A stretch of DNA of 64,000 nt. Source: Leptolyngbya sp. NIES-2104 (GTDB taxonomy: Bacteria > Cyanobacteriota > Cyanobacteriia > Leptolyngbyales > Leptolyngbyaceae). Numbering within the stretch: position 1 is the stretch's first letter; each line of letters begins with the position of its first letter. Positions 1 to 64,000 of this stretch are shown piece by piece. The notes beneath the pieces were generated by a model. It saw only the letters and a program-made list of their open reading frames with translations. It searched no databases and was not told where the DNA came from. The stretch is taken from assembly GCF_001485215.1 (NCBI RefSeq), contig NZ_BBWW01000001.1, positions 1,550,001 through 1,614,000 on the forward strand, in the 5' to 3' direction. The position numbers and the translations under genes are program-made.

Positions 1-942
1 GACAAAATCCTCATCGCGGTCGGTGGCAAGCCATCTCAACCCAAAATTACAGGCATCGAACATACAATCACTTCTGAGCAAATGTTTCACCTTGAACAAC
101 TACCAAACCGTCTAGCAATTATTGGGGGTGGGTATATTGGAATCGAATTTGCTAGTGTGATGCGTGGATTGGGTGTAGATGTAACGTTGATGAATCATGG
201 AGAGATGATTCTCGAAGGCTTTGATGAAATGATTAGTACGACTGTGAGACAAGGATTAGTCGATCGCGGAATTCAAATCTACTGCAACACCACCGCAGAT
301 AAAATCGAGCGTGTGAACAACGAAATCCAATTACATTTAACCGGAGACCATTCTGATAGTCTTACGGTTGATACAGTTCTCTGTGCGATCGGTCGCGCCC
401 CGAATTTAGAAAATCTCGGTCTAGAAACCGTTGGAGTCGAATTCGATAAAAAAGCGATCGCGGTAGACGAATTCAGCCGCACAAACATTCCAAACATCTA
501 TGCGATCGGAGACTGTACCAATCGAAAACAACTCACTCCGGTTGCCCGCGCTGAAGGAAAAGCATTCGCAGAAACCGCATTCAACCATCAACCGACCCAA
601 ATTGATTCATTGATTCCGTCTGCGGTCTGTGCTCGTCCCGAAGCCGCTTCGGTTGGAATGGCGGAATCTGAAGCGCGAGAGCAATTTGGCGATCGCATCC
701 AATGTTATCAAACCGAGTTCATACCCTTGTTTGAGACTTTAACAGAACGAAAGCTTAAGAGCGTTGCGAAATATGTGACGCTTGACGATCGCGTGATTGG
801 ACTTCATTTAGTCGGAGAAGATTCAGCAGAAATGATTCAAGGATTTAGCTTAGCGATCAAGAAGGGAATTACGAAATCTGAAATTGATCATGCGATCGCG
901 ATCCATCCTTCATCGGCTGAAGAACTATTTTCGGTGGATTGA
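1..942 (+). CDS. gor: glutathione-disulfide reductase-like flavoprotein (5' end missing)
   Basis: The reading frame is open from the first base, so the N-terminal FAD domain with the redox-active disulfide is outside the window. What remains is the NAD(P)H-binding domain, with a GGGYIG nucleotide-binding loop, then an AIGDCT motif that contacts FAD, and the dimerization domain ending in HPSSAEEL. That ending carries the His-Glu pair that serves as acid/base in glutathione reductases. The enzyme would reduce glutathione disulfide in the cytoplasm. Oddly, the two arginines that usually follow the second strand and bind the NADPH 2'-phosphate are not seen; the segment reads LMNHGEMILEGFD. Cofactor preference may therefore differ, or this may be a divergent paralogue. 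Family membership is firm; substrate is inferred. Confidence 0.85.
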   Translation, partial: DKILIAVGGKPSQPKITGIEHTITSEQMFHLEQLPNRLAIIGGGYIGIEFASVMRGLGVDVTLMNHGEMILEGFDEMISTTVRQGLVDRGIQIYCNTTADKIERVNNEIQLHLTGDHSDSLTVDTVLCAIGRAPNLENLGLETVGVEFDKKAIAVDEFSRTNIPNIYAIGDCTNRKQLTPVARAEGKAFAETAFNHQPTQIDSLIPSAVCARPEAASVGMAESEAREQFGDRIQCYQTEFIPLFETLTERKLKSVAKYVTLDDRVIGLHLVGEDSAEMIQGFSLAIKKGITKSEIDHAIAIHPSSAEELFSVD

Positions 943-990
943 TCTAGAGTTGATGGTTTAGATTGATGTTGTTAACGTTCATTGCTCTAA

Positions 991-1120
991 CCCGCCCCGG
1001 AATGGAATTCGGGGCTAACAGTGCGAAGTCAGTTGAAACTGACTGAAGACGATCAAAATTGCTTTTAGTCCCCTTCAGTGGACTTCGTTTGATTAGCCCC
1101 GAATTCCATTCCGGGGCGGG
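991..1120. repeat. structured palindromic repeat, copy 1 (core only)
   Basis: The outer arms at 991-1018 and 1093-1120 are perfect 28-bp reverse complements (left arm begins CCCGCCCCGGAATGG). Between them lies an inner hairpin AGTCAGTT-GA-AACTGACT and a second, weaker one based on GTCC/GGAC. The copy sits between two convergent genes. Related copies lie near 2.8, 51.6, 56.2 and 61.1 kb, but this one has the most divergent arms, altered together so that pairing is kept. The flank GGCAACGAAGCGAAG resembles the right flank of other copies. The outer terminal repeats seen in copies 3-5 are absent. Confidence 0.9.
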
Positions 1121-1161
1121 TCGGCAACGAAGCGAAGATTTCTAGCTTACTGTCTTAACCT

Positions 1162-2655
1162 CTAACTCATTGTTTTCACGAGCAGCTTTTCAGTCTCAGT
1201 AAACGCTTCAAAAGATTGCTCTGCCAAGACATCAAGATCAGCATCCGAAATGTCGCCTTGTCGTTGAGCAATTCGATCGCGCAACTCCTCCTCAGATGCC
1301 TCACAGTACAAAACCTCAACCGGAATTCCGTGTGCCTGTGCTTGCTCGATCACCGGAGCACGCAATGCTTGACGATCATATTTCGCATCCAAAATCACGG
1401 TATACCCCTGAGATGCCAAAGTAACACCCAACTTGAGTAAGCGATCGTACGTTTTCTGCGTCATCTCTGAACTGTACAACGACGCATCCCCTTTCTCATC
1501 TGGAGCAACGCCACCTAAGTGCTTGCGAACTGCATCTGATCGGATTTGAATTGCTCCCGATTCACGCGCCAGTTTTGCAGCGATCGTACTCTTTCCAGAT
1601 CCAGATAGTCCCGACATCAACACAATCTTGCCTTGTTTCGGCTTGGTATACTCCCAGGACAATCGATAGTAACGGCTTGCAGTTTCTTTTGACTCTTCTT
1701 TAACGGACTCCGGAACACTCGGATCACTGAGCAAAAATGATGTTACCTTTGCCCGAACATAAGACTGACGGCTGTTGTAGAGTGGTAGAACTTGCAAGCC
1801 TTCCCAATCACCGGATTGTTCAAGATACGAGTTCAGGAATAAGTTGCTGAGATCAGGACGGTTCCGAGCATCGAAATCCATGATGATGTAAGCAATATCG
1901 AACATCGTATCGACAAAGCGGAATGGCTCATTGAACTCAATGCAATCGAACAATAAAATCTTGCTATTCCAGAAACAAATGTTTCTCAAGTGAACATCAC
2001 CATGACATTCGCGGATAAATCGCTGTTCAACTCGGCTTTTGAACAATGATTCGCTCTCAGCAAAGAGCTGATCGGTGTAAGCTTTCGTCTGATCAAATTG
2101 CTCTTGAGTTTGAGCGACTCCAATGTATCCAACCGTCTGATCATAGTTTTCGTCGATCGCTTGTCGAATCTGCGACACTTCACCAAAACTAAGAATGTAA
2201 TCATTCGTCGGTGCTGATTTGTGAAATGCTGCCATCACTTTCGCCAAATCGATTAAATGCTGTTCCGTGAGTTCACCTCGATCGTACATTGCACTCAACA
2301 GCGTCTCTTGTGGAAACTGCTGCATTTTCACCACATAATCCACAAGCTCACCCTCTCCGCCGAGAATGAACGTTTCGCCATTTTGCGCGATCGGTAAAAT
2401 TCCCAAATACAATTCCGCCGCGCCCCGTTTGTTCAGCCGCAATTCTTCCTCACAGTAAAACTTGCGCTTCTCTAACGTCGAATAGTCTAAGAAACCGAAA
2501 TTCACGGGCTTTTTCAGCTTGTACACGTAGTCTCCAGTGAGAAACACATAAGAAACGTGCGTTTGGATTAACTCGATCGAGCCTTTGACCGGATGATCAT
2601 AAAGAGCAGGATCAAGAAGGGCTTCAACGATCGGGGGAAGGGTCGTAGTCGTCAT
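1162..2655 (-). CDS. aminoglycoside-phosphotransferase-like / P-loop kinase fusion protein
   Basis: This two-domain protein is of the type often annotated as bifunctional aminoglycoside phosphotransferase/ATP-binding protein. The N-terminal part (about residues 30-330) resembles the APH/choline-kinase fold, with CHGDVHLRNICF as the catalytic loop and LFDCIEFNE as the metal-binding segment. The C-terminal part (about 340-497) is a P-loop kinase with Walker A GLSGSGKST, as in small-molecule or gluconate-kinase-like ATPases. The substrate is unknown, and drug resistance should not be inferred. The ATG at 2655 is preferred over an in-frame TTG at 2667. A terminator for the upstream purA-rplY unit ends only about 15 bases before this start, so expression needs its own promoter there or readthrough. 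Confidence 0.8.
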   Translation of the reverse strand: MTTTTLPPIVEALLDPALYDHPVKGSIELIQTHVSYVFLTGDYVYKLKKPVNFGFLDYSTLEKRKFYCEEELRLNKRGAAELYLGILPIAQNGETFILGGEGELVDYVVKMQQFPQETLLSAMYDRGELTEQHLIDLAKVMAAFHKSAPTNDYILSFGEVSQIRQAIDENYDQTVGYIGVAQTQEQFDQTKAYTDQLFAESESLFKSRVEQRFIRECHGDVHLRNICFWNSKILLFDCIEFNEPFRFVDTMFDIAYIIMDFDARNRPDLSNLFLNSYLEQSGDWEGLQVLPLYNSRQSYVRAKVTSFLLSDPSVPESVKEESKETASRYYRLSWEYTKPKQGKIVLMSGLSGSGKSTIAAKLARESGAIQIRSDAVRKHLGGVAPDEKGDASLYSSEMTQKTYDRLLKLGVTLASQGYTVILDAKYDRQALRAPVIEQAQAHGIPVEVLYCEASEEELRDRIAQRQGDISDADLDVLAEQSFEAFTETEKLLVKTMS

Positions 2656-2670
2656 AAACTCACTCAAACT

Positions 2671-2697
2671 AAAAAAGCCAGGGATCTCTCCCTAGCT
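2671..2697 (-). terminator. rho-independent terminator of purA-rplY
   Basis: Read on the minus strand, a 9-bp stem AGCTAGGGA/TCCCTGGCT with one G-U pair is followed by six T residues. It lies downstream of rplY and of repeat copy 2, and just upstream of the ATG of the kinase fusion gene. Confidence 0.75.
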
Positions 2698-2770
2698 TTA
2701 TATACATCAAATCTTCTGACAAGCCGCAAAGACTAAGATGTAGTTTAGAACTTCTTCACTGCGTTCGTGA

Positions 2771-2896
2771 CCGCCCTGAAATAAATTTCGGGCTAACTGG
2801 CGAAAGTCCATTGAAATGGACTAAGAAGATTGAAATCAGTTCGGAGTCTACTTTAGTAGACTTTCGTCGATTAGCCCGAAATTTATTTCAGGGCGG
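2771..2896. repeat. structured palindromic repeat, copy 2 (core only)
   Basis: The outer arms at 2771-2796 and 2871-2896 are perfect 26-bp reverse complements (left arm begins CCGCCCTGAAATAAATTTCG). Inside are hairpins AGTCCATT-GA-AATGGACT and GTCTACT-TT-AGTAGAC. The copy lies between the rplY stop codon and its terminator, so it is probably transcribed as part of the 3' untranslated region. The AATAAATT centre of the arm is specific to this copy and is matched on the other arm. Confidence 0.92.
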
Positions 2897-2931
2897 GAGA
2901 GCGCTGAGACGAACAGGCTTTAAACCACGCT

Positions 2932-3228
2932 CTAATCTTTTTGAGCAAAGAAGCTGATGTGATAGAGCGAACCTTTCCAAGGATGGGTTTGAACTTCACG
3001 CATCACCGTCTTACCATTCCAAGACAACTCAGGAATGCTGACTTCTACGACTGACTTATTCGGAGCCGCATCGCGCACTAAAAATCCAGCAGTTTTCGCA
3101 TCCACGACGAGTTGGATGGACTCAGTACCATTGTGACCATACAGCGTTGCAGGAATTTTGCCACCGCGACGGAGCGCATTCGGCTTACTTCCTTCAGGAC
3201 GTTTTTGAGCTTCGATCGAGAACGGCAT
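2932..3228 (-). CDS. rplY: 50S ribosomal protein L25
   Basis: The 98-residue product matches the short form of bacterial L25, which binds 5S rRNA. The segment [15 protein letters not shown] is the typical N-terminal signature, and the C-terminus lacks the extra domain of the long CTC-type proteins. The ATG at 3228 is the natural start. The gene lies 20 bases downstream of purA on the same strand and probably shares its transcript. The terminator for that transcript lies at 2671-2697, after an intervening repeat element. Confidence 0.9.
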
Positions 3229-3248
3229 AATATGAACCTAAAAAGTAA

Positions 3249-4595
<1,347 letters not shown>

Positions 4596-4719
4596 TCAGG
4601 AGTCTAAAGTTTTCAACAAACTCCCATTATCCGCATGGGGTGGCAAATGTGTCAATCGATTTTTTGGTTTGTCCCGGCTCCAAAATTTTCTGCTCAATGG
4701 GAAGCCGAATTTTCATCGG

Positions 4720-5457
4720 TCAATCCCATTCCGCTGCCTCTTCTCGTTCGATTTGTGCGATCGTATTTTTCACACTGTTCCAATCGATGCCCATTTCATT
4801 GCGAATTAATTGCCCTTGTTGTAACTGTAAAATTCGTCCTGCAAACCGTTCCGCCCATTCAAACTGATGAGTAACCACGAGAACCGTAGAATCAACTTGA
4901 GCCAAAACTTTCAGTAAAATCTCGCTGCGAGCAGCATCCAAATTTGCGATCGGTTCATCCAACAACAACACCGCAGGTTGACAGATTAAAGCTCTAGCGA
5001 TCGCGATCCATTGTCGTTCTCCTGTAGAAAGCTCTAGTTCAGATCGATCGAGCCATTCTCGCGGAATGTTCATTCGTTCAACAACTTGATCAATTCGCTG
5101 ATCAATGTCTTTTAAGTTTCTCAACTTCAGCGGATAGATCAAAGCTTCTCTGATCGTTGTTCCGAACAGTTTCGGCTCTTGAGCAACAAAGAGAATTTGC
5201 TGTCTTAATTGCAGGACTGGAATTTCTGAATAAGGCTTACCTTCAAACTCAATTGATCCCGCACTCGGTTCGATCAATCGATTCAATAGTTTGAGCAATG
5301 TTGTTTTTCCAGAACCCGAAGCACCGACGATCGCAATTCGATTGCCTTTCTCCACCACAAACGAAACATTCCGCAGCACTTCATAGCCTGAAATCGGTGT
5401 GCCTTTCTGCGTCACTCGACCCGCCGCGAAACTGACTTGCTCAACTCGAATCCGCAT
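4720..5457 (-). CDS. ABC transporter ATP-binding protein
   Basis: This is a single ABC ATPase domain of 245 residues. Walker A is GASGSGKTT, the Q-loop region is LFVAQEPKLFGTT, the signature motif is LSTGERQW, Walker B is VLLLDEPIANLD, and the switch histidine follows in VVTHQ. It would power a membrane permease, but no typical permease gene adjoins it. The upstream gene encodes a three-helix membrane protein that could be a partner. The ATG at 5457 overlaps the stop of that gene (TGATG), so an upstream in-frame extension to 5496 is rejected. It resembles the small ATPases of the FetA/YbbL type, but substrate cannot be read from sequence. Confidence 0.88.
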   Translation of the reverse strand: MRIRVEQVSFAAGRVTQKGTPISGYEVLRNVSFVVEKGNRIAIVGASGSGKTTLLKLLNRLIEPSAGSIEFEGKPYSEIPVLQLRQQILFVAQEPKLFGTTIREALIYPLKLRNLKDIDQRIDQVVERMNIPREWLDRSELELSTGERQWIAIARALICQPAVLLLDEPIANLDAARSEILLKVLAQVDSTVLVVTHQFEWAERFAGRILQLQQGQLIRNEMGIDWNSVKNTIAQIEREEAAEWD

Positions 5458-5996
5458 CAGATTTTTCCAAGCGCGATCGCAGTCGAAACTGTCCACGCAT
5501 CAATCAACAACAATAAAACTGTAAATCCCAACAAAATCAAATACATCCAGGGTTGTGATAAAGGCTTCACATCAGTTGTATCAATGCCCGTTTGTTTCTG
5601 AACTCGATCGACTAATCGAGCAAATCCCGCCACCCGCATCGGTAAAAGATAACCTTCTCCCGACTTGCTGAGAAAATAGTAAACTAATCCACCTTGTCCA
5701 GTTGATCGAGGTTTCAGCGCTTTCACTTCTGACCAGGGGATTTGCCAACCTTTGCGGAAAAATTTCGGAACCCAAACCGGGTAAGTGACTTGAATTCCGT
5801 CATCGTTTACAATCACGCGCTCACTGAGTGCGCCGAACAAAATCACAAAGCCGATCGCAATGCCCGCCCAAAGCCAACTGCTCGGAACAGGTGCATCAGT
5901 CGCATTCGCCAAAAACGGCAGCGGAGTTGTCAACGCAATATACAAACTTAGCAACGTAATCCGAATCAACGGCGAAATCCGAAACGTATCCGTCAT
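5457..5996 (-). CDS. membrane protein with PH-like soluble domain
   Basis: The 179-residue protein has two hydrophobic segments near the N-terminus (about residues 10-30 and 40-58), a soluble middle region resembling a bacterial PH-like domain (IQVTYPVWVP ... IPWSEVKAL), and a C-terminal membrane segment (about 150-172). The ATG at 5996 overlaps the stop of the upstream hydrolase gene (ATGA) and has a GAGGAG ribosome-binding site nine bases upstream. Its stop overlaps the start of the ABC ATPase gene. These overlaps imply translational coupling of all three. Function is not known. Confidence 0.72.
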   Translation of the reverse strand: MTDTFRISPLIRITLLSLYIALTTPLPFLANATDAPVPSSWLWAGIAIGFVILFGALSERVIVNDDGIQVTYPVWVPKFFRKGWQIPWSEVKALKPRSTGQGGLVYYFLSKSGEGYLLPMRVAGFARLVDRVQKQTGIDTTDVKPLSQPWMYLILLGFTVLLLLIDAWTVSTAIALGKI

Positions 5997-6937
5997 TTCA
6001 CACACTCCTCAATCCAACTCAGAATTTTACGATTCACAATTTCAGGCTGTTCATCATGCGGACAATGCCCTGCATTCTCGATCTCCATCAGTTCTAATTT
6101 CGGATTCAGTTTGACACAAGACGCAGCCAAACTCGGCGGCACGAACTTATCTTGCTTGCCCCAAAACAACAGCATCGGAATCTTCATCGCGGGCAAAATC
6201 GATCGTGCTCTATACTCGGTCATTTTCGGAGTCGTCACCATCGATCGCAGTGCCCTCACCGCACCTCGATCGCGTGCTGGCATCGACAAAATTTCCACCA
6301 GTTCATCGCTAATACTGTCCGAACTCGAATACGCCTGCCGCGCCCACAATCGAACCAGACTCGAACTTCTCAGCACTCGAAAGAACGGATTAAAAATCAA
6401 TGGAAACGTGAAAATACTTTTTGCCACAGCCGCGATCGGACGAAACACTTTTACCGCTGTCCCAGTCCATTCCGGCGCATCCAACACCGAAGAATCCGGC
6501 AAATTCAGCATGACCACACCTTTCACCATTTCAGGATAAGCCTTTGCCGCTGCCAAACACACCATCGAGCCGATCGAGTTTCCGATCAAAACCACAGGCT
6601 CCCGCACAAACGTCAACCAAAAATCGTGAACCTGCTCGATCCACAACACCACGTTATACGGCGCGATCGCTTTTTCCGATGCCCCAAATCCCAACAAATC
6701 CAGCGCGTACACCGTATGATGCTGACTCAGAGCCGAAACGTTATGCCGCCAATGACCGATCGAAGCACCGAACCCGTGAATCAACATCAGCGGGGGAGCA
6801 TTCTCGGATTTTTGCGATCGCATGTACGTATATCGCGTTCGCCAACCGCGCCACATCCAATCGCGCTGACTGCCAATTCTCTGCCGCCAAGGTAAAGCGT
6901 CTACCACAATTCCACCGATCTTACTCTGCTTATTCAT
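5993..6937 (-). CDS. alpha/beta-fold hydrolase
   Basis: This 314-residue hydrolase has an oxyanion-hole motif HGFGAS, the nucleophile elbow GNSIGS with Ser121, an Asp in FWGKQDKFVPP (about residue 260) and a His in NAGHCPHDE (about 290). It is most like the cyanobacterial and chloroplast hydrolases that include pheophytinase and chlorophyll dephytylase, so an esterase acting on a phytyl or lipid ester is plausible but not shown. It is the first gene of a coupled three-gene unit with the membrane protein and ABC ATPase. The ATG at 6937 is the natural start. Confidence 0.8.
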   Translation of the reverse strand: MNKQSKIGGIVVDALPWRQRIGSQRDWMWRGWRTRYTYMRSQKSENAPPLMLIHGFGASIGHWRHNVSALSQHHTVYALDLLGFGASEKAIAPYNVVLWIEQVHDFWLTFVREPVVLIGNSIGSMVCLAAAKAYPEMVKGVVMLNLPDSSVLDAPEWTGTAVKVFRPIAAVAKSIFTFPLIFNPFFRVLRSSSLVRLWARQAYSSSDSISDELVEILSMPARDRGAVRALRSMVTTPKMTEYRARSILPAMKIPMLLFWGKQDKFVPPSLAASCVKLNPKLELMEIENAGHCPHDEQPEIVNRKILSWIEECVK

Positions 6938-7098
6938 TTTAGTGGGAGATCCGAATCCCCAAAATCTCGATCGCTGCTTTAGAATTTACGTAACGAAGTA
7001 GAGAGAAATTTCGCCAAACTGAGTAGAATGGCGAATACAAACGAATAGACAATGATTTAAGTCTTACTCATTGTCAGCTTTATCCACTTACAACACAG

Positions 7099-7632
7099 GT
7101 GCTTGTGATAGAAAAAAGACCCAATCGAGATATGCCCGTGATCAACGAACGAATTCGGTTTCCGAAAGTTCGTGTCATCGATGCTGACGGCTCCCAGCTA
7201 GGGATCATGACCTCGCGAGAAGCCCAAACGATGGCAGACGAAAAGGAACTCGACTTAGTTCTTGTCAGCGACAAGGCTGATCCCCCTGTCGTCAAAATTA
7301 TCGACTACGGTAAGCACAAATTCGAGCAAGAAAAGAAAGCCAAAGAAGCGAAGAAAAAGCAGCATACCGTAGACGTGAAGGAAGTCAAAATGCGCTACAA
7401 AATTGAGGAACACGATTACAACGTGCGAATCAATCAAGCCGAACGCTTCCTCAAAGCCGGAGATAAAGTCAAAGCGACGATCATGTTTCGAGGACGAGAG
7501 ATTCAGCACAGTGATCTTGCGGAGACTTTGCTGAAGCGGATGGCGGGCGACCTTCAAGAAATTGCCGAAGTGCAACAAGCCCCGAAAAAAGAAGGGCGTA
7601 ATATGATGATGCTGTTGGCACCGAAGAAATAA
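7099..7632 (+). CDS. infC: translation initiation factor IF-3
   Basis: IF-3 binds the 30S subunit and checks start-codon and initiator-tRNA pairing. The N-terminal domain ([13 protein letters not shown], about residues 15-85) is joined by a Lys-rich linker ([15 protein letters not shown]) to the C-terminal domain ([14 protein letters not shown] ... FRGREIQH), ending APKK. The best start is GTG at 7099, or GTG at 7105. An ATG at 7132 would delete residues that align with cyanobacterial IF-3 (the KRPNRD segment). A non-ATG start fits the known habit of infC genes. A strong terminator follows at 7662. Confidence 0.93.
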
Positions 7633-7661
7633 GCCACGATCGCGCATCTATCAAGTGAATC

Positions 7662-7696
7662 AAGGACAGTGGGATAAACTTCTCGCTGTCCTTTTT
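7662..7696 (+). terminator. rho-independent terminator of infC
   Basis: An AAGGACAG stem pairs with CTGTCCTT across a loop and is followed by a run of five T residues, 30 bases after the infC stop codon. Confidence 0.8.
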
Positions 7697-7791
7697 GCTT
7701 GTTTTAGCGATGGGATCTGTTGGGCATCTTAGGGAGGATTCCCGCCAATGTGGAATCATGTGCATCAATTCAACTCAGAACAGCCTCCCTC

Positions 7792-10700
7792 ATGGTTTCG
7801 ACAAATCAAGCTCCCGACAAATCCGGAGAAAGCCCATTTCTCCGCTGGATTAACCTCCGATCTGGTGAAGGCGATCGAACGTTTTGGATGTTCGCCTTCT
7901 ACACCTTCACTTCGACGGGGCTGATTTGGCTTGAAGCCTGTTCAGTTGAGATGTTCCTCGCCCAATTCGGAGCAGCAAATTTACCGCTGATCTACATTGT
8001 TAGTGCGGCACTCAAGATTGGGTTAGGCTGGCTCTATTCGGAACTTCAGAGATATCTACCGCTCAGAGCTGTGATTGTTACGATCGCGCTTCTGCTCGCA
8101 TCTCCGCTTCCGTTCTTCTCAGTCGGTTTATCGGGCGGATTCGGTGAGCAATTCGGTCAATTCTATGTGCTGCAAGTTGTCGTTTTCGGGATGCAGCTTT
8201 GGCTTGAAGCAAGTCACGTTCTCAACGATCTAAATGCGTCCATCACTGCGAATCAGCTTTTCAACATTCGAGAAATCAAGCGTACCTATCCCTTAATTAG
8301 CAGCGGAATTCTGGTTGCTGATGTGGTTGGTGGCTTCTCACTGCCGTTTGTACTGGGACTGTTCCCGCGTGATGTGGCAGTCTCTCAAGTTCTGTTGATT
8401 GCTTTCGGATTCATGCTGTCTGGAGCCGTCATTCTATGGGGGCTGAGCCATCTGTATCAGCAGGCTTTTCCAGAAGTGCGGCGGCGGCGCGATGATACAA
8501 CGGCGGAAAATTCTGCAACTCGGCTCCAAGGACAAATGCAGCGATATATGTCCCTGTTGCAGATCTTCTTTGCTCTCGCGCAAGTGTTTCTGCTCCTGAT
8601 TGAGTTTCAATTTCTGACTCAGCTTGGACAGCATTCTGAAATTTCATCACAGCTAGGAAAAGGAGATATTGCGGGATTTCTTGGCATCTTTAATGGGGCA
8701 ATGGGGATCTGTGAACTGATCATGCAGTGGTCATTTTCGAGCCGAGTGCTCGATCGCGTTGGCGTTTTTCGATCGCTGATGTTGATGCCGCTCATCATTA
8801 TCGGATTCACTGGAGTTTCGATCACTGGAGTTTCTCCGGTCTTCGTGAGCATTCTAGTGATGCGATTTCTCTATGAATTGCTGCACTATACGTTGTTAAC
8901 CGGTAGCGTTCCATTCTTGTTCTACTCGGTGCCAGATTACCTACGAAATCGAGAACAGGCGAGAGTTCGAGGGATTGCAGAACCGATTTCGACTGCACTC
9001 ACTGGATTGATGCTTCTGGGACTTGTGAAACTCGGTCTAAACGGGATGGGAGCCGCTGAGAAGCTAAGTTTAGGAATCATGATTGTATTTGCGATTGGAT
9101 GGCTCATCACGATCGTATTTCTCAAAAAAGAGTATCTCAATCTCTTAGTGCTCAATGCCGGACGTGGGCAATTAAGTACTTCAGATGTGGATATGAAAGC
9201 ATTGCGGCAAAGAACGATCGAGACTTTAGAAAAGCCCGGAGCCGATGAAGATAAACGGGCTTGTATTGACTTTCTAAGCGATATCGATGGCAAAAATGCT
9301 GGAGAGGTTTTAGCCCCACTTCTTTCTAAGCTCACACCAGAATTGCAGCACAAAAGTATCGAAGTGATGCTGAATCATCCAAATCCTGCTTTTCTCAATC
9401 CGGTGAAGTCTCTATGTTCTCAGCGTCCTGCACCAGAAGTGATGGCAGTCGCTCTAAGATACATTTGGCTCACAGAAGAAACCGCTTCAATTAGCGAACT
9501 GCGGCACTATCTCAAACCGAATCATCCTTCGATCGTGAGAGCGACCGCAGCTTCATTAATTCTACGTCAAGGAACAATCTCAGAGAAAGCCGAAGCAACT
9601 TATGTGTTGCAGGCGATGTTAAAGCACAAACAAACTCAGGAACGAGTGATCGGTTGTCGGGCACTAGGGGGAGCAGTTCATCTGCAAGGACTTCGATTGT
9701 GGTTGAAACCATATGTTGCCGATTTGTTGAAAGATCCGTCGATCGAAGTGAAATGCGCCACTTTAGAAGCAATCTCAGCTACTCGATCCGAAGAATTCTA
9801 CCGCTATCTGCTCAGTGGTTTGTATGTTCGTCCCACTCGTGAAGCCGCGAAATCCGCCTTAGTTCGATTAGGGAATGAAGTCTTACCGAAACTGATTTGG
9901 ATTGCAGATGATATCGATCGACCGCCCTTGGTACGAAGTGAAGCATTTAGCGCGATCGGACAAATCGGAACGCCTGAAGCGATCGAGCTTTTGATTTCTC
10001 GCTTGCTAACCTCTTGGGGAACCACTCGACGATTACTATTACGAATTCTGCTGAAAATCCCGAATGAGAAAGGAATTGAAGCAGTTTCAGAGCGTCTAGG
10101 CAGACAAGGCATCGAAGAGCTAATTGACCAAGAGTTAATGTTTATGGGGCAAGTGTATGCTGCTTCAATGGATTTGATTCTAGAGCGAGTTCGATGTGAT
10201 GAAACGGTCTTATTGCGATCGGCATTAGAAACATTGCCAACCGACAGTATCGAGCGATTGTTTTTATTAATGAAATTCCTTTATCCAATCGGTTCGATTC
10301 GAGTGGCAGAATTTAACTTTCAGTCAGATTCTCGATCGGCGATCGCTCAAGGGCTAGAAATTCTCGATAGTACTTTGGACATTGGGAATAAACGAGCATT
10401 GTTGGGAGTGCTCGATCATGAATTATCGATGGATAAGCTACAAAGTTTGTCGAGCGTTGTTTCCTACACACCGATGCAGCCGAACGAGCGATTAAATCAG
10501 CTTCTAGAACTGCGACATTTCATCTCAGATTGGGCATTAGCATGTTGTTTCCATTTAGCAAGACGAGCGCGATGGGATCTCAGTGGGGACGCAATTCGAT
10601 CGAGCTTGAGACATCCGAGGGGATATGTTCGCGAAGCCGTTCTCAGCTACATTGCCAAGCAATATCCCCAACAGTTAGGGCGAGTGCTCCAAAAGTTTCA

Positions 10701-10818
10701 AGATGAACATGATCCGATCGTGTCGAAGCAGGTAAAACACATGATGCAAGCGTTGGGCATGACTTCACCAGAGCCATCTTCTAAGGTTGTATTTTTTCAA
10801 CGTCCTGGATTGAACTAA
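7792..10818 (+). CDS. large transporter with C-terminal HEAT repeats (NTT/MFS-like)
   Basis: The 1008-residue protein has about twelve hydrophobic helices in residues 20-440, in the style of MFS or Npt1/Npt2 nucleotide transporters. A soluble C-terminal half (about 455-990) is built of HEAT-type helical repeats, recognisable by segments such as VRATAASLILRQG and VRSEAFSAIGQIGTPEA. The ATG at 7792 is preferred over an in-frame TTG at 7720, because the upstream residues do not look like protein and the infC terminator lies close before. The next gene, 15 bases on, encodes a cyclic-nucleotide-binding protein. A regulated importer or exporter is likely, but the substrate is unknown. Confidence 0.75.
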   Translation: MVSTNQAPDKSGESPFLRWINLRSGEGDRTFWMFAFYTFTSTGLIWLEACSVEMFLAQFGAANLPLIYIVSAALKIGLGWLYSELQRYLPLRAVIVTIALLLASPLPFFSVGLSGGFGEQFGQFYVLQVVVFGMQLWLEASHVLNDLNASITANQLFNIREIKRTYPLISSGILVADVVGGFSLPFVLGLFPRDVAVSQVLLIAFGFMLSGAVILWGLSHLYQQAFPEVRRRRDDTTAENSATRLQGQMQRYMSLLQIFFALAQVFLLLIEFQFLTQLGQHSEISSQLGKGDIAGFLGIFNGAMGICELIMQWSFSSRVLDRVGVFRSLMLMPLIIIGFTGVSITGVSPVFVSILVMRFLYELLHYTLLTGSVPFLFYSVPDYLRNREQARVRGIAEPISTALTGLMLLGLVKLGLNGMGAAEKLSLGIMIVFAIGWLITIVFLKKEYLNLLVLNAGRGQLSTSDVDMKALRQRTIETLEKPGADEDKRACIDFLSDIDGKNAGEVLAPLLSKLTPELQHKSIEVMLNHPNPAFLNPVKSLCSQRPAPEVMAVALRYIWLTEETASISELRHYLKPNHPSIVRATAASLILRQGTISEKAEATYVLQAMLKHKQTQERVIGCRALGGAVHLQGLRLWLKPYVADLLKDPSIEVKCATLEAISATRSEEFYRYLLSGLYVRPTREAAKSALVRLGNEVLPKLIWIADDIDRPPLVRSEAFSAIGQIGTPEAIELLISRLLTSWGTTRRLLLRILLKIPNEKGIEAVSERLGRQGIEELIDQELMFMGQVYAASMDLILERVRCDETVLLRSALETLPTDSIERLFLLMKFLYPIGSIRVAEFNFQSDSRSAIAQGLEILDSTLDIGNKRALLGVLDHELSMDKLQSLSSVVSYTPMQPNERLNQLLELRHFISDWALACCFHLARRARWDLSGDAIRSSLRHPRGYVREAVLSYIAKQYPQQLGRVLQKFQDEHDPIVSKQVKHMMQALGMTSPEPSSKVVFFQRPGLN

Positions 10819-10833
10819 CCGTGTGAGAAAGCG

Positions 10834-11310
10834 ATGTTAAACAGTTTTGAGCGATTGTTATTAGTTCGTGGTGTGCCGATCTTTAAAGAACTCCGGGACG
10901 ATTTCCTGGTGCGACTGGCATCGATTATGGAAGAGCGAGCGTATGCGGTCAAAGAACCGATTCTGATCGAAGGTCAAGAAGGTCGATCGATGTATGTGAT
11001 CTGCAAAGGTTCTGTCCGCGTTCACAATGGCAGTCGAGATCTAATCTTTTGCAAACGCGGTGATTTCTTCGGTGAGATGTCCCTGTTTGATTCGGAACCA
11101 CGATCTGCATCGGTCACCGCGATCGAGCCGTGTGAATGTCTGGTTTTAACTCAGCAGCAACTCTATGAAGCGGTAGACGAAACGCCCGGAATTGCATTGA
11201 ATCTGATTAAGATCCTCTCTGGGCGAGTGCGCGAAATGAATCGAGAAATCAAAGCCAAAGAACAGGAACTTCGCTTGCTCCGAGGTGAACCGATCACACA
11301 GATTCGTTAG
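10834..11310 (+). CDS. cyclic-nucleotide-binding domain protein
   Basis: The 158-residue product is a single cNMP-binding domain (about 12-130). Its phosphate-binding cassette reads GEMSLFDSEPRSASV, with the Glu and Arg-Ser residues that hold the ribose and phosphate of cAMP in CRP-type domains. No DNA-binding domain follows, only a basic coiled tail rich in Lys, Glu and Arg. It therefore acts by protein contact, most simply on the transporter-HEAT protein encoded just upstream (inference). Its last 17 bases overlap the end of the convergent mscS gene. Confidence 0.85.
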   Translation: MLNSFERLLLVRGVPIFKELRDDFLVRLASIMEERAYAVKEPILIEGQEGRSMYVICKGSVRVHNGSRDLIFCKRGDFFGEMSLFDSEPRSASVTAIEPCECLVLTQQQLYEAVDETPGIALNLIKILSGRVREMNREIKAKEQELRLLRGEPITQIR

Positions 11311-12103
11311 ATTTCAGCGCCTCTTTCACGAGTTGCAACATCTCCGATCGCACTTGCTCATAATGCGTTGCTGCACACCACGGACGCAGATAGAGCATTG
11401 TCTTTTCTGGGGTGATGGATTCTACATGGCAAGTCGGTCTAGGTTCGCGCAGCACTAAGGGATGCGGTTGCACGATCGACAAAAGATGCGTAATCGTGGA
11501 TTCAATTTCTCGATCGCCAATATCAATCTGCAAATCTACGCGCCGAGTCCCCATAATCGTATTGTTCTTCAGTGTCCCGCTAAACAGATTGCTATTCGGA
11601 ACTGTGATTCGCACGTTATCCGAAGAAACAATCGTCGTTGAGAACAATCCAATACTATCGACGGTTCCGGATACGCCTGCACCTTCGATCGTATCTCCCA
11701 CTTCAAACGGTCGGAAGCTCACGAGCATCACTCCAGCCGCAAAGTGAGACAAGCTATTTTGTAGCGCAAGACCGATCGCTAAACCTGCCGCACCGATTAC
11801 AGTAACGATCGTGGTCGTTTGTAACCCGATCGCATTTAGCGCCGCAACGCCTCCTGCCATCCACACCAGAATCGAGGCAACTTGAATCAAGAATTTTTGC
11901 AGCGTGGGTTCTGCGTATTTGAGCAAGCGAAAGCCGATCGGTCGAATGATGTTCGCTGCCCAGCGGGTGAACAGGAGAATTGCGATCGCCCAAACCATCT
12001 TGGGTACGACTTGCAGCGCTAAATTGCTCAAATTTCGCTGCAAGATTAAATGATTGATGTTATCGCTCAGCAGATTAACAGGTTGAGCGCTGATGATGAA
12101 CAT
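11294..12103 (-). CDS. small-conductance mechanosensitive ion channel (MscS family)
   Basis: The 269-residue protein has three predicted membrane helices. The pore helix region is rich in Gly and Ala (VIGAAGLAIGLALQNSLSHFAAG), as in MscS TM3. The beta domain follows (PFEVGDTIEGAGVSGTVDSIG, then ITVPNSNLF) and then the alpha/beta cytoplasmic domain. It opens under membrane tension to release solutes during osmotic downshock. The ATG at 12103 has a good ribosome-binding site GAGGAGG five bases upstream. The gene converges on, and overlaps by 17 bases, the cNMP-binding gene. Confidence 0.9.
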   Translation of the reverse strand: MFIISAQPVNLLSDNINHLILQRNLSNLALQVVPKMVWAIAILLFTRWAANIIRPIGFRLLKYAEPTLQKFLIQVASILVWMAGGVAALNAIGLQTTTIVTVIGAAGLAIGLALQNSLSHFAAGVMLVSFRPFEVGDTIEGAGVSGTVDSIGLFSTTIVSSDNVRITVPNSNLFSGTLKNNTIMGTRRVDLQIDIGDREIESTITHLLSIVQPHPLVLREPRPTCHVESITPEKTMLYLRPWCAATHYEQVRSEMLQLVKEALKSNESV

Positions 12104-12334
12104 AAAACCTCCTCGTTGTCCCCGAATGAGGGATACACCAAAACTTCGGATAGTCCCGAAGGCACTCAGTGTACCGCGTTTTATGAAAATTTCGAGTGTG
12201 CGATCGAGCCGTAACTTTCTCGATGAAATCCCTCTATATGAAGATTTCTGGCAATTCCTTTAGTGGTAGAAGTAAGCTCGACAGCTTGGTCGCGAAAACA
12301 ACCTCGGTCGCTCTGTCACTATCTTGTTGAGTGA

Positions 12335-13813
12335 ATGCACCTGAACATGCTGGACTTCCTCCCAACTCGCATTTCGACTCGTGTGAACAAAGCGCTGAAT
12401 TTTGATAGTCATCCGATCGGTGCTGCTCTGAGGTTAACGATCGTAGTTTCAGTCATTTTCTTTTTTACCAGCAGTCTCAAGCATGCGGTTTTCCTATCTT
12501 CAGCTTGGGACATGGGAATTTTTGATCAAGCGGTCTATCTGATTAGTCAAGGATTAGCGCCGATTTCGTCTTACATGGGCTTTCACGTGTTGGGCGATCA
12601 TGCGGCGCTGATTCTTTATCCATTGGCATTGCTCTACAAGATTCACGTCAGTACACACTGGTTGTTTTTAACGCAAGCGATCGCATTAGCCAGCGGCATT
12701 ATTCCAACTTGGAAATTGGCTCAACATGCAGGATTAACCGTTTCCCAGTCGAAGTGGGTCGTGCTGACCTATCTACTGTATCCGGTGCTGTTCAGTGCAA
12801 ATCAATTTCATTTCCACCCAGAAGTATTTGCAATTCCGGCGTTTCTCTGGGCAATCTGGGCGGCACAAACTCGAAAAATTTGGCTATTCTGTGCTGCGAT
12901 CGCGCTTATCCTAAGCTGTAAAGCCGTTCTCTCGCTCACCGTGTTCAGCATGGGGATTTGGCTATGGAAGTTTGAACATCGCCGCAAGTATGGATTAATT
13001 GCGATCGTGGTGGGACTCGCTTGGTTTGTAATTTCCACGCAGATGATCATTCCGTTTCTTGGAGGCAATTCGGCAGAGATTCAGCGACATCTTTATCGCT
13101 ACGGCAGCTTAGGAAACTCGTTTTCGGAAATCGCGATCAAAGCAGTAACACAACCTTGGCTAGTGATTGAGCAAGTCGTATCGCGTGCGAATATTGTGTA
13201 TTTACTTCGATTGACGGCACCGATTGTATGGGCATTATCACCCCAATCGATCGCGCCACTGGTCGGGGCAATTCCCTGCGTTTTTCTGAATCTCCTGAGT
13301 GATTCTTCTGCTCAGAAAAGCTTAGCTTATCAATATTCGCTGCCCGTGTTGCCGTTTGTCGTGATGACGGTAATCGCAGCATTCAAGCTCGATCGCGGTT
13401 GGGTGCGGAAAAAGAGAATTGTATTGCTCTGTTTGATTACAGGTTTCATCTTGCTTTCAGCCGTAATCAAATCTGGTGACTATCTTCGGGTGATCGATAA
13501 CTGGCAAGCAAAACGAGAAGCCGTTGCACTCGTTCCACCGTCAGCAAGTGTATTAACCGTGATGGACATTGCACCGCATTTAAGTCATCGATCGAAGATT
13601 ACAACCGCAACGGTCGCGTTTGATGCGTCGAAAGCACTCGATTTCTCAACCATTCCAAATTACGAAGCAGTCCTATTAGATGTGCGTCATACGAACGATT
13701 TCACGGCTCCGCAGGAATTCCTAAATCAAGTTCTTCAAACGGTTCAGACGGACGATCGCTTTAATCTCAAGTACCAGCGCGATGATGTGTATCTGTTTCT
13801 CAGAAAGTTTTGA
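12335..13813 (+). CDS. DUF2079 family membrane protein
   Basis: The 492-residue protein has about ten membrane helices. The conserved segments AWDMGIFDQAVYL, FHVLGDHAALILYP and NQFHFHPEVFAIP mark DUF2079, a family related in topology to polyprenyl-phosphate-dependent glycosyltransferases (GT-C fold). The Asp in the first loop is in the usual catalytic position for such enzymes, but no activity is established. A soluble C-terminal domain (about 385-492) follows. A short GCTTCGG/CCGAAGC stem-loop lies after the gene at 13839-13861, without a T-run. Confidence 0.82.
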   Translation: MHLNMLDFLPTRISTRVNKALNFDSHPIGAALRLTIVVSVIFFFTSSLKHAVFLSSAWDMGIFDQAVYLISQGLAPISSYMGFHVLGDHAALILYPLALLYKIHVSTHWLFLTQAIALASGIIPTWKLAQHAGLTVSQSKWVVLTYLLYPVLFSANQFHFHPEVFAIPAFLWAIWAAQTRKIWLFCAAIALILSCKAVLSLTVFSMGIWLWKFEHRRKYGLIAIVVGLAWFVISTQMIIPFLGGNSAEIQRHLYRYGSLGNSFSEIAIKAVTQPWLVIEQVVSRANIVYLLRLTAPIVWALSPQSIAPLVGAIPCVFLNLLSDSSAQKSLAYQYSLPVLPFVVMTVIAAFKLDRGWVRKKRIVLLCLITGFILLSAVIKSGDYLRVIDNWQAKREAVALVPPSASVLTVMDIAPHLSHRSKITTATVAFDASKALDFSTIPNYEAVLLDVRHTNDFTAPQEFLNQVLQTVQTDDRFNLKYQRDDVYLFLRKF

Positions 13814-13900
13814 AACTCGATTGAACCTTTGCGATCGCGCTTCGGTCTAACTTCCCGAAGCTGATTGATTGGCTTCACTGTCCCATTTTCGATTGATGTC

Positions 13901-14344
13901 ATGAAAAAACTTTCACTGATCCTTCCCGGAGCTGTCGCCCTTCTGATGGTTGTAGCACCGTTTGCGGTTCAAGCTCGTCCTTCAGGATTGTTAGCTCAGC
14001 AAACTCAGACTCAACCGAAACGCGATCGAGCAAATCGTCTGAATCTCACTGATGCTCAGAAGCAGCAAATGCAAGCGATCCGCGAACAAACTCGCACTGC
14101 GATCGTCAACGAAGTTCTAACCGCCGAACAGCGCAATCAGTACAATGCAACGGCTCAAAGTGGAAACAAAAAGGGCGCAATGCGATCGCTGAATTTGACT
14201 GAAGCTCAAAGAACTGAGATTCGGAACAGAATGCGGGCATCACGAGAGCGAATCGAACGCGAGGTGTTGACTCAACAGCAGCGGGATCAACTCCAACAGC
14301 GTCGCAATCAACAAGGACAGCGCAGCAGTCGTCAAGGTGCATAG
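13901..14344 (+). CDS. Spy/CpxP-like periplasmic protein
   Basis: The 147-residue product begins with a signal peptide (MKKLSLILPGAVALLMV ... VQA). The mature protein is rich in Gln and Arg, with two copies of an LTxxQ-like unit (NLTDAQKQQMQAIREQ and NLTEAQRTEIRNRM, each followed by an L-T-x-x-Q-R motif). LTxxQ units typify the Spy/CpxP family of small helical periplasmic chaperones and stress regulators. The ATG at 13901 is chosen because it starts the signal peptide; an upstream in-frame TTG at 13865 is rejected. A terminator follows directly. Confidence 0.75.
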   Translation: MKKLSLILPGAVALLMVVAPFAVQARPSGLLAQQTQTQPKRDRANRLNLTDAQKQQMQAIREQTRTAIVNEVLTAEQRNQYNATAQSGNKKGAMRSLNLTEAQRTEIRNRMRASRERIEREVLTQQQRDQLQQRRNQQGQRSSRQGA

Positions 14345-14376
14345 TTTAACCAGTTCATCATCTTAAGAGTTCATCG

Positions 14377-14405
14377 TAGGCATCCGATCGGGTGCCTTTT
14401 CTTTT
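14377..14405 (+). terminator. rho-independent terminator
   Basis: The stem AGGCATCC/GGGTGCCT (one G-U pair) with a GATC loop is followed by TTTTCTTTT, after the Spy-like gene. Confidence 0.75.
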
Positions 14406-14510
14406 GATTCGCGATCGCACTTCTCGACATCTGACCGAATTCCTCGATCGTACTTATCAAACGCTCAAGATTTTCTGTACACTCGAACTAATCTAGTTAA
14501 GAAAAGCATC

Positions 14511-14771
14511 ATGACAACTTACAAACTCAAGGGAAAAGTCGATGCCAAGGGACAATTGGTGATTACAGAAGCGATCGATCTTCCGCCTGGTGATGTTGAG
14601 ATTTTTGTGCTTCCGGCTCAACAAGTTGAAACCCCTCAAACTTCGGTCAATTCAAGCGAGTATCAGACGCAAGCCTTTCGAGATTTGTGGAAAACTGCTC
14701 AACCTGTAGCCGATGATTTTGATGCGGATTCAGCAAAGTGGGAAGCGCTCAAGGAGAAGTACGACCTTTGA
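14511..14771 (+). CDS. antitoxin-like protein of a PIN toxin pair
   Basis: The 86-residue protein starts with a beta-rich segment (YKLKGKVDAKGQLVI) suggestive of an AbrB-like swapped-hairpin DNA-binding fold. It continues into a flexible acidic C-terminus (about 50-86), which would bind the toxin. Its TGA stop overlaps the TTG start of the PIN-domain gene (TTGA). Gene order, size and overlap fit the antitoxin of a type II pair that represses its own promoter; this is inferred, not read from a strong motif. Confidence 0.65.
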   Translation: MTTYKLKGKVDAKGQLVITEAIDLPPGDVEIFVLPAQQVETPQTSVNSSEYQTQAFRDLWKTAQPVADDFDADSAKWEALKEKYDL

Positions 14772-15178
14772 AAGTTTTAGTAGACACGAATGTTTTGATT
14801 GATGTTGCGCTTCAACGACAACCGTTTTTCCAGGATAGCGATCGTGCTTTCGCGTTAATCGAGCAAGGAGGTGCAGAAGGTTTTGTTTCTGCCACAACAT
14901 ACAGCGATTTGTACTACATCATTCGTAAAACTCAAGGGCACGATTGGACGTTGGAATTTTTGAGGAGACTAGCGAGAATTTGTCAGATTGCAGCGATCGA
15001 TCAAACTGTGATTGCATCGGCTCTATCACTTGGATTTCCCGATTTTGAGGATGCAATCCAGTATGCAGCAGCGATCGAGAATCAGCTTGATGGCATTCTA
15101 ACTCGCGATACACAGGGGTTTACTCAAGCCACAATTCAGATTTTTACACCAACTGCATTCATTCAAGCAATTACGTAA
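14768..15178 (+). CDS. PIN-domain toxin (VapC-like ribonuclease)
   Basis: The 136-residue protein is a PIN-domain nuclease. VLVDTNVLIDV holds the first acidic residue, FPDFEDAIQY the central pair and ILTRDTQGF the last Asp, the usual magnesium-binding set. It would cleave RNA when free of its antitoxin. The start is TTG at 14768, overlapping the upstream stop, with AAGGAG about ten bases before it. An in-frame GTG at 14738 lacks such a site and would add ten unrelated residues. The gene ends one base before the convergent trpA gene. Confidence 0.82.
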   Translation: MKVLVDTNVLIDVALQRQPFFQDSDRAFALIEQGGAEGFVSATTYSDLYYIIRKTQGHDWTLEFLRRLARICQIAAIDQTVIASALSLGFPDFEDAIQYAAAIENQLDGILTRDTQGFTQATIQIFTPTAFIQAIT

Positions 15179-15179
15179 T

Positions 15180-15980
15180 TTAATCCGCAGCGATCGCGCT
15201 TCTCAACGTCTGACAAAATTCCTCGATCGCTTTCAATCCCTCAGCAGGCGATCCTTCAGACAATCGCTTCACAAACGCACTTCCAACAATTGCCGCATCC
15301 GCTCCCCAGTTCATCACTTGTCGTGCTTGTTCCGGTTGCGAAATCCCAAACCCGACCCCGATAGCTTTATCAGTAACTTGCCGCAATTCTGCAATCAAAT
15401 CTTTCACCCGCGATTCCATTTGCGATCGCATTCCTGTTACGCCCGTTGTACTGACTAAATAGGTAAACCCTTGAGACTGTTGGGCGATCGCAGAAATTCG
15501 CTCTCGTGGACTCGTCGGCGCAACTAATAATGTGAGTTCAATGCCATGCTCCTTTGCTGGACGTAATAGCGTTTCAGCTTCTTCTAGCGGCAAATCTGGA
15601 ACTACTAAACCTTTTGCTCCCGCTTCGGAAATGTCTTTCAAAAATGATTCGATGCCGCGATTTAGAATCGGGTTGTAATAAGTGAAAAGAATGATCGGCG
15701 ATCGCAAATTCGGAGAAACCTGCTTCACCAGTTGTAAAACATCTTCTAATCGAGTGCCATTCTGAAGTGATCGAGTTGCCGCCGCCTGAATCACCGGACC
15801 ATCCGCCAGCGGATCAGAGTACGGCACTCCTAATTCAATCAGATCAGCACCAGAGCGATCGAGAATCTGTAACGCCTCAGCCGTCGTTTCCAAATCCGGA
15901 TCTCCAGCCGTCAAAAAAGGAATCAACGCACAGCGACCCTGATTCCGCAATTGCTCAAAGCGTTCCGACACTGAAGCCAT
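15180..15980 (-). CDS. trpA: tryptophan synthase alpha chain
   Basis: TrpA splits indole-3-glycerol phosphate to indole and glyceraldehyde-3-phosphate; indole is channelled to TrpB. Conserved segments are [10 protein letters not shown] near the N-terminus, [17 protein letters not shown] with catalytic Glu and Asp, and [10 protein letters not shown] and [12 protein letters not shown] in the phosphate-binding part. The 266-residue length is normal. It is the last gene of the ndhL-DUF3007-trpA unit, a gene order I associate with cyanobacteria. The ATG at 15980 is clear. No trpB is present in the window. Confidence 0.96.
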
Positions 15981-16037
15981 CTCAATCTCTTAGAAAACAC
16001 AACTTCAGTAGATTACTGCAAATCCGGGCACGAAATC

Positions 16038-16346
16038 CTAAGAACCTTGCTTTTCCTGCTCGATTTCTTTCTGGAGCTTTTCTAATTCTTCGGGGGTCAA
16101 TTCTTCTAAGCGCTTCTGCAAAACCGCTTCTTCATACTCTCGAAGCTGCTGATTGTAGGTCATATTCTTCGACAGCACCCGAAACAGGTAACTCGCCAAC
16201 CAGCCAATCAAGCCGCCAACTAAGAGCAACTGGCTCCAAATTCCCGCGCTAACGCTGTCAAGACCTGCGCCCTGAAGTACCAGAAACGCAAGTCCCCCTG
16301 CTAAAAACACACCGAATGTAATCCCGATCGCATCAATTCGTCGCAT
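16038..16346 (-). CDS. DUF3007 family membrane protein
   Basis: The 102-residue protein has two membrane helices (about residues 8-27 and 35-58) and an acidic helical tail (YEEAVLQKRLEELTPEELEKLQ). The opening MRRIDAIGITFGVFLAGG and the phrase TYNQQLREYE match DUF3007, found in cyanobacteria and plastid-bearing organisms. It lies five bases after ndhL and 57 bases before trpA on the same strand. Its steady linkage with ndhL suggests a role near the photosynthetic NDH-1 complex, but that is only inferred. Confidence 0.82.
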   Translation of the reverse strand: MRRIDAIGITFGVFLAGGLAFLVLQGAGLDSVSAGIWSQLLLVGGLIGWLASYLFRVLSKNMTYNQQLREYEEAVLQKRLEELTPEELEKLQKEIEQEKQGS

Positions 16347-16351
16347 TGCTT

Positions 16352-16564
16352 TTAAGCTTCAATCTGCCTCGCTTTCGGTCTGAAATTCAAGAACGGCGCA
16401 AGCAGCAGCATTCCCGGAAAATAAAGGAACACCATGAAATACATAAAGCTCCGCTCGATCGAGCTTGCCACATACCAGCGCGATTTGAGATAGAAAAAGA
16501 TAATCAACGGCACAACCACCAGGTAAGCGCCGCCCAAAGCGAGGTATAGAAGTGCTACGTCCAT
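16352..16564 (-). CDS. ndhL: NAD(P)H-quinone oxidoreductase subunit L
   Basis: NdhL is a small membrane subunit specific to the photosynthetic NDH-1 complex of thylakoids, needed for cyclic electron flow and CO2 uptake. The 70-residue product has two helices and the typical core [19 protein letters not shown], ending [10 protein letters not shown]. The ATG at 16564 is used; the upstream TTG at 16573 adds only three residues and lacks support. It leads the ndhL-DUF3007-trpA unit and is divergent from tRNA-Leu. Confidence 0.92.
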
Positions 16565-16774
16565 GTATTCCAACCGGATATCGACTTTCCTATCCTAACG
16601 CTTTCAGGTGATCGCGCTCTCTAAATCAGACAGTGAAATTCGATCGCCGATCATTTTACAAATTTCTATACTTATCCTGCGATTCTGATGATATCCTGGT
16701 TAGGCTTCTGATTTCGACCCGAAATTAGAACACAAATCCTGGGGGCGTGGCGGAATGGTAGACGCTACGGACTT

Positions 16775-17445
16775 AACGATTTGAGCACCGAAGCCGAAAC
16801 GCTTCGTGTGAATGGAGTCAAATTCGGTGAAAGCTTTCATCTGCCAACGCCGAGCTAAGCTCTGGAGATCGCCTTCTCTTTTTACCTCGATAGGTTGGAG
16901 TGAAGGCATGACAGTTGGGGCACAACAGTCTTAGATTGCTGAGAGAGTTGTCTTGATTGTTGCCGTTGATGTGGTCTAGCTCAAGTGGAATAGGGTTTCC
17001 TAGCCATTCAGTTAGATTGCACGATTCGCAGCAGTGAGTCTTAATTCCTTCCCGCAGTAGTTTGAGTTTAAGTTTATAGGATTGAATCGGCTGCTTGTTC
17101 ATCAAGTGTTCCGAAAGCGATCTTCTCGCTCCAAGCTTCTTGTTTTTGCTCCATCCCTGGTGAGTGAAATGAGAAATGTCAAGACCAAGAGTGGTGATAC
17201 GTTTCTTCAAAGATTCGTAATTTCCACCAGCGGGACGCAGACCTAGCTTCAAAAGTACTTGCCTGTACGAGAAAGAAGTTTCAACTGCTTGAATAAATTC
17301 CGCTTCTGTGTGCTTTGACATTGTTGTTTTCCAGAGAAAGTGTAGAGACTAGACGGCTCCTACCTGACTGGCATACTGCTAAAAGGTAAAGGCATAGTCC
17401 AGACTACAAACACAGTAATGTGGTAGTGAAAACTACAGTAGTAAG
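16775..17445 (+). other. group I intron in tRNA-Leu(UAA), enlarged by an antisense endonuclease gene
   Basis: The 671-nt intron starts after U34 and ends in G at 17445. Near its 5' end, TTGAGC provides a guide that can pair with the 5' exon ...GGACTT, leaving a U-G pair at the splice site. A hairpin CGAAGC/GCTTCG follows (P2). The segments AAATTCGGTGAAAGC and CTGCCAACGCCGAGCTAAG resemble the P3-P6 core of trnL introns. GTAGAGACTAGACGG and AAGGCATAGTCCAGACTAC near 17341-17406 resemble P7 and the distal core. Typical cyanobacterial copies are roughly 250-300 nt; the excess here is an HNH gene on the opposite strand. Helix names are by eye. Confidence 0.85.
16818..17321 (-). CDS. HNH endonuclease, antisense inside the tRNA-Leu intron
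   Basis: The 167-residue protein has an N-terminal region (residues 19-54, including LGLRPAGGNYESLKKRI and LDISHF) like the DNA-binding segment of many phage and bacterial HNH enzymes. Its C-terminal HNH nuclease has CxxC at 98-101, the catalytic LDHINGN at 115-121, NLRLLCPNCH at 129-138 and a basic stretch RGKKRRR. All expected zinc and metal residues are present, so it is probably intact. It runs opposite to the tRNA; its last 15-20 codons lie on the complement of the intron core. It may be a homing endonuclease that spreads the intron (inference). The ATG is at 17321; the ribosome-binding site is weak. Confidence 0.9.
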   Translation of the reverse strand: MSKHTEAEFIQAVETSFSYRQVLLKLGLRPAGGNYESLKKRITTLGLDISHFTHQGWSKNKKLGARRSLSEHLMNKQPIQSYKLKLKLLREGIKTHCCESCNLTEWLGNPIPLELDHINGNNQDNSLSNLRLLCPNCHAFTPTYRGKKRRRSPELSSALADESFHRI

Positions 17446-17500
17446 AAAATCCGTTGACCGCAAGGTTGTAAGGGTTCAAGTCCCTTCGCCCCCATTGAAT

Positions 17501-17537
17501 AAAGAGCGATCGCATTTCAAACCCCGATCGCTCTTTT
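17501..17537 (+). terminator. bidirectional terminator between tRNA-Leu and serpin gene
   Basis: A perfect 12-bp stem AAAGAGCGATCG/CGATCGCTCTTT is followed by T residues on the plus strand. It begins seven bases after the tRNA and touches the stop codon of the convergent serpin gene, so it may serve both. Confidence 0.8.
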
Positions 17538-18803
17538 CTATTCCGGATTCACAATCGTTCCCATAAATAGAATTTCACCCGTTTGATTGTCTCGAATCGC
17601 AGAGAAGAACGGTCGATCGACAATCATTCTGAATGGCTCCTCTGGAACTCGGATAGAAGTTGCCACAATCCCGATCGAAGTCACCGCTGCCGCTTCTGTT
17701 CCTTCTTCGTTCACCTCGACAAAAGTTTTGTGTTTGACTTGATCGATTTTGGTGGTTCCTTTGCTGAGTCCAGAAAAATCTGCGGCATCATCGAAAGCAA
17801 TCCCCATGCCAAGAGCAGAAAGCGCCTCTTTTAGCTCGACATCGTAATCCATCTTGAAGCGAGGCAGTTGAATCTGTCCTTCACGAGCGCTAAATTGCTT
17901 CATCCAAGTTTGCCAATTCTGAGCAGTTAAAGACTTTTGAAATGCTGCTAAATTTGACTTGGGCAGAAACACATACATGCTCAAACGTTCATCACCGTAA
18001 GGTAGACTAATCGCTTGAAATTGATTCGTTTCAAAATAGCGGTAGTTACCTTGCCGCTTCATTAAAGGAACTTGTTTTTTCGAGCCATTTACTAACGTGA
18101 ATGGACGAGTTTGTGTATTGCTTTTATCAAATTCATTTGTCCATTTCCCTTTGAAATAAATGGCATTCATGAGGAACATGACATCATTGGGATTAATCCG
18201 ATCGACAATTTTCGGAATTTTGCCGCGAGTACTTTCTTTCACCCAACTATTGATCTCATCCGCTGCCGCAGGTTGCTCAAAATCAAGCGATTTCACTTTG
18301 GCATCGTAGAATTTCGCATTACGATCGAGAAAACTCGGATTAAAATCGACACCTTGACGCGCCCAAAGCGAATTCGCGATCAACAATTGCACTTTCGGAT
18401 CAGCCTTCTCTAGCGCCGCTTTCAAATTGTGATGAGCTTGGTTAATTTCTTCGAGCGTCATGCCTTGAAATTCGAGTGCTTTCGCCATTGCAGTCTTGGT
18501 TTGACCATTTGCGCCGTTGTACGCCATTGAAAGCGCGATCGCCACACTCGAAGGCGAGACAAAAACGTTTTCTTTCCCGTCTTTCTTGAGAATTTCAGAA
18601 AACAATTTAAACCCGAATCTGGTATTGGCTTCCACAATTTTTGGATTCACAGGTTTGACTTCCCTCGCTTGGGTAATCTGACTATTTCTAATCTCTGATT
18701 TTGGGTTCTGTGAATGGGCTGAACCTGAACAAGAAATCGCGCCAACTGCGAGAAGAATTGCAAATAAGGCAATACTCGATCGCTTCCATTCAAATGTTTT
18801 CAT
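17538..18803 (-). CDS. serpin (serine protease inhibitor), secreted or lipid-anchored
   Basis: The 421-residue protein has an N-terminal signal segment ending AVGAISC, which could be a lipoprotein cleavage site. The serpin fold follows from about residue 60 (NVFVSPSSVAIALSMAYNGA is diagnostic). The hinge of the reactive loop, EEGTEAAAVTS, has the small residues needed for loop insertion, so an inhibitory serpin is expected. Counting from the hinge Gly puts the scissile bond near Thr-Ser in VATSIR; this is approximate. The ATG at 18803 has GAGGAG upstream. The gene lies just downstream of a subtilisin-family protease gene on the same strand, a possible target. Confidence 0.9.
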   Translation of the reverse strand: MKTFEWKRSSIALFAILLAVGAISCSGSAHSQNPKSEIRNSQITQAREVKPVNPKIVEANTRFGFKLFSEILKKDGKENVFVSPSSVAIALSMAYNGANGQTKTAMAKALEFQGMTLEEINQAHHNLKAALEKADPKVQLLIANSLWARQGVDFNPSFLDRNAKFYDAKVKSLDFEQPAAADEINSWVKESTRGKIPKIVDRINPNDVMFLMNAIYFKGKWTNEFDKSNTQTRPFTLVNGSKKQVPLMKRQGNYRYFETNQFQAISLPYGDERLSMYVFLPKSNLAAFQKSLTAQNWQTWMKQFSAREGQIQLPRFKMDYDVELKEALSALGMGIAFDDAADFSGLSKGTTKIDQVKHKTFVEVNEEGTEAAAVTSIGIVATSIRVPEEPFRMIVDRPFFSAIRDNQTGEILFMGTIVNPE

Positions 18804-18878
18804 ACTCCTCTCCAAGAAAGTTGGGAATTGATCCAAAAATTGACCAATTCCAACGCTTTTTTTGACCTCAATCGTGTA

Positions 18879-18921
18879 TCGATGAACACGCTATGTACTA
18901 ATACATTAATCAATTCATCGA
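18879..18921. other. inverted repeat between protease and serpin genes
   Basis: TCGATGAA at 18879-18886 pairs with TTCATCGA at 18914-18921, and an inner ATGTA/TACAT pair lies at 18893-18906. No T-run follows on the minus strand, so it is not a typical terminator. It could be an operator or an mRNA processing site in the 136-base gap. Confidence 0.4.
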
Positions 18922-18939
18922 TTGCGTATGAGGGCGTTA

Positions 18940-20538
18940 CTATTTTTGAGACGGAGCCGTCCACCAAGCTAACGCATAAGATTGTATCGGTGTATTCACT
19001 TGCTGACGGAAAACCACCCGAATCTTATAACGTCCGTTTGCGGGAATTGAACGGAAAATGTGCTGAACGCTATCAATGTCACTAACCGATGACCAGATAC
19101 TTTTGCGAATGTCTGTATCCTCAGCCCGCATCAGGTAGATGTCTAATTTGTTGAGTCCGCGATCGCGAAACGTTTCCCCCGCATCAAAATTTCCGTTCCG
19201 ATTGCGATCGTTCAATTCCACCAATCGATCCCAAGTCAAAGTCGCGGAAACATAGCTACCTTGAAGTAGGGGTCGATCGATGATGTAGTCCTGAAACGTC
19301 TTCGTGCCAATCTTGTCATAGTTCCATCCGATCGCTGGAACCGCTTTACCGGGCTTCCTTTGTCCAGCACTAAACTGCTGATACGCTCGAAACGCATTGA
19401 GTTGTCCCGCGCCCATTTGAATGTTTAACGGAATCTTGCGATCTTTGTACGCATCAGAATCAATCCAGGTTTTATTATCTTTCTCGAAGATCGTGCGCGT
19501 CATGCCTAATAATCGACCATCGCCTTTATCTTGAAGTTTGTCAGCCGAATTCATCAGCACCGCTTTCATCACTTCATGTCTGCGGGCATCGGTTGTCCAA
19601 GGCAGTTTGCAGCCCCCTTTACAACTGGTGCGGAGTTGTTGATCGCCAAATTCCTGCAACAATGCCACCGTTGCCGTCACATGTGGAGCGGCAAAACTCG
19701 ACCCGATCGAAGTCGTTTGCTCGCCTTTGAGATTTGCCACATTGATTTTGCTGCCGGGAGCCGTCAGAGATAGCGATCGACGATTGCCTAAACTCGTTTC
19801 AATTCCATCATTACGCTTCAAAATTCGCGGGAACGTATCGCCGATATTCGCAAAATCAATCTTTGAGTATTCCTCTCCAACTCGGCGCGTGAATGAAATC
19901 ACCATGCCGTTATAGTTATCGGTCGGGATGGGAATGCCGCCTTTGCCCTGATTGCCCGCAATCATAAACAGCGAATTATATCGAATCGATAGCCAGTCGA
20001 TACATTGAGTCAGCAACGCATTTCCATCTAATCGAGCATTCGGGCGCGGATCTTGCTGCAACGACTCGCCAAAACTGAAATTAATCGCCCGCACATCGCC
20101 GCCATTCTGCACTGCAATCTGCTGAGACGCGAGACATTCTTCCGCCTGTCCACTGCGTTGAGGAGTCGCGGCTGCCGAAGAATACAATCGAGCATCCGGA
20201 GCCACTCCCCGCACTGCTTTACTATCGCCAATCATCACGCTCGCAACCTGAGCCGCATGAGTATCTAAATTCGTATTTGTTTTAGCAGGTTGATTGCGAA
20301 AAAACACTCGCGTCAAGGCAATTACTTGATTTGTATTCGCGGCTTTATCGATGCCAAATTGGGGCGGTCGTCCGATTTCGACTTGACCGATCGCAATTTT
20401 TTTCCCAGTAAGATTGTACGGAGCTTGTTGAAGTCGCAGCGCATCAATCCCTTCTTTCCCGATCGACGATTCCGCCACGGGCATCGCTTGTGCAGTCACG
20501 CTCACCAACACGCCACCCAATCCAACCATCCACTTCAT
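18940..20538 (-). CDS. S8 (subtilisin) family serine peptidase, secreted
   Basis: The 532-residue protein has a signal peptide (MKWMVGLGGVLVSVTAQA). The catalytic His lies in DTHAAQVASVM (His94), the oxyanion Asn in IAGNQGKGG and the nucleophile in GSSFAAPHVTA. At the position of the usual catalytic Asp the sequence is IGQVEIGRP, with Glu54 instead; related cyanobacterial S8 proteins share this look. A C-terminal domain of about 150 residues follows, possibly a jelly-roll. The ATG at 20538 starts the signal peptide; the GTG at 20547 is rejected. The serpin gene lies 136 bases downstream. Confidence 0.87.
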   Translation of the reverse strand: MKWMVGLGGVLVSVTAQAMPVAESSIGKEGIDALRLQQAPYNLTGKKIAIGQVEIGRPPQFGIDKAANTNQVIALTRVFFRNQPAKTNTNLDTHAAQVASVMIGDSKAVRGVAPDARLYSSAAATPQRSGQAEECLASQQIAVQNGGDVRAINFSFGESLQQDPRPNARLDGNALLTQCIDWLSIRYNSLFMIAGNQGKGGIPIPTDNYNGMVISFTRRVGEEYSKIDFANIGDTFPRILKRNDGIETSLGNRRSLSLTAPGSKINVANLKGEQTTSIGSSFAAPHVTATVALLQEFGDQQLRTSCKGGCKLPWTTDARRHEVMKAVLMNSADKLQDKGDGRLLGMTRTIFEKDNKTWIDSDAYKDRKIPLNIQMGAGQLNAFRAYQQFSAGQRKPGKAVPAIGWNYDKIGTKTFQDYIIDRPLLQGSYVSATLTWDRLVELNDRNRNGNFDAGETFRDRGLNKLDIYLMRAEDTDIRKSIWSSVSDIDSVQHIFRSIPANGRYKIRVVFRQQVNTPIQSYALAWWTAPSQK

Positions 20539-20663
20539 TTGCCGCACCTTTGAGTATAAATTCCTAAAATTTATGCAAACCCTGACCTAAATCTGAGAGA
20601 AATCCTTCACACTTTGTTAAACTGATTACAAATTCTCATGCTTTCCAAGGGGAACTAACCGTC

Positions 20664-21359
20664 ATGTCCAATAAACCGATCGTCATTGCACCTTCGATTC
20701 TTTCTGCTGATTTTAGTCGGTTAGGCGACGAAATTCGCGCCGTTGATGCTGCCGGAGCTGATTGGATTCACGTCGATGTGATGGATGGTCGGTTTGTTCC
20801 GAACATTACGATCGGTCCCTTGATCGTGGAAGCGATTCGCCCTGTGACCCAGAAGCCGCTCGATGTTCACTTGATGATTGTAGAGCCTGAAAAGTACGTC
20901 GGTGATTTTGCCAAAGCAGGAGCCGATCACATCTACGTTCACGCAGAACACAATGCGTCACCCCACTTGCACCGGACTTTAGGACAAATCAAAGAGTACG
21001 GCAAAAAAGCGGGTGTTGTGCTCAATCCGGGTACCCCCTTGGAACTGATCGATTACGTTTTGGAACTGTGCGATCTTGTCTTGATTATGAGCGTCAACCC
21101 TGGATTTGGTGGACAAAGCTTTATTCCGGGTGTGCTGCCGAAAATTCGTAAACTGCGTCAAATGTGCGATGAGCGTGGACTTGATCCGTGGATCGAAGTC
21201 GATGGTGGCTTGAAAGCGAATAACACCTGGCAAGTGATCGAAGCGGGCGCAAATGCGATCGTGGCGGGTTCAGCGGTGTTCAATGCGCCGGATTATGCAA
21301 CCGCGATCGAGGGAATTCGCAACAGCAAGCGCCCAACTCCAGAATTGGCAACAGTTTAA
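20664..21359 (+). CDS. rpe: ribulose-phosphate 3-epimerase
   Basis: Rpe interconverts ribulose-5-phosphate and xylulose-5-phosphate in the Calvin cycle and pentose phosphate pathway. The 231-residue TIM barrel shows APSILSADF at the start, [12 protein letters not shown] with metal-binding His and Asp, [19 protein letters not shown] and VDGGL with the second Asp. The phosphate-binding [13 protein letters not shown] is intact. The ATG at 20664 has an AAGGGG site upstream. A strong terminator follows at 21398. Confidence 0.97.
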
Positions 21360-21397
21360 TCAATTTCGCGAACTCGGATTAACCAAAATCACAAAAG

Positions 21398-21433
21398 CGG
21401 CGATCGCAGTTCAACGATCGCCGTTATTTTTTA
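21398..21433 (+). terminator. rho-independent terminator of rpe
   Basis: A 9-bp perfect stem CGGCGATCG/CGATCGCCG with an 8-base loop is followed by TTATTTTTT. The stem incorporates a HIP1-type GCGATCGC. Confidence 0.85.
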
Positions 21434-21474
21434 AGCTCAGTTCAATGATTTTTTGCTTCGTTGCTGATTATTTC

Positions 21475-21512
21475 GCCCCCTAAATCCCCCAATTTTGGGG
21501 GATTTAGGGGGC
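21475..21512. repeat. 38-bp perfect palindrome
   Basis: GCCCCCTAAATCCCCCAA (18 bases) is followed by TT and its exact reverse complement. This belongs to a C/G-run palindrome type that I recall as common between cyanobacterial genes. It lies between the convergent rpe and response-regulator genes and may block transcription from either side. Confidence 0.85.
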
Positions 21513-21560
21513 AGAAGCCGCAAACAACGCAGCGAGAAGACCCATCAAATTCATGTTGCT

Positions 21561-22286
21561 TTAAACCATTTCCTCATTCATCAATCGCACTAGATTACAG
21601 TCCCGCAGCAGTTCCGCGCTCTCTGGTATCAAATAGTCCCGCAACTTGTAGACCTCTTGCAGCACCGTCAATTCACGGCTGTATTCTCGTTGGACCGTTG
21701 CGATCGTTGATTCGTGCCCGATCCGCTCCAATTTCAACAAATGCAGCGCCATATTGATGTTAGAAAGCGGATTACGAAGCTCTTGATAGAAATGATTCAG
21801 CAAGCCGTCGCGGGTTCCAGAAATCGGTGGCGCATCGGTTTGAGAGACATCCGCACTGGTTTCGACTTTTCCCGCCTTGGCAGACCCCACTTTTTGGGCT
21901 AACCGTTCCGCTAACGCCTCGTACTTTGCTAATCGACCCGATACAGCTCCCAATAAATCAGTCGCGGTGCAAGGCTTGGTCAAATAATCATCAGCACCCA
22001 GTTCCATTCCTTGTCGCTGGTCGGCTTTGGTGCCGCTCGCAGTGAGGAAGATAAACGGAATTCCAGCCGTTTCCGGCGATTTGCGGAGTTGAGCGAGAAC
22101 GGAAAAGCCATCGAGATCCGGCATTCTTACATCACACAGAATTAAATCTGGATGATGCTCCTGCGCTAATCGCACCCCAACGTCACCGTTTTCGCCACCA
22201 ATGCCATGAAAGCCTTCTGCTTCTAGTAAATCCAAGATCGACTCTCGAACCGGTTGTTCATCTTCAATTACGAGAATTGTTTTCAT
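21561..22286 (-). CDS. response regulator with degenerate histidine-kinase dimerization domain
   Basis: The 241-residue protein has a receiver domain (about 1-120) with the acidic pocket EDE, the phospho-acceptor Asp in LILCDVRMPD, the Thr in FLTAS and the Lys in LTKPC. The second part (about 160-230) resembles a HisKA dimerization helix pair, but the H-box reads FYQELRNPLSNI, with Gln where the phosphorylated His should be, and no ATPase domain follows. It may dock to a kinase or act as an adaptor (inference). It overlaps the upstream hybrid kinase gene by 23 bases, implying coupled translation. Confidence 0.85.
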   Translation of the reverse strand: MKTILVIEDEQPVRESILDLLEAEGFHGIGGENGDVGVRLAQEHHPDLILCDVRMPDLDGFSVLAQLRKSPETAGIPFIFLTASGTKADQRQGMELGADDYLTKPCTATDLLGAVSGRLAKYEALAERLAQKVGSAKAGKVETSADVSQTDAPPISGTRDGLLNHFYQELRNPLSNINMALHLLKLERIGHESTIATVQREYSRELTVLQEVYKLRDYLIPESAELLRDCNLVRLMNEEMV

Positions 22287-23406
22287 CGGTGAACTGCCTG
22301 TTTAACGGTAACGTGACAGTGAATAGAGTGCCCTGGTTTTCTTCACTTTCCACACTGATCGATCCCCCATGTAAATCGACGCACTGTTTCACGATCGATA
22401 ATCCTAATCCCGTTCCCGGAATCGCTTTGACATTACTCGCTCGATGAAACGATTGAAATAAGTTAGCTTGTTCTAATTTTGGAATACCAATTCCATGATC
22501 TTGAATCCGAAAGATCGCAGTTCGATCGCTTAGATTCAACTTGAATTCGATCGGATCAGCGTTGAGGGAATATTTCACAGCATTCGAGAGGAGATTTGTC
22601 AAAATGTGACGGAGTAGACGTTCATCGAGAAGCGGGAGTGAAGGACGATTGTTTTCAGATGTTTGGCGGAATGAAAAATTGATTTGGATTTTTCGTCGAT
22701 CACTTAAGTGAAATTCATCGACCAGTTCTTTGCAAAATCGAATTACGTCGATCGGTTGAGGAGTAAATTGCAGCTTTCCTGCCTCAGTTTCTCCAACTGT
22801 TAAAACATCCGATAGAAGCTCATTCATTCGTTTGACTGAGCCTTGAATCCGTTCGAGATAAATTTCTTTCTTTTGGTCTGAGATTTGATTGCCGTATCGT
22901 TGAAGTAGCTCGGTTGAAAATAGAATTGTGTTTAAAGGATTGCGAAATTCATGAGAAACAACCGAGACAAAACGGGATTTTAATTCGTTGATTTCTTTCT
23001 CTTTTTGCAGCGCAGTTTGAATTAAAGATTCTGCTTTGTGGCGAGATAAAGCAATCTCGATCATTGTGATTAGTTCTCGGTCTTCAAATGGCTTTAAAAT
23101 ATAGCCAAATGGCTGAACTTTTTTCGCACGTGCTAAGGTATTTTCGTCTGCATGAGCCGTGAGAAAAATCACGGGGAGTTGCCAAGTTTGACGAATTTGT
23201 TCAGCCGTTTCAACGCCATCCATCGCACCGTGCAATCGAATATCCATTAGGACTAAATCGGGTTGCAGTACGGCAGTATCGTTTAGGGCTTCCTCAGCGG
23301 AAGTTGCGATCGACACAACCTGATATCCTGCATTTTGTAGACTCGTTTGGATATCCAACGCGATAATACTTTCGTCTTCAACAACGAGCACCCTAGCAGT
23401 AGACAT
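22264..23406 (-). CDS. response-regulator/histidine-kinase hybrid
   Basis: The 380-residue protein has an N-terminal receiver (about 1-120, Asp in LVLMDIRLHG, Lys in YILKPF). A HisKA domain (about 140-205) has the H-box VSHEFRNPL. The HATPase domain (about 250-370) has N-box LLSNAVKYS and G-boxes DHGIGIP and GTGLGLSIVKQ. It would take phosphate from an upstream kinase on its receiver and adjust its own kinase activity. It starts five bases after the multi-PAS kinase gene and overlaps the next regulator gene. Confidence 0.93.
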   Translation of the reverse strand: MSTARVLVVEDESIIALDIQTSLQNAGYQVVSIATSAEEALNDTAVLQPDLVLMDIRLHGAMDGVETAEQIRQTWQLPVIFLTAHADENTLARAKKVQPFGYILKPFEDRELITMIEIALSRHKAESLIQTALQKEKEINELKSRFVSVVSHEFRNPLNTILFSTELLQRYGNQISDQKKEIYLERIQGSVKRMNELLSDVLTVGETEAGKLQFTPQPIDVIRFCKELVDEFHLSDRRKIQINFSFRQTSENNRPSLPLLDERLLRHILTNLLSNAVKYSLNADPIEFKLNLSDRTAIFRIQDHGIGIPKLEQANLFQSFHRASNVKAIPGTGLGLSIVKQCVDLHGGSISVESEENQGTLFTVTLPLNRQFTDENNSRN

Positions 23407-23411
23407 AGCAA

Positions 23412-26354
23412 TTAAACCCTGATCTTTTGTTCGCAGAACGTGATTGTAAAGCGGACTCCTGACTCACGACAGAGGTCTATCTCCCCTCGCAGTTGTCGAA
23501 TGAGAGTACAAACGAGCTGTAATCCGAGTGATTTCGTATGACGAAAATCGAGATCTGCGGGAAATCCACGACCGTCATCTCCCACAATCAATTGATAGTG
23601 GACAAGTTCTGATGCAGGCTCTTCTTGAGCATGAAGCTCAATGAAAATCGAACCTGTTTCACCGGGGGGAAACGCATATTTCAAAGAGTTAGAGACGAGT
23701 TCGTTGATAATCAATCCACAGGGAATTGCAGCATCAATACTCAATCTCACTTCTTGAACATTCAGGTGAAGTTGAATTGCACGAGAATTGGCGGAGTAGG
23801 AGCGGAATAAAGCAGTCGCTAAGCTATGAATATACTCCGAAAAATGAGTTTTTGCGAGGTCTTCGGATTGATATAGCTTTTCATGAATTAAAGCCATCGC
23901 ACTCACACGATTTTGGCTTTCCTTAAATACTTCGATAATGCGTTTATCTTGAATATAGCCTGCTTGTAATTTGAGCAAACTAGAAACAACTTGCAGATTG
24001 TTTTTGACACGGTGATGAATTTCTTTTAACATCACTTCTTTTTCTTGAAGTGAAGCGCGAATTTGATCTTCTGCCCACTTACGATCGCTAATGTCCATCA
24101 CCGATCCAATCACCTCGATCGATTGGTCATTCAGTAGTTTCATCGTGTCGCGCAACCAGCGATAGGTGCCATCTCGATGTAAAAATCGGTACTCGCAAGT
24201 AACTTCTCCAACTTCGGGTAATTGGTCGAGATTTTTCAGCACGATCGATAAATCTTCTGGGTGAATGTGATCGATCCAAAAATGCGGATCTTTGAGATAT
24301 TGCCAGATTTCATAACCGAGTTGCTGCGTGATATTTTCACTGACAAATGTGCAAGCCCGATTTCGATTCGGCTGACACGTGTAAATCACAGAAGGACTCG
24401 AAGACAGTAAATATTTCAATCGGGCTTGAGTCGCAATTAGCGCTTTTTCCGACCACTTACGATCAGTAATATCGCGTTGTAAAGCGACAAAATGCGTAAG
24501 ATTTCCGCTTGAATCCGCGATCGGAACCACGTTTAAATCGACCCAATATTCAGACCCATCTTTGCGGTAATTCACCAGTTCAACTTGAATCGGTCGTTCT
24601 TCATTCATCGCAGCCCGAACTTTAGAAAGCAGCGATCGATCTGTTTTTTCCCCTTGTAAGATTCGGGGCGTTTTGCCGATTGCTTCTTCGGCTGTATATC
24701 CCGACATTTGAGCAAACGCCGCATTGACGTAACTAATAGTCGGATTTTCGAGATTCGCATCGGTAATAATTACGCCATCGTTTCCATTCACCACAACCGA
24801 TTCAAATAATTTGAGGCGTTCTTCGGCTTTGTGTCGTTCTTCTTGTGCTCGGACTTTTTGCAGCACGATCGACAAATAATCTGCCAATTCTTGAATCGTT
24901 TCGACCTCGCAGGTTGCCCAACGTTTCGGATAGGGAGCATTCAGCGCCAGAATGCCGATTTGATCGGCGGAATGTTGAACCGTTACCATTGCGATCGCAC
25001 GAGTTCGACGGCGCAACATATCCCCGACCATTGGCGCGAATGCAGGCTCTTGCAGCACATCTTCAACGATTACAGGTTGTTTTTTCTGAATAATCTCGAA
25101 GTATTGAGGAGTCAGATAAAGCCCTTCTACAACCCCTTGCATCGCAGGCATATCCGCAGGTTGAACCGAGTAAATTGTGTTGAAATGACGATTGTCGATC
25201 ACGCCATAGAGTACGCGAACGTCTTTAAATCGGGCGGCAGTTTGATCGATCGTTAATTGGATCAGTTCATTCACCGATAATCCGGCTGTTACCCCTTGTG
25301 AAATTTGATTGAGGATTTGCAGACAGCTTTGTTTATCCCGCAGACTTTGTTCGATCGCTCTTCGTTGGGCGACTTCTTTCTGTAATTTTGCATTGGCGGC
25401 TTTTAGCTCGACCGTTCTCAGTTCGACTCGAATCGCTAAATCTTGCTTGGTTTCCTGGAGTTCAATTTCGGCTTGACGCTGAGCGGTCACATCCGTTGCC
25501 ACTCCGATCATGCCGATAATGTCACCGTCTGAGTTGCGGATCGCAGTCGCCCGATTGTCGTAAAAAACGCCCCGAAATTCGAGAACTGATCGATGTTCTT
25601 CCCCTTGAAGTACTCGCTCAATATCCCGAATGATTCTGGGATAGTCTTGATAGAACTCGTACACAGATTTTCCAACGAGCGCACCTGCTTTTAGTCCGAG
25701 TGTTTCCAGTCCCTTCCCTTCAGACAGGGTGTAAATTCCGTTTTGGTCGATCGCGTAAAGAATCGTAGGTGTGTTCGTGACAACCGTGCGTAATAGCTTT
25801 TCACTTGCCGAAAGATTTTTCTGGGCGCGAGCTTGTTCGGTGATATCGCGAATACTAATCACCCGACCGCTGATTTCACCATTGAGCCGCAAGGGTTTAG
25901 AAAATCGTTCTAGAATCCGCCCATCTCTAAGCTGAAAGACATCGTGACCCTCGATCGTAGGCTGTTCGTTTTCGCGTTGAACCTGTTGTTTTAGCTGCTC
26001 AGGGTCATTCAGCATCTGAACGGTTCGAGCCATCAAAGTCGAATCCGTGGTTGGGGTCGAGTCCTCTACATTCCACCGCTGACGGAATTCTTGATTGATG
26101 CAGAGAATTTTGCCTTGAGGATCGATCGCTAAAATTCCATCGACAGCGGCTTCGATCGTCATTTGTAAAAGCTGTTGATTTTTTTCGGCTTGTTGTCGCG
26201 CCGTTCGTTCTTGTTGAAGTTCTTGTTGCAGGGCGGCGATCGTTGCCTGTAGTTCCGAAAAGGCAGCTTGGGACGCTTCGGTAAAGTCAGCATCACACTG
26301 ACTCAAAAGCGTTTGGAGTTGAACTAAACTAGGCGGCGCGTCTATCTGTTGCAT
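23412..26354 (-). CDS. multi-PAS/GAF sensor histidine kinase (HisKA_2 type)
   Basis: The 980-residue kinase has no membrane segment. In order: an N-terminal coiled coil (about 15-70), two PAS domains (about 65-170 and 185-300), a coiled coil, a GAF domain (about 345-495), two PAS domains with PAC motifs (about 515-635 and 645-765), a HisKA_2 domain with EIHHRVKNNLQVVSSLL, and an HATPase domain with NELVSNSLKYAF. The GAF domain shows no obvious bilin-binding Cys motif, so its ligand is unknown. It leads a three-gene signalling unit and is divergent from glcE. The ATG at 26354 is clear. Confidence 0.92.
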   Translation of the reverse strand: MQQIDAPPSLVQLQTLLSQCDADFTEASQAAFSELQATIAALQQELQQERTARQQAEKNQQLLQMTIEAAVDGILAIDPQGKILCINQEFRQRWNVEDSTPTTDSTLMARTVQMLNDPEQLKQQVQRENEQPTIEGHDVFQLRDGRILERFSKPLRLNGEISGRVISIRDITEQARAQKNLSASEKLLRTVVTNTPTILYAIDQNGIYTLSEGKGLETLGLKAGALVGKSVYEFYQDYPRIIRDIERVLQGEEHRSVLEFRGVFYDNRATAIRNSDGDIIGMIGVATDVTAQRQAEIELQETKQDLAIRVELRTVELKAANAKLQKEVAQRRAIEQSLRDKQSCLQILNQISQGVTAGLSVNELIQLTIDQTAARFKDVRVLYGVIDNRHFNTIYSVQPADMPAMQGVVEGLYLTPQYFEIIQKKQPVIVEDVLQEPAFAPMVGDMLRRRTRAIAMVTVQHSADQIGILALNAPYPKRWATCEVETIQELADYLSIVLQKVRAQEERHKAEERLKLFESVVVNGNDGVIITDANLENPTISYVNAAFAQMSGYTAEEAIGKTPRILQGEKTDRSLLSKVRAAMNEERPIQVELVNYRKDGSEYWVDLNVVPIADSSGNLTHFVALQRDITDRKWSEKALIATQARLKYLLSSSPSVIYTCQPNRNRACTFVSENITQQLGYEIWQYLKDPHFWIDHIHPEDLSIVLKNLDQLPEVGEVTCEYRFLHRDGTYRWLRDTMKLLNDQSIEVIGSVMDISDRKWAEDQIRASLQEKEVMLKEIHHRVKNNLQVVSSLLKLQAGYIQDKRIIEVFKESQNRVSAMALIHEKLYQSEDLAKTHFSEYIHSLATALFRSYSANSRAIQLHLNVQEVRLSIDAAIPCGLIINELVSNSLKYAFPPGETGSIFIELHAQEEPASELVHYQLIVGDDGRGFPADLDFRHTKSLGLQLVCTLIRQLRGEIDLCRESGVRFTITFCEQKIRV

Positions 26355-26576
26355 CGATCGTCGCTATAAGTAAAAAAGAGGAAACATGAGAATCGAGAGA
26401 AGGCAGATTGACAGATCCGTGACGCTTCTATCAATCCTCACGATTACCTTTCGCCTTGAACATAAGCGCATTATTCCCTAGATAATAGGATCTGAATCGA
26501 AATCTTTTCATCAATCTCTCATTATTTCTATCTACGCAATTTTCCAATTTCTGTGTCGTCTGCCTTATATTTACGG

Positions 26577-27860
26577 ATGCAAACTGTTCTTCAAACGCTC
26601 GAATCCGCGATCTCGCCCGTACCCATACGGACGTGGGATACACTCGATGCCTTTGGGCAAGCTCAACTCCGTCGATCGCTGATTCACCCGGATCGAGTCG
26701 CCTGGGTGTCGCCTTCAACCATTGAGGAGTTAAGTGCGATCGTTGCCTGTGCCCATCGCAATCAATGGCAAATTCTTCCGTGTGGTCGTGCGAGTAAGTT
26801 ACATTGGGGCGGCGTGATCGATTCGGTGGCTTTGGTCGTGAGTACCGAAAAGCTCGATCGCTTAATCGAACATGCTGAGGGTGATTTAACCGTGACCGCT
26901 GAAGCTGGAATTTCGTTTGCCGAACTGCAATCGATCGTGAGAAAAGCGGGGCAGTTTTGCGCGATCGATCCAAGGGTGAGCGATCGCGCAACGTTGGGCG
27001 GTGTGATTGCAACCGGGGATTCTGGATCGCTCAGACATCGATACAACAGTATTCGCGATATGTTGCTGGGGATTACATTTGTGCGATCGGACGGTGAAAT
27101 CGTCAAAGCAGGCGGACGAGTTGTAAAGAATGTTGCCGGATACGATTTGATGAAGTTGTTCACCGGATCGTATGGAACGTTAGGAATTCTAGCGCAGGCA
27201 ACCTTACGGGTTTATCCGATTCCGGCTGTTTCTCGATCGATCATTCTCAGTGGTGATTCGTCTGCGTTAGAGCAAGCGACTGAAACGCTATTAGGTTCAG
27301 CATTGACACCTGTGAGTGTAGACCTGGTCTCAGAAACATTAGGGTTTTCAAAATCTCTTGGCTTACTGGTTCGATTCCAGAGCATTGCTGAAAGTGTTGA
27401 TCAACAGATTGCGCGATCGACTGAACTTGGAAAAGCGTTGAATTTAGAAATCCTTGAGCCAGCAGATTCGGATTTATGGCAGCGCTTAACGAATCAAATT
27501 AATTCATCTGTCCAAAGTGACTCGATCGTTTGCAAAATAGGAGTAAAGCCCTCTGAAGCAATTTCAGTGCTCAATCAGATTTCTACACTTCTACCGACTG
27601 CGGAAATTCTGATTCACGCTGGAAGTGGCATCGGACACCTAAGCATTCAAGAAGCGCGATCGACCCAACTTCTAGAAGCGCGATCGATTTGTGAAGCGAC
27701 AGGTGGATATTTATCTGTGCTGCAAGCCTCGATCGCATTCAAACAACAGCTAGAAGTCTGGGGATATTCTGGAACTGCGCTCTACTTAATGCAGCGAATC
27801 AAATCCCAATTTGACCCTCAAAATTTACTCAGTCCTCACCGTTTTGTAGGCGGAATTTAG
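26577..27860 (+). CDS. glcE: glycolate dehydrogenase FAD-binding subunit
   Basis: GlcE is one of the FAD subunits of glycolate dehydrogenase, which oxidizes photorespiratory glycolate to glyoxylate. The 427-residue protein has an FAD_binding_4 domain: LPCGRASKLHWGG, then TLGGVIATGDSG and VVKNVAGYDLMKLFTGSYGTLG, which is typical of GlcE. The ATG at 26577 is preferred; a GTG at 26553 would add eight residues. The next gene, glcF, starts one base after the stop codon. No glcD is in the window; in cyanobacteria it is often elsewhere. Confidence 0.92.
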   Translation: MQTVLQTLESAISPVPIRTWDTLDAFGQAQLRRSLIHPDRVAWVSPSTIEELSAIVACAHRNQWQILPCGRASKLHWGGVIDSVALVVSTEKLDRLIEHAEGDLTVTAEAGISFAELQSIVRKAGQFCAIDPRVSDRATLGGVIATGDSGSLRHRYNSIRDMLLGITFVRSDGEIVKAGGRVVKNVAGYDLMKLFTGSYGTLGILAQATLRVYPIPAVSRSIILSGDSSALEQATETLLGSALTPVSVDLVSETLGFSKSLGLLVRFQSIAESVDQQIARSTELGKALNLEILEPADSDLWQRLTNQINSSVQSDSIVCKIGVKPSEAISVLNQISTLLPTAEILIHAGSGIGHLSIQEARSTQLLEARSICEATGGYLSVLQASIAFKQQLEVWGYSGTALYLMQRIKSQFDPQNLLSPHRFVGGI

Positions 27861-27861
27861 A

Positions 27862-29193
27862 ATGCAAACCTCTGATCCAGCAATCAATCCAGGCTTTGAT
27901 GCACACAATCCTCCTGATCCGAAACTGATCGATTCGTGTGTGCATTGCGGCTTTTGTTTATCGACGTGTCCGAGCTACCGAGTGATCGGCAAAGAAATGG
28001 ATTCGCCCAGAGGACGCATCTATTTGATGGACGGCATCAATGAAGGTGAAATTCCGCTGAATGCCGCAACAGTCCAGCATTTCGATTCTTGTTTGGGCTG
28101 TTTGGCGTGTGTGACGACTTGCCCATCGGGAGTGCAGTATGACAAATTGATCGCTGCTACTCGTCCGCAGATTGAGCGAAAAGACCCGCGCTCGATCCCC
28201 GAAAAGCTGTTACGTCAGTTCGTTTTTTCGGTGTTTCCCTATCCAAATCGGATGCGAACTTTGTTGCGTCCGTTGGGGTTGTATCAGAAATCGGGGCTTC
28301 AGAAAATTGTCCGATCGATGGGGTTCTTAAATACGATCGCGCCTCAACTCTCTGCGATGGAAGCAATTCTTCCAGAAATTCCCGCAAAAGCTTTCACTGA
28401 TTCAATTCCCGCCCTCACTCCCGCTCAAGGCGAACAGCGTTATCGAGTGGGAATGCTGCTCGGTTGTGTGCAGCGATTGTTCAATCCAGATGTCAATGAT
28501 GCAACGGTGCGAGTTTTAACGGCAAACGGTTGTGAAGTCGTCGTTCCACAAGTTCAAGGCTGTTGTGGAGCCTTATCGCATCACCAAGGACAAGAAGAAC
28601 AAGCCAAACAATTCGCTCGGCAAATGATTGATACGTTTGCCGAAACTGGCGTAGATTTCGTCTTGATCAATGCTTCGGGCTGTGGTCATACCTTGAAAGA
28701 GTATGGTCATATCTTGCAGGATGATCTGAACTATCGGGAGAAAGCAGAAGCCTTTGTGCAGAAGGTCAAAGACGTGCAGGAATTTCTAGCCGAAGTGGGT
28801 TTAACTGCAAAACTATCACCGCTACAAGACAAGCCCTTAACCTTGGTCTACCAAGATGCGTGTCATATGCTGCATGGTCAAAAGATCAGTGTGCAACCGC
28901 GTCAATTGTTGCGGAAGATTCCAGGAGTGAAACTACGTGAGCCTGTGGATGCGGCTCTTTGCTGTGGAAGTGCCGGAATCTACAATATTCTCCAGCCAGA
29001 AGTGGCGAATGAATTGGGGCAGCAAAAGGTTGAGAATTTGACGAACACGGGCGCGAGTGTCATTGCATCCGCGAACATCGGCTGCTATGTCCAGATTTCT
29101 CGCCATTTGAAACTGCAAGAAAAATCTGTTCCGGTTCTTCATCCGATGCAACTCCTAGATCTTTCGATTCGTGGCATTCAGTTAGAGAACTGA
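27862..29193 (+). CDS. glcF: glycolate dehydrogenase iron-sulfur subunit
   Basis: The 443-residue protein has two 4Fe-4S ferredoxin-type motifs (CVHCGFCLSTCP and CLGCLACVTTCP in the first 100 residues). Two CCG domains follow, with QGCCGALSHHQGQ and ALCCGSAGIYN as their cysteine-rich signatures. It passes electrons from the FAD subunits toward the quinone pool. Translation is likely coupled to glcE, with only one base between them. Confidence 0.95.
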   Translation: MQTSDPAINPGFDAHNPPDPKLIDSCVHCGFCLSTCPSYRVIGKEMDSPRGRIYLMDGINEGEIPLNAATVQHFDSCLGCLACVTTCPSGVQYDKLIAATRPQIERKDPRSIPEKLLRQFVFSVFPYPNRMRTLLRPLGLYQKSGLQKIVRSMGFLNTIAPQLSAMEAILPEIPAKAFTDSIPALTPAQGEQRYRVGMLLGCVQRLFNPDVNDATVRVLTANGCEVVVPQVQGCCGALSHHQGQEEQAKQFARQMIDTFAETGVDFVLINASGCGHTLKEYGHILQDDLNYREKAEAFVQKVKDVQEFLAEVGLTAKLSPLQDKPLTLVYQDACHMLHGQKISVQPRQLLRKIPGVKLREPVDAALCCGSAGIYNILQPEVANELGQQKVENLTNTGASVIASANIGCYVQISRHLKLQEKSVPVLHPMQLLDLSIRGIQLEN

Positions 29194-29254
29194 TGTGAAA
29201 TTGCTAAAATAGGGATAAAGCAAGTTTCAATCGGGATTTCGTAGGAGCGATCGC

Positions 29255-29617
29255 ATGACTCAAACTACACAAGCTACACAGCCTCAGCGCGGTATCCAGA
29301 TGAGTGAATCAGCCCTGAAGCACGTTATCATGCTCCGGGAACAGCAAGGTAAAGATCTGTGTCTCCGGGTGGGAGTCCGTGGTGGCGGTTGTTCTGGAAT
29401 GTCCTACACGATGGATTTTGAAGACCCAAATAATATTCGCCCCGATGATCATGTTTCTGATTACGACGGCTTCCAAGTTGTGTGTGATCCGAAGAGCTTA
29501 CTGTATCTCTATGGTTTGATGTTGGATTACAGCACCGCATTGATTGGTGGTGGATTCCAGTTTACGAATCCGAACGCGAATCAGACCTGCGGCTGTGGGA
29601 AATCATTCTCGGCATAG
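29255..29617 (+). CDS. A-type iron-sulfur cluster carrier (SufA/IscA-like)
   Basis: The 120-residue protein has the three conserved cysteines of A-type carriers: one in [10 protein letters not shown] and two in QTCGCGKSF near the end. The fold segment GFQFTNPNA fits the family. It receives and hands on Fe-S clusters in the cytoplasm. The ATG at 29255 has TAGGAG upstream. It lies 61 bases after glcF, whose product needs such clusters, but co-transcription is not proved. SufA and IscA cannot be told apart here. Confidence 0.9.
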
Positions 29618-29646
29618 GATGCGATCGTGTTTACAGTTTGCTTGTT

Positions 29647-29674
29647 ATTCGCCTCCATGAATTCGGGGGCGAAT
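29647..29674. terminator. stem-loop between convergent genes
   Basis: ATTCGCC pairs with GGCGAAT, extended by an inner CC/GG pair. It lies between the Fe-S carrier and Uma2 genes. The T-run is poor, so a terminator role is likely but not certain. Confidence 0.5.
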
Positions 29675-29690
29675 TTGCATTAAGTAGCCA

Positions 29691-30302
29691 TCACCAAATT
29701 TTTGCCATCTTCAGCGAAAAGCTTGGAAGTTCAGGATCGCAATTCACAGATTCAGGATTGTCCAAGATTTCTGGTTCTCGATCGAGTCGATACACATGAA
29801 CTTGGCGATTTTTACGATCGATCAACAATCCCAACCGAACGCCGTTTGCGATGTATTCTTCCATCTTTTCTTTAAGACTGGTCAAAGTATCGCTGCTCGA
29901 CCGTAATTCAACGACAAAATCTGGCACGATTGGCGCGAATGATGCTTGCTGCTCTGGAGTCAACGCATTCCATCGATCGAGCAAAATCCAAGCGGCATCA
30001 GGCGATCGAGTTGCACCATTGGGCAATGTAAATCCTGAACTAGAATCAAACGATTCCCCAGTTCCATCTGCTTCAGACCAAACAAAAAGCTGCCCTGAAA
30101 TTCTGCTATTGCGGTTTCCGGTATCAGCAAAGGCAGGGGGCATTACGATAATTTCTCCATCAGCAGTGCGTTCAATCCGCAATTCGGGATTGGTTCGACA
30201 AAATTCATAGAACTGCTCATCGCTCATCTTAGACAAGGGAGTGAGTGACGAAAGGTCGATCGGCAGTGACCATTGTTCGGATTTGATCAGTAGATTAGCC
30301 AT
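29691..30302 (-). CDS. Uma2 family (DUF820) nuclease-fold protein
   Basis: The 203-residue protein belongs to the PD-(D/E)xK-fold Uma2 family, much expanded in cyanobacteria. The signature segments are RSPDAAWILLDRW and PDFVVELRSSSDTL, which carry the Asp and the Glu of the putative active site, and then KMEEYIANGVRLGLLIDR. The nuclease function is inferred from the fold; cellular roles of these proteins are not known. The ATG at 30302 is clear. Confidence 0.88.
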   Translation of the reverse strand: MANLLIKSEQWSLPIDLSSLTPLSKMSDEQFYEFCRTNPELRIERTADGEIIVMPPAFADTGNRNSRISGQLFVWSEADGTGESFDSSSGFTLPNGATRSPDAAWILLDRWNALTPEQQASFAPIVPDFVVELRSSSDTLTSLKEKMEEYIANGVRLGLLIDRKNRQVHVYRLDREPEILDNPESVNCDPELPSFSLKMAKIW

Positions 30303-30345
30303 CAGCGATCAAGTTCTATCTAAAATCTGCCTTCATTCTAATGGC

Positions 30346-31599
30346 TCAGGTTCGCTTAAATCGCACTTTTGCCAACTGGAACGATTCTTTCATCGCGGCT
30401 TGAATCCGTTTCGGGTCGGGCTTTTTCCCGCCCATTAAATCCCCAAAATACACGCAAGCCGCCTCTCCTAACGCCCAAGTGTAAGCACTTGCCCAAGATG
30501 CCGCGATCACACTGCCAAATCCTGGAACAAATTTAATCAACTCCCGCCCGATCGCTTGTGCGACAAATCCACCCGCGATCGCACTGACAACTCCCCCTGC
30601 CTGAGACGGTGACAACGTTTGCCCGTACAACTGTCCCAACGCTCCGACCATCGACACTTGAAGTGCAGTTAACACAGGCATCGTCGCCAACGGTAACGGA
30701 ATCGCTGCGGTAGCCCCCGCCATCACCGAAAACGGCAAAATATATCTTCTTCCTGCTTCCCGGTAAAGATCACTGATTTGTTTACCTGCGTTCTCATCGT
30801 TCAACAATTGCGCGATCGTTCTTGCCTCCGCCTCTGGCAACAAGTCTGACAGCGAATCAATGAACGCTTCTAATCCGTAAAATGTAGGATGAAATTCGTC
30901 TTCTTCTAACGTGAAATCGATCAACACAGCACGATCGAACAATCCAGAAAAGTTCTGCTGAATCGTAGAAAAAGCGCGATCGACATCCGCAAAACTTGGT
31001 GGATACTCAGGATGATCCATCACATCGGCTGGATACAACTCATGCAAGCAAGTCACCGCTAATAAGCAAGGGACTTCCGGGTGTTTGGCACGAATTCGAG
31101 TCGCAATCTGCTTTAAAGTATCCGTCGCAAAGTCATTGATCCGAATCGTTAAAATCAGAACTTTCGCACGAGTTTCATCGGGTTGCAGTTCCCCGACTAA
31201 TTCGCGAATCACTTCCGAAGTTTCTTGAGTCCCATCCCCTAAACCAACGGTATCAGTAAAAACGATTAGCGGTAAGTCTTGAGTTGGATAACTGTATCGC
31301 TGCGTGAATTGCGTATGAGGGCGAAATCCTTGACCGATAATTTCGGCTGAGACACCCGTAAGTCCTCGCACGATCGAGCTTTTTCCCGACTGCGGTTTTC
31401 CGACCAAAAGCGCCTCTGTCGTCGGCAACTCCGATCGCACTTTTTGTAAAATTTCTTGAACTTCCGCTTCGTCTACCCGAAACCATCCGGTCATCGATTG
31501 AGCAAGCGTCTCCATCGACACCCGCTTTGAAACTTCTGAAACGCCGTTACCAACTGATTCTCGAACCTGATTCCACCAGGACTGATTCCCTTTCATCAT
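30346..31599 (-). CDS. dynamin/Era-like GTPase with DUF697 membrane domain
   Basis: The 417-residue protein has a P-loop GKPQSGKSS and a DTVGLGDG motif (G3) in a GTPase domain (about 60-250). The G4 motif is weak: TCLHE stands where NKxD is expected. The C-terminal part (about 290-390) contains two hydrophobic, Ala- and Gly-rich helices of the DUF697 type. It would act at a membrane. Two ATG codons lie in tandem at 31599 and 31596. The function of this cyanobacterial group is not known to me. Confidence 0.8.
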   Translation of the reverse strand: MMKGNQSWWNQVRESVGNGVSEVSKRVSMETLAQSMTGWFRVDEAEVQEILQKVRSELPTTEALLVGKPQSGKSSIVRGLTGVSAEIIGQGFRPHTQFTQRYSYPTQDLPLIVFTDTVGLGDGTQETSEVIRELVGELQPDETRAKVLILTIRINDFATDTLKQIATRIRAKHPEVPCLLAVTCLHELYPADVMDHPEYPPSFADVDRAFSTIQQNFSGLFDRAVLIDFTLEEDEFHPTFYGLEAFIDSLSDLLPEAEARTIAQLLNDENAGKQISDLYREAGRRYILPFSVMAGATAAIPLPLATMPVLTALQVSMVGALGQLYGQTLSPSQAGGVVSAIAGGFVAQAIGRELIKFVPGFGSVIAASWASAYTWALGEAACVYFGDLMGGKKPDPKRIQAAMKESFQLAKVRFKRT

Positions 31600-31674
31600 T
31601 CACCCCCACCGAATAGAAAAGGCGCGATCGTATCGTGATGCGCCTTACTCTAAAATTAACTTTTGGGATTGAGG

Positions 31675-31971
31675 CTAGTCGTCATTCGACGGTGCGGATT
31701 CCCCACCTGGAGAAGAGTTGTAAATCGCGTCTAATTGTTCGCGAGCATCTTCCACGCTCATCGATCGCATCACCAACAGCGGTTCATTAATCATTCGCCC
31801 ATTTTCATCCAATAGCTCAGGATGTGGAGCGGGACGATTCTGCGATCGAGCGATCGGGGGATACTGCCGCTGTGACTCGATTCCCAGCGCCATCAAATTC
31901 CGAATCAGATTACCGACCGCCAAAAATGCTAAAGCTGTGAACGCCAGAATATAAAGTAGGTGCAGAATCAT
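31675..31971 (-). CDS. DUF2973-like small membrane protein
   Basis: The 98-residue protein has one N-terminal membrane helix (HLLYILAFTALAFLAVGNLI) and a hydrophilic tail with HPELLDENGRMINEPLLVM. This matches the cyanobacterial DUF2973 family as I recall it. It is encoded near a DUF2605 gene on the same strand, 204 bases upstream, a pairing I associate with cyanobacteria. Function is unknown. Confidence 0.75.
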   Translation of the reverse strand: MILHLLYILAFTALAFLAVGNLIRNLMALGIESQRQYPPIARSQNRPAPHPELLDENGRMINEPLLVMRSMSVEDAREQLDAIYNSSPGGESAPSNDD

Positions 31972-32168
31972 AAGCCTCTTTCCAAGCTCAAGTTAACGAC
32001 GAATCGAAAATCGCCGGACAGGATTTCGTACGGAGCCTGCCCGGAATTATGAAAATTGGTTTTCTAATTATCTAATAGTCTCTCAGATTTTGTGGAGTCT
32101 CAGCATCCGATTTAAGAGGGACTTCGCAAATCGATGCAATTGCGTCTTTATGAAGACTTGTACGGTGC

Positions 32169-32196
32169 CTTCGGCTCACGCTTTGCGTGCCCGAAG
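32169..32196. other. stem-loop over the DUF2605 stop codon
   Basis: CTTCGG pairs with CCGAAG and CACGC with GCGTG around a TTT loop. The minus-strand stop codon (32176-32178) lies inside the stem. A similar C/T-G-rich hairpin recurs in cyanobacterial intergenic DNA, and it may stabilise the transcript end. Confidence 0.6.
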
Positions 32197-32490
32197 TTTC
32201 ATGCTGACTTGCCAACATTCGTTAACTAAATGATGCCAAGTGACTAAGACAGAAGTGTCTACACCCGCCTGACCATCGGTGATCTTGAGCAGCGATTGAA
32301 CGGTGCTGACTTCTTGCTGAGTTTGAATAACGCGATCGAGTAGGTCGGCGTGTTCTTCAGCAGTGAGGAAGGGAAGGGTTTCGGATTCGAGTAAAGTCCG
32401 GGATCGAGAGAACCAGTATTGAAAATCGTCTAACAGCGGCTCTAAAACAGTTTTGAGTAAATCGGGTTCTGGTAAGTTGGAGTTAAACAT
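32176..32490 (-). CDS. DUF2605 family protein
   Basis: The 104-residue soluble, helical protein opens MFNSNLPEPDLLKTVLEPL, then DDFQYWFSRSRTLLESE and a C-terminal WHHLVNECWQV. This fits cyanobacterial DUF2605. It precedes the DUF2973-like gene on the same strand. No motif suggests a reaction. The ATG at 32490 is clear. Confidence 0.78.
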   Translation of the reverse strand: MFNSNLPEPDLLKTVLEPLLDDFQYWFSRSRTLLESETLPFLTAEEHADLLDRVIQTQQEVSTVQSLLKITDGQAGVDTSVLVTWHHLVNECWQVSMKLRARKA

Positions 32491-32642
32491 CGGTGAAAAT
32501 AAAACCTGATTGCGTCAGCGAATCCTAATATTCGTTACATTTCGTAACCTTCCTTCATCTTACCTTGAAAGTTAGGAGATCGAACACAGTTTGACGGCGG
32601 ATCGGTAAGATAGATGAGGCATTTCATCGATAAACGCTTTCT

Positions 32643-34457
32643 ATGTCAGACGATTCTTTGCAACCGGAAAAAATCCATCTCCCCAAAACCAGCGAATCCG
32701 TCAGTTTGCAAAAGATTCGTCATACGGCTTCGCATGTGATGGCGATGGCGGTTCAGAAACTGTTTCCTAAAGCGCAGGTCACGATCGGTCCTTGGATCGA
32801 GAATGGTTTTTACTACGATTTTGATAGTCCTGAGCCGTTTACCGAAAAGGATCTCAAGGCAATCAAAAAAGAAATGGCGAAAATTATTCGTCGAAATTTG
32901 CCCATAACTCGTGAAGAAGTGAGCCGCGAAGAGGCAAAATCTCGAATTCAAGCCATCAACGAGCCTTACAAAATCGAAATTCTCGAAGATATTAAGTCAG
33001 AGCCAATCACGATTTACCACTTGGGCGAACAGTGGTGGGATTTGTGCGCGGGTCCTCACGTTGACAGTACTGCGGAAATTAACCCAGATGCGATCGAGCT
33101 TGAATCCGTCGCGGGTGCATACTGGCGCGGTGATGAAACCAAAGCCCAATTGCAACGAATTTACGGCACCGCTTGGGAAACTCCCGAACAGTTAGCGGAA
33201 TACAAGCGGCGGAAGGAAGAAGCTCAAAAGCGCGACCACCGGAAGCTCGGAAAAGAACTGGGATTGTTCATCTTTTCGGATTTAGTCGGTCCGGGTTTAC
33301 CCATGTGGACACCGAAAGGAACCGTTTTACGATCGACCCTCGAAGATTTTCTCAAACAAGAACAAACCAAGCGCGGCTATTTGCCTGTAGTGACTCCGCA
33401 CATTGCCAGAGTGGATTTGTTCAAAACTTCAGGACACTGGCAAAAATACAGCGAAGATATGTTCCCGATGATGGCAGAAGACGACAAAGCCAGATCCGAG
33501 GAACAAGGTTTCGTGATGAAACCGATGAACTGTCCGTTTCACATTCAGATCTATAAAAACGAACTGCGATCGTACCGCGAACTTCCGATGCGGCTCGCAG
33601 AATTCGGAACGGTCTATCGCTATGAGCAATCTGGTGAACTCGGTGGATTAACCAGAGTTCGCGGCTTTACGGTCGATGATTCTCACTTGTTCGTGACTCC
33701 TGAGCAATTAGATGCAGAATTCCTCAGCGTTGTGAATCTCATTCTCTCAGTGTTCAAGAGTTTGCAACTGAAGAACTTTAAAGCGCGTCTAAGCTTCCGC
33801 GATCCAGATTCCGATAAATACATCGGATCAGACGATGCTTGGGATAAAGCTCAAGGTGCCATTCGTCGAGCAGTGGAAACCCTTGGAATGAATTATTTTG
33901 AGGGCATCGGTGAAGCGGCGTTTTATGGTCCGAAATTGGACTTTATTTTTAGTGATGCGCTCGATCGAGAATGGCAACTCGGAACCGTTCAAGTCGATTA
34001 CAACTTACCGGAACGCTTCGATCTCGAATATGTTTCAGAAGACGGCAGCCGTAAGCGTCCGGTAATGATTCACCGTGCACCGTTTGGATCATTAGAGCGA
34101 CTGATCGGAATTTTAATCGAAGAATATGCGGGAGATTTCCCAGTTTGGCTCGCTCCAGAGCAAATTCGATTATTGCCTGTCAGCGATGAGTTCCGACCGT
34201 TTGCTGTTCAAGTCGCGGAACAGATGAAACAGGCTGGAGTTCGGGCAGAAGTGGCTCCAGACGGCGATCGACTCGGTAAACTTATCCGCAACGCTGAGAA
34301 AGACAAAATCCCAGTGATGGCGGTTGTGGGCGCGAAAGAAGTGGAAGCGAATGCGTTGAGTATTCGGACTCGTGCTTCTGGAGAATTGGGCGCATTGCCT
34401 GTCGTGGAAGTGCTCGATCGACTTAAACTTGCCAATGCTGAACACAGCAATTTTTGA
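32643..34457 (+). CDS. thrS: threonyl-tRNA synthetase
   Basis: ThrRS charges tRNA-Thr. The 604-residue protein lacks the N-terminal TGS domain and begins with the editing domain, whose HTASH and CAGPH motifs (about residues 28-140) should allow removal of mischarged Ser. The class II core has MNCPFH, DDSHLF and MIHRAPFGSLER, holding the three zinc ligands (Cys, His, His), and motif 2 as YRYEQSGEL. The anticodon-binding domain is about 500-595. The ATG at 32643 is used. A terminator follows at 34506. Confidence 0.96.
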   Translation: MSDDSLQPEKIHLPKTSESVSLQKIRHTASHVMAMAVQKLFPKAQVTIGPWIENGFYYDFDSPEPFTEKDLKAIKKEMAKIIRRNLPITREEVSREEAKSRIQAINEPYKIEILEDIKSEPITIYHLGEQWWDLCAGPHVDSTAEINPDAIELESVAGAYWRGDETKAQLQRIYGTAWETPEQLAEYKRRKEEAQKRDHRKLGKELGLFIFSDLVGPGLPMWTPKGTVLRSTLEDFLKQEQTKRGYLPVVTPHIARVDLFKTSGHWQKYSEDMFPMMAEDDKARSEEQGFVMKPMNCPFHIQIYKNELRSYRELPMRLAEFGTVYRYEQSGELGGLTRVRGFTVDDSHLFVTPEQLDAEFLSVVNLILSVFKSLQLKNFKARLSFRDPDSDKYIGSDDAWDKAQGAIRRAVETLGMNYFEGIGEAAFYGPKLDFIFSDALDREWQLGTVQVDYNLPERFDLEYVSEDGSRKRPVMIHRAPFGSLERLIGILIEEYAGDFPVWLAPEQIRLLPVSDEFRPFAVQVAEQMKQAGVRAEVAPDGDRLGKLIRNAEKDKIPVMAVVGAKEVEANALSIRTRASGELGALPVVEVLDRLKLANAEHSNF

Positions 34458-34505
34458 TCGATAATTTCACGAATAAGAGCGTGAAATTCAGATTAAATTG
34501 AGCAG

Positions 34506-34547
34506 CGGCTCTGTTAGATCACGGATATCTGACAGAGCCGAATTTTT
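34506..34547 (+). terminator. rho-independent terminator of thrS
   Basis: CGGCTCTG pairs with CAGAGCCG, extended by inner pairs, and is followed by AATTTTT. It lies 50 bases after thrS. It also argues against starting the next gene at the TTG at 34498. Confidence 0.8.
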
Positions 34548-34620
34548 CAGCTACTTAAGTCTATTTAAGTTGCGACCGACTCTGGGAACGATAGAGACGT
34601 TCAGTTCGGAGTCTTCCAGA

Positions 34621-37600
34621 ATGTCTGCCTATTCATCTCAGTTTTACGCTGCTTCATCGAATCTCAGCGATCGTACTGAAATCGCATTTATCGATCCATC
34701 GGTCGTAGATTATGAAAGCCTCCGATCGCACATTGAAGTCATCGTGCTGGATCGCGATCGCGATGGCATTCTCCAAATCAGTGAAGTCCTCGCGCAACGT
34801 AGAGAGATTACAGCGATTCACTTAGTCTCTCACGGCGTTTCTGGAGCAATTTTCTTAGGAACAGCTAGATTGTGTCCTGAAACGATTGGAATGTATAGTC
34901 GATCGCTGATTCGATGGTCTGAAGCATTGAGCAAAGACGCAGAACTCTTGATCTACGGATGCGAAGTGGCTCAAGAATCGCGTGGAATGGCATTGATGCA
35001 GCAGCTTAGCGAACTGACTGGAATGAAGATCGCAGCTTCAGCGACCAAAACCGGATGGGCTGATTTGGGTGGTAATTGGGAGTTAGAAGTCAGAATCGGA
35101 GAAGTTCGAGCAGATTTGGCGTTTGATGAAGAAGTGCGATCGCGGTATCGATCGGTTTTGGCGAGTGAACCGGAGCCTGTAGCAAGTGATGTAGCCTATA
35201 ATACTCCCAGAAATCTTGCTAATGTTAATGGTATTCTGTACTTTGCAGCCACTAACAGCGGAACTGGAATCGAGCTATGGAAAGTTGATTCTGTCACTGG
35301 AAGAGCAACATTGGTGAGTGACATTGTTTCGGGATCGACGGGTTCTTCTCCACAGAATCTCACCGATGTGAATGGAACGCTGTACTTCTCAGCGACAAAT
35401 GGCACAAGTGTTGGTGCAAATGGACGGGAACTATGGCGGATTAATCCTGCAACCGCTCAGGCGGAGCGCGTTACCGACATCAATCCGAATGTAGGTAATT
35501 CTAATCCGCAGTCTTTGACCAATGTGAATGGAACACTATACTTTCTCGCAACCAATGCTTCAAACGCAACTGAACTTTGGAGAGTGAATCCGACTAATGG
35601 ACAAGCAGATCGCGTCGAAAGTGAAACGCTAAGCTACTCTAATCCGGCATCTCTAGTCAACGTCAGTGGAACGCTGTATTTCTCAGCAACAAACAGTACA
35701 ACTGGAACTGAACTCTGGAGAGTTGATCCATCAACTGGAAAAGCATCGCTTGCAAAAGACATTGCTCTGAATGCCAGCAATTCTAACCCCCAGTTTTTAA
35801 CAAATGTCAATGGCATCTTGTATTTTGCGGCAACCAATGGCGCGAGTGGAGACAAGCTTTGGAGATTTGATCCAACGACTAGTGAAGCCACATTAGTCAC
35901 CGACTCTAATTCAAGTGCAGGCAATGTAAATCCGCAGTCTTTGACTAATGTGAATGGAACATTGTACTTTACCGCCACCAATGGTACGAATGGACGAGAA
36001 CTTTGGCGAGTTGATCCTGCAACTGGAACAGCATCAATGGTGCAGGACATCCACCCCACCGGCAATTCTATTCCGCAGTCTTTGACCAATGTGAATGGAA
36101 CATTGTACTTTACCGCCACCAATGGTACGAATGGACGAGAACTTTGGCGAGTTGATCCTGCAACTGGAACAGCATCAATGGTGCAGGACATTCACCCCAC
36201 CAGCAATTCTAATCCGCAGTCTTTGACCAACGTGAATGGAACGCTCTATTTTTCAGCCGATGACGGCACGAATGGGCTTGAACTATGGCAAGTAGATCCC
36301 ACGACTGCAGCAGCATCGCTAGTCAAAAACCTTGCTTCAGGTAGTGCTGGGGCTACGATCGCTAATTTGATCAATGTAAACGGAATCTTATATTTCTCAG
36401 CCAACAACGGAACTGGCGATCGCTTATGGCGATTTGTTCCTCCACCTCCGCTGGCGGTCGATCTCAACGGCGCAGACTCCGGAAACAACTTCACCACAAG
36501 CTTCACCGAAAACGGCACTACAACCCTAACCAGTTCCACTCTGATTATCACCAATCGCGACAGTTTAATCGACGGTGCAGCAGTTACCATCACGAACTTT
36601 GTGGCTGGACAAGATGAGCTTCTGTTTACAAATCAAAATGGCATTACAGGTAGCTTTGTTAATGGGCAATTAACATTAACGGGAACAGCCTCGATCGCGA
36701 ATTACGAAGCGGCGCTTAAATCGATCGTCTACCGAAACAATAGCGATCAGCCAATCACGACAGTTCGACAGATTGAATTTGTGCTGCGGGATGATACGCG
36801 AACAAGCGCGATCGCAACGACAACACTAAACATCACTGCGGTCAACGATGATCCGGTTCTCATCGCTCCTACCACTCAGGCGATTGCTGCGGGTGGCTCT
36901 ACTGCAATTTCTGGCATTAGTATCACCGATGTTGATGCCAACAATGCGATTCCTCTTACAGTTACGGTCTCTGCGGGAACTGGCACTCTCTCACTCGGAA
37001 GCACGACCGGAATCGTTTTTGTGGTGGGTGATGGAATTGAAGATAGTAGTTTTACTATCCGAGGTAGTCTTGCAGACCTCAATTCAGTCCTTGCCTCATT
37101 ATCTCATCGCAGCACCACCTCCGAAGCTGACACAATCTCGATTACAGTTAATGACAACGGCAACGGGGATAGTGGCGTAGCGCCACGTAGTGCGAATCGA
37201 TCGATGACACTCGTTCCCCCGATCGTGCTTGACCTCAACGGTGCGGCTTCAGGTCGAAACTTCTCTGCAACCTACGCTGAGAACAGCACTTCGACCTTGA
37301 CTAGCCCAGACCTAACGATTAACAGTTTCACCGGTGAGGTGGATGGTGCAACGATTACGATCGCGAATTTTATTGATGGACAAGACGAACTCTTATTTAT
37401 CAATCAGAACGGCATTACAGGAAGCTTTGCGAATGGTCGATTGACGCTGAGTGGAACCGCATCGATCGCTAACTACCAAACAGCACTGCGATCGATTATC
37501 TATCGCAACCTCAGCGACAATCCGAATTTGAGCGATCGTCAAATCGAGTTCGTCTTGCAGGATGATTCACGGACTAGCACGCCAGTCATAACAACCTTAC

Positions 37601-39501
37601 AAATTCGGGCGGAAAACGATGCTCCTCTGCTAGATGCTCCAGGTAGTCAAGCAGTCACTGCGAATGAATCAACTGCGATCGCAGGAATTACCATCTCAGA
37701 TGTGGATGCGAGTAACAGCATTCCTCTGACTGTGATCCTTTCTGCTGGATCTGGAACGATTTCCCTTGGAACAATCAGTGGCATTAGCTTTATCACCGGA
37801 GATGGCACAAACGATCAAAGCTTCTCTATCCGTGGCAGCCTTGATCGTTTGAATGCTGCTCTTGCCTCGTTGTCCTATCGTAGCGGTGCTTCTACCTCGG
37901 ATACGATTTCGATTACGGTGAATGACAACGGGAATGGAGACAATGGTATCACTGCGTTTAGCGTTGGTCGATCGATTGTTGTCACCGTTGGAAATGTAGT
38001 CGAGGGAACCAGTGCAGATGAGAGCTTTGCGCTAACCTTGAGAACGGATCAGCTCAATGCGCGGGGTGGAAATGATACGGTTGATGCACTATTTGATCAG
38101 GTATTACAAAATGACTTGATTAATGGTGGAAATGGCACAGATCGATTCATTCTGCGGCGTGGTAATGCACCTCTTACAGTCAATCCAGCAAATAACGATC
38201 AAATCAGTGGTATTTCAGGGCTAGTGGTTCGGAACTTTGAAGAGTTCGATTTTAGCCAATATGCAGGCTTAATTTCGTTTATTGGGACTAGCTCACGGGA
38301 TTGGTTTGTGGGTAGCTTGAGCAACGATCGTGTCACGATGGACTATAGCCAAATTCAGCAAAACGATCGGTTTATCGGCGGCGAAGGTCGCGATCGATTT
38401 GTTTTGAATAATGGCACAGCGATGATCACCGTCGATATGTCCAACGTTGAGACTCAGATTACGAATGTTCCTGGACTCATCATTCGCAACTTTGAAGAGT
38501 TCGATTTCCAAGGATATGCAGGGGCAATCACCTTTTCTGGAACTGGCAGCAGTGACTCAGTTTGGGGTGGCGCTGGAAACGATCGATTAGATGGCAGTTC
38601 TGGAAATGACTTTCTTAGTGGCGGTGCTGGAACCAATACGTTAATTGGTGGCTTTGGCAATGATACTTATGTTGTTCAATCTGCGACGGATTCAATCGTT
38701 GAACTATCCGGTCAGGGTATCGATCAAATTGTCGCTTCCGTAAGTTTCACGCTCTCAGCGAATGTTGAAAATTTGACGCTGACAGGTTCAGACTCGATCA
38801 ATGGGATTGGTAATGATCTAGCAAACAATCTGACTGGCAACGCAGGCAACAATCGTTTAACAGGTGGAGCAGGCGATGACACTTTGGATGGTAGCTTGGG
38901 AGCAGATATTCTGATTGGTGGATTGGGCAATGACAGTTATGTCGTTGATAATTTGCTGGAGCAAGTGATCGAAGCCTTGAATCAAGGTACAGATTCTGTC
39001 AGTTCCTCCGTAAATTGGACCTTGGGCGACAACATTGAGAACTTGACGCTGACTGGAACCGCTCAAAATGGAACAGGGAATGCTCTGAGCAATCAACTCT
39101 CAGGCAACAACGAGAGCAATACCTTGATCGGGTTAGCAGGCAATGACATCCTGCGAGGACTTGGAGGAGCCGACATTCTAATCGGTGGACAAGGTAACGA
39201 TACGATCGATGTCGGGACTGACCGAGTGATCGATGTTGTGGTTTATGCAGCAGGCAATGGTAGAGATACGATTCTCAATTTCCGGCGTGGAGAAGGGGGC
39301 GATCAACTGAGAGTAGATAGCTCGATGAACATTGATGTCGTTGATAACGGTGTCACTACAACCTTGTTCCTACGTGATCAAATGGCTGGCTTTGGTCGAG
39401 GAACACAGTTGATGATTCTAAGCGGGGCGAGTGGCTTCACCTCAAGCAACATCAATCAGAATTTAGCGATCGGCAATCAAGCGACATTCTTCTTTGCTTA
39501 G
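34621..39501 (+). CDS. giant extracellular protein: DUF4347, ELWxxDP repeats, RTX-like repeats
   Basis: The 1626-residue protein has no N-terminal signal peptide. In order: a DUF4347 domain (about 18-175; HLVSHGVSGAIFLG and LLIYGCEVAQ), eight or more ELWxxDP-type repeats (about 190-600; ELWRVDPATGTAS), two long repeats of about 200 residues each with a VNDNGNGD motif (about 615-1130), and GGxGND-type calcium-binding repeats in 1150-1560. A hydrophobic end, FFFA, resembles a type I secretion signal. It is likely exported by a type I system and binds calcium outside (inference). The ATG at 34621 is preferred. Two of the repeats are a recent DNA duplication. Confidence 0.85.
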   Translation: MSAYSSQFYAASSNLSDRTEIAFIDPSVVDYESLRSHIEVIVLDRDRDGILQISEVLAQRREITAIHLVSHGVSGAIFLGTARLCPETIGMYSRSLIRWSEALSKDAELLIYGCEVAQESRGMALMQQLSELTGMKIAASATKTGWADLGGNWELEVRIGEVRADLAFDEEVRSRYRSVLASEPEPVASDVAYNTPRNLANVNGILYFAATNSGTGIELWKVDSVTGRATLVSDIVSGSTGSSPQNLTDVNGTLYFSATNGTSVGANGRELWRINPATAQAERVTDINPNVGNSNPQSLTNVNGTLYFLATNASNATELWRVNPTNGQADRVESETLSYSNPASLVNVSGTLYFSATNSTTGTELWRVDPSTGKASLAKDIALNASNSNPQFLTNVNGILYFAATNGASGDKLWRFDPTTSEATLVTDSNSSAGNVNPQSLTNVNGTLYFTATNGTNGRELWRVDPATGTASMVQDIHPTGNSIPQSLTNVNGTLYFTATNGTNGRELWRVDPATGTASMVQDIHPTSNSNPQSLTNVNGTLYFSADDGTNGLELWQVDPTTAAASLVKNLASGSAGATIANLINVNGILYFSANNGTGDRLWRFVPPPPLAVDLNGADSGNNFTTSFTENGTTTLTSSTLIITNRDSLIDGAAVTITNFVAGQDELLFTNQNGITGSFVNGQLTLTGTASIANYEAALKSIVYRNNSDQPITTVRQIEFVLRDDTRTSAIATTTLNITAVNDDPVLIAPTTQAIAAGGSTAISGISITDVDANNAIPLTVTVSAGTGTLSLGSTTGIVFVVGDGIEDSSFTIRGSLADLNSVLASLSHRSTTSEADTISITVNDNGNGDSGVAPRSANRSMTLVPPIVLDLNGAASGRNFSATYAENSTSTLTSPDLTINSFTGEVDGATITIANFIDGQDELLFINQNGITGSFANGRLTLSGTASIANYQTALRSIIYRNLSDNPNLSDRQIEFVLQDDSRTSTPVITTLQIRAENDAPLLDAPGSQAVTANESTAIAGITISDVDASNSIPLTVILSAGSGTISLGTISGISFITGDGTNDQSFSIRGSLDRLNAALASLSYRSGASTSDTISITVNDNGNGDNGITAFSVGRSIVVTVGNVVEGTSADESFALTLRTDQLNARGGNDTVDALFDQVLQNDLINGGNGTDRFILRRGNAPLTVNPANNDQISGISGLVVRNFEEFDFSQYAGLISFIGTSSRDWFVGSLSNDRVTMDYSQIQQNDRFIGGEGRDRFVLNNGTAMITVDMSNVETQITNVPGLIIRNFEEFDFQGYAGAITFSGTGSSDSVWGGAGNDRLDGSSGNDFLSGGAGTNTLIGGFGNDTYVVQSATDSIVELSGQGIDQIVASVSFTLSANVENLTLTGSDSINGIGNDLANNLTGNAGNNRLTGGAGDDTLDGSLGADILIGGLGNDSYVVDNLLEQVIEALNQGTDSVSSSVNWTLGDNIENLTLTGTAQNGTGNALSNQLSGNNESNTLIGLAGNDILRGLGGADILIGGQGNDTIDVGTDRVIDVVVYAAGNGRDTILNFRRGEGGDQLRVDSSMNIDVVDNGVTTTLFLRDQMAGFGRGTQLMILSGASGFTSSNINQNLAIGNQATFFFA
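35932..36213 (+). repeat. recent 141-bp tandem duplication in the ELWxxDP region
   Basis: Units 35932-36072 and 36073-36213 (47 codons each) differ at only about four bases. Neighbouring repeats encode similar protein but differ widely in DNA. This indicates recent unequal recombination or slippage that keeps the reading frame. Confidence 0.9.
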
Positions 39502-39526
39502 CAACTTACATTGAATGCTCTAAGAC

Positions 39527-39559
39527 AGTGAGATAGGCGATCGCCCATCTCACTTTTTT
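39527..39559 (+). terminator. rho-independent terminator
   Basis: AGTGAGAT pairs with ATCTCACT, with an inner GGCGATCGCC palindrome, and is followed by TTTTT. It ends the transcript of the giant RTX-type gene. Confidence 0.85.
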
Positions 39560-39778
39560 GCTTCTAAGCTTAAGGCTGAATTATTTTGTGATAAAAAAAT
39601 CTATGTGTTTTTTCCGAACTTATAAAGCGAAGTGAACTAAGCAAGCCTCTAACTTACGTGAACCCGCGATAGGGATTTCCAGATTAGTTGCCAATAATAG
39701 GACTATACAAGCTTTGAACAACAAGGCATTGTGTAGACCAAACCTGAATCTTTTTTACAAGCTTGAGGAGTAACAACA

Positions 39779-40228
39779 ATGAATTTCTTATCTCGTTCTG
39801 CATCTATCATTGCGAAAGGTAGCATTTCCTTGGTTGGTGTGGCTGGTTTAGCTGCACTGATCGCTGCTCCTGCTTCTGCACAAACTGCATCAATTAGCGG
39901 TGCAATGACCCGCACTTCTCCCGCTGGCTTCATCACCTCGGTTTCGGCTGAAATGGTTGCACCTGAAGGCGTAATGTTTACTAGCCCAGTCACAGTCACA
40001 GGTACAATTCCGGATGCTGATAACGCAAATTTGACGCTTAGCGCAAACTGGGGCACCGTGCCTGGTCTTGGTGCTCCCTCGATGCTTGAAAGCGAGGTTA
40101 TTAGAGCTTTGAATAGCCAAGACCTTACTACTGAGCAAGGCATTGATGCTTATGCCGCAATTCTGAAAGCTGCTGTTGGTTCTGAAGGTCTCGACACTTC
40201 CTCTTTCGGTTATGCGTGGTGGGACTAG
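39779..40228 (+). CDS. small secreted protein of unknown function
   Basis: The 149-residue product has a clear signal peptide (basic start, hydrophobic core, then APASAQ). The mature part of about 114 residues is Ala-, Thr- and Ser-rich, has no cysteine, and ends SFGYAWWD. The ATG at 39779 has a GAGGAG site and lies after a 277-base gap with no other gene; a terminator follows closely, so it is likely a monocistronic gene. I do not recognise the family. It is the nearest gene downstream of the giant extracellular protein. Confidence 0.75.
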   Translation: MNFLSRSASIIAKGSISLVGVAGLAALIAAPASAQTASISGAMTRTSPAGFITSVSAEMVAPEGVMFTSPVTVTGTIPDADNANLTLSANWGTVPGLGAPSMLESEVIRALNSQDLTTEQGIDAYAAILKAAVGSEGLDTSSFGYAWWD

Positions 40229-40270
40229 TTTGAGCTTTTACTGCTAAGCAGCATAATTGAACTAAATTAG

Positions 40271-40304
40271 ATCAGAGGGATGTTCAATCTACCTCTGATT
40301 TTTT
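40271..40304. terminator. rho-independent terminator, possibly bidirectional
   Basis: ATCAGAGG pairs with CCTCTGAT and is followed by a run of T residues on the plus strand. It lies between the secreted-protein gene and the convergent ccmO gene. Confidence 0.8.
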
Positions 40305-40311
40305 GTGCAAT

Positions 40312-41229
40312 CTATTCAGCCTCAGTATCTCGCTCTGTTTCTGAAGGTTGATCCGCAGTCTCAGAGTCTGGTTCGATCGCATCTTGCTGTCCCAAAGACA
40401 GGGTTTTCTTCTCCTCGATCGCGGGTTCAAACTCGATCGCTTGTTTTTCCTCAATTGTAGGTTCAAACTGGGCTTCTTGTGCTTGAGGCAATGCTCTTTC
40501 AACCTGTGCAGGCAACTCCAGCGGCTGCAACTCGACCAATTCCGGCAATGCCACACGTGGCTTCTCGACTTCTTTGACGGTAATCGGAATTTGCAGCGGT
40601 TGAAGTTCTTCGACCCAGCAAGACGCGATCGGTAAAGTCTGATCCAAATCATCCAGCGCACGCGGAATCACCATCACCGAGTGCAGTTCTCCGACTCGTT
40701 CGGCTTCCTGCATTCCGACTTCCACTGCCATCGCCACATTTGCCACCGTTCCCCGCACGATCGCGGTACAGAGTCCATCTCCGATCGTGTGATATGCCGT
40801 CAAAGTGACATCCGAAGACTTTAACATCGCATCCGCCGCCGCCACCATTGCTGGAAATCCACGAGTTTCAAGCAAACCCACAGCCAGATTGCTAAATTGA
40901 TTCGTCGTATGTTTGCCAACCATCGCAGCAAGCTTACTGCCGATCGGTAAAACCGTTTCCAAATTCGGCATCGGTCGCGCAATGATCACCGTCGAAACCT
41001 TCATCCCAAATTGCTGAACCGTTTCGGCTCCGACTTCGACCGCCAGCCGCACATCTGAAATTCCACCGCGTACAACGGCAGTACAATACCCGCCGCCGAT
41101 CATTTCATAGCCCACGAGTGTCACCCCAGAGGACTTCAGCATCATATCCGCAGTGCCCACGATCGCGGGAAAGCTTTGGGTCGAAACCAGACCGAGAGCA
41201 GAATCAGTGTAACGATCTTCAGAGTTCAT
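40312..41229 (-). CDS. ccmO: carboxysome shell protein CcmO (tandem BMC domains)
   Basis: The 305-residue protein has two BMC shell domains in tandem (about residues 10-95 and 112-200). Each has an ALGLVST or AVGLLET start and a GDG or GGG pore-type loop; it would form part of the beta-carboxysome shell. A long acidic tail (about 215-305) rich in Glu, Gln and Pro follows, with a short internal repeat (FEPTIEEK and FEPAIEEK). The ATG at 41229 is chosen over GTG at 41235. The ccmKLMN genes are not here, which matches the habit of some cyanobacteria of keeping ccmO apart. Confidence 0.92.
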   Translation of the reverse strand: MNSEDRYTDSALGLVSTQSFPAIVGTADMMLKSSGVTLVGYEMIGGGYCTAVVRGGISDVRLAVEVGAETVQQFGMKVSTVIIARPMPNLETVLPIGSKLAAMVGKHTTNQFSNLAVGLLETRGFPAMVAAADAMLKSSDVTLTAYHTIGDGLCTAIVRGTVANVAMAVEVGMQEAERVGELHSVMVIPRALDDLDQTLPIASCWVEELQPLQIPITVKEVEKPRVALPELVELQPLELPAQVERALPQAQEAQFEPTIEEKQAIEFEPAIEEKKTLSLGQQDAIEPDSETADQPSETERDTEAE

Positions 41230-41259
41230 GGGCACAGGGGCGAGAGTGTTACTCCCATC

Positions 41260-41721
41260 TTAAAGCGATTCGGGATTGAGTCGCCCCATCTCCCAAGTCG
41301 TGTACGTCCCGATCGGACTCCAAATCAAATAGGGGATCAGTAGAAGCGCGGCAATTCCTGAGATTGGAAGCACGAGGAACGTGAGAACTAATCCTAAAAT
41401 AAATCCGAGTCCACCTACGATCGTGCCGTTGCGTAAACTTCTCGTCCACAGCAACACCGGAGAGTATGCGACGATTAGCGCTTCAACCAGGGCGTAGAAT
41501 GCCATCAATCCCCAGTTTTGGGTGCGTTCCCACACGATGTATGCTGACCACGCACCACAGATAAACACCACTGTCCAAATTAACGGAATCGCTTTTTCAA
41601 AAGTGAGCCATCTTGGACGCTGCAATCGATTAAACCATTTGACATCTTTGGGGCGAAGGATACTACTTCCAAGCGCGATCGCAAATGTGACAATACCAAT
41701 GACAAGCCATGAAGGAAGCAT
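41260..41721 (-). CDS. TspO/MBR family protein
   Basis: The 153-residue membrane protein has about five helices. The segments WFNRLQRPRWLTFEKAIPLIW and LLIPYLIWSPIGTYTTWEM fit the TspO/tryptophan-rich sensory family, which binds tetrapyrroles and is linked to stress and porphyrin control. The match in the first loop is good, but Trp content is moderate, so it may be a divergent member. The ATG at 41721 is used; a TTG at 41736 would add five residues. Neighbours do not suggest a role. Confidence 0.72.
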   Translation of the reverse strand: MLPSWLVIGIVTFAIALGSSILRPKDVKWFNRLQRPRWLTFEKAIPLIWTVVFICGAWSAYIVWERTQNWGLMAFYALVEALIVAYSPVLLWTRSLRNGTIVGGLGFILGLVLTFLVLPISGIAALLLIPYLIWSPIGTYTTWEMGRLNPESL

Positions 41722-41796
41722 ACACCAACGCTCCAAACGATCTGATTTGTATTGTGTCAGAGGTCGGATAAGGGGGAATCGATCGCAAGAGTGAAT

Positions 41797-42714
41797 CTAT
41801 CTCTGTTGCACCTCAGCGTAAGCGGCGTAAACGCCTTTGACGTTGTACCAGTTGAGGAAAATTCGGGCGACTTGTTCGGCGAGTTGGGGTTTTCCTTGAT
41901 TGATGAGCGATCGCATTACAGGCGCAAGTGTTCGCTCATTCAACGATCCACCCAGTGACAGAACTCCCCATAGAACTCGGTGAATCCAAGTCATCTGAAT
42001 CATCATTTTCACATCCCAAGTTGGATGCTTTTGATAAAACACAACTCCCATTCGACCCCGCTGCATTTCAACATCGATTAAGCGCGGAATTTGATCTAGA
42101 GAAAATGCAGGATGCCAATGATATCCAACGGCTTCAGGGCATTTAATCAGCTTTAATCCTAAGTTTTTCAACCGCACACCCAGTTCTAAATCTTCCCAGC
42201 CGTATTGTTTGAAGCCAGTGTCGAATAGTCCGGCTTCGATTAACCAGTGACGAGCGATCGCTACATTTCCCGTGGCAAAATAAGCCGCAGAAAAATCTGT
42301 CAGTTTGTACGGTTCGGAAGTTGGATCATCAAAATTTGCAGTGTTAATGACCCGACCGTAAGTAAATAAGCGATCGCTGCCTAGTTCCTTTTGTCCTTGA
42401 ATTAATGCTTCGACGTGCGATCGCAAAAACACATCGGTCACAACTAAATCACTATCGATAAATACGATCGTGTCTCCGGTTGCCTGTTCGACTCCATAGT
42501 TTCGAGCGCTGGCGGCTCCTTTGTGATCCTGACAAAATAAACGGACGTGCGGAAAGTCATCGGATTTTGACAACCATTCGACCGTGCCATCCGTCGAGCC
42601 GTCATCGATGACGACAATTTCGTAATCTGAAAACTGCTGATTTTCTAGCGCTCTCAAGCACTTTTCTAAAATCGGTTTGCGATTGTACGTCGGAATCACA
42701 ACACTCAAAAACAC
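41797..42714 (-). CDS. family 2 glycosyltransferase
   Basis: The protein of about 305 residues has the GT2 N-terminal fold: SVVIPTYNRKPILEKCL, the nucleotide-binding VVIDDGSTDGT, and the metal-binding FIDSDLV (DxD). The acceptor region includes GWEDLELGVRLKNLG, as in many rhamnosyl- or galactosyltransferases. The start is GTG at 42714 with GAGGAG nine bases upstream; a GTG at 42738 gives eight further residues with no ribosome-binding site. It is cytoplasmic or membrane-associated; the sugar is unknown. Confidence 0.85.
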   Translation of the reverse strand: MFLSVVIPTYNRKPILEKCLRALENQQFSDYEIVVIDDGSTDGTVEWLSKSDDFPHVRLFCQDHKGAASARNYGVEQATGDTIVFIDSDLVVTDVFLRSHVEALIQGQKELGSDRLFTYGRVINTANFDDPTSEPYKLTDFSAAYFATGNVAIARHWLIEAGLFDTGFKQYGWEDLELGVRLKNLGLKLIKCPEAVGYHWHPAFSLDQIPRLIDVEMQRGRMGVVFYQKHPTWDVKMMIQMTWIHRVLWGVLSLGGSLNERTLAPVMRSLINQGKPQLAEQVARIFLNWYNVKGVYAAYAEVQQR

Positions 42715-42956
42715 AGCGATCGTCTCCTCAAACAGCACGTTCCTAGTATCCTCGATCGCAGTCCAACCCAGTTGAGTTCCACAGTTTCAGAAATTCTGTC
42801 AGAAGATGGATTCGCGATCCCGATGCTTTGAGCACGGAGAAAATTCTAGCAATCTTTCTTAAACTCGAATTCTGTGCAACTTCTGACGTGTGATACAGAA
42901 CTTTAGCCGCATAATTGTAAACTTGATTGTTCTGACGTTACAGAGAGCCGAAATTT

Positions 42957-44159
42957 ATGGGTCGTGCGAAGAAAGTTGTGCTGGCTTATTCAGGTGGAGT
43001 TGATACGTCTGTCTGTATTCCGTACCTCAAGCAAGAGTGGGGCGTTGAAGAAGTCATCACATTGGCGGCGGATTTGGGACAGGGAGATGAGTTAGACCCG
43101 ATTCGAGAAAAAGCGCTCACATCCGGGGCATCCGTGTCATTGGTGGCAGATGCGAAAATGAACTTTGTCAAGGATTACGCCTTTCCAGCGATTCAAGCGA
43201 ATGCACTGTACGAAAATCGTTACCCGCTCTCGACAGCGCTGGCGCGTCCCTTGATTGCGAAATTGCTCGTGGATGCGGCGGCTGAATATGGAGCGGATGC
43301 GGTCGCTCACGGATGTACCGGAAAAGGAAACGACCAGGTGCGGTTTGATGTGTCGATCGCGGCTCTTAATCCTGATTTGAAAGTACTGGCTCCGGCTCGC
43401 GAATGGGGCATGAGTCGCGAAGAAACGATCGCGTATGGAGAGCGATTCGGCATCTCGTCCCCGGTGAAAAAGAAATCGCCGTACAGTATCGATCGAAATT
43501 TGCTCGGTCGCAGTATCGAAGCAGGTCCGTTAGAAGATCCGTGGACGGAACCGCTCGAAGAAATTTATGTGATGACGAAAGCGATCGAGGACACGCCAAA
43601 CGAACCGGATTACGTTGAAATCGGTTTTGAGATGGGCATTCCGACGAGTTTAGATGGTCGCGTGTTGAACCCGATCGAATTGGTTTCCGAATTGAACGAT
43701 CGAGTGGGCAATCACGGCATCGGACGGATCGACATGGTGGAAAACCGTTTAGTCGGAATTAAATCGCGTGAAATTTATGAAACGCCTGCGTTATTGGTTT
43801 TGATTCAGGCGCATCGTGATTTAGAAAGTTTGGTGCTCACCGCAGATGTGAGCCATTACAAGCGGGGAATCGAAGAAACCTACTCCCAAATGATCTATAA
43901 CGGCTTGTGGTACAGTCCGTTAAAATCTGCGCTTGATGCGTTTGTTCAGCAGACTCAAGAGAACGTGACGGGAACGGTTCGGGTGAAATTGTTTAAGGGC
44001 AATTCGTCGATCGTCGGTCGCAAGTCTGAGAATTCGCTGTACACTCCGGATTTGGCAACTTACGGCGCAGAGGATCAGTTCGATCACAAAGCGGCGGAAG
44101 GGTTCATCTATGTTTGGGGCTTGCCGACTCGCGTTTGGTCGCAGCAGCATCGGAAGTAG
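42957..44159 (+). CDS. argG: argininosuccinate synthase
   Basis: ArgG joins citrulline and aspartate with ATP in arginine synthesis. The 400-residue product has the ATP-pyrophosphatase loop [10 protein letters not shown] at the N-terminus, [15 protein letters not shown] in the middle and the citrulline-binding [16 protein letters not shown]. The ATG at 42957 is clear. G-rich repeats GGGAGTAGGGAG and a complementary CCCCTACTCCCC lie just after the gene and could fold together, but no T-run follows. Confidence 0.97.
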
Positions 44160-44312
44160 AGAGTAGGGAGTAGGGAGCTACCAAAAGAACCGCCCCCTAC
44201 TCCCCACTGATTTAGCACTACCGAAGAAACGTTTATCTCGATCGCACATCCCCTTCTGATAGTTCTTAGAACTCCTTGCCCATACTGAGTCTGTCCTGTT
44301 TAGTCAACTCAG

Positions 44313-44564
44313 ATGCCTAGAACCCCTAGCGAATTTTCAGTCCACATCATGATGGAAGGGGGACATCGCGAAGAAGTGCGATTCCCGACGATTCAAGAGT
44401 TTCAGAAATGGTACAGCGGCGAACTGATGCCAAAAGCAGCTTCAGAAGATTTCATCAGTGTCCCGATTAAAAATGTGCAGGGCGAATATATGGTCGTTCG
44501 TCCGGCGCGAGTCGTGAGCCTGCGAGTCGAACCCGTGTATGCAGGTAGCGTCGATCGCTATTAA
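44313..44564 (+). CDS. conserved hypothetical cyanobacterial protein
   Basis: The 83-residue soluble protein opens MPRTPSEFSVHIMMEGG and has a small alpha/beta pattern with a WYSGELMPKA segment. It lies in its own unit, closed by a strong terminator at 44590. I recall similar small proteins in other cyanobacteria but no function. The ATG at 44313 is used. Confidence 0.68.
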   Translation: MPRTPSEFSVHIMMEGGHREEVRFPTIQEFQKWYSGELMPKAASEDFISVPIKNVQGEYMVVRPARVVSLRVEPVYAGSVDRY

Positions 44565-44589
44565 ACAGTTTCATCTCACGGTTCTCCAT

Positions 44590-44620
44590 AGCGTAGGGCG
44601 TTCGGCTCTACGCTTTTTTT
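44590..44620 (+). terminator. rho-independent terminator
   Basis: AGCGTAG pairs with CTACGCT and is followed by seven T residues. It ends the 44313-44564 gene and lies before the S4-domain gene. Confidence 0.85.
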
Positions 44621-44655
44621 CAGCTACGATCAACAAACACGATCACGCGAAATCT

Positions 44656-44841
44656 ATGGACGACACGATTAAGTTAGACCAATTTTTGAAGCTTCAAGGA
44701 ATGACGCAAACCGGAGGACAGGCGAAATTGCTGATTCAATCCGGTGAAGTGCGTGTCAATGGACAGGTTGAAATGCGGCGGGGACGGAAGTTAGTCAAGG
44801 GCGATCGAGTGACGACTTTGGGAGAAACGTTCGTCGTTTAG
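44656..44841 (+). CDS. S4 RNA-binding domain protein (RlbA/YbcJ-like)
   Basis: The 61-residue protein is a single S4 domain: IKLDQFLKLQGMTQTGGQAK, then IQSGEVRVNGQVEMRRGRKL and a final GDRVTT strand. It would bind structured RNA, perhaps rRNA. The ATG at 44656 is preferred; an in-frame start at 44539 would run through the terminator of the previous gene. It is a very small gene but has full family features. Confidence 0.85.
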   Translation: MDDTIKLDQFLKLQGMTQTGGQAKLLIQSGEVRVNGQVEMRRGRKLVKGDRVTTLGETFVV

Positions 44842-44944
44842 CTGAATCTTACGTTTGAATGAAAAAATGAGATGAAGGATTGCGCTTTGTAAAGCAATCC
44901 TGAAAGTTCTATACTACGCAAAGTATTCGCAAGGAGACGGTGTG

Positions 44945-45853
44945 ATGTCGGAGGCGGCAGTGAAGCCCCTGACGATTCCAAGGGAGTTGGTGGGAGCGCC
45001 CGGAGATTTTAATCCGACGCTACTTATTTTTCTAATATCGATCGCGATCGCGATTCTCACCACATTGGGTTATTGGTGTTGGGGGTGGGTAGATTGGGTG
45101 TGTTTTTGCCTGAATACCGTGGCATTACATCTTGTTGGAACGGTGATTCATGATGCCTGTCATGGGGTCGCTCACCGGAATAAAGTGATGAACGCCATTT
45201 TGGGACATGGAAGCGCATTTTTCTTGTGCTTTTCGTATCCGGTATTCACACGAGTCCACATCCAGCATCACGGCAACGTCAATGATCCAGAGAACGATCC
45301 AGATCATTTAGTTTCTACATTCGGACCCCTGTGGATCATCAATGCTCGATTCATGTATCACGAGTTCTTCTTTTTTCAGCGCAAGTTGTGGAAGAAAAAT
45401 GAATTGCTTGAGTGGTTCTTGGCGCGATTGTCACTAGCAGCAGTGATTTTTGTCGCTTGTCAGTTCCACTTCTTGGGATACGTGTTTAATTTCTGGTTTA
45501 TTCCCTTGGCGATCGTCGGTTTAGTCCTGGGTTTATTCTTCGACTACTTACCGCATCGTCCGTTTAAGGAGCGCGATCGCTGGAAAAATGCCAGAGTTTA
45601 CCCTAGTCGAATTCTGAATTGGCTGATTTTGGGGCAGAACTATCATTTGGTTCACCACCTTTGGCCCGCTGTGCCCTGGTACAAATATGAGGCAGCCTAT
45701 TTTGCAGCGAAGCCGATTTTGGATGAGAAAGGATCACCCCAATCGATTGGACTGCTCAAAGAAGACTTTCTTGGATTTGTTTATGACATTTTCTTAGGCA
45801 TCCGATTTCATCCCAAACCGAAGCCCACTGAGGTTTCTGAAGTGATTGAATAG
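44945..45853 (+). CDS. crtR: beta-carotene hydroxylase
   Basis: CrtR is a membrane di-iron hydroxylase that turns beta-carotene into zeaxanthin. The 302-residue protein has the histidine boxes HDACHG (about 70), HIQHHG (about 103) and HLVHHLWP (about 235), several membrane helices, and a PHRPF motif. This is the desaturase-like cyanobacterial form, not the plant CrtZ type. The ATG at 44945 has AAGGAG at 44930-44935; GTG at 44942 is an alternative adding one residue. A terminator follows. Confidence 0.93.
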   Translation: MSEAAVKPLTIPRELVGAPGDFNPTLLIFLISIAIAILTTLGYWCWGWVDWVCFCLNTVALHLVGTVIHDACHGVAHRNKVMNAILGHGSAFFLCFSYPVFTRVHIQHHGNVNDPENDPDHLVSTFGPLWIINARFMYHEFFFFQRKLWKKNELLEWFLARLSLAAVIFVACQFHFLGYVFNFWFIPLAIVGLVLGLFFDYLPHRPFKERDRWKNARVYPSRILNWLILGQNYHLVHHLWPAVPWYKYEAAYFAAKPILDEKGSPQSIGLLKEDFLGFVYDIFLGIRFHPKPKPTEVSEVIE

Positions 45854-45857
45854 CTCA

Positions 45858-45893
45858 AAAGCCCCAGGTTTCGTCAAGAGATTTGGGGCTTTG
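45858..45893 (+). terminator. rho-independent terminator of crtR
   Basis: AAAGCCCCA pairs with TGGGGCTTT across a loop, just after the crtR stop codon. Confidence 0.75.
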
Positions 45894-45982
45894 AAATATC
45901 TGCCCAGATGGAGAGGATGATCGCTCGATCGCTAAGCCACAATCACGATTAGAAAAATTGTTATTAATTCGAGGAAAACGAT

Positions 45983-46348
45983 ATGGGATATGTTTTAACA
46001 ACTTTGGTCACAGCCTTGAGCCTGCTCGTGGTGGATATTGTTTTGCCAGGTGTGAGTATTCAAAGCTTTGCGGTGGCGATTATTGCAGGGATTGCGATCG
46101 GGTTAGTGAATACGTTTGTGAAGCCGCTTTTGTCATTGTTGACGTTGCCGATTAACTTATTGACGTTGGGATTGTTCTCGATCGTGATTAATGGAATCTG
46201 TTTCACGTTGGCGGCGGCATTAGTTCCGGGATTTCAAGCACACGGATTGGTTTCGTTCTTAGTTGCACCGTTTATTTTGTCGTTGGCAAGTACGTTTTTG
46301 AACAAATATTTCGCGGAACGCAGCGCGGATTTCAAAACGAATGCTTAA
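45983..46348 (+). CDS. phage-holin-family-IV-like membrane protein
   Basis: The 121-residue protein has four membrane helices with Gly/Asn-rich turns (GIAIGLVNTFVKPLLSLLTLPINLLTLG). This matches the family often called mycobacterial 4-TMS phage holin. In bacteria such genes are usually chromosomal and not tied to phage. No other phage gene is nearby, so a lysis role is unlikely. The ATG at 45983 has GAGG upstream. Confidence 0.8.
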   Translation: MGYVLTTLVTALSLLVVDIVLPGVSIQSFAVAIIAGIAIGLVNTFVKPLLSLLTLPINLLTLGLFSIVINGICFTLAAALVPGFQAHGLVSFLVAPFILSLASTFLNKYFAERSADFKTNA

Positions 46349-46370
46349 CTTGTAAATTTCTGATATGAGA

Positions 46371-46398
46371 AAGGGCGGCAACGTGACCGCCCTTTTTT
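46371..46398 (+). terminator. rho-independent terminator
   Basis: AAGGGCGG pairs with CCGCCCTT around an eight-base loop and is followed by TTTT. It ends the holin-like gene and may also serve the convergent aroH. Confidence 0.85.
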
Positions 46399-46491
46399 GA
46401 TGAATGGAATAACTGCAATCATTGTGGGACGGGCATCTTGCTCGGACAGGCAGGTGAAACACCTACCCCACAGGACATTCAATTCATGCTT

Positions 46492-46887
46492 CTAATTTTG
46501 TGAACCCGCGATCGTGCTCAGCGCCCAATCCGGTCGCAAATTTTTCGCCTGTCGCAAATACGGATGATGCACTTTCACCTCTGGATCAGGCGTGTTGAAA
46601 TGAATCAAAAACCGAATACACCGCTCTAAACTGCCTTCAACGTGCATTTGTTGGACATCGATCAACGGTACATTCGCCCAATGCGATCGCTCTCGTGCGA
46701 CCGCGGCTGGAAAAATTGCATCTAAATCCTTTGTCACCGTAAACGTCGCACTGACGATTTCCTCCGGGTCAAGCGGGTTATAAGCCTCCAACTCGTCTAA
46801 TAATTCCGTCACCGCTTCGCGAATTGCCTCGATCGTGTTTTCTGAAGCGGTGGTCGCTCCCCGAATTGCTCGTACTCGCCAATGCAC
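46492..46887 (-). CDS. aroH: chorismate mutase (AroH type)
   Basis: The 131-residue protein is a trimeric AroH-type chorismate mutase, which turns chorismate into prephenate for Phe and Tyr synthesis. The N-terminus WRVRAIRGATTASENT, then FTVTKDLDAIFPAAVAR, and the later Arg of ERCIRFLIHFNT are characteristic. The start is GTG at 46887, with AGGAGG eight bases upstream. It is unlinked to other aromatic genes here. Confidence 0.92.
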   Translation of the reverse strand: MHWRVRAIRGATTASENTIEAIREAVTELLDELEAYNPLDPEEIVSATFTVTKDLDAIFPAAVARERSHWANVPLIDVQQMHVEGSLERCIRFLIHFNTPDPEVKVHHPYLRQAKNLRPDWALSTIAGSQN

Positions 46888-46977
46888 GTCTGGTTCCTCC
46901 TAATCTTGCTAGTCCGTACCTAGCTTATCAACGAATGGAGAAGGTCTGAATCCGGATGAATGCTTCATTCTTTACGA

Positions 46978-47814
46978 CTATGGGCGGTATAACCACAGAG
47001 GCAACCCACAAGTCTCAAGCTCGAACTCCAACCAGTCCATTCCCACGACCAGGGGCGGTAAGGCTCCGATTAATCCGTCTAAGCGATCGTTGGAGGTAAA
47101 TCGATTCACCAGCGATTTCTTCTCCTCGAAATTATACGTCTTCGTTTTCTCTGGATCGAGATTCACCAATTCACACGCCCAACGACGCGCATCTTCCTCG
47201 GTGCCTAAGCGATCGACGACTCCTAATTCAACCGCTTGCTGCCCGGTGAAAATCCGCCCATCAGCAAAGGTTCGCACCGTTTCCTCGGATAAATTTCGAG
47301 ATTCAGCAACCGTTCTAACGAATTGTGAATAACTGATATCGATTAGGTCTTGAAGAATTTTTTGTTCGGGTTCGGTCAGTTCTCGATCGAACGACAAAAT
47401 ATCTTTGTACGGACCCGATTTGATCACTTTGAACGAGACACCGACTTTTTCTAGCAAGCGCTCAATATTATTACCGCGCAGAATCACCCCAATACTTCCG
47501 GTGATCGTTCCAGGGTTCGCCACAATATGCTGCGCCCCCATGCCGATATAAACACCACCCGAAGCGGAAATATTGCCGTAGCTTGCAATGATTTTGGTCT
47601 TTTGCCCCAATCGCTTCAGGGCTTCGTAAATCTCTTGCGAGTCGCCCACGGTTCCCCCAGGGCTATCAATTCGCAGCAATAACGCCGGAAATTCTCGCTC
47701 CTCGACCACTTTCAGGTTTTCTAACACCCGCTTCCGGGTTCCGCCAGCGATCGCGCCCTTGACTTCAATTCGAGCAATCTGCTTTCGCAACCCACGCTTA
47801 AACAACCGCACCAT
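46978..47814 (-). CDS. sppA: signal peptide peptidase SppA, short form
   Basis: The 278-residue protein is the short (36K-type) SppA, a serine protease with a Ser-Lys dyad that degrades cleaved signal peptides. The Ser lies in NISASGGVYIG and the Lys in KSGPYKDILS. LLRIDSPGGTVGDS is also typical. The N-terminus has no clear membrane helix, so membrane contact may be peripheral. The ATG at 47814 is clear. It lies 60 bases after the CHAT-TPR gene on the same strand. Confidence 0.9.
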   Translation of the reverse strand: MVRLFKRGLRKQIARIEVKGAIAGGTRKRVLENLKVVEEREFPALLLRIDSPGGTVGDSQEIYEALKRLGQKTKIIASYGNISASGGVYIGMGAQHIVANPGTITGSIGVILRGNNIERLLEKVGVSFKVIKSGPYKDILSFDRELTEPEQKILQDLIDISYSQFVRTVAESRNLSEETVRTFADGRIFTGQQAVELGVVDRLGTEEDARRWACELVNLDPEKTKTYNFEEKKSLVNRFTSNDRLDGLIGALPPLVVGMDWLEFELETCGLPLWLYRP

Positions 47815-47874
47815 AAAGCTTTAACCATCACAAGTTTACTAATTATAAACTTTGCGACTAGAGAACCGCAGCGA

Positions 47875-50484
47875 TTACTTAACCGCCAATAACGCTCTCC
47901 AATCTTTGATCGCACCTTCGCCCCATAGCCAGTTTTGGCTCAGGGCATTGATTTGAAACTGAGTGGGAGCTTCTCGTAGAACGCGATCGCGCAATGCCAC
48001 CGCTTGCTGTCTCTGTTGGTTCCGAGTGTTGCCTTTCTCAGATTGAGCAGTCTTATTCATAAAGAGCGCTAATCCCGCTTGTGCAGTGAGTTCATCTTGT
48101 TTTGCCCCTGCACTCTGAGCCAGTTTGGTTGCTTCGAGCCAACTCTGACCGGCTTGCTTGATATCCCCTTGAGCATAGTAAACAAATCCCAAAGCGTTCA
48201 ATGTTTGGGCATTTCGAGTGTCTTGGAGCGCCGTTTCAAAAAAGCCTCTAGCATCATCTGTACTGTAAGAGAGTTGTCTTTTCTGAACCGCCTGCCACGC
48301 AATCCGACCGCGTAAAAAGCTTACCGTGGAATTTCTCAGTTTCTCGCGCGGTACATTCTGAATCGCACTATCTGCTTCGACAACTTGACCATTGTTGAGC
48401 AGCTCTTCGATCGCGCCTCGTCCCACGCGCAGATCACCCGCAGCCAAATTTGTGGTTGCCGTTGCGACTAAGGTGCCAGTTCGACTAGTGTTCGCTTCTG
48501 GAGCTTGAATAATTTGATTGATAGGATCGACTAATTCATTCGGAGAAGGCGTAGTCGAAGCTCTCCAGACCCAAACTCCTAAAACGGCTGCAATTGCAGT
48601 TCCTAAAATTCCAGCGGCAATCAATGGACGGCGGCGACGGGCTGGAGTCAGTCTTTTACGATCGCCAAAAATGCGATCGGTGACAGGTTCTTCAAGCCGG
48701 ACTTCCTCGACGTGCAAATTCGGAGTAATCGCAGGTTGTTGAGGTTGGACTGGAGCCGAATTCTGACTGGGAGCAAGATTGTGAGCGGTTTCTAGTCGCT
48801 GAAGGTTGCGGCGGGCATCACTCAGACTGGGTTCGTGTTGCAGCGCCATTTTATAAGCGACGATCGCTTCAGTCGGACTGCCTAACTGCTCTAGGACTTT
48901 GCCCATTTCGCTAAAGGCTTCCGCACATTGAGGATCAACCTCGATCGCTCGACCGTACGCCACGATCGCGCCTGTGAGATCCTGATTTTGCGATCGCAAT
49001 TTACCCAGCGTTAGACAATCCTCAGAGGTTTGAAGCTGGTTCTCATCGGTATTCGCACTAATCGGCTCATAGATTTGTCCGTGATCGATTTTCACTCTTA
49101 AGAAGGGATTGTCTTCAGGATCACGAATTTCCTGAAGCATTTCGAGAATCGCTTGGCGATCGCTATCTTCTGGATCTTCAAATTCCAAATCAGGAAACAA
49201 TTCCGCCGCTTCTTCGAGTGCGAGTGGATCGTCTAAGACTAGCGTTGTTGGATGCGTATCAAAATTCGTCATCGCAAGCTGTGGATCTTGCAGCAAGTAA
49301 GACGAATCCGGGAGCGCGGTCGGCTGGAGATATCCATCGAAATCGGGATGCAGATAGAGAATCGGCAATGCCCAATACAACTGATTTGAGCCGTAGGAAG
49401 ACAGCAAGCCTTGACGCGCTCGACTCAGACTTAAATCGATCGGATAGCGTTGCTTGAGATTGCGGTAAAACAATCGGCTCAGAGTCAGTGCCACATCGTC
49501 CGGAATGCGTTCCGCCATCGCCAACACTGCCGGAATTCCCCGCTTCAAAAGGGCATCCGTCAGATTACTCGATTCGGTTTCATTCGTCGGATCAGCCGTC
49601 GCGGTATAAACTCCCCGGCAGGAGTTAAACACTGCCATTCTCACGCCATTATTGACGAGCAATCCCGCAAGATCATCACCGCTGAGAACTTCGGTTAATC
49701 CGGTACGATCGCTCACTAAATATAAATCGCCGCCAGACATGCCTAAATTGCTGTGTCCGGCATAATGCAGAACTTGATAATGTCCTTGCTCTAATTCTTG
49801 CGTTAACTGCTCTCGTCCAGGCTGATCCAAAATTGTCAGATCAATCTTGCCGTCTGACTGTCCATCTCGCAGCAGTTCATCGCGTAAATGATGCGCTTCC
49901 CGTCGGAGTTCTAAAACTTCTTGATCGGTTGGAGCCGCTAAGACCATGAGAATTCTGAGCGGTTGACTTGGATCAAGCTCGATCGCGGGTCGGTGTGGCT
50001 GCAAAATCGTACCCATCGGAGCAAAATTCGCTTGGTAGCGCGAGAACACGACATCGGTTCCAGTCGCTAACGGTCGCGCTCCTGCATAAAGCACTTCCCA
50101 CGGTAAGCGAGGTAAGCGATCGCCTTTTAGTCCCAACCGCAACCGCAAGCCTTCCCGTCGGTTCTGAGCAATCCCCTGAGCGGTCATCCAACTATCGCGA
50201 ATCGTGCCCTGAAACAGTGCATTGTAGAGTTTCTGTCCCAGTTCCACTAAGTTTGGAGAAAGCGCATCGCTGCCCGCTGTGGACGAACCGAGCGATCGCA
50301 TTCTGCCGCGCAAAATTCCCAACAGTGGATCGTGCATTAATTGACGGGCTTGCTCTAGCCACTCTTCAACGTGCCAGGTCACCAGTTCTTCCGCCAAAGG
50401 AACCCCCGGCGAGACTCGTTCCGTTCTCACCCAATATTCGTCACCGCGCACAGGCGTAACGGAAATAAAGAACTCTTGATCCAC
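47875..50484 (-). CDS. CHAT-domain protein with TPR repeats and a membrane segment
   Basis: The 869-residue protein has a cyanobacterial N-terminal region (1-150) and a CHAT caspase-like domain (about 150-385) with the catalytic pair His244 (HYAGHS) and Cys289 (FNSCRG). TPR repeats lie near 500-570 (AIVAYGRAIEVDPQCAEAFSEMGKVLEQLG). A single membrane helix sits at about 625-650 (AAGILGTAIAAVLGVWVW), and TPR-like helices follow to the end. Both catalytic residues are kept, so protease activity is plausible. The TPRs may sense a partner. The start is GTG at 50484 with GGAGGG upstream. Targets are unknown. Confidence 0.88.
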   Translation of the reverse strand: MDQEFFISVTPVRGDEYWVRTERVSPGVPLAEELVTWHVEEWLEQARQLMHDPLLGILRGRMRSLGSSTAGSDALSPNLVELGQKLYNALFQGTIRDSWMTAQGIAQNRREGLRLRLGLKGDRLPRLPWEVLYAGARPLATGTDVVFSRYQANFAPMGTILQPHRPAIELDPSQPLRILMVLAAPTDQEVLELRREAHHLRDELLRDGQSDGKIDLTILDQPGREQLTQELEQGHYQVLHYAGHSNLGMSGGDLYLVSDRTGLTEVLSGDDLAGLLVNNGVRMAVFNSCRGVYTATADPTNETESSNLTDALLKRGIPAVLAMAERIPDDVALTLSRLFYRNLKQRYPIDLSLSRARQGLLSSYGSNQLYWALPILYLHPDFDGYLQPTALPDSSYLLQDPQLAMTNFDTHPTTLVLDDPLALEEAAELFPDLEFEDPEDSDRQAILEMLQEIRDPEDNPFLRVKIDHGQIYEPISANTDENQLQTSEDCLTLGKLRSQNQDLTGAIVAYGRAIEVDPQCAEAFSEMGKVLEQLGSPTEAIVAYKMALQHEPSLSDARRNLQRLETAHNLAPSQNSAPVQPQQPAITPNLHVEEVRLEEPVTDRIFGDRKRLTPARRRRPLIAAGILGTAIAAVLGVWVWRASTTPSPNELVDPINQIIQAPEANTSRTGTLVATATTNLAAGDLRVGRGAIEELLNNGQVVEADSAIQNVPREKLRNSTVSFLRGRIAWQAVQKRQLSYSTDDARGFFETALQDTRNAQTLNALGFVYYAQGDIKQAGQSWLEATKLAQSAGAKQDELTAQAGLALFMNKTAQSEKGNTRNQQRQQAVALRDRVLREAPTQFQINALSQNWLWGEGAIKDWRALLAVK

Positions 50485-50811
50485 TGAACACCCTCCAAGA
50501 ACCTGACCCCACCCGAACCCGATCGCCCTTTGTTTCTATTACCACTGCCGATCCGTCTCGGTCAGGGAAAATTAAGAATCGATCATCCGTCTATTAGCAT
50601 TACAAATTTTTGCCTCGATCGACGATGTAAAACCGACTCAAGACTAGGATTTCAGACGCGATTACCTCCATCAATAGACGCATTCTTTACTCAAAGGTTA
50701 CGCAAAGTTCAAGAAAACTTTGTCATAGCTTTAAGTATTCCCACCCAGAGCGTCCGGAGTGCAACGGTAATTTTCAGGAAAAGGGAGTGGTAGATGCACC
50801 CTGATTTATCG
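50485..50811. other. gap upstream of sodB, no gene supported
   Basis: This stretch holds the upstream region of the CHAT gene. A plus-strand reading frame at 50530-50793 starts with TTG and has no ribosome-binding site or recognisable motif, so it is not called. The terminator at 50812 shows that something may be transcribed rightward through here. Confidence 0.5.
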
Positions 50812-50844
50812 CCTCCGTTCATGCCTAGTGAATGGAGGTTTTTT
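50812..50844 (+). terminator. orphan terminator or attenuator upstream of sodB
   Basis: CCTCCGTTCA pairs with TGAATGGAGG (one G-T pair) around a seven-base loop and is followed by six T residues. The nearest upstream plus-strand gene is absent, so it ends either a small RNA or the sodB leader. It lies about 100 bases before sodB. Confidence 0.72.
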
Positions 50845-50946
50845 ATTTCTACCAAATCCTCATCTCGCTTTTGAGATAGAATTTTCACGGTTAAGTTATG
50901 TTTCTGCCAATCGCTCAGCAGACACCCAATAGAGAGGATTGAACAC

Positions 50947-51546
50947 ATGGCATTCACACAAGCGCCTTTACCTTTTGCGAAAGATGCCCTTGAGCCGTAT
51001 GGCATGAAGGCGGAAACGTTCGATTATCACTACGGCAAGCATCACGCTGCCTATGTCACCAACCTAAACAAGCTGGTGGAAGGCACTGAGATGGAAAACA
51101 TCGCACTAGAAGATGTGATCAAACAGTCGTACGGCGATTCGTCGAAGGCTGGCATTTTCAACAATGCAGCACAAGTCTGGAACCACACGTTTTTCTGGAA
51201 TTCGCTCAAAGCGGGTGGCGGCGGTACCCCGACCGGAGACTTGGCGGCGAAGATTGATGCGGCTTTCGGTAGCTTCGACAAGTTCAAAGAAGAGTTCAGT
51301 AACGCCGCAGCGACTCAGTTCGGTAGCGGTTGGGCATGGCTCGTCGATGATGGCGGGACGCTGAAAGTGACAAAGACTCCGAATGCAGAAAATCCTCTGG
51401 TTCATGGTCAAACGCCACTGTTAACGCTGGATGTGTGGGAACACGCTTATTATCTGGATTTTCAAAATGCTCGTCCGGCATTTATCAAGAACTTCTTGGA
51501 TAACTTGGTGAACTGGGATTTTGTGGCTCAGAACTTAGCCGCATAG
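50947..51546 (+). CDS. sodB: iron superoxide dismutase
   Basis: SodB converts superoxide to oxygen and hydrogen peroxide in the cytoplasm. The 199-residue product has metal ligands in HYGKHHAAYV (first His), WNHTFFW (second His) and LDVWEHAYY (Asp and His). AATQFGSGWAW points to iron rather than manganese type. The ATG at 50947 is clear. A structured repeat lies between the gene and its apparent terminator at 51798, and an orphan terminator lies upstream. Confidence 0.96.
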   Translation: MAFTQAPLPFAKDALEPYGMKAETFDYHYGKHHAAYVTNLNKLVEGTEMENIALEDVIKQSYGDSSKAGIFNNAAQVWNHTFFWNSLKAGGGGTPTGDLAAKIDAAFGSFDKFKEEFSNAAATQFGSGWAWLVDDGGTLKVTKTPNAENPLVHGQTPLLTLDVWEHAYYLDFQNARPAFIKNFLDNLVNWDFVAQNLAA

Positions 51547-51557
51547 GTTCTGCATCG

Positions 51558-51780
51558 CTTGTAAGAGGATGTTTAAGAAATTTTCGTTTGTTGCCATAGC
51601 CCGCCCTGAAATAGAATTTCGGGCTAATCGACGAAAGTCCATTGGAAATGGACTTAGAACTTGAAACTTGGTCTGAGTCTACTTCAGTAGACTTTCGCCA
51701 GTTAGCCCGAAATTCATTTCAGGGCGGGAGCATAACGTAGCGAAGAGACTGTCTATACTTTTCAAGCATCCTCTTATAAG
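51558..51780. repeat. structured palindromic repeat, copy 3 (with terminal inverted repeats)
   Basis: The core arms at 51600-51627 and about 51702-51728 differ only by one extra base. Inside are hairpins from AGTCCATT/AATGGACT and GTCTACT/AGTAGAC. Outside, CTTGTAAGAGGATG at the left and its near reverse complement CATCCTCTTATAAG at the right form terminal inverted repeats. The element sits 11 bases after the sodB stop codon and before a terminator. Confidence 0.92.
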
Positions 51781-51797
51781 GCAATTCATTCTGATTC

Positions 51798-51826
51798 AGT
51801 GAGGTAGACGACTGCCTCACTTTTTT
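51798..51826 (+). terminator. rho-independent terminator, probably of sodB
   Basis: AGTGAGG pairs with CCTCACT around a ten-base loop and is followed by five T residues. Only repeat copy 3 separates it from sodB. Confidence 0.8.
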
Positions 51827-51963
51827 GTGTTGGCTAGATTACACACCTTGTGTTGGCTAGATTACACGCGATCGCAAATTGACAAAAAACTTCGATCGCG
51901 CCTTCCCACAATGCCCAAAAGAACGCAACAATGAAGCTAACCCGCCGACTTTAGTATCATTCG

Positions 51964-52170
51964 ATGAATAGCAACGAACTCGCAAAATATCTAGAACAAA
52001 CTGAGAATGTGACCAAGCCTTGGTTACTGGCTCAATTAAGACTGTTGAAATTAAACGAACAGCGCTCTGAAATGTCTCCAGCAGAGTATGAAAAGCGATT
52101 AGCTGATATCCATCAGGATGTCATGAACTTGGGCGAATGGTGGGTTGGCATTGAAGATGAGGTGTTCTAA
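51964..52170 (+). CDS. small protein translationally coupled to ppk
   Basis: The 68-residue, mainly helical protein (LAKYLEQTENVTKPWLLAQL; ends WWVGIEDEVF) has no motif I recognise. Its TAA stop shares a base with the ATG of ppk (TAATG), so the two are probably translated together. This suggests a role linked to polyphosphate, but that is inferred from position only. The ATG at 51964 is used. Confidence 0.72.
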   Translation: MNSNELAKYLEQTENVTKPWLLAQLRLLKLNEQRSEMSPAEYEKRLADIHQDVMNLGEWWVGIEDEVF

Positions 52171-54329
52171 TGCGACGACGGAAACCAGCACCCGTAGAAA
52201 CAAATTTGAGCGATCCACAGTATTTTTTCAATCGTGAACTGAGTTGGATTGAGTTCAACAATCGAGTCCTACATGAAGCATTTGATCCGCGCACTCCCTT
52301 GATTGAGCGGCTGAAGTTTCTCGCCATTTTTAGCTCGAACCTGGATGAATACTTCATGGTGCGAGTGGCGGCTTTGAAAGAACAAGTCGAAGCCAAAGTC
52401 AGTAAACTCAGTCCAGATGGTCGAACTCCTCAAGAACAGTTGACTTTAATCAATGAGCGGTTACGTCCTTTAGTGGCAAAACAGCATCAACATTTTGAAG
52501 AGGCATTGCGTCCTCAGTTCTCATCTCATGGGGTTTATCTGCTCGACTATATTGATTTGAATCAAGAACAGCGATCGTATTTGCACGAGTATTTTGAATC
52601 TCAAGTGTTTCCGGTTCTGACTCCGTTAGCGATCGATCCTGGACATCCGTTTCCTTATATTTCTAATCTCAGTCTAAATTTGGCAGTCGTGATCAAAGAT
52701 AGTGTCACCGACGAAGAACTATTCGCCCGCGTCAAAGTTCCGAAAGTTCTGCCCCGATTTATTCAATTGCCGATCGACACTCAGGATCTGCCAACTTCGA
52801 TCGCGAAAAGTCGCGCTACCGTTTGGGCAGGCGTTCCCCTCGAACAAGTAATTGCCCATAATCTCGAAGCGCTATTTCCAGGAATGAACATTCAGGAGTA
52901 TCACCCGTTCCGCATTACTCGCAATGGGGATCTCGATGTTGAAGAAGATGAAGCCGAGGATTTGTTAACTGCGATCGAAGAAGAACTCAGAAAGCGCCGA
53001 GTTGGCGGCTCTGTCGTGCGATTAGAAATTAATTCATCGATGCCGGAGCAGATTCGATCGATGTTGATCGAAGAAATGGAAATCACGCCCGATGATGTGT
53101 ATGAAATAGATGGACTGTTGGGCTTGAAGGATTTATTCACCTTCACAGATTTACCGTTACCAGAATTGAAAGATCCGCCTTGGAGTCCGGTGACGCATCC
53201 GAAGCTGAAACGAGTTACGGAAGTTCCGGTGATCGAAGCGCTCACGCATGATGAAAACTTCTTCGCAGTAGTTCGCCGCCAAGATTTGTTAGTGCATCAT
53301 CCTTATCAATCGTTTTCGCGCAGTGTACAGCGATTCATTGAGGAAGCGGCATATGATCCAAATGTTCTCGCGATTAAAATGACGCTGTATCGGACATCGG
53401 GAGATTCGCCGATCGTACAAGCGCTGATTGCTGCGGCAGGAAATGGAATTCAAGTAGCTGTATTAGTTGAGTTGAAAGCGCGATTCGATGAAGAGAATAA
53501 TATCAATTGGGCGAGAAAGCTAGAAAATGCAGGGGTTCACGTTGTTTATGGCTTGGTCGGACTAAAAACACATACCAAATTAGTGTTAGTTGTGCGCCGT
53601 GAAGAAGGACGTATCCGAAGATATGTGCACGTTGGCACAGGTAACTATAATCCGAAGACGGCGCGACTTTATACCGATTTAGGAATCTTTAGCTGTCGAG
53701 AAGAGCTAGGGGCGGATTTAACCGATTTGTTCAACTATCTGACCGGATACTCACGGCAGCAGTCTTATCGGAAATTGCTCGTTGCTCCGGTGAATTTGCG
53801 CGATCGCATGTTGAACTTCATTGAGCGAGAGATCGAACATCAGCGCAACGGTGGACAAGGGCGGATTGTTGCCAAGATGAATGCACTCGTCGATCCAAAA
53901 CTAATCACTGCACTCTACGAAGCTTCTCAAGCAGGGGTGCAAGTTGATTTGATTGTTCGGGGAATCTGCTGTCTGCGTCCTGGAGTGAAGGAGATCAGCG
54001 AAAACATTCGAGTGATTAGCATTGTGGGGCGCTTTCTTGAACATGCTCGGATCTTCTACTTTGATAACGGGGGAGAAGCGGAGGTTTATATCGGGAGTGC
54101 GGACTGGATGCCGCGAAATCTCGATCGACGAGTCGAAGCGGTGGTGATTGTCGATGATCCGAATCTGTCTCAAGACCTGCAAGAGATTCTAGGGATTATG
54201 CTGGCGGACAATCGGCACGCTTGGGAGCTACAGTCAGACGGCAAATATGTGCAGCGTCAGCCTCAAGGTGATCAGCCTGAACAGAGTTCGCAGCAGATTT
54301 TCATGAACATGGCACAGCAGCCGGGTTAA
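52170..54329 (+). CDS. ppk: polyphosphate kinase 1
   Basis: Ppk1 makes polyphosphate from ATP. The 719-residue protein has the four-domain layout: N-terminal FFNRELSWIEFNNRVL, a head domain, and two C-terminal catalytic domains. VHVGTGNYNPKTARLYTD has the phosphorylated His region, and GRFLEHARIFYF the second conserved His. The ATG at 52170 overlaps the upstream stop. A terminator follows at 54345. Confidence 0.97.
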   Translation: MRRRKPAPVETNLSDPQYFFNRELSWIEFNNRVLHEAFDPRTPLIERLKFLAIFSSNLDEYFMVRVAALKEQVEAKVSKLSPDGRTPQEQLTLINERLRPLVAKQHQHFEEALRPQFSSHGVYLLDYIDLNQEQRSYLHEYFESQVFPVLTPLAIDPGHPFPYISNLSLNLAVVIKDSVTDEELFARVKVPKVLPRFIQLPIDTQDLPTSIAKSRATVWAGVPLEQVIAHNLEALFPGMNIQEYHPFRITRNGDLDVEEDEAEDLLTAIEEELRKRRVGGSVVRLEINSSMPEQIRSMLIEEMEITPDDVYEIDGLLGLKDLFTFTDLPLPELKDPPWSPVTHPKLKRVTEVPVIEALTHDENFFAVVRRQDLLVHHPYQSFSRSVQRFIEEAAYDPNVLAIKMTLYRTSGDSPIVQALIAAAGNGIQVAVLVELKARFDEENNINWARKLENAGVHVVYGLVGLKTHTKLVLVVRREEGRIRRYVHVGTGNYNPKTARLYTDLGIFSCREELGADLTDLFNYLTGYSRQQSYRKLLVAPVNLRDRMLNFIEREIEHQRNGGQGRIVAKMNALVDPKLITALYEASQAGVQVDLIVRGICCLRPGVKEISENIRVISIVGRFLEHARIFYFDNGGEAEVYIGSADWMPRNLDRRVEAVVIVDDPNLSQDLQEILGIMLADNRHAWELQSDGKYVQRQPQGDQPEQSSQQIFMNMAQQPG

Positions 54330-54344
54330 AAGGGGTTTGAATTA

Positions 54345-54381
54345 AGAGAGAGGCGAGTGTGGTGGCATTCGTCTCTTTTTT
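54345..54381 (+). terminator. rho-independent terminator of ppk
   Basis: AGAGAGGCGAGTG can pair with GCATTCGTCTCT with a bulge and G-T pairs; TTTTTT follows, shortly after the ppk stop. Confidence 0.65.
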
Positions 54382-55060
54382 ATGGGTTAATTTTCACTCA
54401 GTTCGACAAGTCTTATAGCAAAGGTGTGAGGTATGAGGTGTGAGGGGTGAGGTCAAATTCATTCACCGCTTAGGTTCGGAGATTGAGAACGTCCTAACCG
54501 TTCTGCGTACCGCTATAACGCTTCGATTCGCCTGATTTGTCAAGAAACAAGAAAGAATCTGGGAGTAAGCAGAACTCTCCTACGATTTCCAACTCAATCT
54601 TCAACTTAATGCGCCATTTTTGGTATTAGAAGCTACTCTACAAAAGACAACCCGCTGTAATTTCAGTTGAATTGATCAGGTTTTCTTAGAGGTCTACGCA
54701 ATTTTTCGGAGAAACGATCAAGATTTCAAATCGCTGCAAAAATCCACTGCAATTTCCCGGATCTCGTTCTTCAAATGCGCTAATCTAAGCTAACAACTCA
54801 GTAGAATTTCGAGATCGCTACTTAAGCGAGAACCGATTACTATAACGCTTTAGCACCGTACTCTTTCTTCCGTGACCCTACTGAATTTCAGCGAAAAAAC
54901 GGACATATTTCAATTCATAAACAAAGCCTCGATAAACCTCATAAAAACCAATCAAACAACGCTGAATTTGTTGGAACAAACTGAATCATTTCGATTACAT
55001 TAGTTTGCAGTTGAAGATGCAACGTTAACAAAAACTGAAGACCTCAAAGCGTAATCAAAA
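54382..55060. other. long gap upstream of the sigma factor gene
   Basis: No gene is supported here. There is a short G-rich direct repeat (GTGAGG/ATGAGG units, 54425-54452). The phrase GCTATAACGCTT and its near copy CTATAACGCTTTAG occur at about 54511 and 54840. The stretch is AT-richer toward 55060. It probably holds the promoter and a long leader of the sigma gene. Confidence 0.5.
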
Positions 55061-56050
55061 ATGGCAACTAAATTACCCACTGATTCCTTTCCGATCGATG
55101 CTGCTGTAACTGAAGGTGACATCGATCTTTCCGAACTCGAATCACTTGAAGCTGAGGATTTGACTCCCGAAGGTTTGGCAAAGTCATTTAAGGGAAAAGC
55201 GAGCGAGTACCTTGGACTATCAGATGATTCGGTTGGAATGTTCTTGAGGGAAATGGCAAGGTATCCGCTGCTCACTCAAGCGCAAGAGATTGAATTAGCG
55301 CGTGAGATTGCGAAAGGTGGAGTTGCTGGAGAACGTGCAAAACGAAAATTAGTTCGCGCAAATTTGCGATTAGTGGTGTCGATCGCGAAAAAGTATCTCA
55401 ACAGAGGCGTACCTTTCTTAGATTTGATTCAAGAAGGTGCAATGGGTTTGATGAGAGCCGCTGAAAAGTTCGATTATGAGCGCGGCTATAAGTTCTCGAC
55501 TTATGCTTACTGGTGGATTCGTCAAGGAATTACAAGAGCGATCGCGTCTCAGTCAAGAACGGTTCGGCTCCCGGTTCACATGGTTGAAAAGCTCAATCAA
55601 GTCCGAAAAGTGCGTCAAATGCTGTCTCAAGAACTCGGTCGCAAGCCGACGAAGCAAGAGTTAGCTGTAGCGCTCGACATGGAAGAGGATAAGTTAGAGC
55701 AGGTTCTAGATGTGAGTCAGCGAACGTTATCGCTTCATGCTTGGGTGGGACGCGATGAAGATACTGAACTGATGCAACTGATCGAAGATGCGGACAATGT
55801 TGCACCGAACGATAATTTGGATCATAAATTGCTGATCGATCGACTCAATTCGGTGTTGGATCATTTGAGCGATCGCGAGCGTGAAATTATCAAACTGAGA
55901 TTTGGGTTAACGGATGGTCAGCACTATACTTTGAGCGAGATTGGTCAGCTTTATGATTTGTCGCGGGAACGAGTGCGGCAAATTCAGGCGAAAGCGATGA
56001 GAAAATTGCGTCATCCTCGTCGTCAGGCATTGCTGAAAGATTGGATGTAA
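55061..56050 (+). CDS. group 2 RNA polymerase sigma factor (SigA/RpoD family)
   Basis: The 329-residue protein has sigma regions 1.2 to 4.2: [16 protein letters not shown] (1.2), [24 protein letters not shown] and [18 protein letters not shown] (region 2), then region 3, and [17 protein letters not shown] (region 4.2). It lacks the long N-terminal part of the housekeeping SigA, so it is a group 2, non-essential type for stress or carbon/nitrogen response. The exact paralogue cannot be named. The ATG at 55061 follows a leader of up to 680 bases. A terminator lies at 56075. Confidence 0.92.
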
Positions 56051-56074
56051 TCAATTAAAGTCTGTCGGTTGCTG

Positions 56075-56117
56075 TCAGCGATTCGCCTCTGGATAGGAAG
56101 GGTCGCTGATTTTTTTG
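56075..56117 (+). terminator. rho-independent terminator of the sigma gene
   Basis: TCAGCGA pairs with TCGCTGA across a loop of about 21 bases and is followed by seven or eight T residues. Confidence 0.75.
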
Positions 56118-56174
56118 TGATGGCGTTGGGAAAAAATAATGGGATGTCGATCGTGATTACTGATTTCAAACGTC

Positions 56175-56377
56175 GTTTGAAAAGGTTTTGTTTGTTGCCA
56201 CAGCCCGCCCTGAAATGAATTTCGGGCTAATCGACGAAAGTCCTTTGAAAAGGACTAAGAATCTGTTACTGCCTCCCAGTCTACTGAAGTAGACTTTCCA
56301 CCATTAGCCCGAAATTCATTTCAGGGCGGGGCGTAAACGAGAGCGAAAAAACTTCTAATGTTTTTCAAACACCCTCT
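56175..56377. repeat. structured palindromic repeat, copy 4
   Basis: The core arms at 56204-56230 and 56304-56330 are perfect reverse complements (begin CCCGCCCTGAAATGAATTTC). The first inner hairpin is AGTCCTTT/AAAGGACT, a version not seen in other copies yet fully paired; the second is GTCTACT/AGTAGAC. Short outer repeats GTTTGAAAAG and TTTTTCAAAC flank the core, but the left end lacks the AGAGGAT part. It lies after the sigma gene terminator. Confidence 0.92.
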
Positions 56378-56535
56378 CACATTGAAACAACGATCGCTAC
56401 ACCGCAATTCTCAAACCGATTCTTCACAAACGTAATTCTTCCTTAAACTTGGTTCGGTTAATCCTTGCGGTAGAGGACTACCAAATGTACACATCGTTAC
56501 ACTCTTGATTACATTTGAGCTACCCTACCCGTCCC

Positions 56536-56940
56536 ATGCTGTCTAGTGAGTGCAAAGTGTTGCGTGTTTTAATCGTCGATGACCATGAACTGACCCGGTT
56601 CAGCCTGAAACTGGCGCTACAGCGTCAGGAAGGCATCGAGCTTGTGGGTCTCGCTTCCAACGGTCGTGAAGCTGTTGAAATGGCAGATCGTCATTGTCCA
56701 GATGTGATCGTTTTGGACTTACAGATGCCAGTGATGGATGGGCTGAGTGCTTCGATGCAAATCAAGAGCGTTCACCCACAGATCAAGATTTTGGCATATT
56801 CATCACTCGAAGATCCGCAGACTGAGGTGATGCTACAAACTGCGAAAGTGGATGCCTTTTGTAAGAAGGAAACTGCGGTTCAGGATCTAATCGCGATCGT
56901 CAATCAGCTTGGAACTGAAGTTGATCGTCGCAACTGCTAA
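56536..56940 (+). CDS. single-domain response regulator
   Basis: The 134-residue protein is one receiver domain: acidic pocket VDDHE, phospho-acceptor Asp in VIVLDLQMPVMDG, Ser in AYSSL and Lys in CKKET. The sequence is like the receivers of NarL-type regulators (DDHELTRFSL), but no DNA-binding domain follows. It would act as a phosphate relay or by protein contact. The ATG at 56536 is chosen; an upstream TTG at 56515 adds seven residues. No kinase gene is adjacent. Confidence 0.85.
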   Translation: MLSSECKVLRVLIVDDHELTRFSLKLALQRQEGIELVGLASNGREAVEMADRHCPDVIVLDLQMPVMDGLSASMQIKSVHPQIKILAYSSLEDPQTEVMLQTAKVDAFCKKETAVQDLIAIVNQLGTEVDRRNC

Positions 56941-57125
56941 TCGTTAATTAAATTGGGTTGAAGGGAAACCACGACTCACCAGCGCTAGCTGGGAAGATAG
57001 TCGATCGCTAAATCAGAATGCGCGATCGTGATACCAATAGGTTCTACCCGAATGGCGGTTTCTCCCCCTTCTTCAGACAGTTTTCCCCCCAAGACAGCGC
57101 CTTTAGGATCTGAGATCATAAAAGC

Positions 57126-57437
57126 ATGAGTGACGGAAATAAACCTATGAATCTTCCATTTTACGACTGGTATCGCAATCTCGTTCGCAACCCGAAATAC
57201 CGCTGGTTGATTATTGCTGGAACATTACTTTATCTGTTTAGCCCGATCGATTTGTTACCGGATGTGATTCCGGTCATTGGACAGATTGATGATACGGTCA
57301 TTCTGGGTCTGCTGGTGGCGGAAGTGTCTTCGATGCTGATGGATCGCTTAAAAGCTCAAAAGGGTACAACGACTACGACGGTGAATGGTCAGCCTGCTGA
57401 AGATGCAGTCGAGGTCGAAGCGACAACGCTCAAGTAG
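57126..57437 (+). CDS. YkvA/DUF1232 family membrane protein
   Basis: The 103-residue protein has the DUF1232 core LLYLFSPIDLLPDVIPVIGQIDD, which spans one membrane hairpin. A short Thr-rich tail follows. Function of the family is not known. The ATG at 57126 is used, with an internal ATG at 57147 as an alternative. A terminator lies 28 bases downstream. Confidence 0.85.
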   Translation: MSDGNKPMNLPFYDWYRNLVRNPKYRWLIIAGTLLYLFSPIDLLPDVIPVIGQIDDTVILGLLVAEVSSMLMDRLKAQKGTTTTTVNGQPAEDAVEVEATTLK

Positions 57438-57464
57438 TTTTTGATGCAAATGAATAGATTGAGT

Positions 57465-57490
57465 GAGGCGCGAGAGATTGCGCCTCTTTT
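57465..57490. terminator. rho-independent terminator between convergent genes
   Basis: GAGGCGC pairs with GCGCCTC around an eight-base loop and TTTT follows, between the DUF1232 gene and the C-terminally sorted protein gene. Confidence 0.78.
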
Positions 57491-57495
57491 GCTGA

Positions 57496-58338
57496 TTATT
57501 TCTTCGCGATCGCTTTTCTCAACCGAGACAACCCGAACACACCAAATCCGAACAACGGATTGAACGCGAAAGGAATGGGTGTGATTGCAGGAGACAACTC
57601 GACTTGATTTAGCCTGAAGCTACCTCTTGCTGAGGTGGTATTGTCGCCGATGAAGATAAAGTTTGAAGTGTTATAGACAGCAGAAGCGGGTCCAGGAAAA
57701 TCGATCGCTTCTTGGCGGTAATCTCGTAAAAGACCCGAAAACAGCGGAGTTGTGTAGTTGCCGTTTGCGTAAAGGTAATAAGTGCTGCCCAAAAAAGATA
57801 AATCGTATCGATTGATGGCAGTGTTTGTCGTGAAATCAGCGAATTCTGTTTGTGATTGAGTAAATCGAGTTCCCATAGGATTGGTTACTGGATCTGCTTT
57901 AGTTGCACCGTCATTCTGTGCCCAAACTCGATCTGCAAAAAAGCCGAGTTCGATCGCTCTTGCTCTGTCATTACTGACTACAAGAATGCTCAATCCAGCT
58001 CGATCGTCTCTTCCATCTAAGTTGTTGTCTGCGTTGCTATTCCGAGCTTCTTGAAGCAGTTGTAAATCAAATCGAAGATTGAATCCAATGTCTGGATTTA
58101 GAGTAGGTCCCATTCGGCTGTACCCGTCTCGAATGCCAAAATTCGATCCACTCCCGTTAGTGTCAAATACTACGCCTGTACTCTGAGGAATCTCAGTTCC
58201 ATTAGGAGGAGATGGCGATAAAGCCCATCCTTGGGTGGTGGGGGACTGTCCTGAGAAGCCATTGTACAGCGCTGAAGCTCTGGTAGGACTTAAGAGCAAA
58301 ATGCTACTTGTTAGGGCAATTGTCAGTAATTGTTTCAT
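57496..58338 (-). CDS. secreted protein with a PEP-CTERM/PFE-type C-terminal sorting signal
   Basis: The 280-residue protein has a signal peptide (MKQLLTIALTSSILLLSPTR, then ASA). A beta-rich body (about 25-250) is of unknown fold, with Asn- and Asp-rich loops. The end reads ITPIPFAFNPLFGFGVFGL followed by SRLRKAIAKK. This is a proline-phenylalanine motif, a hydrophobic helix and a basic tail, as in PEP-CTERM-type exosortase substrates of cyanobacteria (usually PFEFSP). The motif here has Ala in place of Glu. It lies next to the exopolysaccharide genes, a usual setting. Confidence 0.78.
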   Translation of the reverse strand: MKQLLTIALTSSILLLSPTRASALYNGFSGQSPTTQGWALSPSPPNGTEIPQSTGVVFDTNGSGSNFGIRDGYSRMGPTLNPDIGFNLRFDLQLLQEARNSNADNNLDGRDDRAGLSILVVSNDRARAIELGFFADRVWAQNDGATKADPVTNPMGTRFTQSQTEFADFTTNTAINRYDLSFLGSTYYLYANGNYTTPLFSGLLRDYRQEAIDFPGPASAVYNTSNFIFIGDNTTSARGSFRLNQVELSPAITPIPFAFNPLFGFGVFGLSRLRKAIAKK

Positions 58339-58381
58339 AATTCAGGGGGCAAAAAGCAATGATCGTAGTTTTCCCAATCTT

Positions 58382-59515
58382 TTAGAAAGTTGATAGCTCA
58401 GGCGTTTTTTCAAACAGCGATCGCTCAAGAATCTCATACAGCTTGTTCAGTTGTTGCACTGGATCACAGAGTGAAATTGCTCGATCGAGACACCCTTGAG
58501 AGAGTCGATCGCGTTCTCTCGCATCGGTAATCAATCGCTCTAACACTTGCGCGATCGCAGAATTATCTCCCGCAGGCACCAAACAGCCACAACTCTGATC
58601 AACAATCTCCGGTGCCGCCCCGATCGCAGTTGTCACGATCGGTAATCCTGCATATAGCGCCTCGATCAATGAAATTCCGAAGGACTCTGCATGACGATTA
58701 GGCTGACAGTACAAATCTGCGGCAGCGAGTAGTTCGGACACATCTGAACGCTGACCGAGAAATTTAACACGATCGACAAGCTGCAATTCTGTTAATTGCT
58801 TTTGTAGCGAAGCGAGATAAGTTCGCTCTTGTGCACGTTGCGGACCGCCTACGAGCCACATCTCCCAATCTGGAATCGATTTTAATTGACTCAATGCCAC
58901 CAACAACGATCGATGTCCTTTACATTCTTCAAGTCGGCTCACTTGGGCGATTACCACTCGATCTGCGGGCGTTTGGAACTGCGATCGTATCCGCTGCCGG
59001 ACAACGGTTGAATCTAAGCATTGCGAACTCAGCACCGGGAAATAAACAGTGCGACTAGGAACTTCTGGATAAAGATGGTTCAGCGTTGATGCAGTATAGT
59101 TACTGTTGGCTATGACTAAATCAGGAACAATTCGCTTTGCTAATCGCTCTAACCATTCCCGACCTGAAACAATGTTATGAGCATAAAACACTAAAGGCAA
59201 ATTCTGAGCCTTCACCACTGATCCAAAAATGGCTTGTACCCAGCAAGCATGAGCAATAATAACATCGAATGATTTTTGCTGTAACAGTGCTTTGAGTTGC
59301 GATCGCGCTTTCCAAACTGTCCAAGGATGGCGAATTTGTACTGCACCGAGATTATGTACGATCGCGCCTGCTTGCTGAAGTTCTGAAGACAATCGCCCTT
59401 GAAAGCAAAGTGCGAATTCATGTTGCATCTGTGGCAGGCTCGTTTTTGCCAGCGTCACTAAATACGTCTCAATTCCTCCGAATAAATTTCCAGCATACAG
59501 ATGCAGAATTCTCAT
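58382..59515 (-). CDS. family 4 glycosyltransferase
   Basis: The 377-residue protein has the GT-B fold of family GT4. The N-terminal MRILHLYAGNLFGGIETYL holds the Gly-rich acceptor loop. The C-terminal domain has CQPNRHAESFGISLIEALYAGLPIV, the E-x7-E nucleotide-sugar signature, then GAAPEIV. It transfers a sugar from a nucleotide donor, probably in exopolysaccharide assembly given its neighbours. The ATG at 59515 lies eight bases after the preceding GT4 gene, so the two are co-transcribed. Confidence 0.9.
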   Translation of the reverse strand: MRILHLYAGNLFGGIETYLVTLAKTSLPQMQHEFALCFQGRLSSELQQAGAIVHNLGAVQIRHPWTVWKARSQLKALLQQKSFDVIIAHACWVQAIFGSVVKAQNLPLVFYAHNIVSGREWLERLAKRIVPDLVIANSNYTASTLNHLYPEVPSRTVYFPVLSSQCLDSTVVRQRIRSQFQTPADRVVIAQVSRLEECKGHRSLLVALSQLKSIPDWEMWLVGGPQRAQERTYLASLQKQLTELQLVDRVKFLGQRSDVSELLAAADLYCQPNRHAESFGISLIEALYAGLPIVTTAIGAAPEIVDQSCGCLVPAGDNSAIAQVLERLITDARERDRLSQGCLDRAISLCDPVQQLNKLYEILERSLFEKTPELSTF

Positions 59516-59523
59516 TGCGACTC

Positions 59524-60771
59524 CTACACTAAAACAGGCTGCACATCTTTCTGATAGATCACACGCTCATAGATCCGTAAGCTTTCTTGAGCCATCAGCA
59601 TTTGATCAAACTGTAAGGCTCGTGCTTGAGATGCGATCGCAAATTTCCCCCGCAGATGAGGCTCACGCAACAATCGATTTGCTGCATCCGCTAATGCCCT
59701 TGAATCATTGATCGGAACAGTAAATCCTTCGAGTCCATCGCGACTCACCCAAGTCACACCACTGTTCGGAATCGCTGCATTAATCACCGGACATCCACTT
59801 GCCATCGCTTCCACTTGCACTAAACCAAACGCTTCACTCCGAGCATTTGAAGGAAACCATAAAGCAGTCGCAGCTCGATAGGCACCAATCAGTTCATCTT
59901 GACTCACTTGCCATTTGAACACCACACGATCGCTGACTCCAACCTCGATCGCATGTTTTTGCAGCGAATCCGCCAATTCTCCTTTGCCCACAATGATTAA
60001 TGTCCCTGGAACCGTTCTTAATGCTGAAATCGCAATGTGTAGAGCCTTATAGTAAACGAGCCGCCCGACACAGAGCCAGATTGGACCCGGATACAGCGAT
60101 CGTAATCGTTTTTCATAAGCGATCGCCGCTGCACTCGGTTGCCGATACAAAGACAAATCAATCCCAAACGGCAGCACTTCTGCTTGATTTCGATAGGGAC
60201 GCAAAAAATCTGATCCCGCTAAATAAGTCGGACTTGCAATTAAGATTCGAGCCGCTCGACGATAGATATGATTTAACAACGGACTGACGACATGCTTGAG
60301 AACTCTTTGCTTCACAATGTCGCTGTGATGTGTGACAACTAATGGAACCGTAGAATTAGCCAGTGTCCAGTGAAGCGCCATTGCAGGATTCGGGGCATGT
60401 AAATGTGCAATGTCATAGCCAAAGCCCTTTGCTTCAAAATACTCAGAAAACGCTCCAAACACATCAAATCGCGCCAATGTTCCCATGCGCCCTAACCGAA
60501 TCACACGCACATTGCGATCGAGTTCTTCAACCGTTGCTGTCCGCTTTGCTTCTCTACCTTCTTCATCACACGCATTTACACAAATCACATCAACCTTCGC
60601 GCCTAATGCAGCTTGCGAAGTGGCTAATGCTCTGACATGTGTTTCGATACCTCCCGGTTGAGGAGGATAATACTTCGACAAATGACAGATACGAAAGGGT
60701 GTATCGGGATCTCGTCTGGTCACCCGGAGGTTAGATGGGACAAGGCGATCTGAGGTTTGGGTGTACGACAT
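59524..60771 (-). CDS. family 4 glycosyltransferase
   Basis: The 415-residue protein is a second GT4 enzyme: HLSKYYPPQPGGIETHVR at the N-terminus, LCVGRLVYYKALH in the donor domain, and SEAFGLVQVEAMASGCPVIN with the conserved Glu pair. It has no membrane helix and acts in the cytoplasm on a lipid-linked sugar acceptor (inference). The ATG at 60771 is clear. It precedes the other GT4 gene and, with the OPX-type and Wzc-type genes, forms a polysaccharide locus. Confidence 0.9.
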   Translation of the reverse strand: MSYTQTSDRLVPSNLRVTRRDPDTPFRICHLSKYYPPQPGGIETHVRALATSQAALGAKVDVICVNACDEEGREAKRTATVEELDRNVRVIRLGRMGTLARFDVFGAFSEYFEAKGFGYDIAHLHAPNPAMALHWTLANSTVPLVVTHHSDIVKQRVLKHVVSPLLNHIYRRAARILIASPTYLAGSDFLRPYRNQAEVLPFGIDLSLYRQPSAAAIAYEKRLRSLYPGPIWLCVGRLVYYKALHIAISALRTVPGTLIIVGKGELADSLQKHAIEVGVSDRVVFKWQVSQDELIGAYRAATALWFPSNARSEAFGLVQVEAMASGCPVINAAIPNSGVTWVSRDGLEGFTVPINDSRALADAANRLLREPHLRGKFAIASQARALQFDQMLMAQESLRIYERVIYQKDVQPVLV

Positions 60772-61023
60772 AGAAAGAATGCGATTTCACAATGTGGGCA
60801 CAGACAAGCAGGTTGTAGCAGGCACGAAGTAAACACAGCAAAATCTGCTATGGGAACATTGCAAGTAGGGTGAGTGTTGAAATTCTGTTGATTGGATTGT
60901 ACTGAGGATTATTTTTTTAGGAGCTACGTAGATGTGCGGGTTCTACAAAATGGATTAAAAGAATATGCGTAATTTTAGATAGTGACCACGGTAGATTGAT
61001 AACGCAATTTCTTTTATTCCTTA
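60772..61023. other. gap upstream of the GT4 pair
   Basis: The sequence between the GT4 start and repeat copy 5 holds no gene. It is AT-rich toward 60900-61020 and probably contains the leftward promoter of the glycosyltransferase operon; no certain box is called. Confidence 0.4.
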
Positions 61024-61234
61024 AGAGGATGTTTGAAAAGTTGTCGTTTGTTGCAGCGTCCCGCCCTGAAATGAATTTCGGGCTAATCGGCGAAAGTCCA
61101 TTAGAAATGGACTAAGAACCTGAAACTGCCTCTGAGTCTACTTCAGTAGACTTTCTACGGTTAGCCCGAAATTCCATTTCAGGGCGGGATGCAATCGAAG
61201 CGAAAAGGCTTTTTATGCTTTTCAAACACCCTCT
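61024..61234. repeat. structured palindromic repeat, copy 5 (with terminal inverted repeats)
   Basis: The core arms at 61060-61086 and 61161-61188 match except for one extra base. The inner hairpins are AGTCCATT/AATGGACT and GTCTACT/AGTAGAC. The outer ends AGAGGATGTTTGAAAAG (61024-61040) and CTTTTCAAACACCCTCT (61218-61234) are 17-bp terminal inverted repeats with one mismatch. No clear target-site duplication is seen. It lies just past the terminator of the OPX gene. Confidence 0.92.
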
Positions 61235-61247
61235 AAGCTGAACATCA

Positions 61248-61277
61248 GAAAAACTCCGATTTTTAACGATCGGAGTT
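61248..61277 (-). terminator. rho-independent terminator of the OPX gene
   Basis: On the minus strand, AACTCCGAT pairs with ATCGGAGTT and TTTC follows. It lies about 30 bases after the OPX gene stop. Confidence 0.75.
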
Positions 61278-61305
61278 CTCATCTCAACTCAACTCAATAG
61301 CGCAT

Positions 61306-62430
61306 TTAATTACCTAACAACAATCGCAACAATCCAAATGCTCCTGTAATCGGACTCACAATTGATCCAAGTAAATCAGACACTTTTGCAGTATTGCTGC
61401 GATTGACGACAATCACATCGTTTTGATGAATCGCAGGATTCGAGCTTTCATCTAATCCGCGGGTTACATCGAACTTAAATTCTCGTCGATCGACTCGACC
61501 ATCCGGCAACAATCGCACGAGTTCAATCTTCGCTTTGTTGCCGCGTCCTGGAGTAACGCCCCCTGCCGCTAGAACAGCTTGCATTAAAGTTGAATTGGGG
61601 CGCACTCCCACACCGCCCGGACGCATCACTTCACCCACCACATTGACTTGAATCTGCTCTGGCGATAGATTGCTCATCGCGATTTGGTTGGCTTGAGTGG
61701 GATCAATCGCGATCGCAGTCGGCACGAAGATCGTATCGCCATCCTGAAGCGAAATATCCTGTGCGAGTTCTCCCGCTTGCAAATACTTCCACAAATCAAC
61801 TTTAAGCTTTTCTGTGGTTCCATTTGCCTGTGGGCGACGGACTTCAATTTCGCGAATGTTGGCTAACTGTGCAATCCCGCCTGCGGTTTGAATCGCTTTA
61901 GATACGGTGGGCCACTGACTTCCGCTTTCTGTCGTACTCCGCTGGCTGAGACTTGCCTGAGTGACTTCACTCCCGATCGTATTCACAATGTAAGATCCGG
62001 GACGATTCACCGCTCCAATAATGCCAATCTTCAAAGGACGCGGTGCAATCAGACTGACGGTAATCACCGGATTCTGCACATACTTCTGATATTGTTCTCT
62101 CAAGCGCTCTGAAGCCTGCGCCAGCGTCAATCCTTGCACTGATACTCCACCCACCCAGGGCAAATTCAGCGCACCATCTAATAACACCGTGTATCGCGGC
62201 TCCAGCGTTAACTCTGGAACATCAAAAATATCCAATCGGACTAAATCCCCTGCACCGAGCTTGTAGCTACTATCAACAGGTAAAGTTCCTGCTTCTGATA
62301 GCTGCGGTTGCAATAAGGGGAGAGTACGCGAGGGCAGCATCGGAGTCTGTGCCCACACTAGAGTAGGTTGTACAGTCATAGTCAGGGCAAGACCAAGCCG
62401 AAACGCTAGACGATTGAAAGCATCATTCAT
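61306..62430 (-). CDS. polysaccharide export protein with SLBB domains (OPX/Wza-type)
   Basis: The 374-residue protein has an N-terminal signal segment (LALTMTVQPTLVWA), with no lipobox Cys seen. A poly_export domain follows (about 50-130; YKLGAGDLVRLDIFDVPEL), then an SLBB-like unit (GAVNRPGSY) and a second SLBB domain (NVVGEVMRPGGV). A C-terminal hydrophobic helix lies near 350-372. It forms the periplasmic or outer-membrane part of a polysaccharide exporter. It is divergent from the chain-length gene, with 228 bases between them. Confidence 0.9.
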   Translation of the reverse strand: MNDAFNRLAFRLGLALTMTVQPTLVWAQTPMLPSRTLPLLQPQLSEAGTLPVDSSYKLGAGDLVRLDIFDVPELTLEPRYTVLLDGALNLPWVGGVSVQGLTLAQASERLREQYQKYVQNPVITVSLIAPRPLKIGIIGAVNRPGSYIVNTIGSEVTQASLSQRSTTESGSQWPTVSKAIQTAGGIAQLANIREIEVRRPQANGTTEKLKVDLWKYLQAGELAQDISLQDGDTIFVPTAIAIDPTQANQIAMSNLSPEQIQVNVVGEVMRPGGVGVRPNSTLMQAVLAAGGVTPGRGNKAKIELVRLLPDGRVDRREFKFDVTRGLDESSNPAIHQNDVIVVNRSNTAKVSDLLGSIVSPITGAFGLLRLLLGN

Positions 62431-62562
62431 ACAAAAGGGAACCGAAATGATGTGCAGGCTGATTTAAGGTAAGCGATTCAGCAAAGTTCATACTCTGTGA
62501 AATCTCTGGATTCTCAGTGTTTGCCGAGATTCAAGGTTCAGTACTCTTACGGACTCTCGAAT

Positions 62563-62651
62563 AGAAAGGGCATGAAATACTGAGCGCAACTGCATGAAGT
62601 TGTGTACGTGTCAGCAGATGTGCGCGAGTGACATCACGGATTACCCTTTCT
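62563..62651 (+). other. long stem-loop in the leader of the Wzc-like gene
   Basis: AGAAAGGG at 62563-62570 pairs with CCCTTTCT at 62644-62651, enclosing about 73 bases that contain smaller repeats. It ends eight bases before the start codon, where a ribosome-binding site would be. No clear Shine-Dalgarno is seen. A regulatory RNA role is possible but not shown. Confidence 0.4.
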
Positions 62652-62658
62652 AAGTCGC

Positions 62659-64000
62659 ATGAGTAATAATCCCTTATCAAAATTGTATCAATCCGAGCTA
62701 AGTCAAGAGACGGGGAACTCCCTGCAATTTCTTAGGTTCAAAGGTGCAGAACATCGATCGGAGCTTGACCTGAAGAAACTGTGGGATGTGGTGCGACGGC
62801 GGAAAATATTTGTCGGCACAGTCGCGCTCATTTTGTTCACAGCAACGATGGCTTGGTCAACCACTCGTAAGCCTGTCTATATGAGTACGTTTCGGTTACT
62901 GATCGAACCGACCAAATCCAATGCGGGACAGCAACTCGCCCTACCCCTGAACGAACAAACAGTTGGCACAAATTACAACACCCTCATTCAAGTACTCAGA
63001 AGCGCTCAGATTCTAGAACCTGCGTTTAAGACACTGCAAAAACAGTATCCGTCTCTGACCTTTAATCAGTTTTTAATGAATCTCTCAGTGACGCGGCTGA
63101 AAGAAACTGAGATCATCGAGGTTAGCTATCTCGATAATGATGCAAATCAAGGCTTATCAGTGTCAGAAAAGCTGTCTGAAGCTTATCTGGAGTATGGTGA
63201 GCAACTGAGAAGCCGGAATTTACAGCAGGGCATTAAGTTTGTTGAGAAGCAGTTGCCGAATTTGTACAGTCGCGTTAATCAGATCCAGAGCCAGCTCGAA
63301 TCGTTTCGAGAGCAGAATCAGATTGTGAACCCTGAAGATCGGGCTGCTTATTTGATCAAGATGAGCGGAGAAATCGAGTCGCAACAAAAAGCAACTCAGG
63401 CGAGATTAGCAGAATCAAGAGCACTCTACGCGACGCTTAGACGGCAAGTGGGAAGTAGTCCTGAAGTTGCGATCGCATCTTCTGCCCTAAGCGAATCCAA
63501 AACGTTTCAAGCCCTACGCGAACAGCTTCAGCAAGTAGAAACCCAAATTTCAATTAATACTGAGCGATTGACTCCTGATGCTCCTCCGGTTCAAGCCTTA
63601 ATCAAACGCCGAGATGGGGTACTGGCTCAGATGCAGCGGGAAGCTAAACGCACGCTAAGCGCAACTGGAATTCAGCAAGCTCAGGGCAATTTAAGCGGCA
63701 CCCTGATCGAACTCAATCGCCAGCTTGTAACCGTTAGCAATGAAATTCAAGCCTTAGAAGCAAAAAATCAATCCTTGCTTGGAACGGCGCAGCAACTTCA
63801 ATCGAGTTTGACAACGATCCCCGCACTGGTACGTCAGAATGTGGACTTGCAGCGGGAATTGAAAGTCGCCAATGATAGTCTCGATCGCTTTCTCGCCAAT
63901 CGCGAAAGTCTACAAATCGAAGCGGCTCAAAATACTCAACCCTGGCAAATTATCGCGGCTCCTGCTCAACGTCCTGCGCCTGTGTTCCCGTCGATTCCTC
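62659..64000 (+). CDS. Wzz/GumC-type polysaccharide chain-length protein, possibly BY-kinase (3' end missing)
   Basis: The gene starts with ATG at 62659 and is open to the end of the window (about 447 residues). The N-terminus has LDLKKLWDVVRRRKIF before a membrane helix (about 55-72; VGTVALILFTATMAW), which begins a Wzz domain. A long coiled-coil region (about 185-430; rich in Gln, Glu and Leu) follows. The segment ends AAPAQRPAPVFPSIP, the proline motif before the second membrane helix of Wzc/GumC proteins. A tyrosine kinase domain may lie beyond the window. It sets chain length and opens export with the OPX protein. Confidence 0.9.
   Translation, partial: MSNNPLSKLYQSELSQETGNSLQFLRFKGAEHRSELDLKKLWDVVRRRKIFVGTVALILFTATMAWSTTRKPVYMSTFRLLIEPTKSNAGQQLALPLNEQTVGTNYNTLIQVLRSAQILEPAFKTLQKQYPSLTFNQFLMNLSVTRLKETEIIEVSYLDNDANQGLSVSEKLSEAYLEYGEQLRSRNLQQGIKFVEKQLPNLYSRVNQIQSQLESFREQNQIVNPEDRAAYLIKMSGEIESQQKATQARLAESRALYATLRRQVGSSPEVAIASSALSESKTFQALREQLQQVETQISINTERLTPDAPPVQALIKRRDGVLAQMQREAKRTLSATGIQQAQGNLSGTLIELNRQLVTVSNEIQALEAKNQSLLGTAQQLQSSLTTIPALVRQNVDLQRELKVANDSLDRFLANRESLQIEAAQNTQPWQIIAAPAQRPAPVFPSIP

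Follow-up and report, generated by a model that had tools for sequence, protein, structure and literature searches.

The classic group I intron of cyanobacterial and plastid trnL(UAA) genes, known as the Anabaena type, is reportedly the subject of Xu 1990, Kuhsel 1990 and Paquin 1997, and an intron of the Synechocystis tRNA-fMet gene with the endonuclease I-Ssp6803I is said to have been described by Bonocora and Shub in 2001. Open reading frames are absent from all 242 plastid trnL intron entries of one survey (PMC1995217), and a search of the open-access literature found no earlier account of a trnL intron with an endonuclease gene. In the collaborative homing described for phages, a free-standing endonuclease targets the site of an ORF-less intron (PMC3984707, PMC2988022, PMC10448857); according to a 2014 review, all phage introns then seen lay in protein genes (PMC3984707). 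Antisense homing endonuclease genes of the His-Cys kind are present in the nuclear rDNA introns Dsq.L2066 and Dir.S956-2 (PMC9548176), which bears out the remark, in an earlier note on the DNA analysed here, that such genes are known from some other group I introns. Introns in gammaproteobacterial tRNA-Leu-TAA genes have previously been noted in Beggiatoa and Thiomargarita (PMC4853749).

The split tRNA-Leu(UAA) gene

Within the window, a 64,000-nt stretch of the Leptolyngbya sp. NIES-2104 genome, is a tRNA-Leu(UAA) gene (16741–17494, forward strand, as are its exons, intron and core helices) interrupted, just behind U34, by a group I intron of 671 nt. The 5′ exon (16741–16774) ends at U34, the intron (16775–17445) ends in G17445, and the 3′ exon (17446–17494) starts with A35 and does not encode CCA. 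In-silico deletion of 16775–17445 yields a tRNA-Leu with the anticodon UAA that is called by ARAGORN, and the split after U34, the intron length and the terminal G all agree with the earlier note.

On the unspliced gene, ARAGORN and Rfam call neither tRNA nor intron, owing to a 465-nt insert (see below), and this silence was set aside as a refutation of the intron because the insert accounts for it. A covariance search over 16741–17494, the check by which the earlier note proposed that its own claim might fall, thus leaves the window copy unmatched, whereas HNH-less copies of the same intron pass Rfam. Against the gathering threshold of 50 bits for Intron_gpI (RF00028), the HNH-less copy from the same genus (L027) scores 51.5 bits, that from a gammaproteobacterium (L288) 56.7 bits, and those from four phage contigs (L122, L096, L127 and L174) 58–63 bits. 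Elsewhere in the window (50788–50846, + strand), Rfam RF02399, with a gathering score of 39, detects NsiR1, nitrogen stress-induced RNA 1, at 56.4 bits.

Core pairs were counted, and scored without energies, on an alignment of 48 introns of this kind from which the HNH inserts had been excised. The P1 internal guide UUUGAG (16780–16785) sets G16783 in a wobble with U34 (16774) at the splice site, a U·G pair found in 48/48 introns. P3, formed by GGAG (16814–16817) and CUCC (17357–17360), covaries strongly, being paired in 47–48 of the 48 with all of GC, CG, TA and AT represented; P4, comprising UCGGU (16824–16828) and its 3′ strand at 16849–16853, is paired in 46–48 introns and covaries, as does P5. 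The guanosine-binding helix P7, composed of GACUA (17347–17351) and UAGUC (17395–17399), is paired throughout (48/48), its final pair alternating between UA and AU. Closing the insert is P6, a perfect 6-bp helix of CTCTGG (16860–16865) and CCAGAG (17331–17336). Judged by this covariation, the element is a group I intron with a conserved core and a P3/P7 pseudoknot.

The antisense HNH gene

Inserted into the P6 loop are 465 nt (16866–17330) delimited by alignment with the HNH-less sister L027, to which the window intron core is identical at 187 of 206 positions (91%), the insert being the remaining difference. Here begins, on the reverse strand, a gene for an HNH endonuclease of 167 aa (16818–17321; ATG at 17321, TGA at 16818–16820), whose last ~16 codons overlap the intron core in antisense. 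Cyanobacterial and gammaproteobacterial copies do not have the same stop codon, and the C-terminal tail read through the core is therefore probably of little importance. The frame is intact and retains the catalytic and zinc motifs (CxxC, LDHINGN and NLRLLCPNCH), in accord with the coordinates, motifs and lengths given in the earlier note.

The protein matches PHROG 10822 (HNH endonuclease) with an E value of 3.9e-50, and its matches to Pfam HNH_3/HNH are weak and below the cut-off. The AlphaFold model (mean pLDDT 87) comprises an N-terminal three-helix domain followed by an HNH fold, for which searches of solved structures and with Foldseek gave no significant relative. Identity with IscB or ZorE was considered and rejected, as the protein scores 17 bits against NCBIfam cut-offs of 175 and 600, with the HNH motif alone matching. 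Between the window HNH and L008, dN is 0.149 and dS is saturated, so that no dS figure is computable; dN/dS is ~0.11 for L009/L010 and ~0.07 for L078/L085. On these figures, the HNH gene is under purifying selection.

The antisense placement is unlike that of the sense-strand ORFs of classic ORF-bearing bacterial and phage group I introns; intronic copies of the same HNH family in sense orientation are found in L137, L113, L265 and L269. A scan for a promoter or terminator of the antisense gene gave nothing above shuffles and no convincing promoter. Between the tRNA and an opposite-strand serpin-like gene is an inverted repeat, AAAGAGCGATCG...CGATCGCTCTTT (17501–17536), which is probably a bidirectional terminator; if it is, the HNH gene would need its own promoter in the intron or the 3′ exon.

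Intron lineage and allelic states in cyanobacteria

Two kinds of intron occupy this site within one bacterial family: type A, the usual cyanobacterial and plastid intron, and type B, that of the window. On the intron tree, type A is a separate group with support of 100/100, and the window intron belongs to a different 100/100 clade, which holds the six cyanobacterial type-B introns and is confined to this family. The gammaproteobacterial type-B introns form a 97/95 clade, and nearest to the cyanobacterial clade from outside the phylum is, with weak support, the intron of viral contig L074. By this phylogeny, the window intron is of a lineage separate from the classic cyanobacterial and plastid trnL intron and common to phages and Gammaproteobacteria; it is a distinct lineage at the same site instead of a lengthened version of the usual intron, a correction to the reading in the earlier note.

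An exact-pattern search finds type B in 6 of 390 genomes of the class, and G011 also carries a type-B intron, of slightly different sequence. Within the genus of the window, tRNA-Leu(UAA) exists in three allelic states: intronless in four genomes (G002, G005, G006 and G007), with an HNH-less type-B intron in two (G001, 223 nt; G004, 219 nt), and with both intron and HNH in one, the window genome itself (G000). The exons are identical at 84/84 positions across G000, G001 and G004 and 94% identical to those of type-A relatives, and the flanking ndhL and DUF3007-like genes (named by inspection) adjoin the tRNA in Alkalinema too. Judged from its exons and neighbours, the tRNA gene itself is inherited in place.

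Among the cyanobacteria searched, a close HNH homologue is present only in the window and in one Alkalinema metagenome-assembled genome (MAG). These two HNHs are sisters, but HNH-less introns fall between their introns on the intron tree, so that in cyanobacteria gain of the HNH is no more likely than its loss, and the present HNH-less copies may be losses. On the careful protein tree described below, the pair of the window HNH and L008 is not firmly placed.

Two more group I introns, neither with an ORF, are found in the window genome just under the Rfam cut-off: L002 (G000:C1:4224433-4224644, −; 49.6 bits) and L003 (G000:C1:4054936-4055123, +; 34 bits), their host genes being, by inspection, tRNA-Arg(CCU) and tRNA-fMet.

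The composite in Gammaproteobacteria and phages

An antisense HNH gene occupies the same place in the Alkalinema MAG and in several Gammaproteobacteria MAGs, and its arrangement in the window is therefore not a matter of chance. Five of the gammaproteobacterial MAGs (L009, L010, L286, L287 and L289) have it inside a tRNA-Leu(UAA) intron at a locus adjoining tRNA-Cys and, in most cases, also tRNA-Gly genes. In their relative L288 the intron is HNH-less, and an HNH of 65% identity directly adjoins it on the outside, in antisense orientation. Phage contigs carry the composite of intron and HNH as well, and beside several such loci are phage genes, encoding a DNA polymerase (L163) or members of the phage ATP-dependent protease family (L145 and L159). 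The layout of collaborative homing is thus present in L288 and in phage contigs, and absent from the window, where the HNH is inside the intron. Plasmids gave one weak HNH match and zero intron matches.

In the cultured Agrobacterium phage Atu_ph07, a 278-nt type-B intron splits tRNA-Leu(UAA), with both tRNA and intron unannotated (L545, NC_042013, about 112.93–113.25 kb, minus strand), which contradicts the 2014 review statement that phage introns lay in protein genes (PMC3984707). Elsewhere in its genome, this phage encodes HNHs of the same family as the window HNH. A similar intron, of 205 nt, is present in the tRNA-Leu(UAA) gene of the 735-kb phage LR756501. The tRNA of contig L096, which bears an intron, recurs almost unchanged in cyanophage S-TIM5, where it lacks the intron and has the consensus anticodon arm; intron-plus and intron-minus alleles therefore both exist in cyanophages.

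Two further observations concern phage contigs. Pelagibacter phage HTVC120P has, within its capsid gene (MH598807, 19653–19807), a stretch resembling the type-B intron core, and the ribozyme lineage may therefore occupy a protein gene too. Adjoining the intron-split tRNA-Leu(UAA) and an HNH on viral contig L127, which has 15 tRNAs, is a cyano/permuted tmRNA (4840–5092, +; RF01851, 72.4 bits; RF04321, 52.4 bits).

Association of the HNH family with UAA tRNA genes

Relatives of the HNH were gathered by protein similarity alone, with position ignored, giving 112 proteins non-redundant at 90% identity. Of these, 51 are no more than 300 nt from an intronless UAA tRNA gene and 22 no more than 300 nt from an intron-split one, and a further 13 are inside a UAA-tRNA intron in antisense and 3 in sense orientation; hand inspection adds five cases (three beside split genes, one antisense and one sense), bringing the number at UAA tRNAs to about 94 of 112. 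Automatic intron calls were overlong in L158, L201, L258 and L265, for which the wrong exon had been chosen, and shorter solutions were used where present. At loci with at least two tRNAs, the UAA tRNA is the nearest in 56 of 70, compared with an expectation of 19.8 and a maximum of 30 over 2000 permutations. Eight further relatives adjoin tRNA-Leu(CAA) or tRNA-Leu(UAG). Named phages that fit the pattern are Francesca (UAA), EFDG1, Maleficent, phiPsa347, GodonK, cr111_1 (UAG next to it) and S-CRM01 (CAA); the relatives in T5, phiSA012, Dorin, V45v66 and EGole are not beside tRNA-Leu, and the rule is therefore not universal in distant members.

By length, 18 of the 51 intronless neighbours are class I tRNAs, and it therefore seems to be the anticodon loop, more than the body of the tRNA, that the association tracks. 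Short-bodied (class I) UAA phage tRNAs beside an HNH are found in L058, L066, L086, L092, L095, L201 and L213, among others, and in L201 and L213 the class I UAA tRNA is itself split by a type-B intron.

Directly after a family HNH, ~90-nt tRNAs that combine a UAU anticodon with a long variable arm occur in L011 (3442–3535), L084 (2946–3036) and L143 (2914–3003), from Armatimonadota, a viral contig and cyanophage S-CRM01, respectively. tRNA-Ile is normally without a long arm. On contig 5 of the Armatimonadota genome G491, four HNH relatives (L053–L056) in about 125 kb have each their own neighbouring tRNA (UAU, Cys, Gln and Val), which suggests HNH sub-families with other tRNA targets.

The anticodon arm

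The consensus anticodon arm GACTTAAAATC (GACTT/AAAATC) is present in 37 of 38 intron-bearing tRNA genes, in 38 of 47 control viral tRNA-Leu(UAA) genes without a nearby HNH (chosen by D-loop patterns and not phylogenetically independent), and in only 12 of the 51 intronless UAA tRNA genes beside an HNH, of whose arms TGACACTTAAAATGTCA is an example. This first comparison being biased, it was redone with matched subsets: matching for D-loop type gives 1/9 versus 65/83 (p = 1.2e-4, treating sequences as independent, though they are related), and class II tRNAs in multi-tRNA loci give 6/33 versus 32/44 (p = 2.5e-6, relatedness ignored). If the arm is what the enzyme cuts, the genes that persist should have the intron or a changed arm, and the consensus should be rare beside the HNH, as it is. 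The altered arms are as expected of putative cleavage-resistant alleles, and the 12 intronless tRNAs that keep the consensus would be unprotected if the HNH beside them is active.

Position of the HNH relative to the intron

On a careful, unrooted protein tree of 99 HNHs, the HNH gene switches strand with respect to the tRNA 6 times, against a mean of 27 when shuffled, and by this count relative orientation is conservative. A single antisense clade, as drawn by a quick tree that grouped all antisense members in one half, was rejected in view of these 6 changes. The position inside or outside the intron changes 13 times, of which at least 6 changes are forced by well-supported branches; as the tree is unrooted, gain and loss of the intronic position are indistinguishable on it. 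In the reading preferred here, intron and endonuclease would have joined repeatedly at one shared target.

Discussion

The anatomy, the covarying core, conservation and selection, the distribution over phages and Gammaproteobacteria, the free-standing HNH relatives and the arm signature are features of the sequences themselves, and are consistent with a composite mobile intron whose HNH would target the anticodon arm, with intron and endonuclease joined repeatedly at that one target, a reading to which we assign a probability of roughly 0.78. The mobile element would comprise the tRNA-type group I intron and, in antisense orientation within its P6 loop, the gene of the HNH homing endonuclease. 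Produced from an antisense transcript, the HNH would cut or nick the anticodon-arm DNA, at about GACTT/AAAATC, of intronless tRNA-Leu(UAA) genes, and repair from an intron-bearing copy would install intron and HNH together. As the intron would self-splice from the pre-tRNA, leaving the tRNA functional, the host would be unharmed, and as it interrupts the target, its own genome would be protected from the HNH. Owing to the target that endonuclease and intron would share, an HNH that had homed beside the tRNA could enter the intron, or be lost again. The likely vehicle is phages with tRNA-Leu(UAA) genes.

The earlier note had suggested that an active homing enzyme could explain recent spread of the intron. 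Spread by homing is supported indirectly, by the three allelic states in the genus, the composite shared across phyla and phages, purifying selection and the changes in the target arm; recent spread of the window copy itself is unproven, because the HNH is rare in the cyanobacterial genomes sampled and the HNH-less copies may be losses.

Turnover, as opposed to assembly, is a possible though doubtful account of the same loci. Here, the intronic HNH would be ancestral, and the layouts with an HNH beside the intron would arise through purging of the intronic copy followed by arrival of a fresh, free-standing HNH, as has been proposed for collaborative-homing loci (PMC10448857). With sister HNHs and HNH-less introns between them, the cyanobacterial pattern fits losses as well as gains, but the largest class of all (51) has the HNH beside a wholly intronless UAA tRNA and occurs on both orientation halves of the tree, and location changes many times on a tree whose lack of a root makes the direction unreadable.

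That the HNH benefits phage or host, by tRNA-gene maintenance or by exclusion of rival phages in the manner of T4 SegB, with the link to the intron secondary, is improbable as the whole explanation. SegB homes at the T4 tRNA region (PMC2988022), phage tRNAs can be anti-defence (PMC13096335), and many of the HNH relatives adjoin tRNAs without any intron; such a benefit is compatible with homing, not opposed to it, and alone leaves unexplained both the repeated entry into introns of one tRNA and the restriction of arm variation to intronless alleles with an HNH beside them.

It is quite improbable that the HNH is a free-loading gene, a free-standing phage HNH that fell by chance into a tolerant P6 loop of an intron which it would not mobilise and which would pass on vertically or by whole-locus recombination. 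Although the cyanobacterial introns with and without HNH are one clade of this family only, most of those copies are without HNH, and the exons are unchanged whichever state the intron is in, chance insertion is at odds with an HNH family tied to UAA tRNAs inside and outside introns, at a constant distance, across two phyla of bacteria and phages that are unrelated, and with the altered arms of HNH-adjacent intronless alleles. An assembly or annotation artefact, to which the failure of standard tools to call tRNA and intron might point, is hardly credible for a window within a contig of 5.7 Mb, from a genome whose completeness is 99.96%, with the same structure in independent genomes and contigs.

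How a ribozyme intron gains its endonuclease is an old question. Here, one endonuclease family and one intron type are found at one tRNA target in all combinations, the HNH being beside an intronless gene, beside a split gene, inside in antisense and inside in sense orientation, with a near before-and-after pair in related Gammaproteobacteria and three allelic states in one cyanobacterial genus; this makes the question of origin testable with short DNA substrates. The chances are about even for a broader proposal, in which one phage-borne HNH family would target the UAA-tRNA anticodon arm whatever the tRNA body, genomes would survive through an interrupting intron or changed arm bases, and intron and endonuclease would repeatedly have been joined and parted there, in both orientations, while crossing from phages into Cyanobacteria and Gammaproteobacteria. 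If true, it would provide a natural series for the assembly of mobile group I introns, and point to group I introns being common in the tRNA genes of phages.

Comparison with known systems

The window intron shares with the Anabaena-type trnL intron the same gene, the position after U34, a group I core and a size of ~200–300 nt without the insert, but the latter is of the type A lineage and normally ORF-less, whereas the former is of type B with an antisense HNH. As in the I-Ssp6803I system, a group I intron of a cyanobacterial tRNA is paired with an endonuclease whose target is, or in the window would be, the anticodon region; there, however, the enzyme is of the PD-(D/E)XK kind and the tRNA a different one, and here an HNH gene is antisense in tRNA-Leu. 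Dsq.L2066 and Dir.S956-2 likewise have an antisense homing endonuclease gene in a peripheral loop, with sense and antisense versions at one site, but in eukaryotic rDNA, with a His-Cys box and insertion in P9, as opposed to a bacterial and phage tRNA, an HNH and P6. T4 SegB resembles the present family in being free-standing and in its link, as a homing endonuclease, to the tRNA genes of a phage, and differs in its nuclease family (GIY-YIG), its tRNA-intergenic target and the lack of an intron. Collaborative homing is approached by the relatives L288, L122 and L096, in which a free-standing HNH is beside an ORF-less intron with one target; the known cases are in protein genes, whereas here the gene is tRNA-Leu(UAA), and a single endonuclease family is found beside, at split genes and inside, in both orientations, in phages and bacteria.
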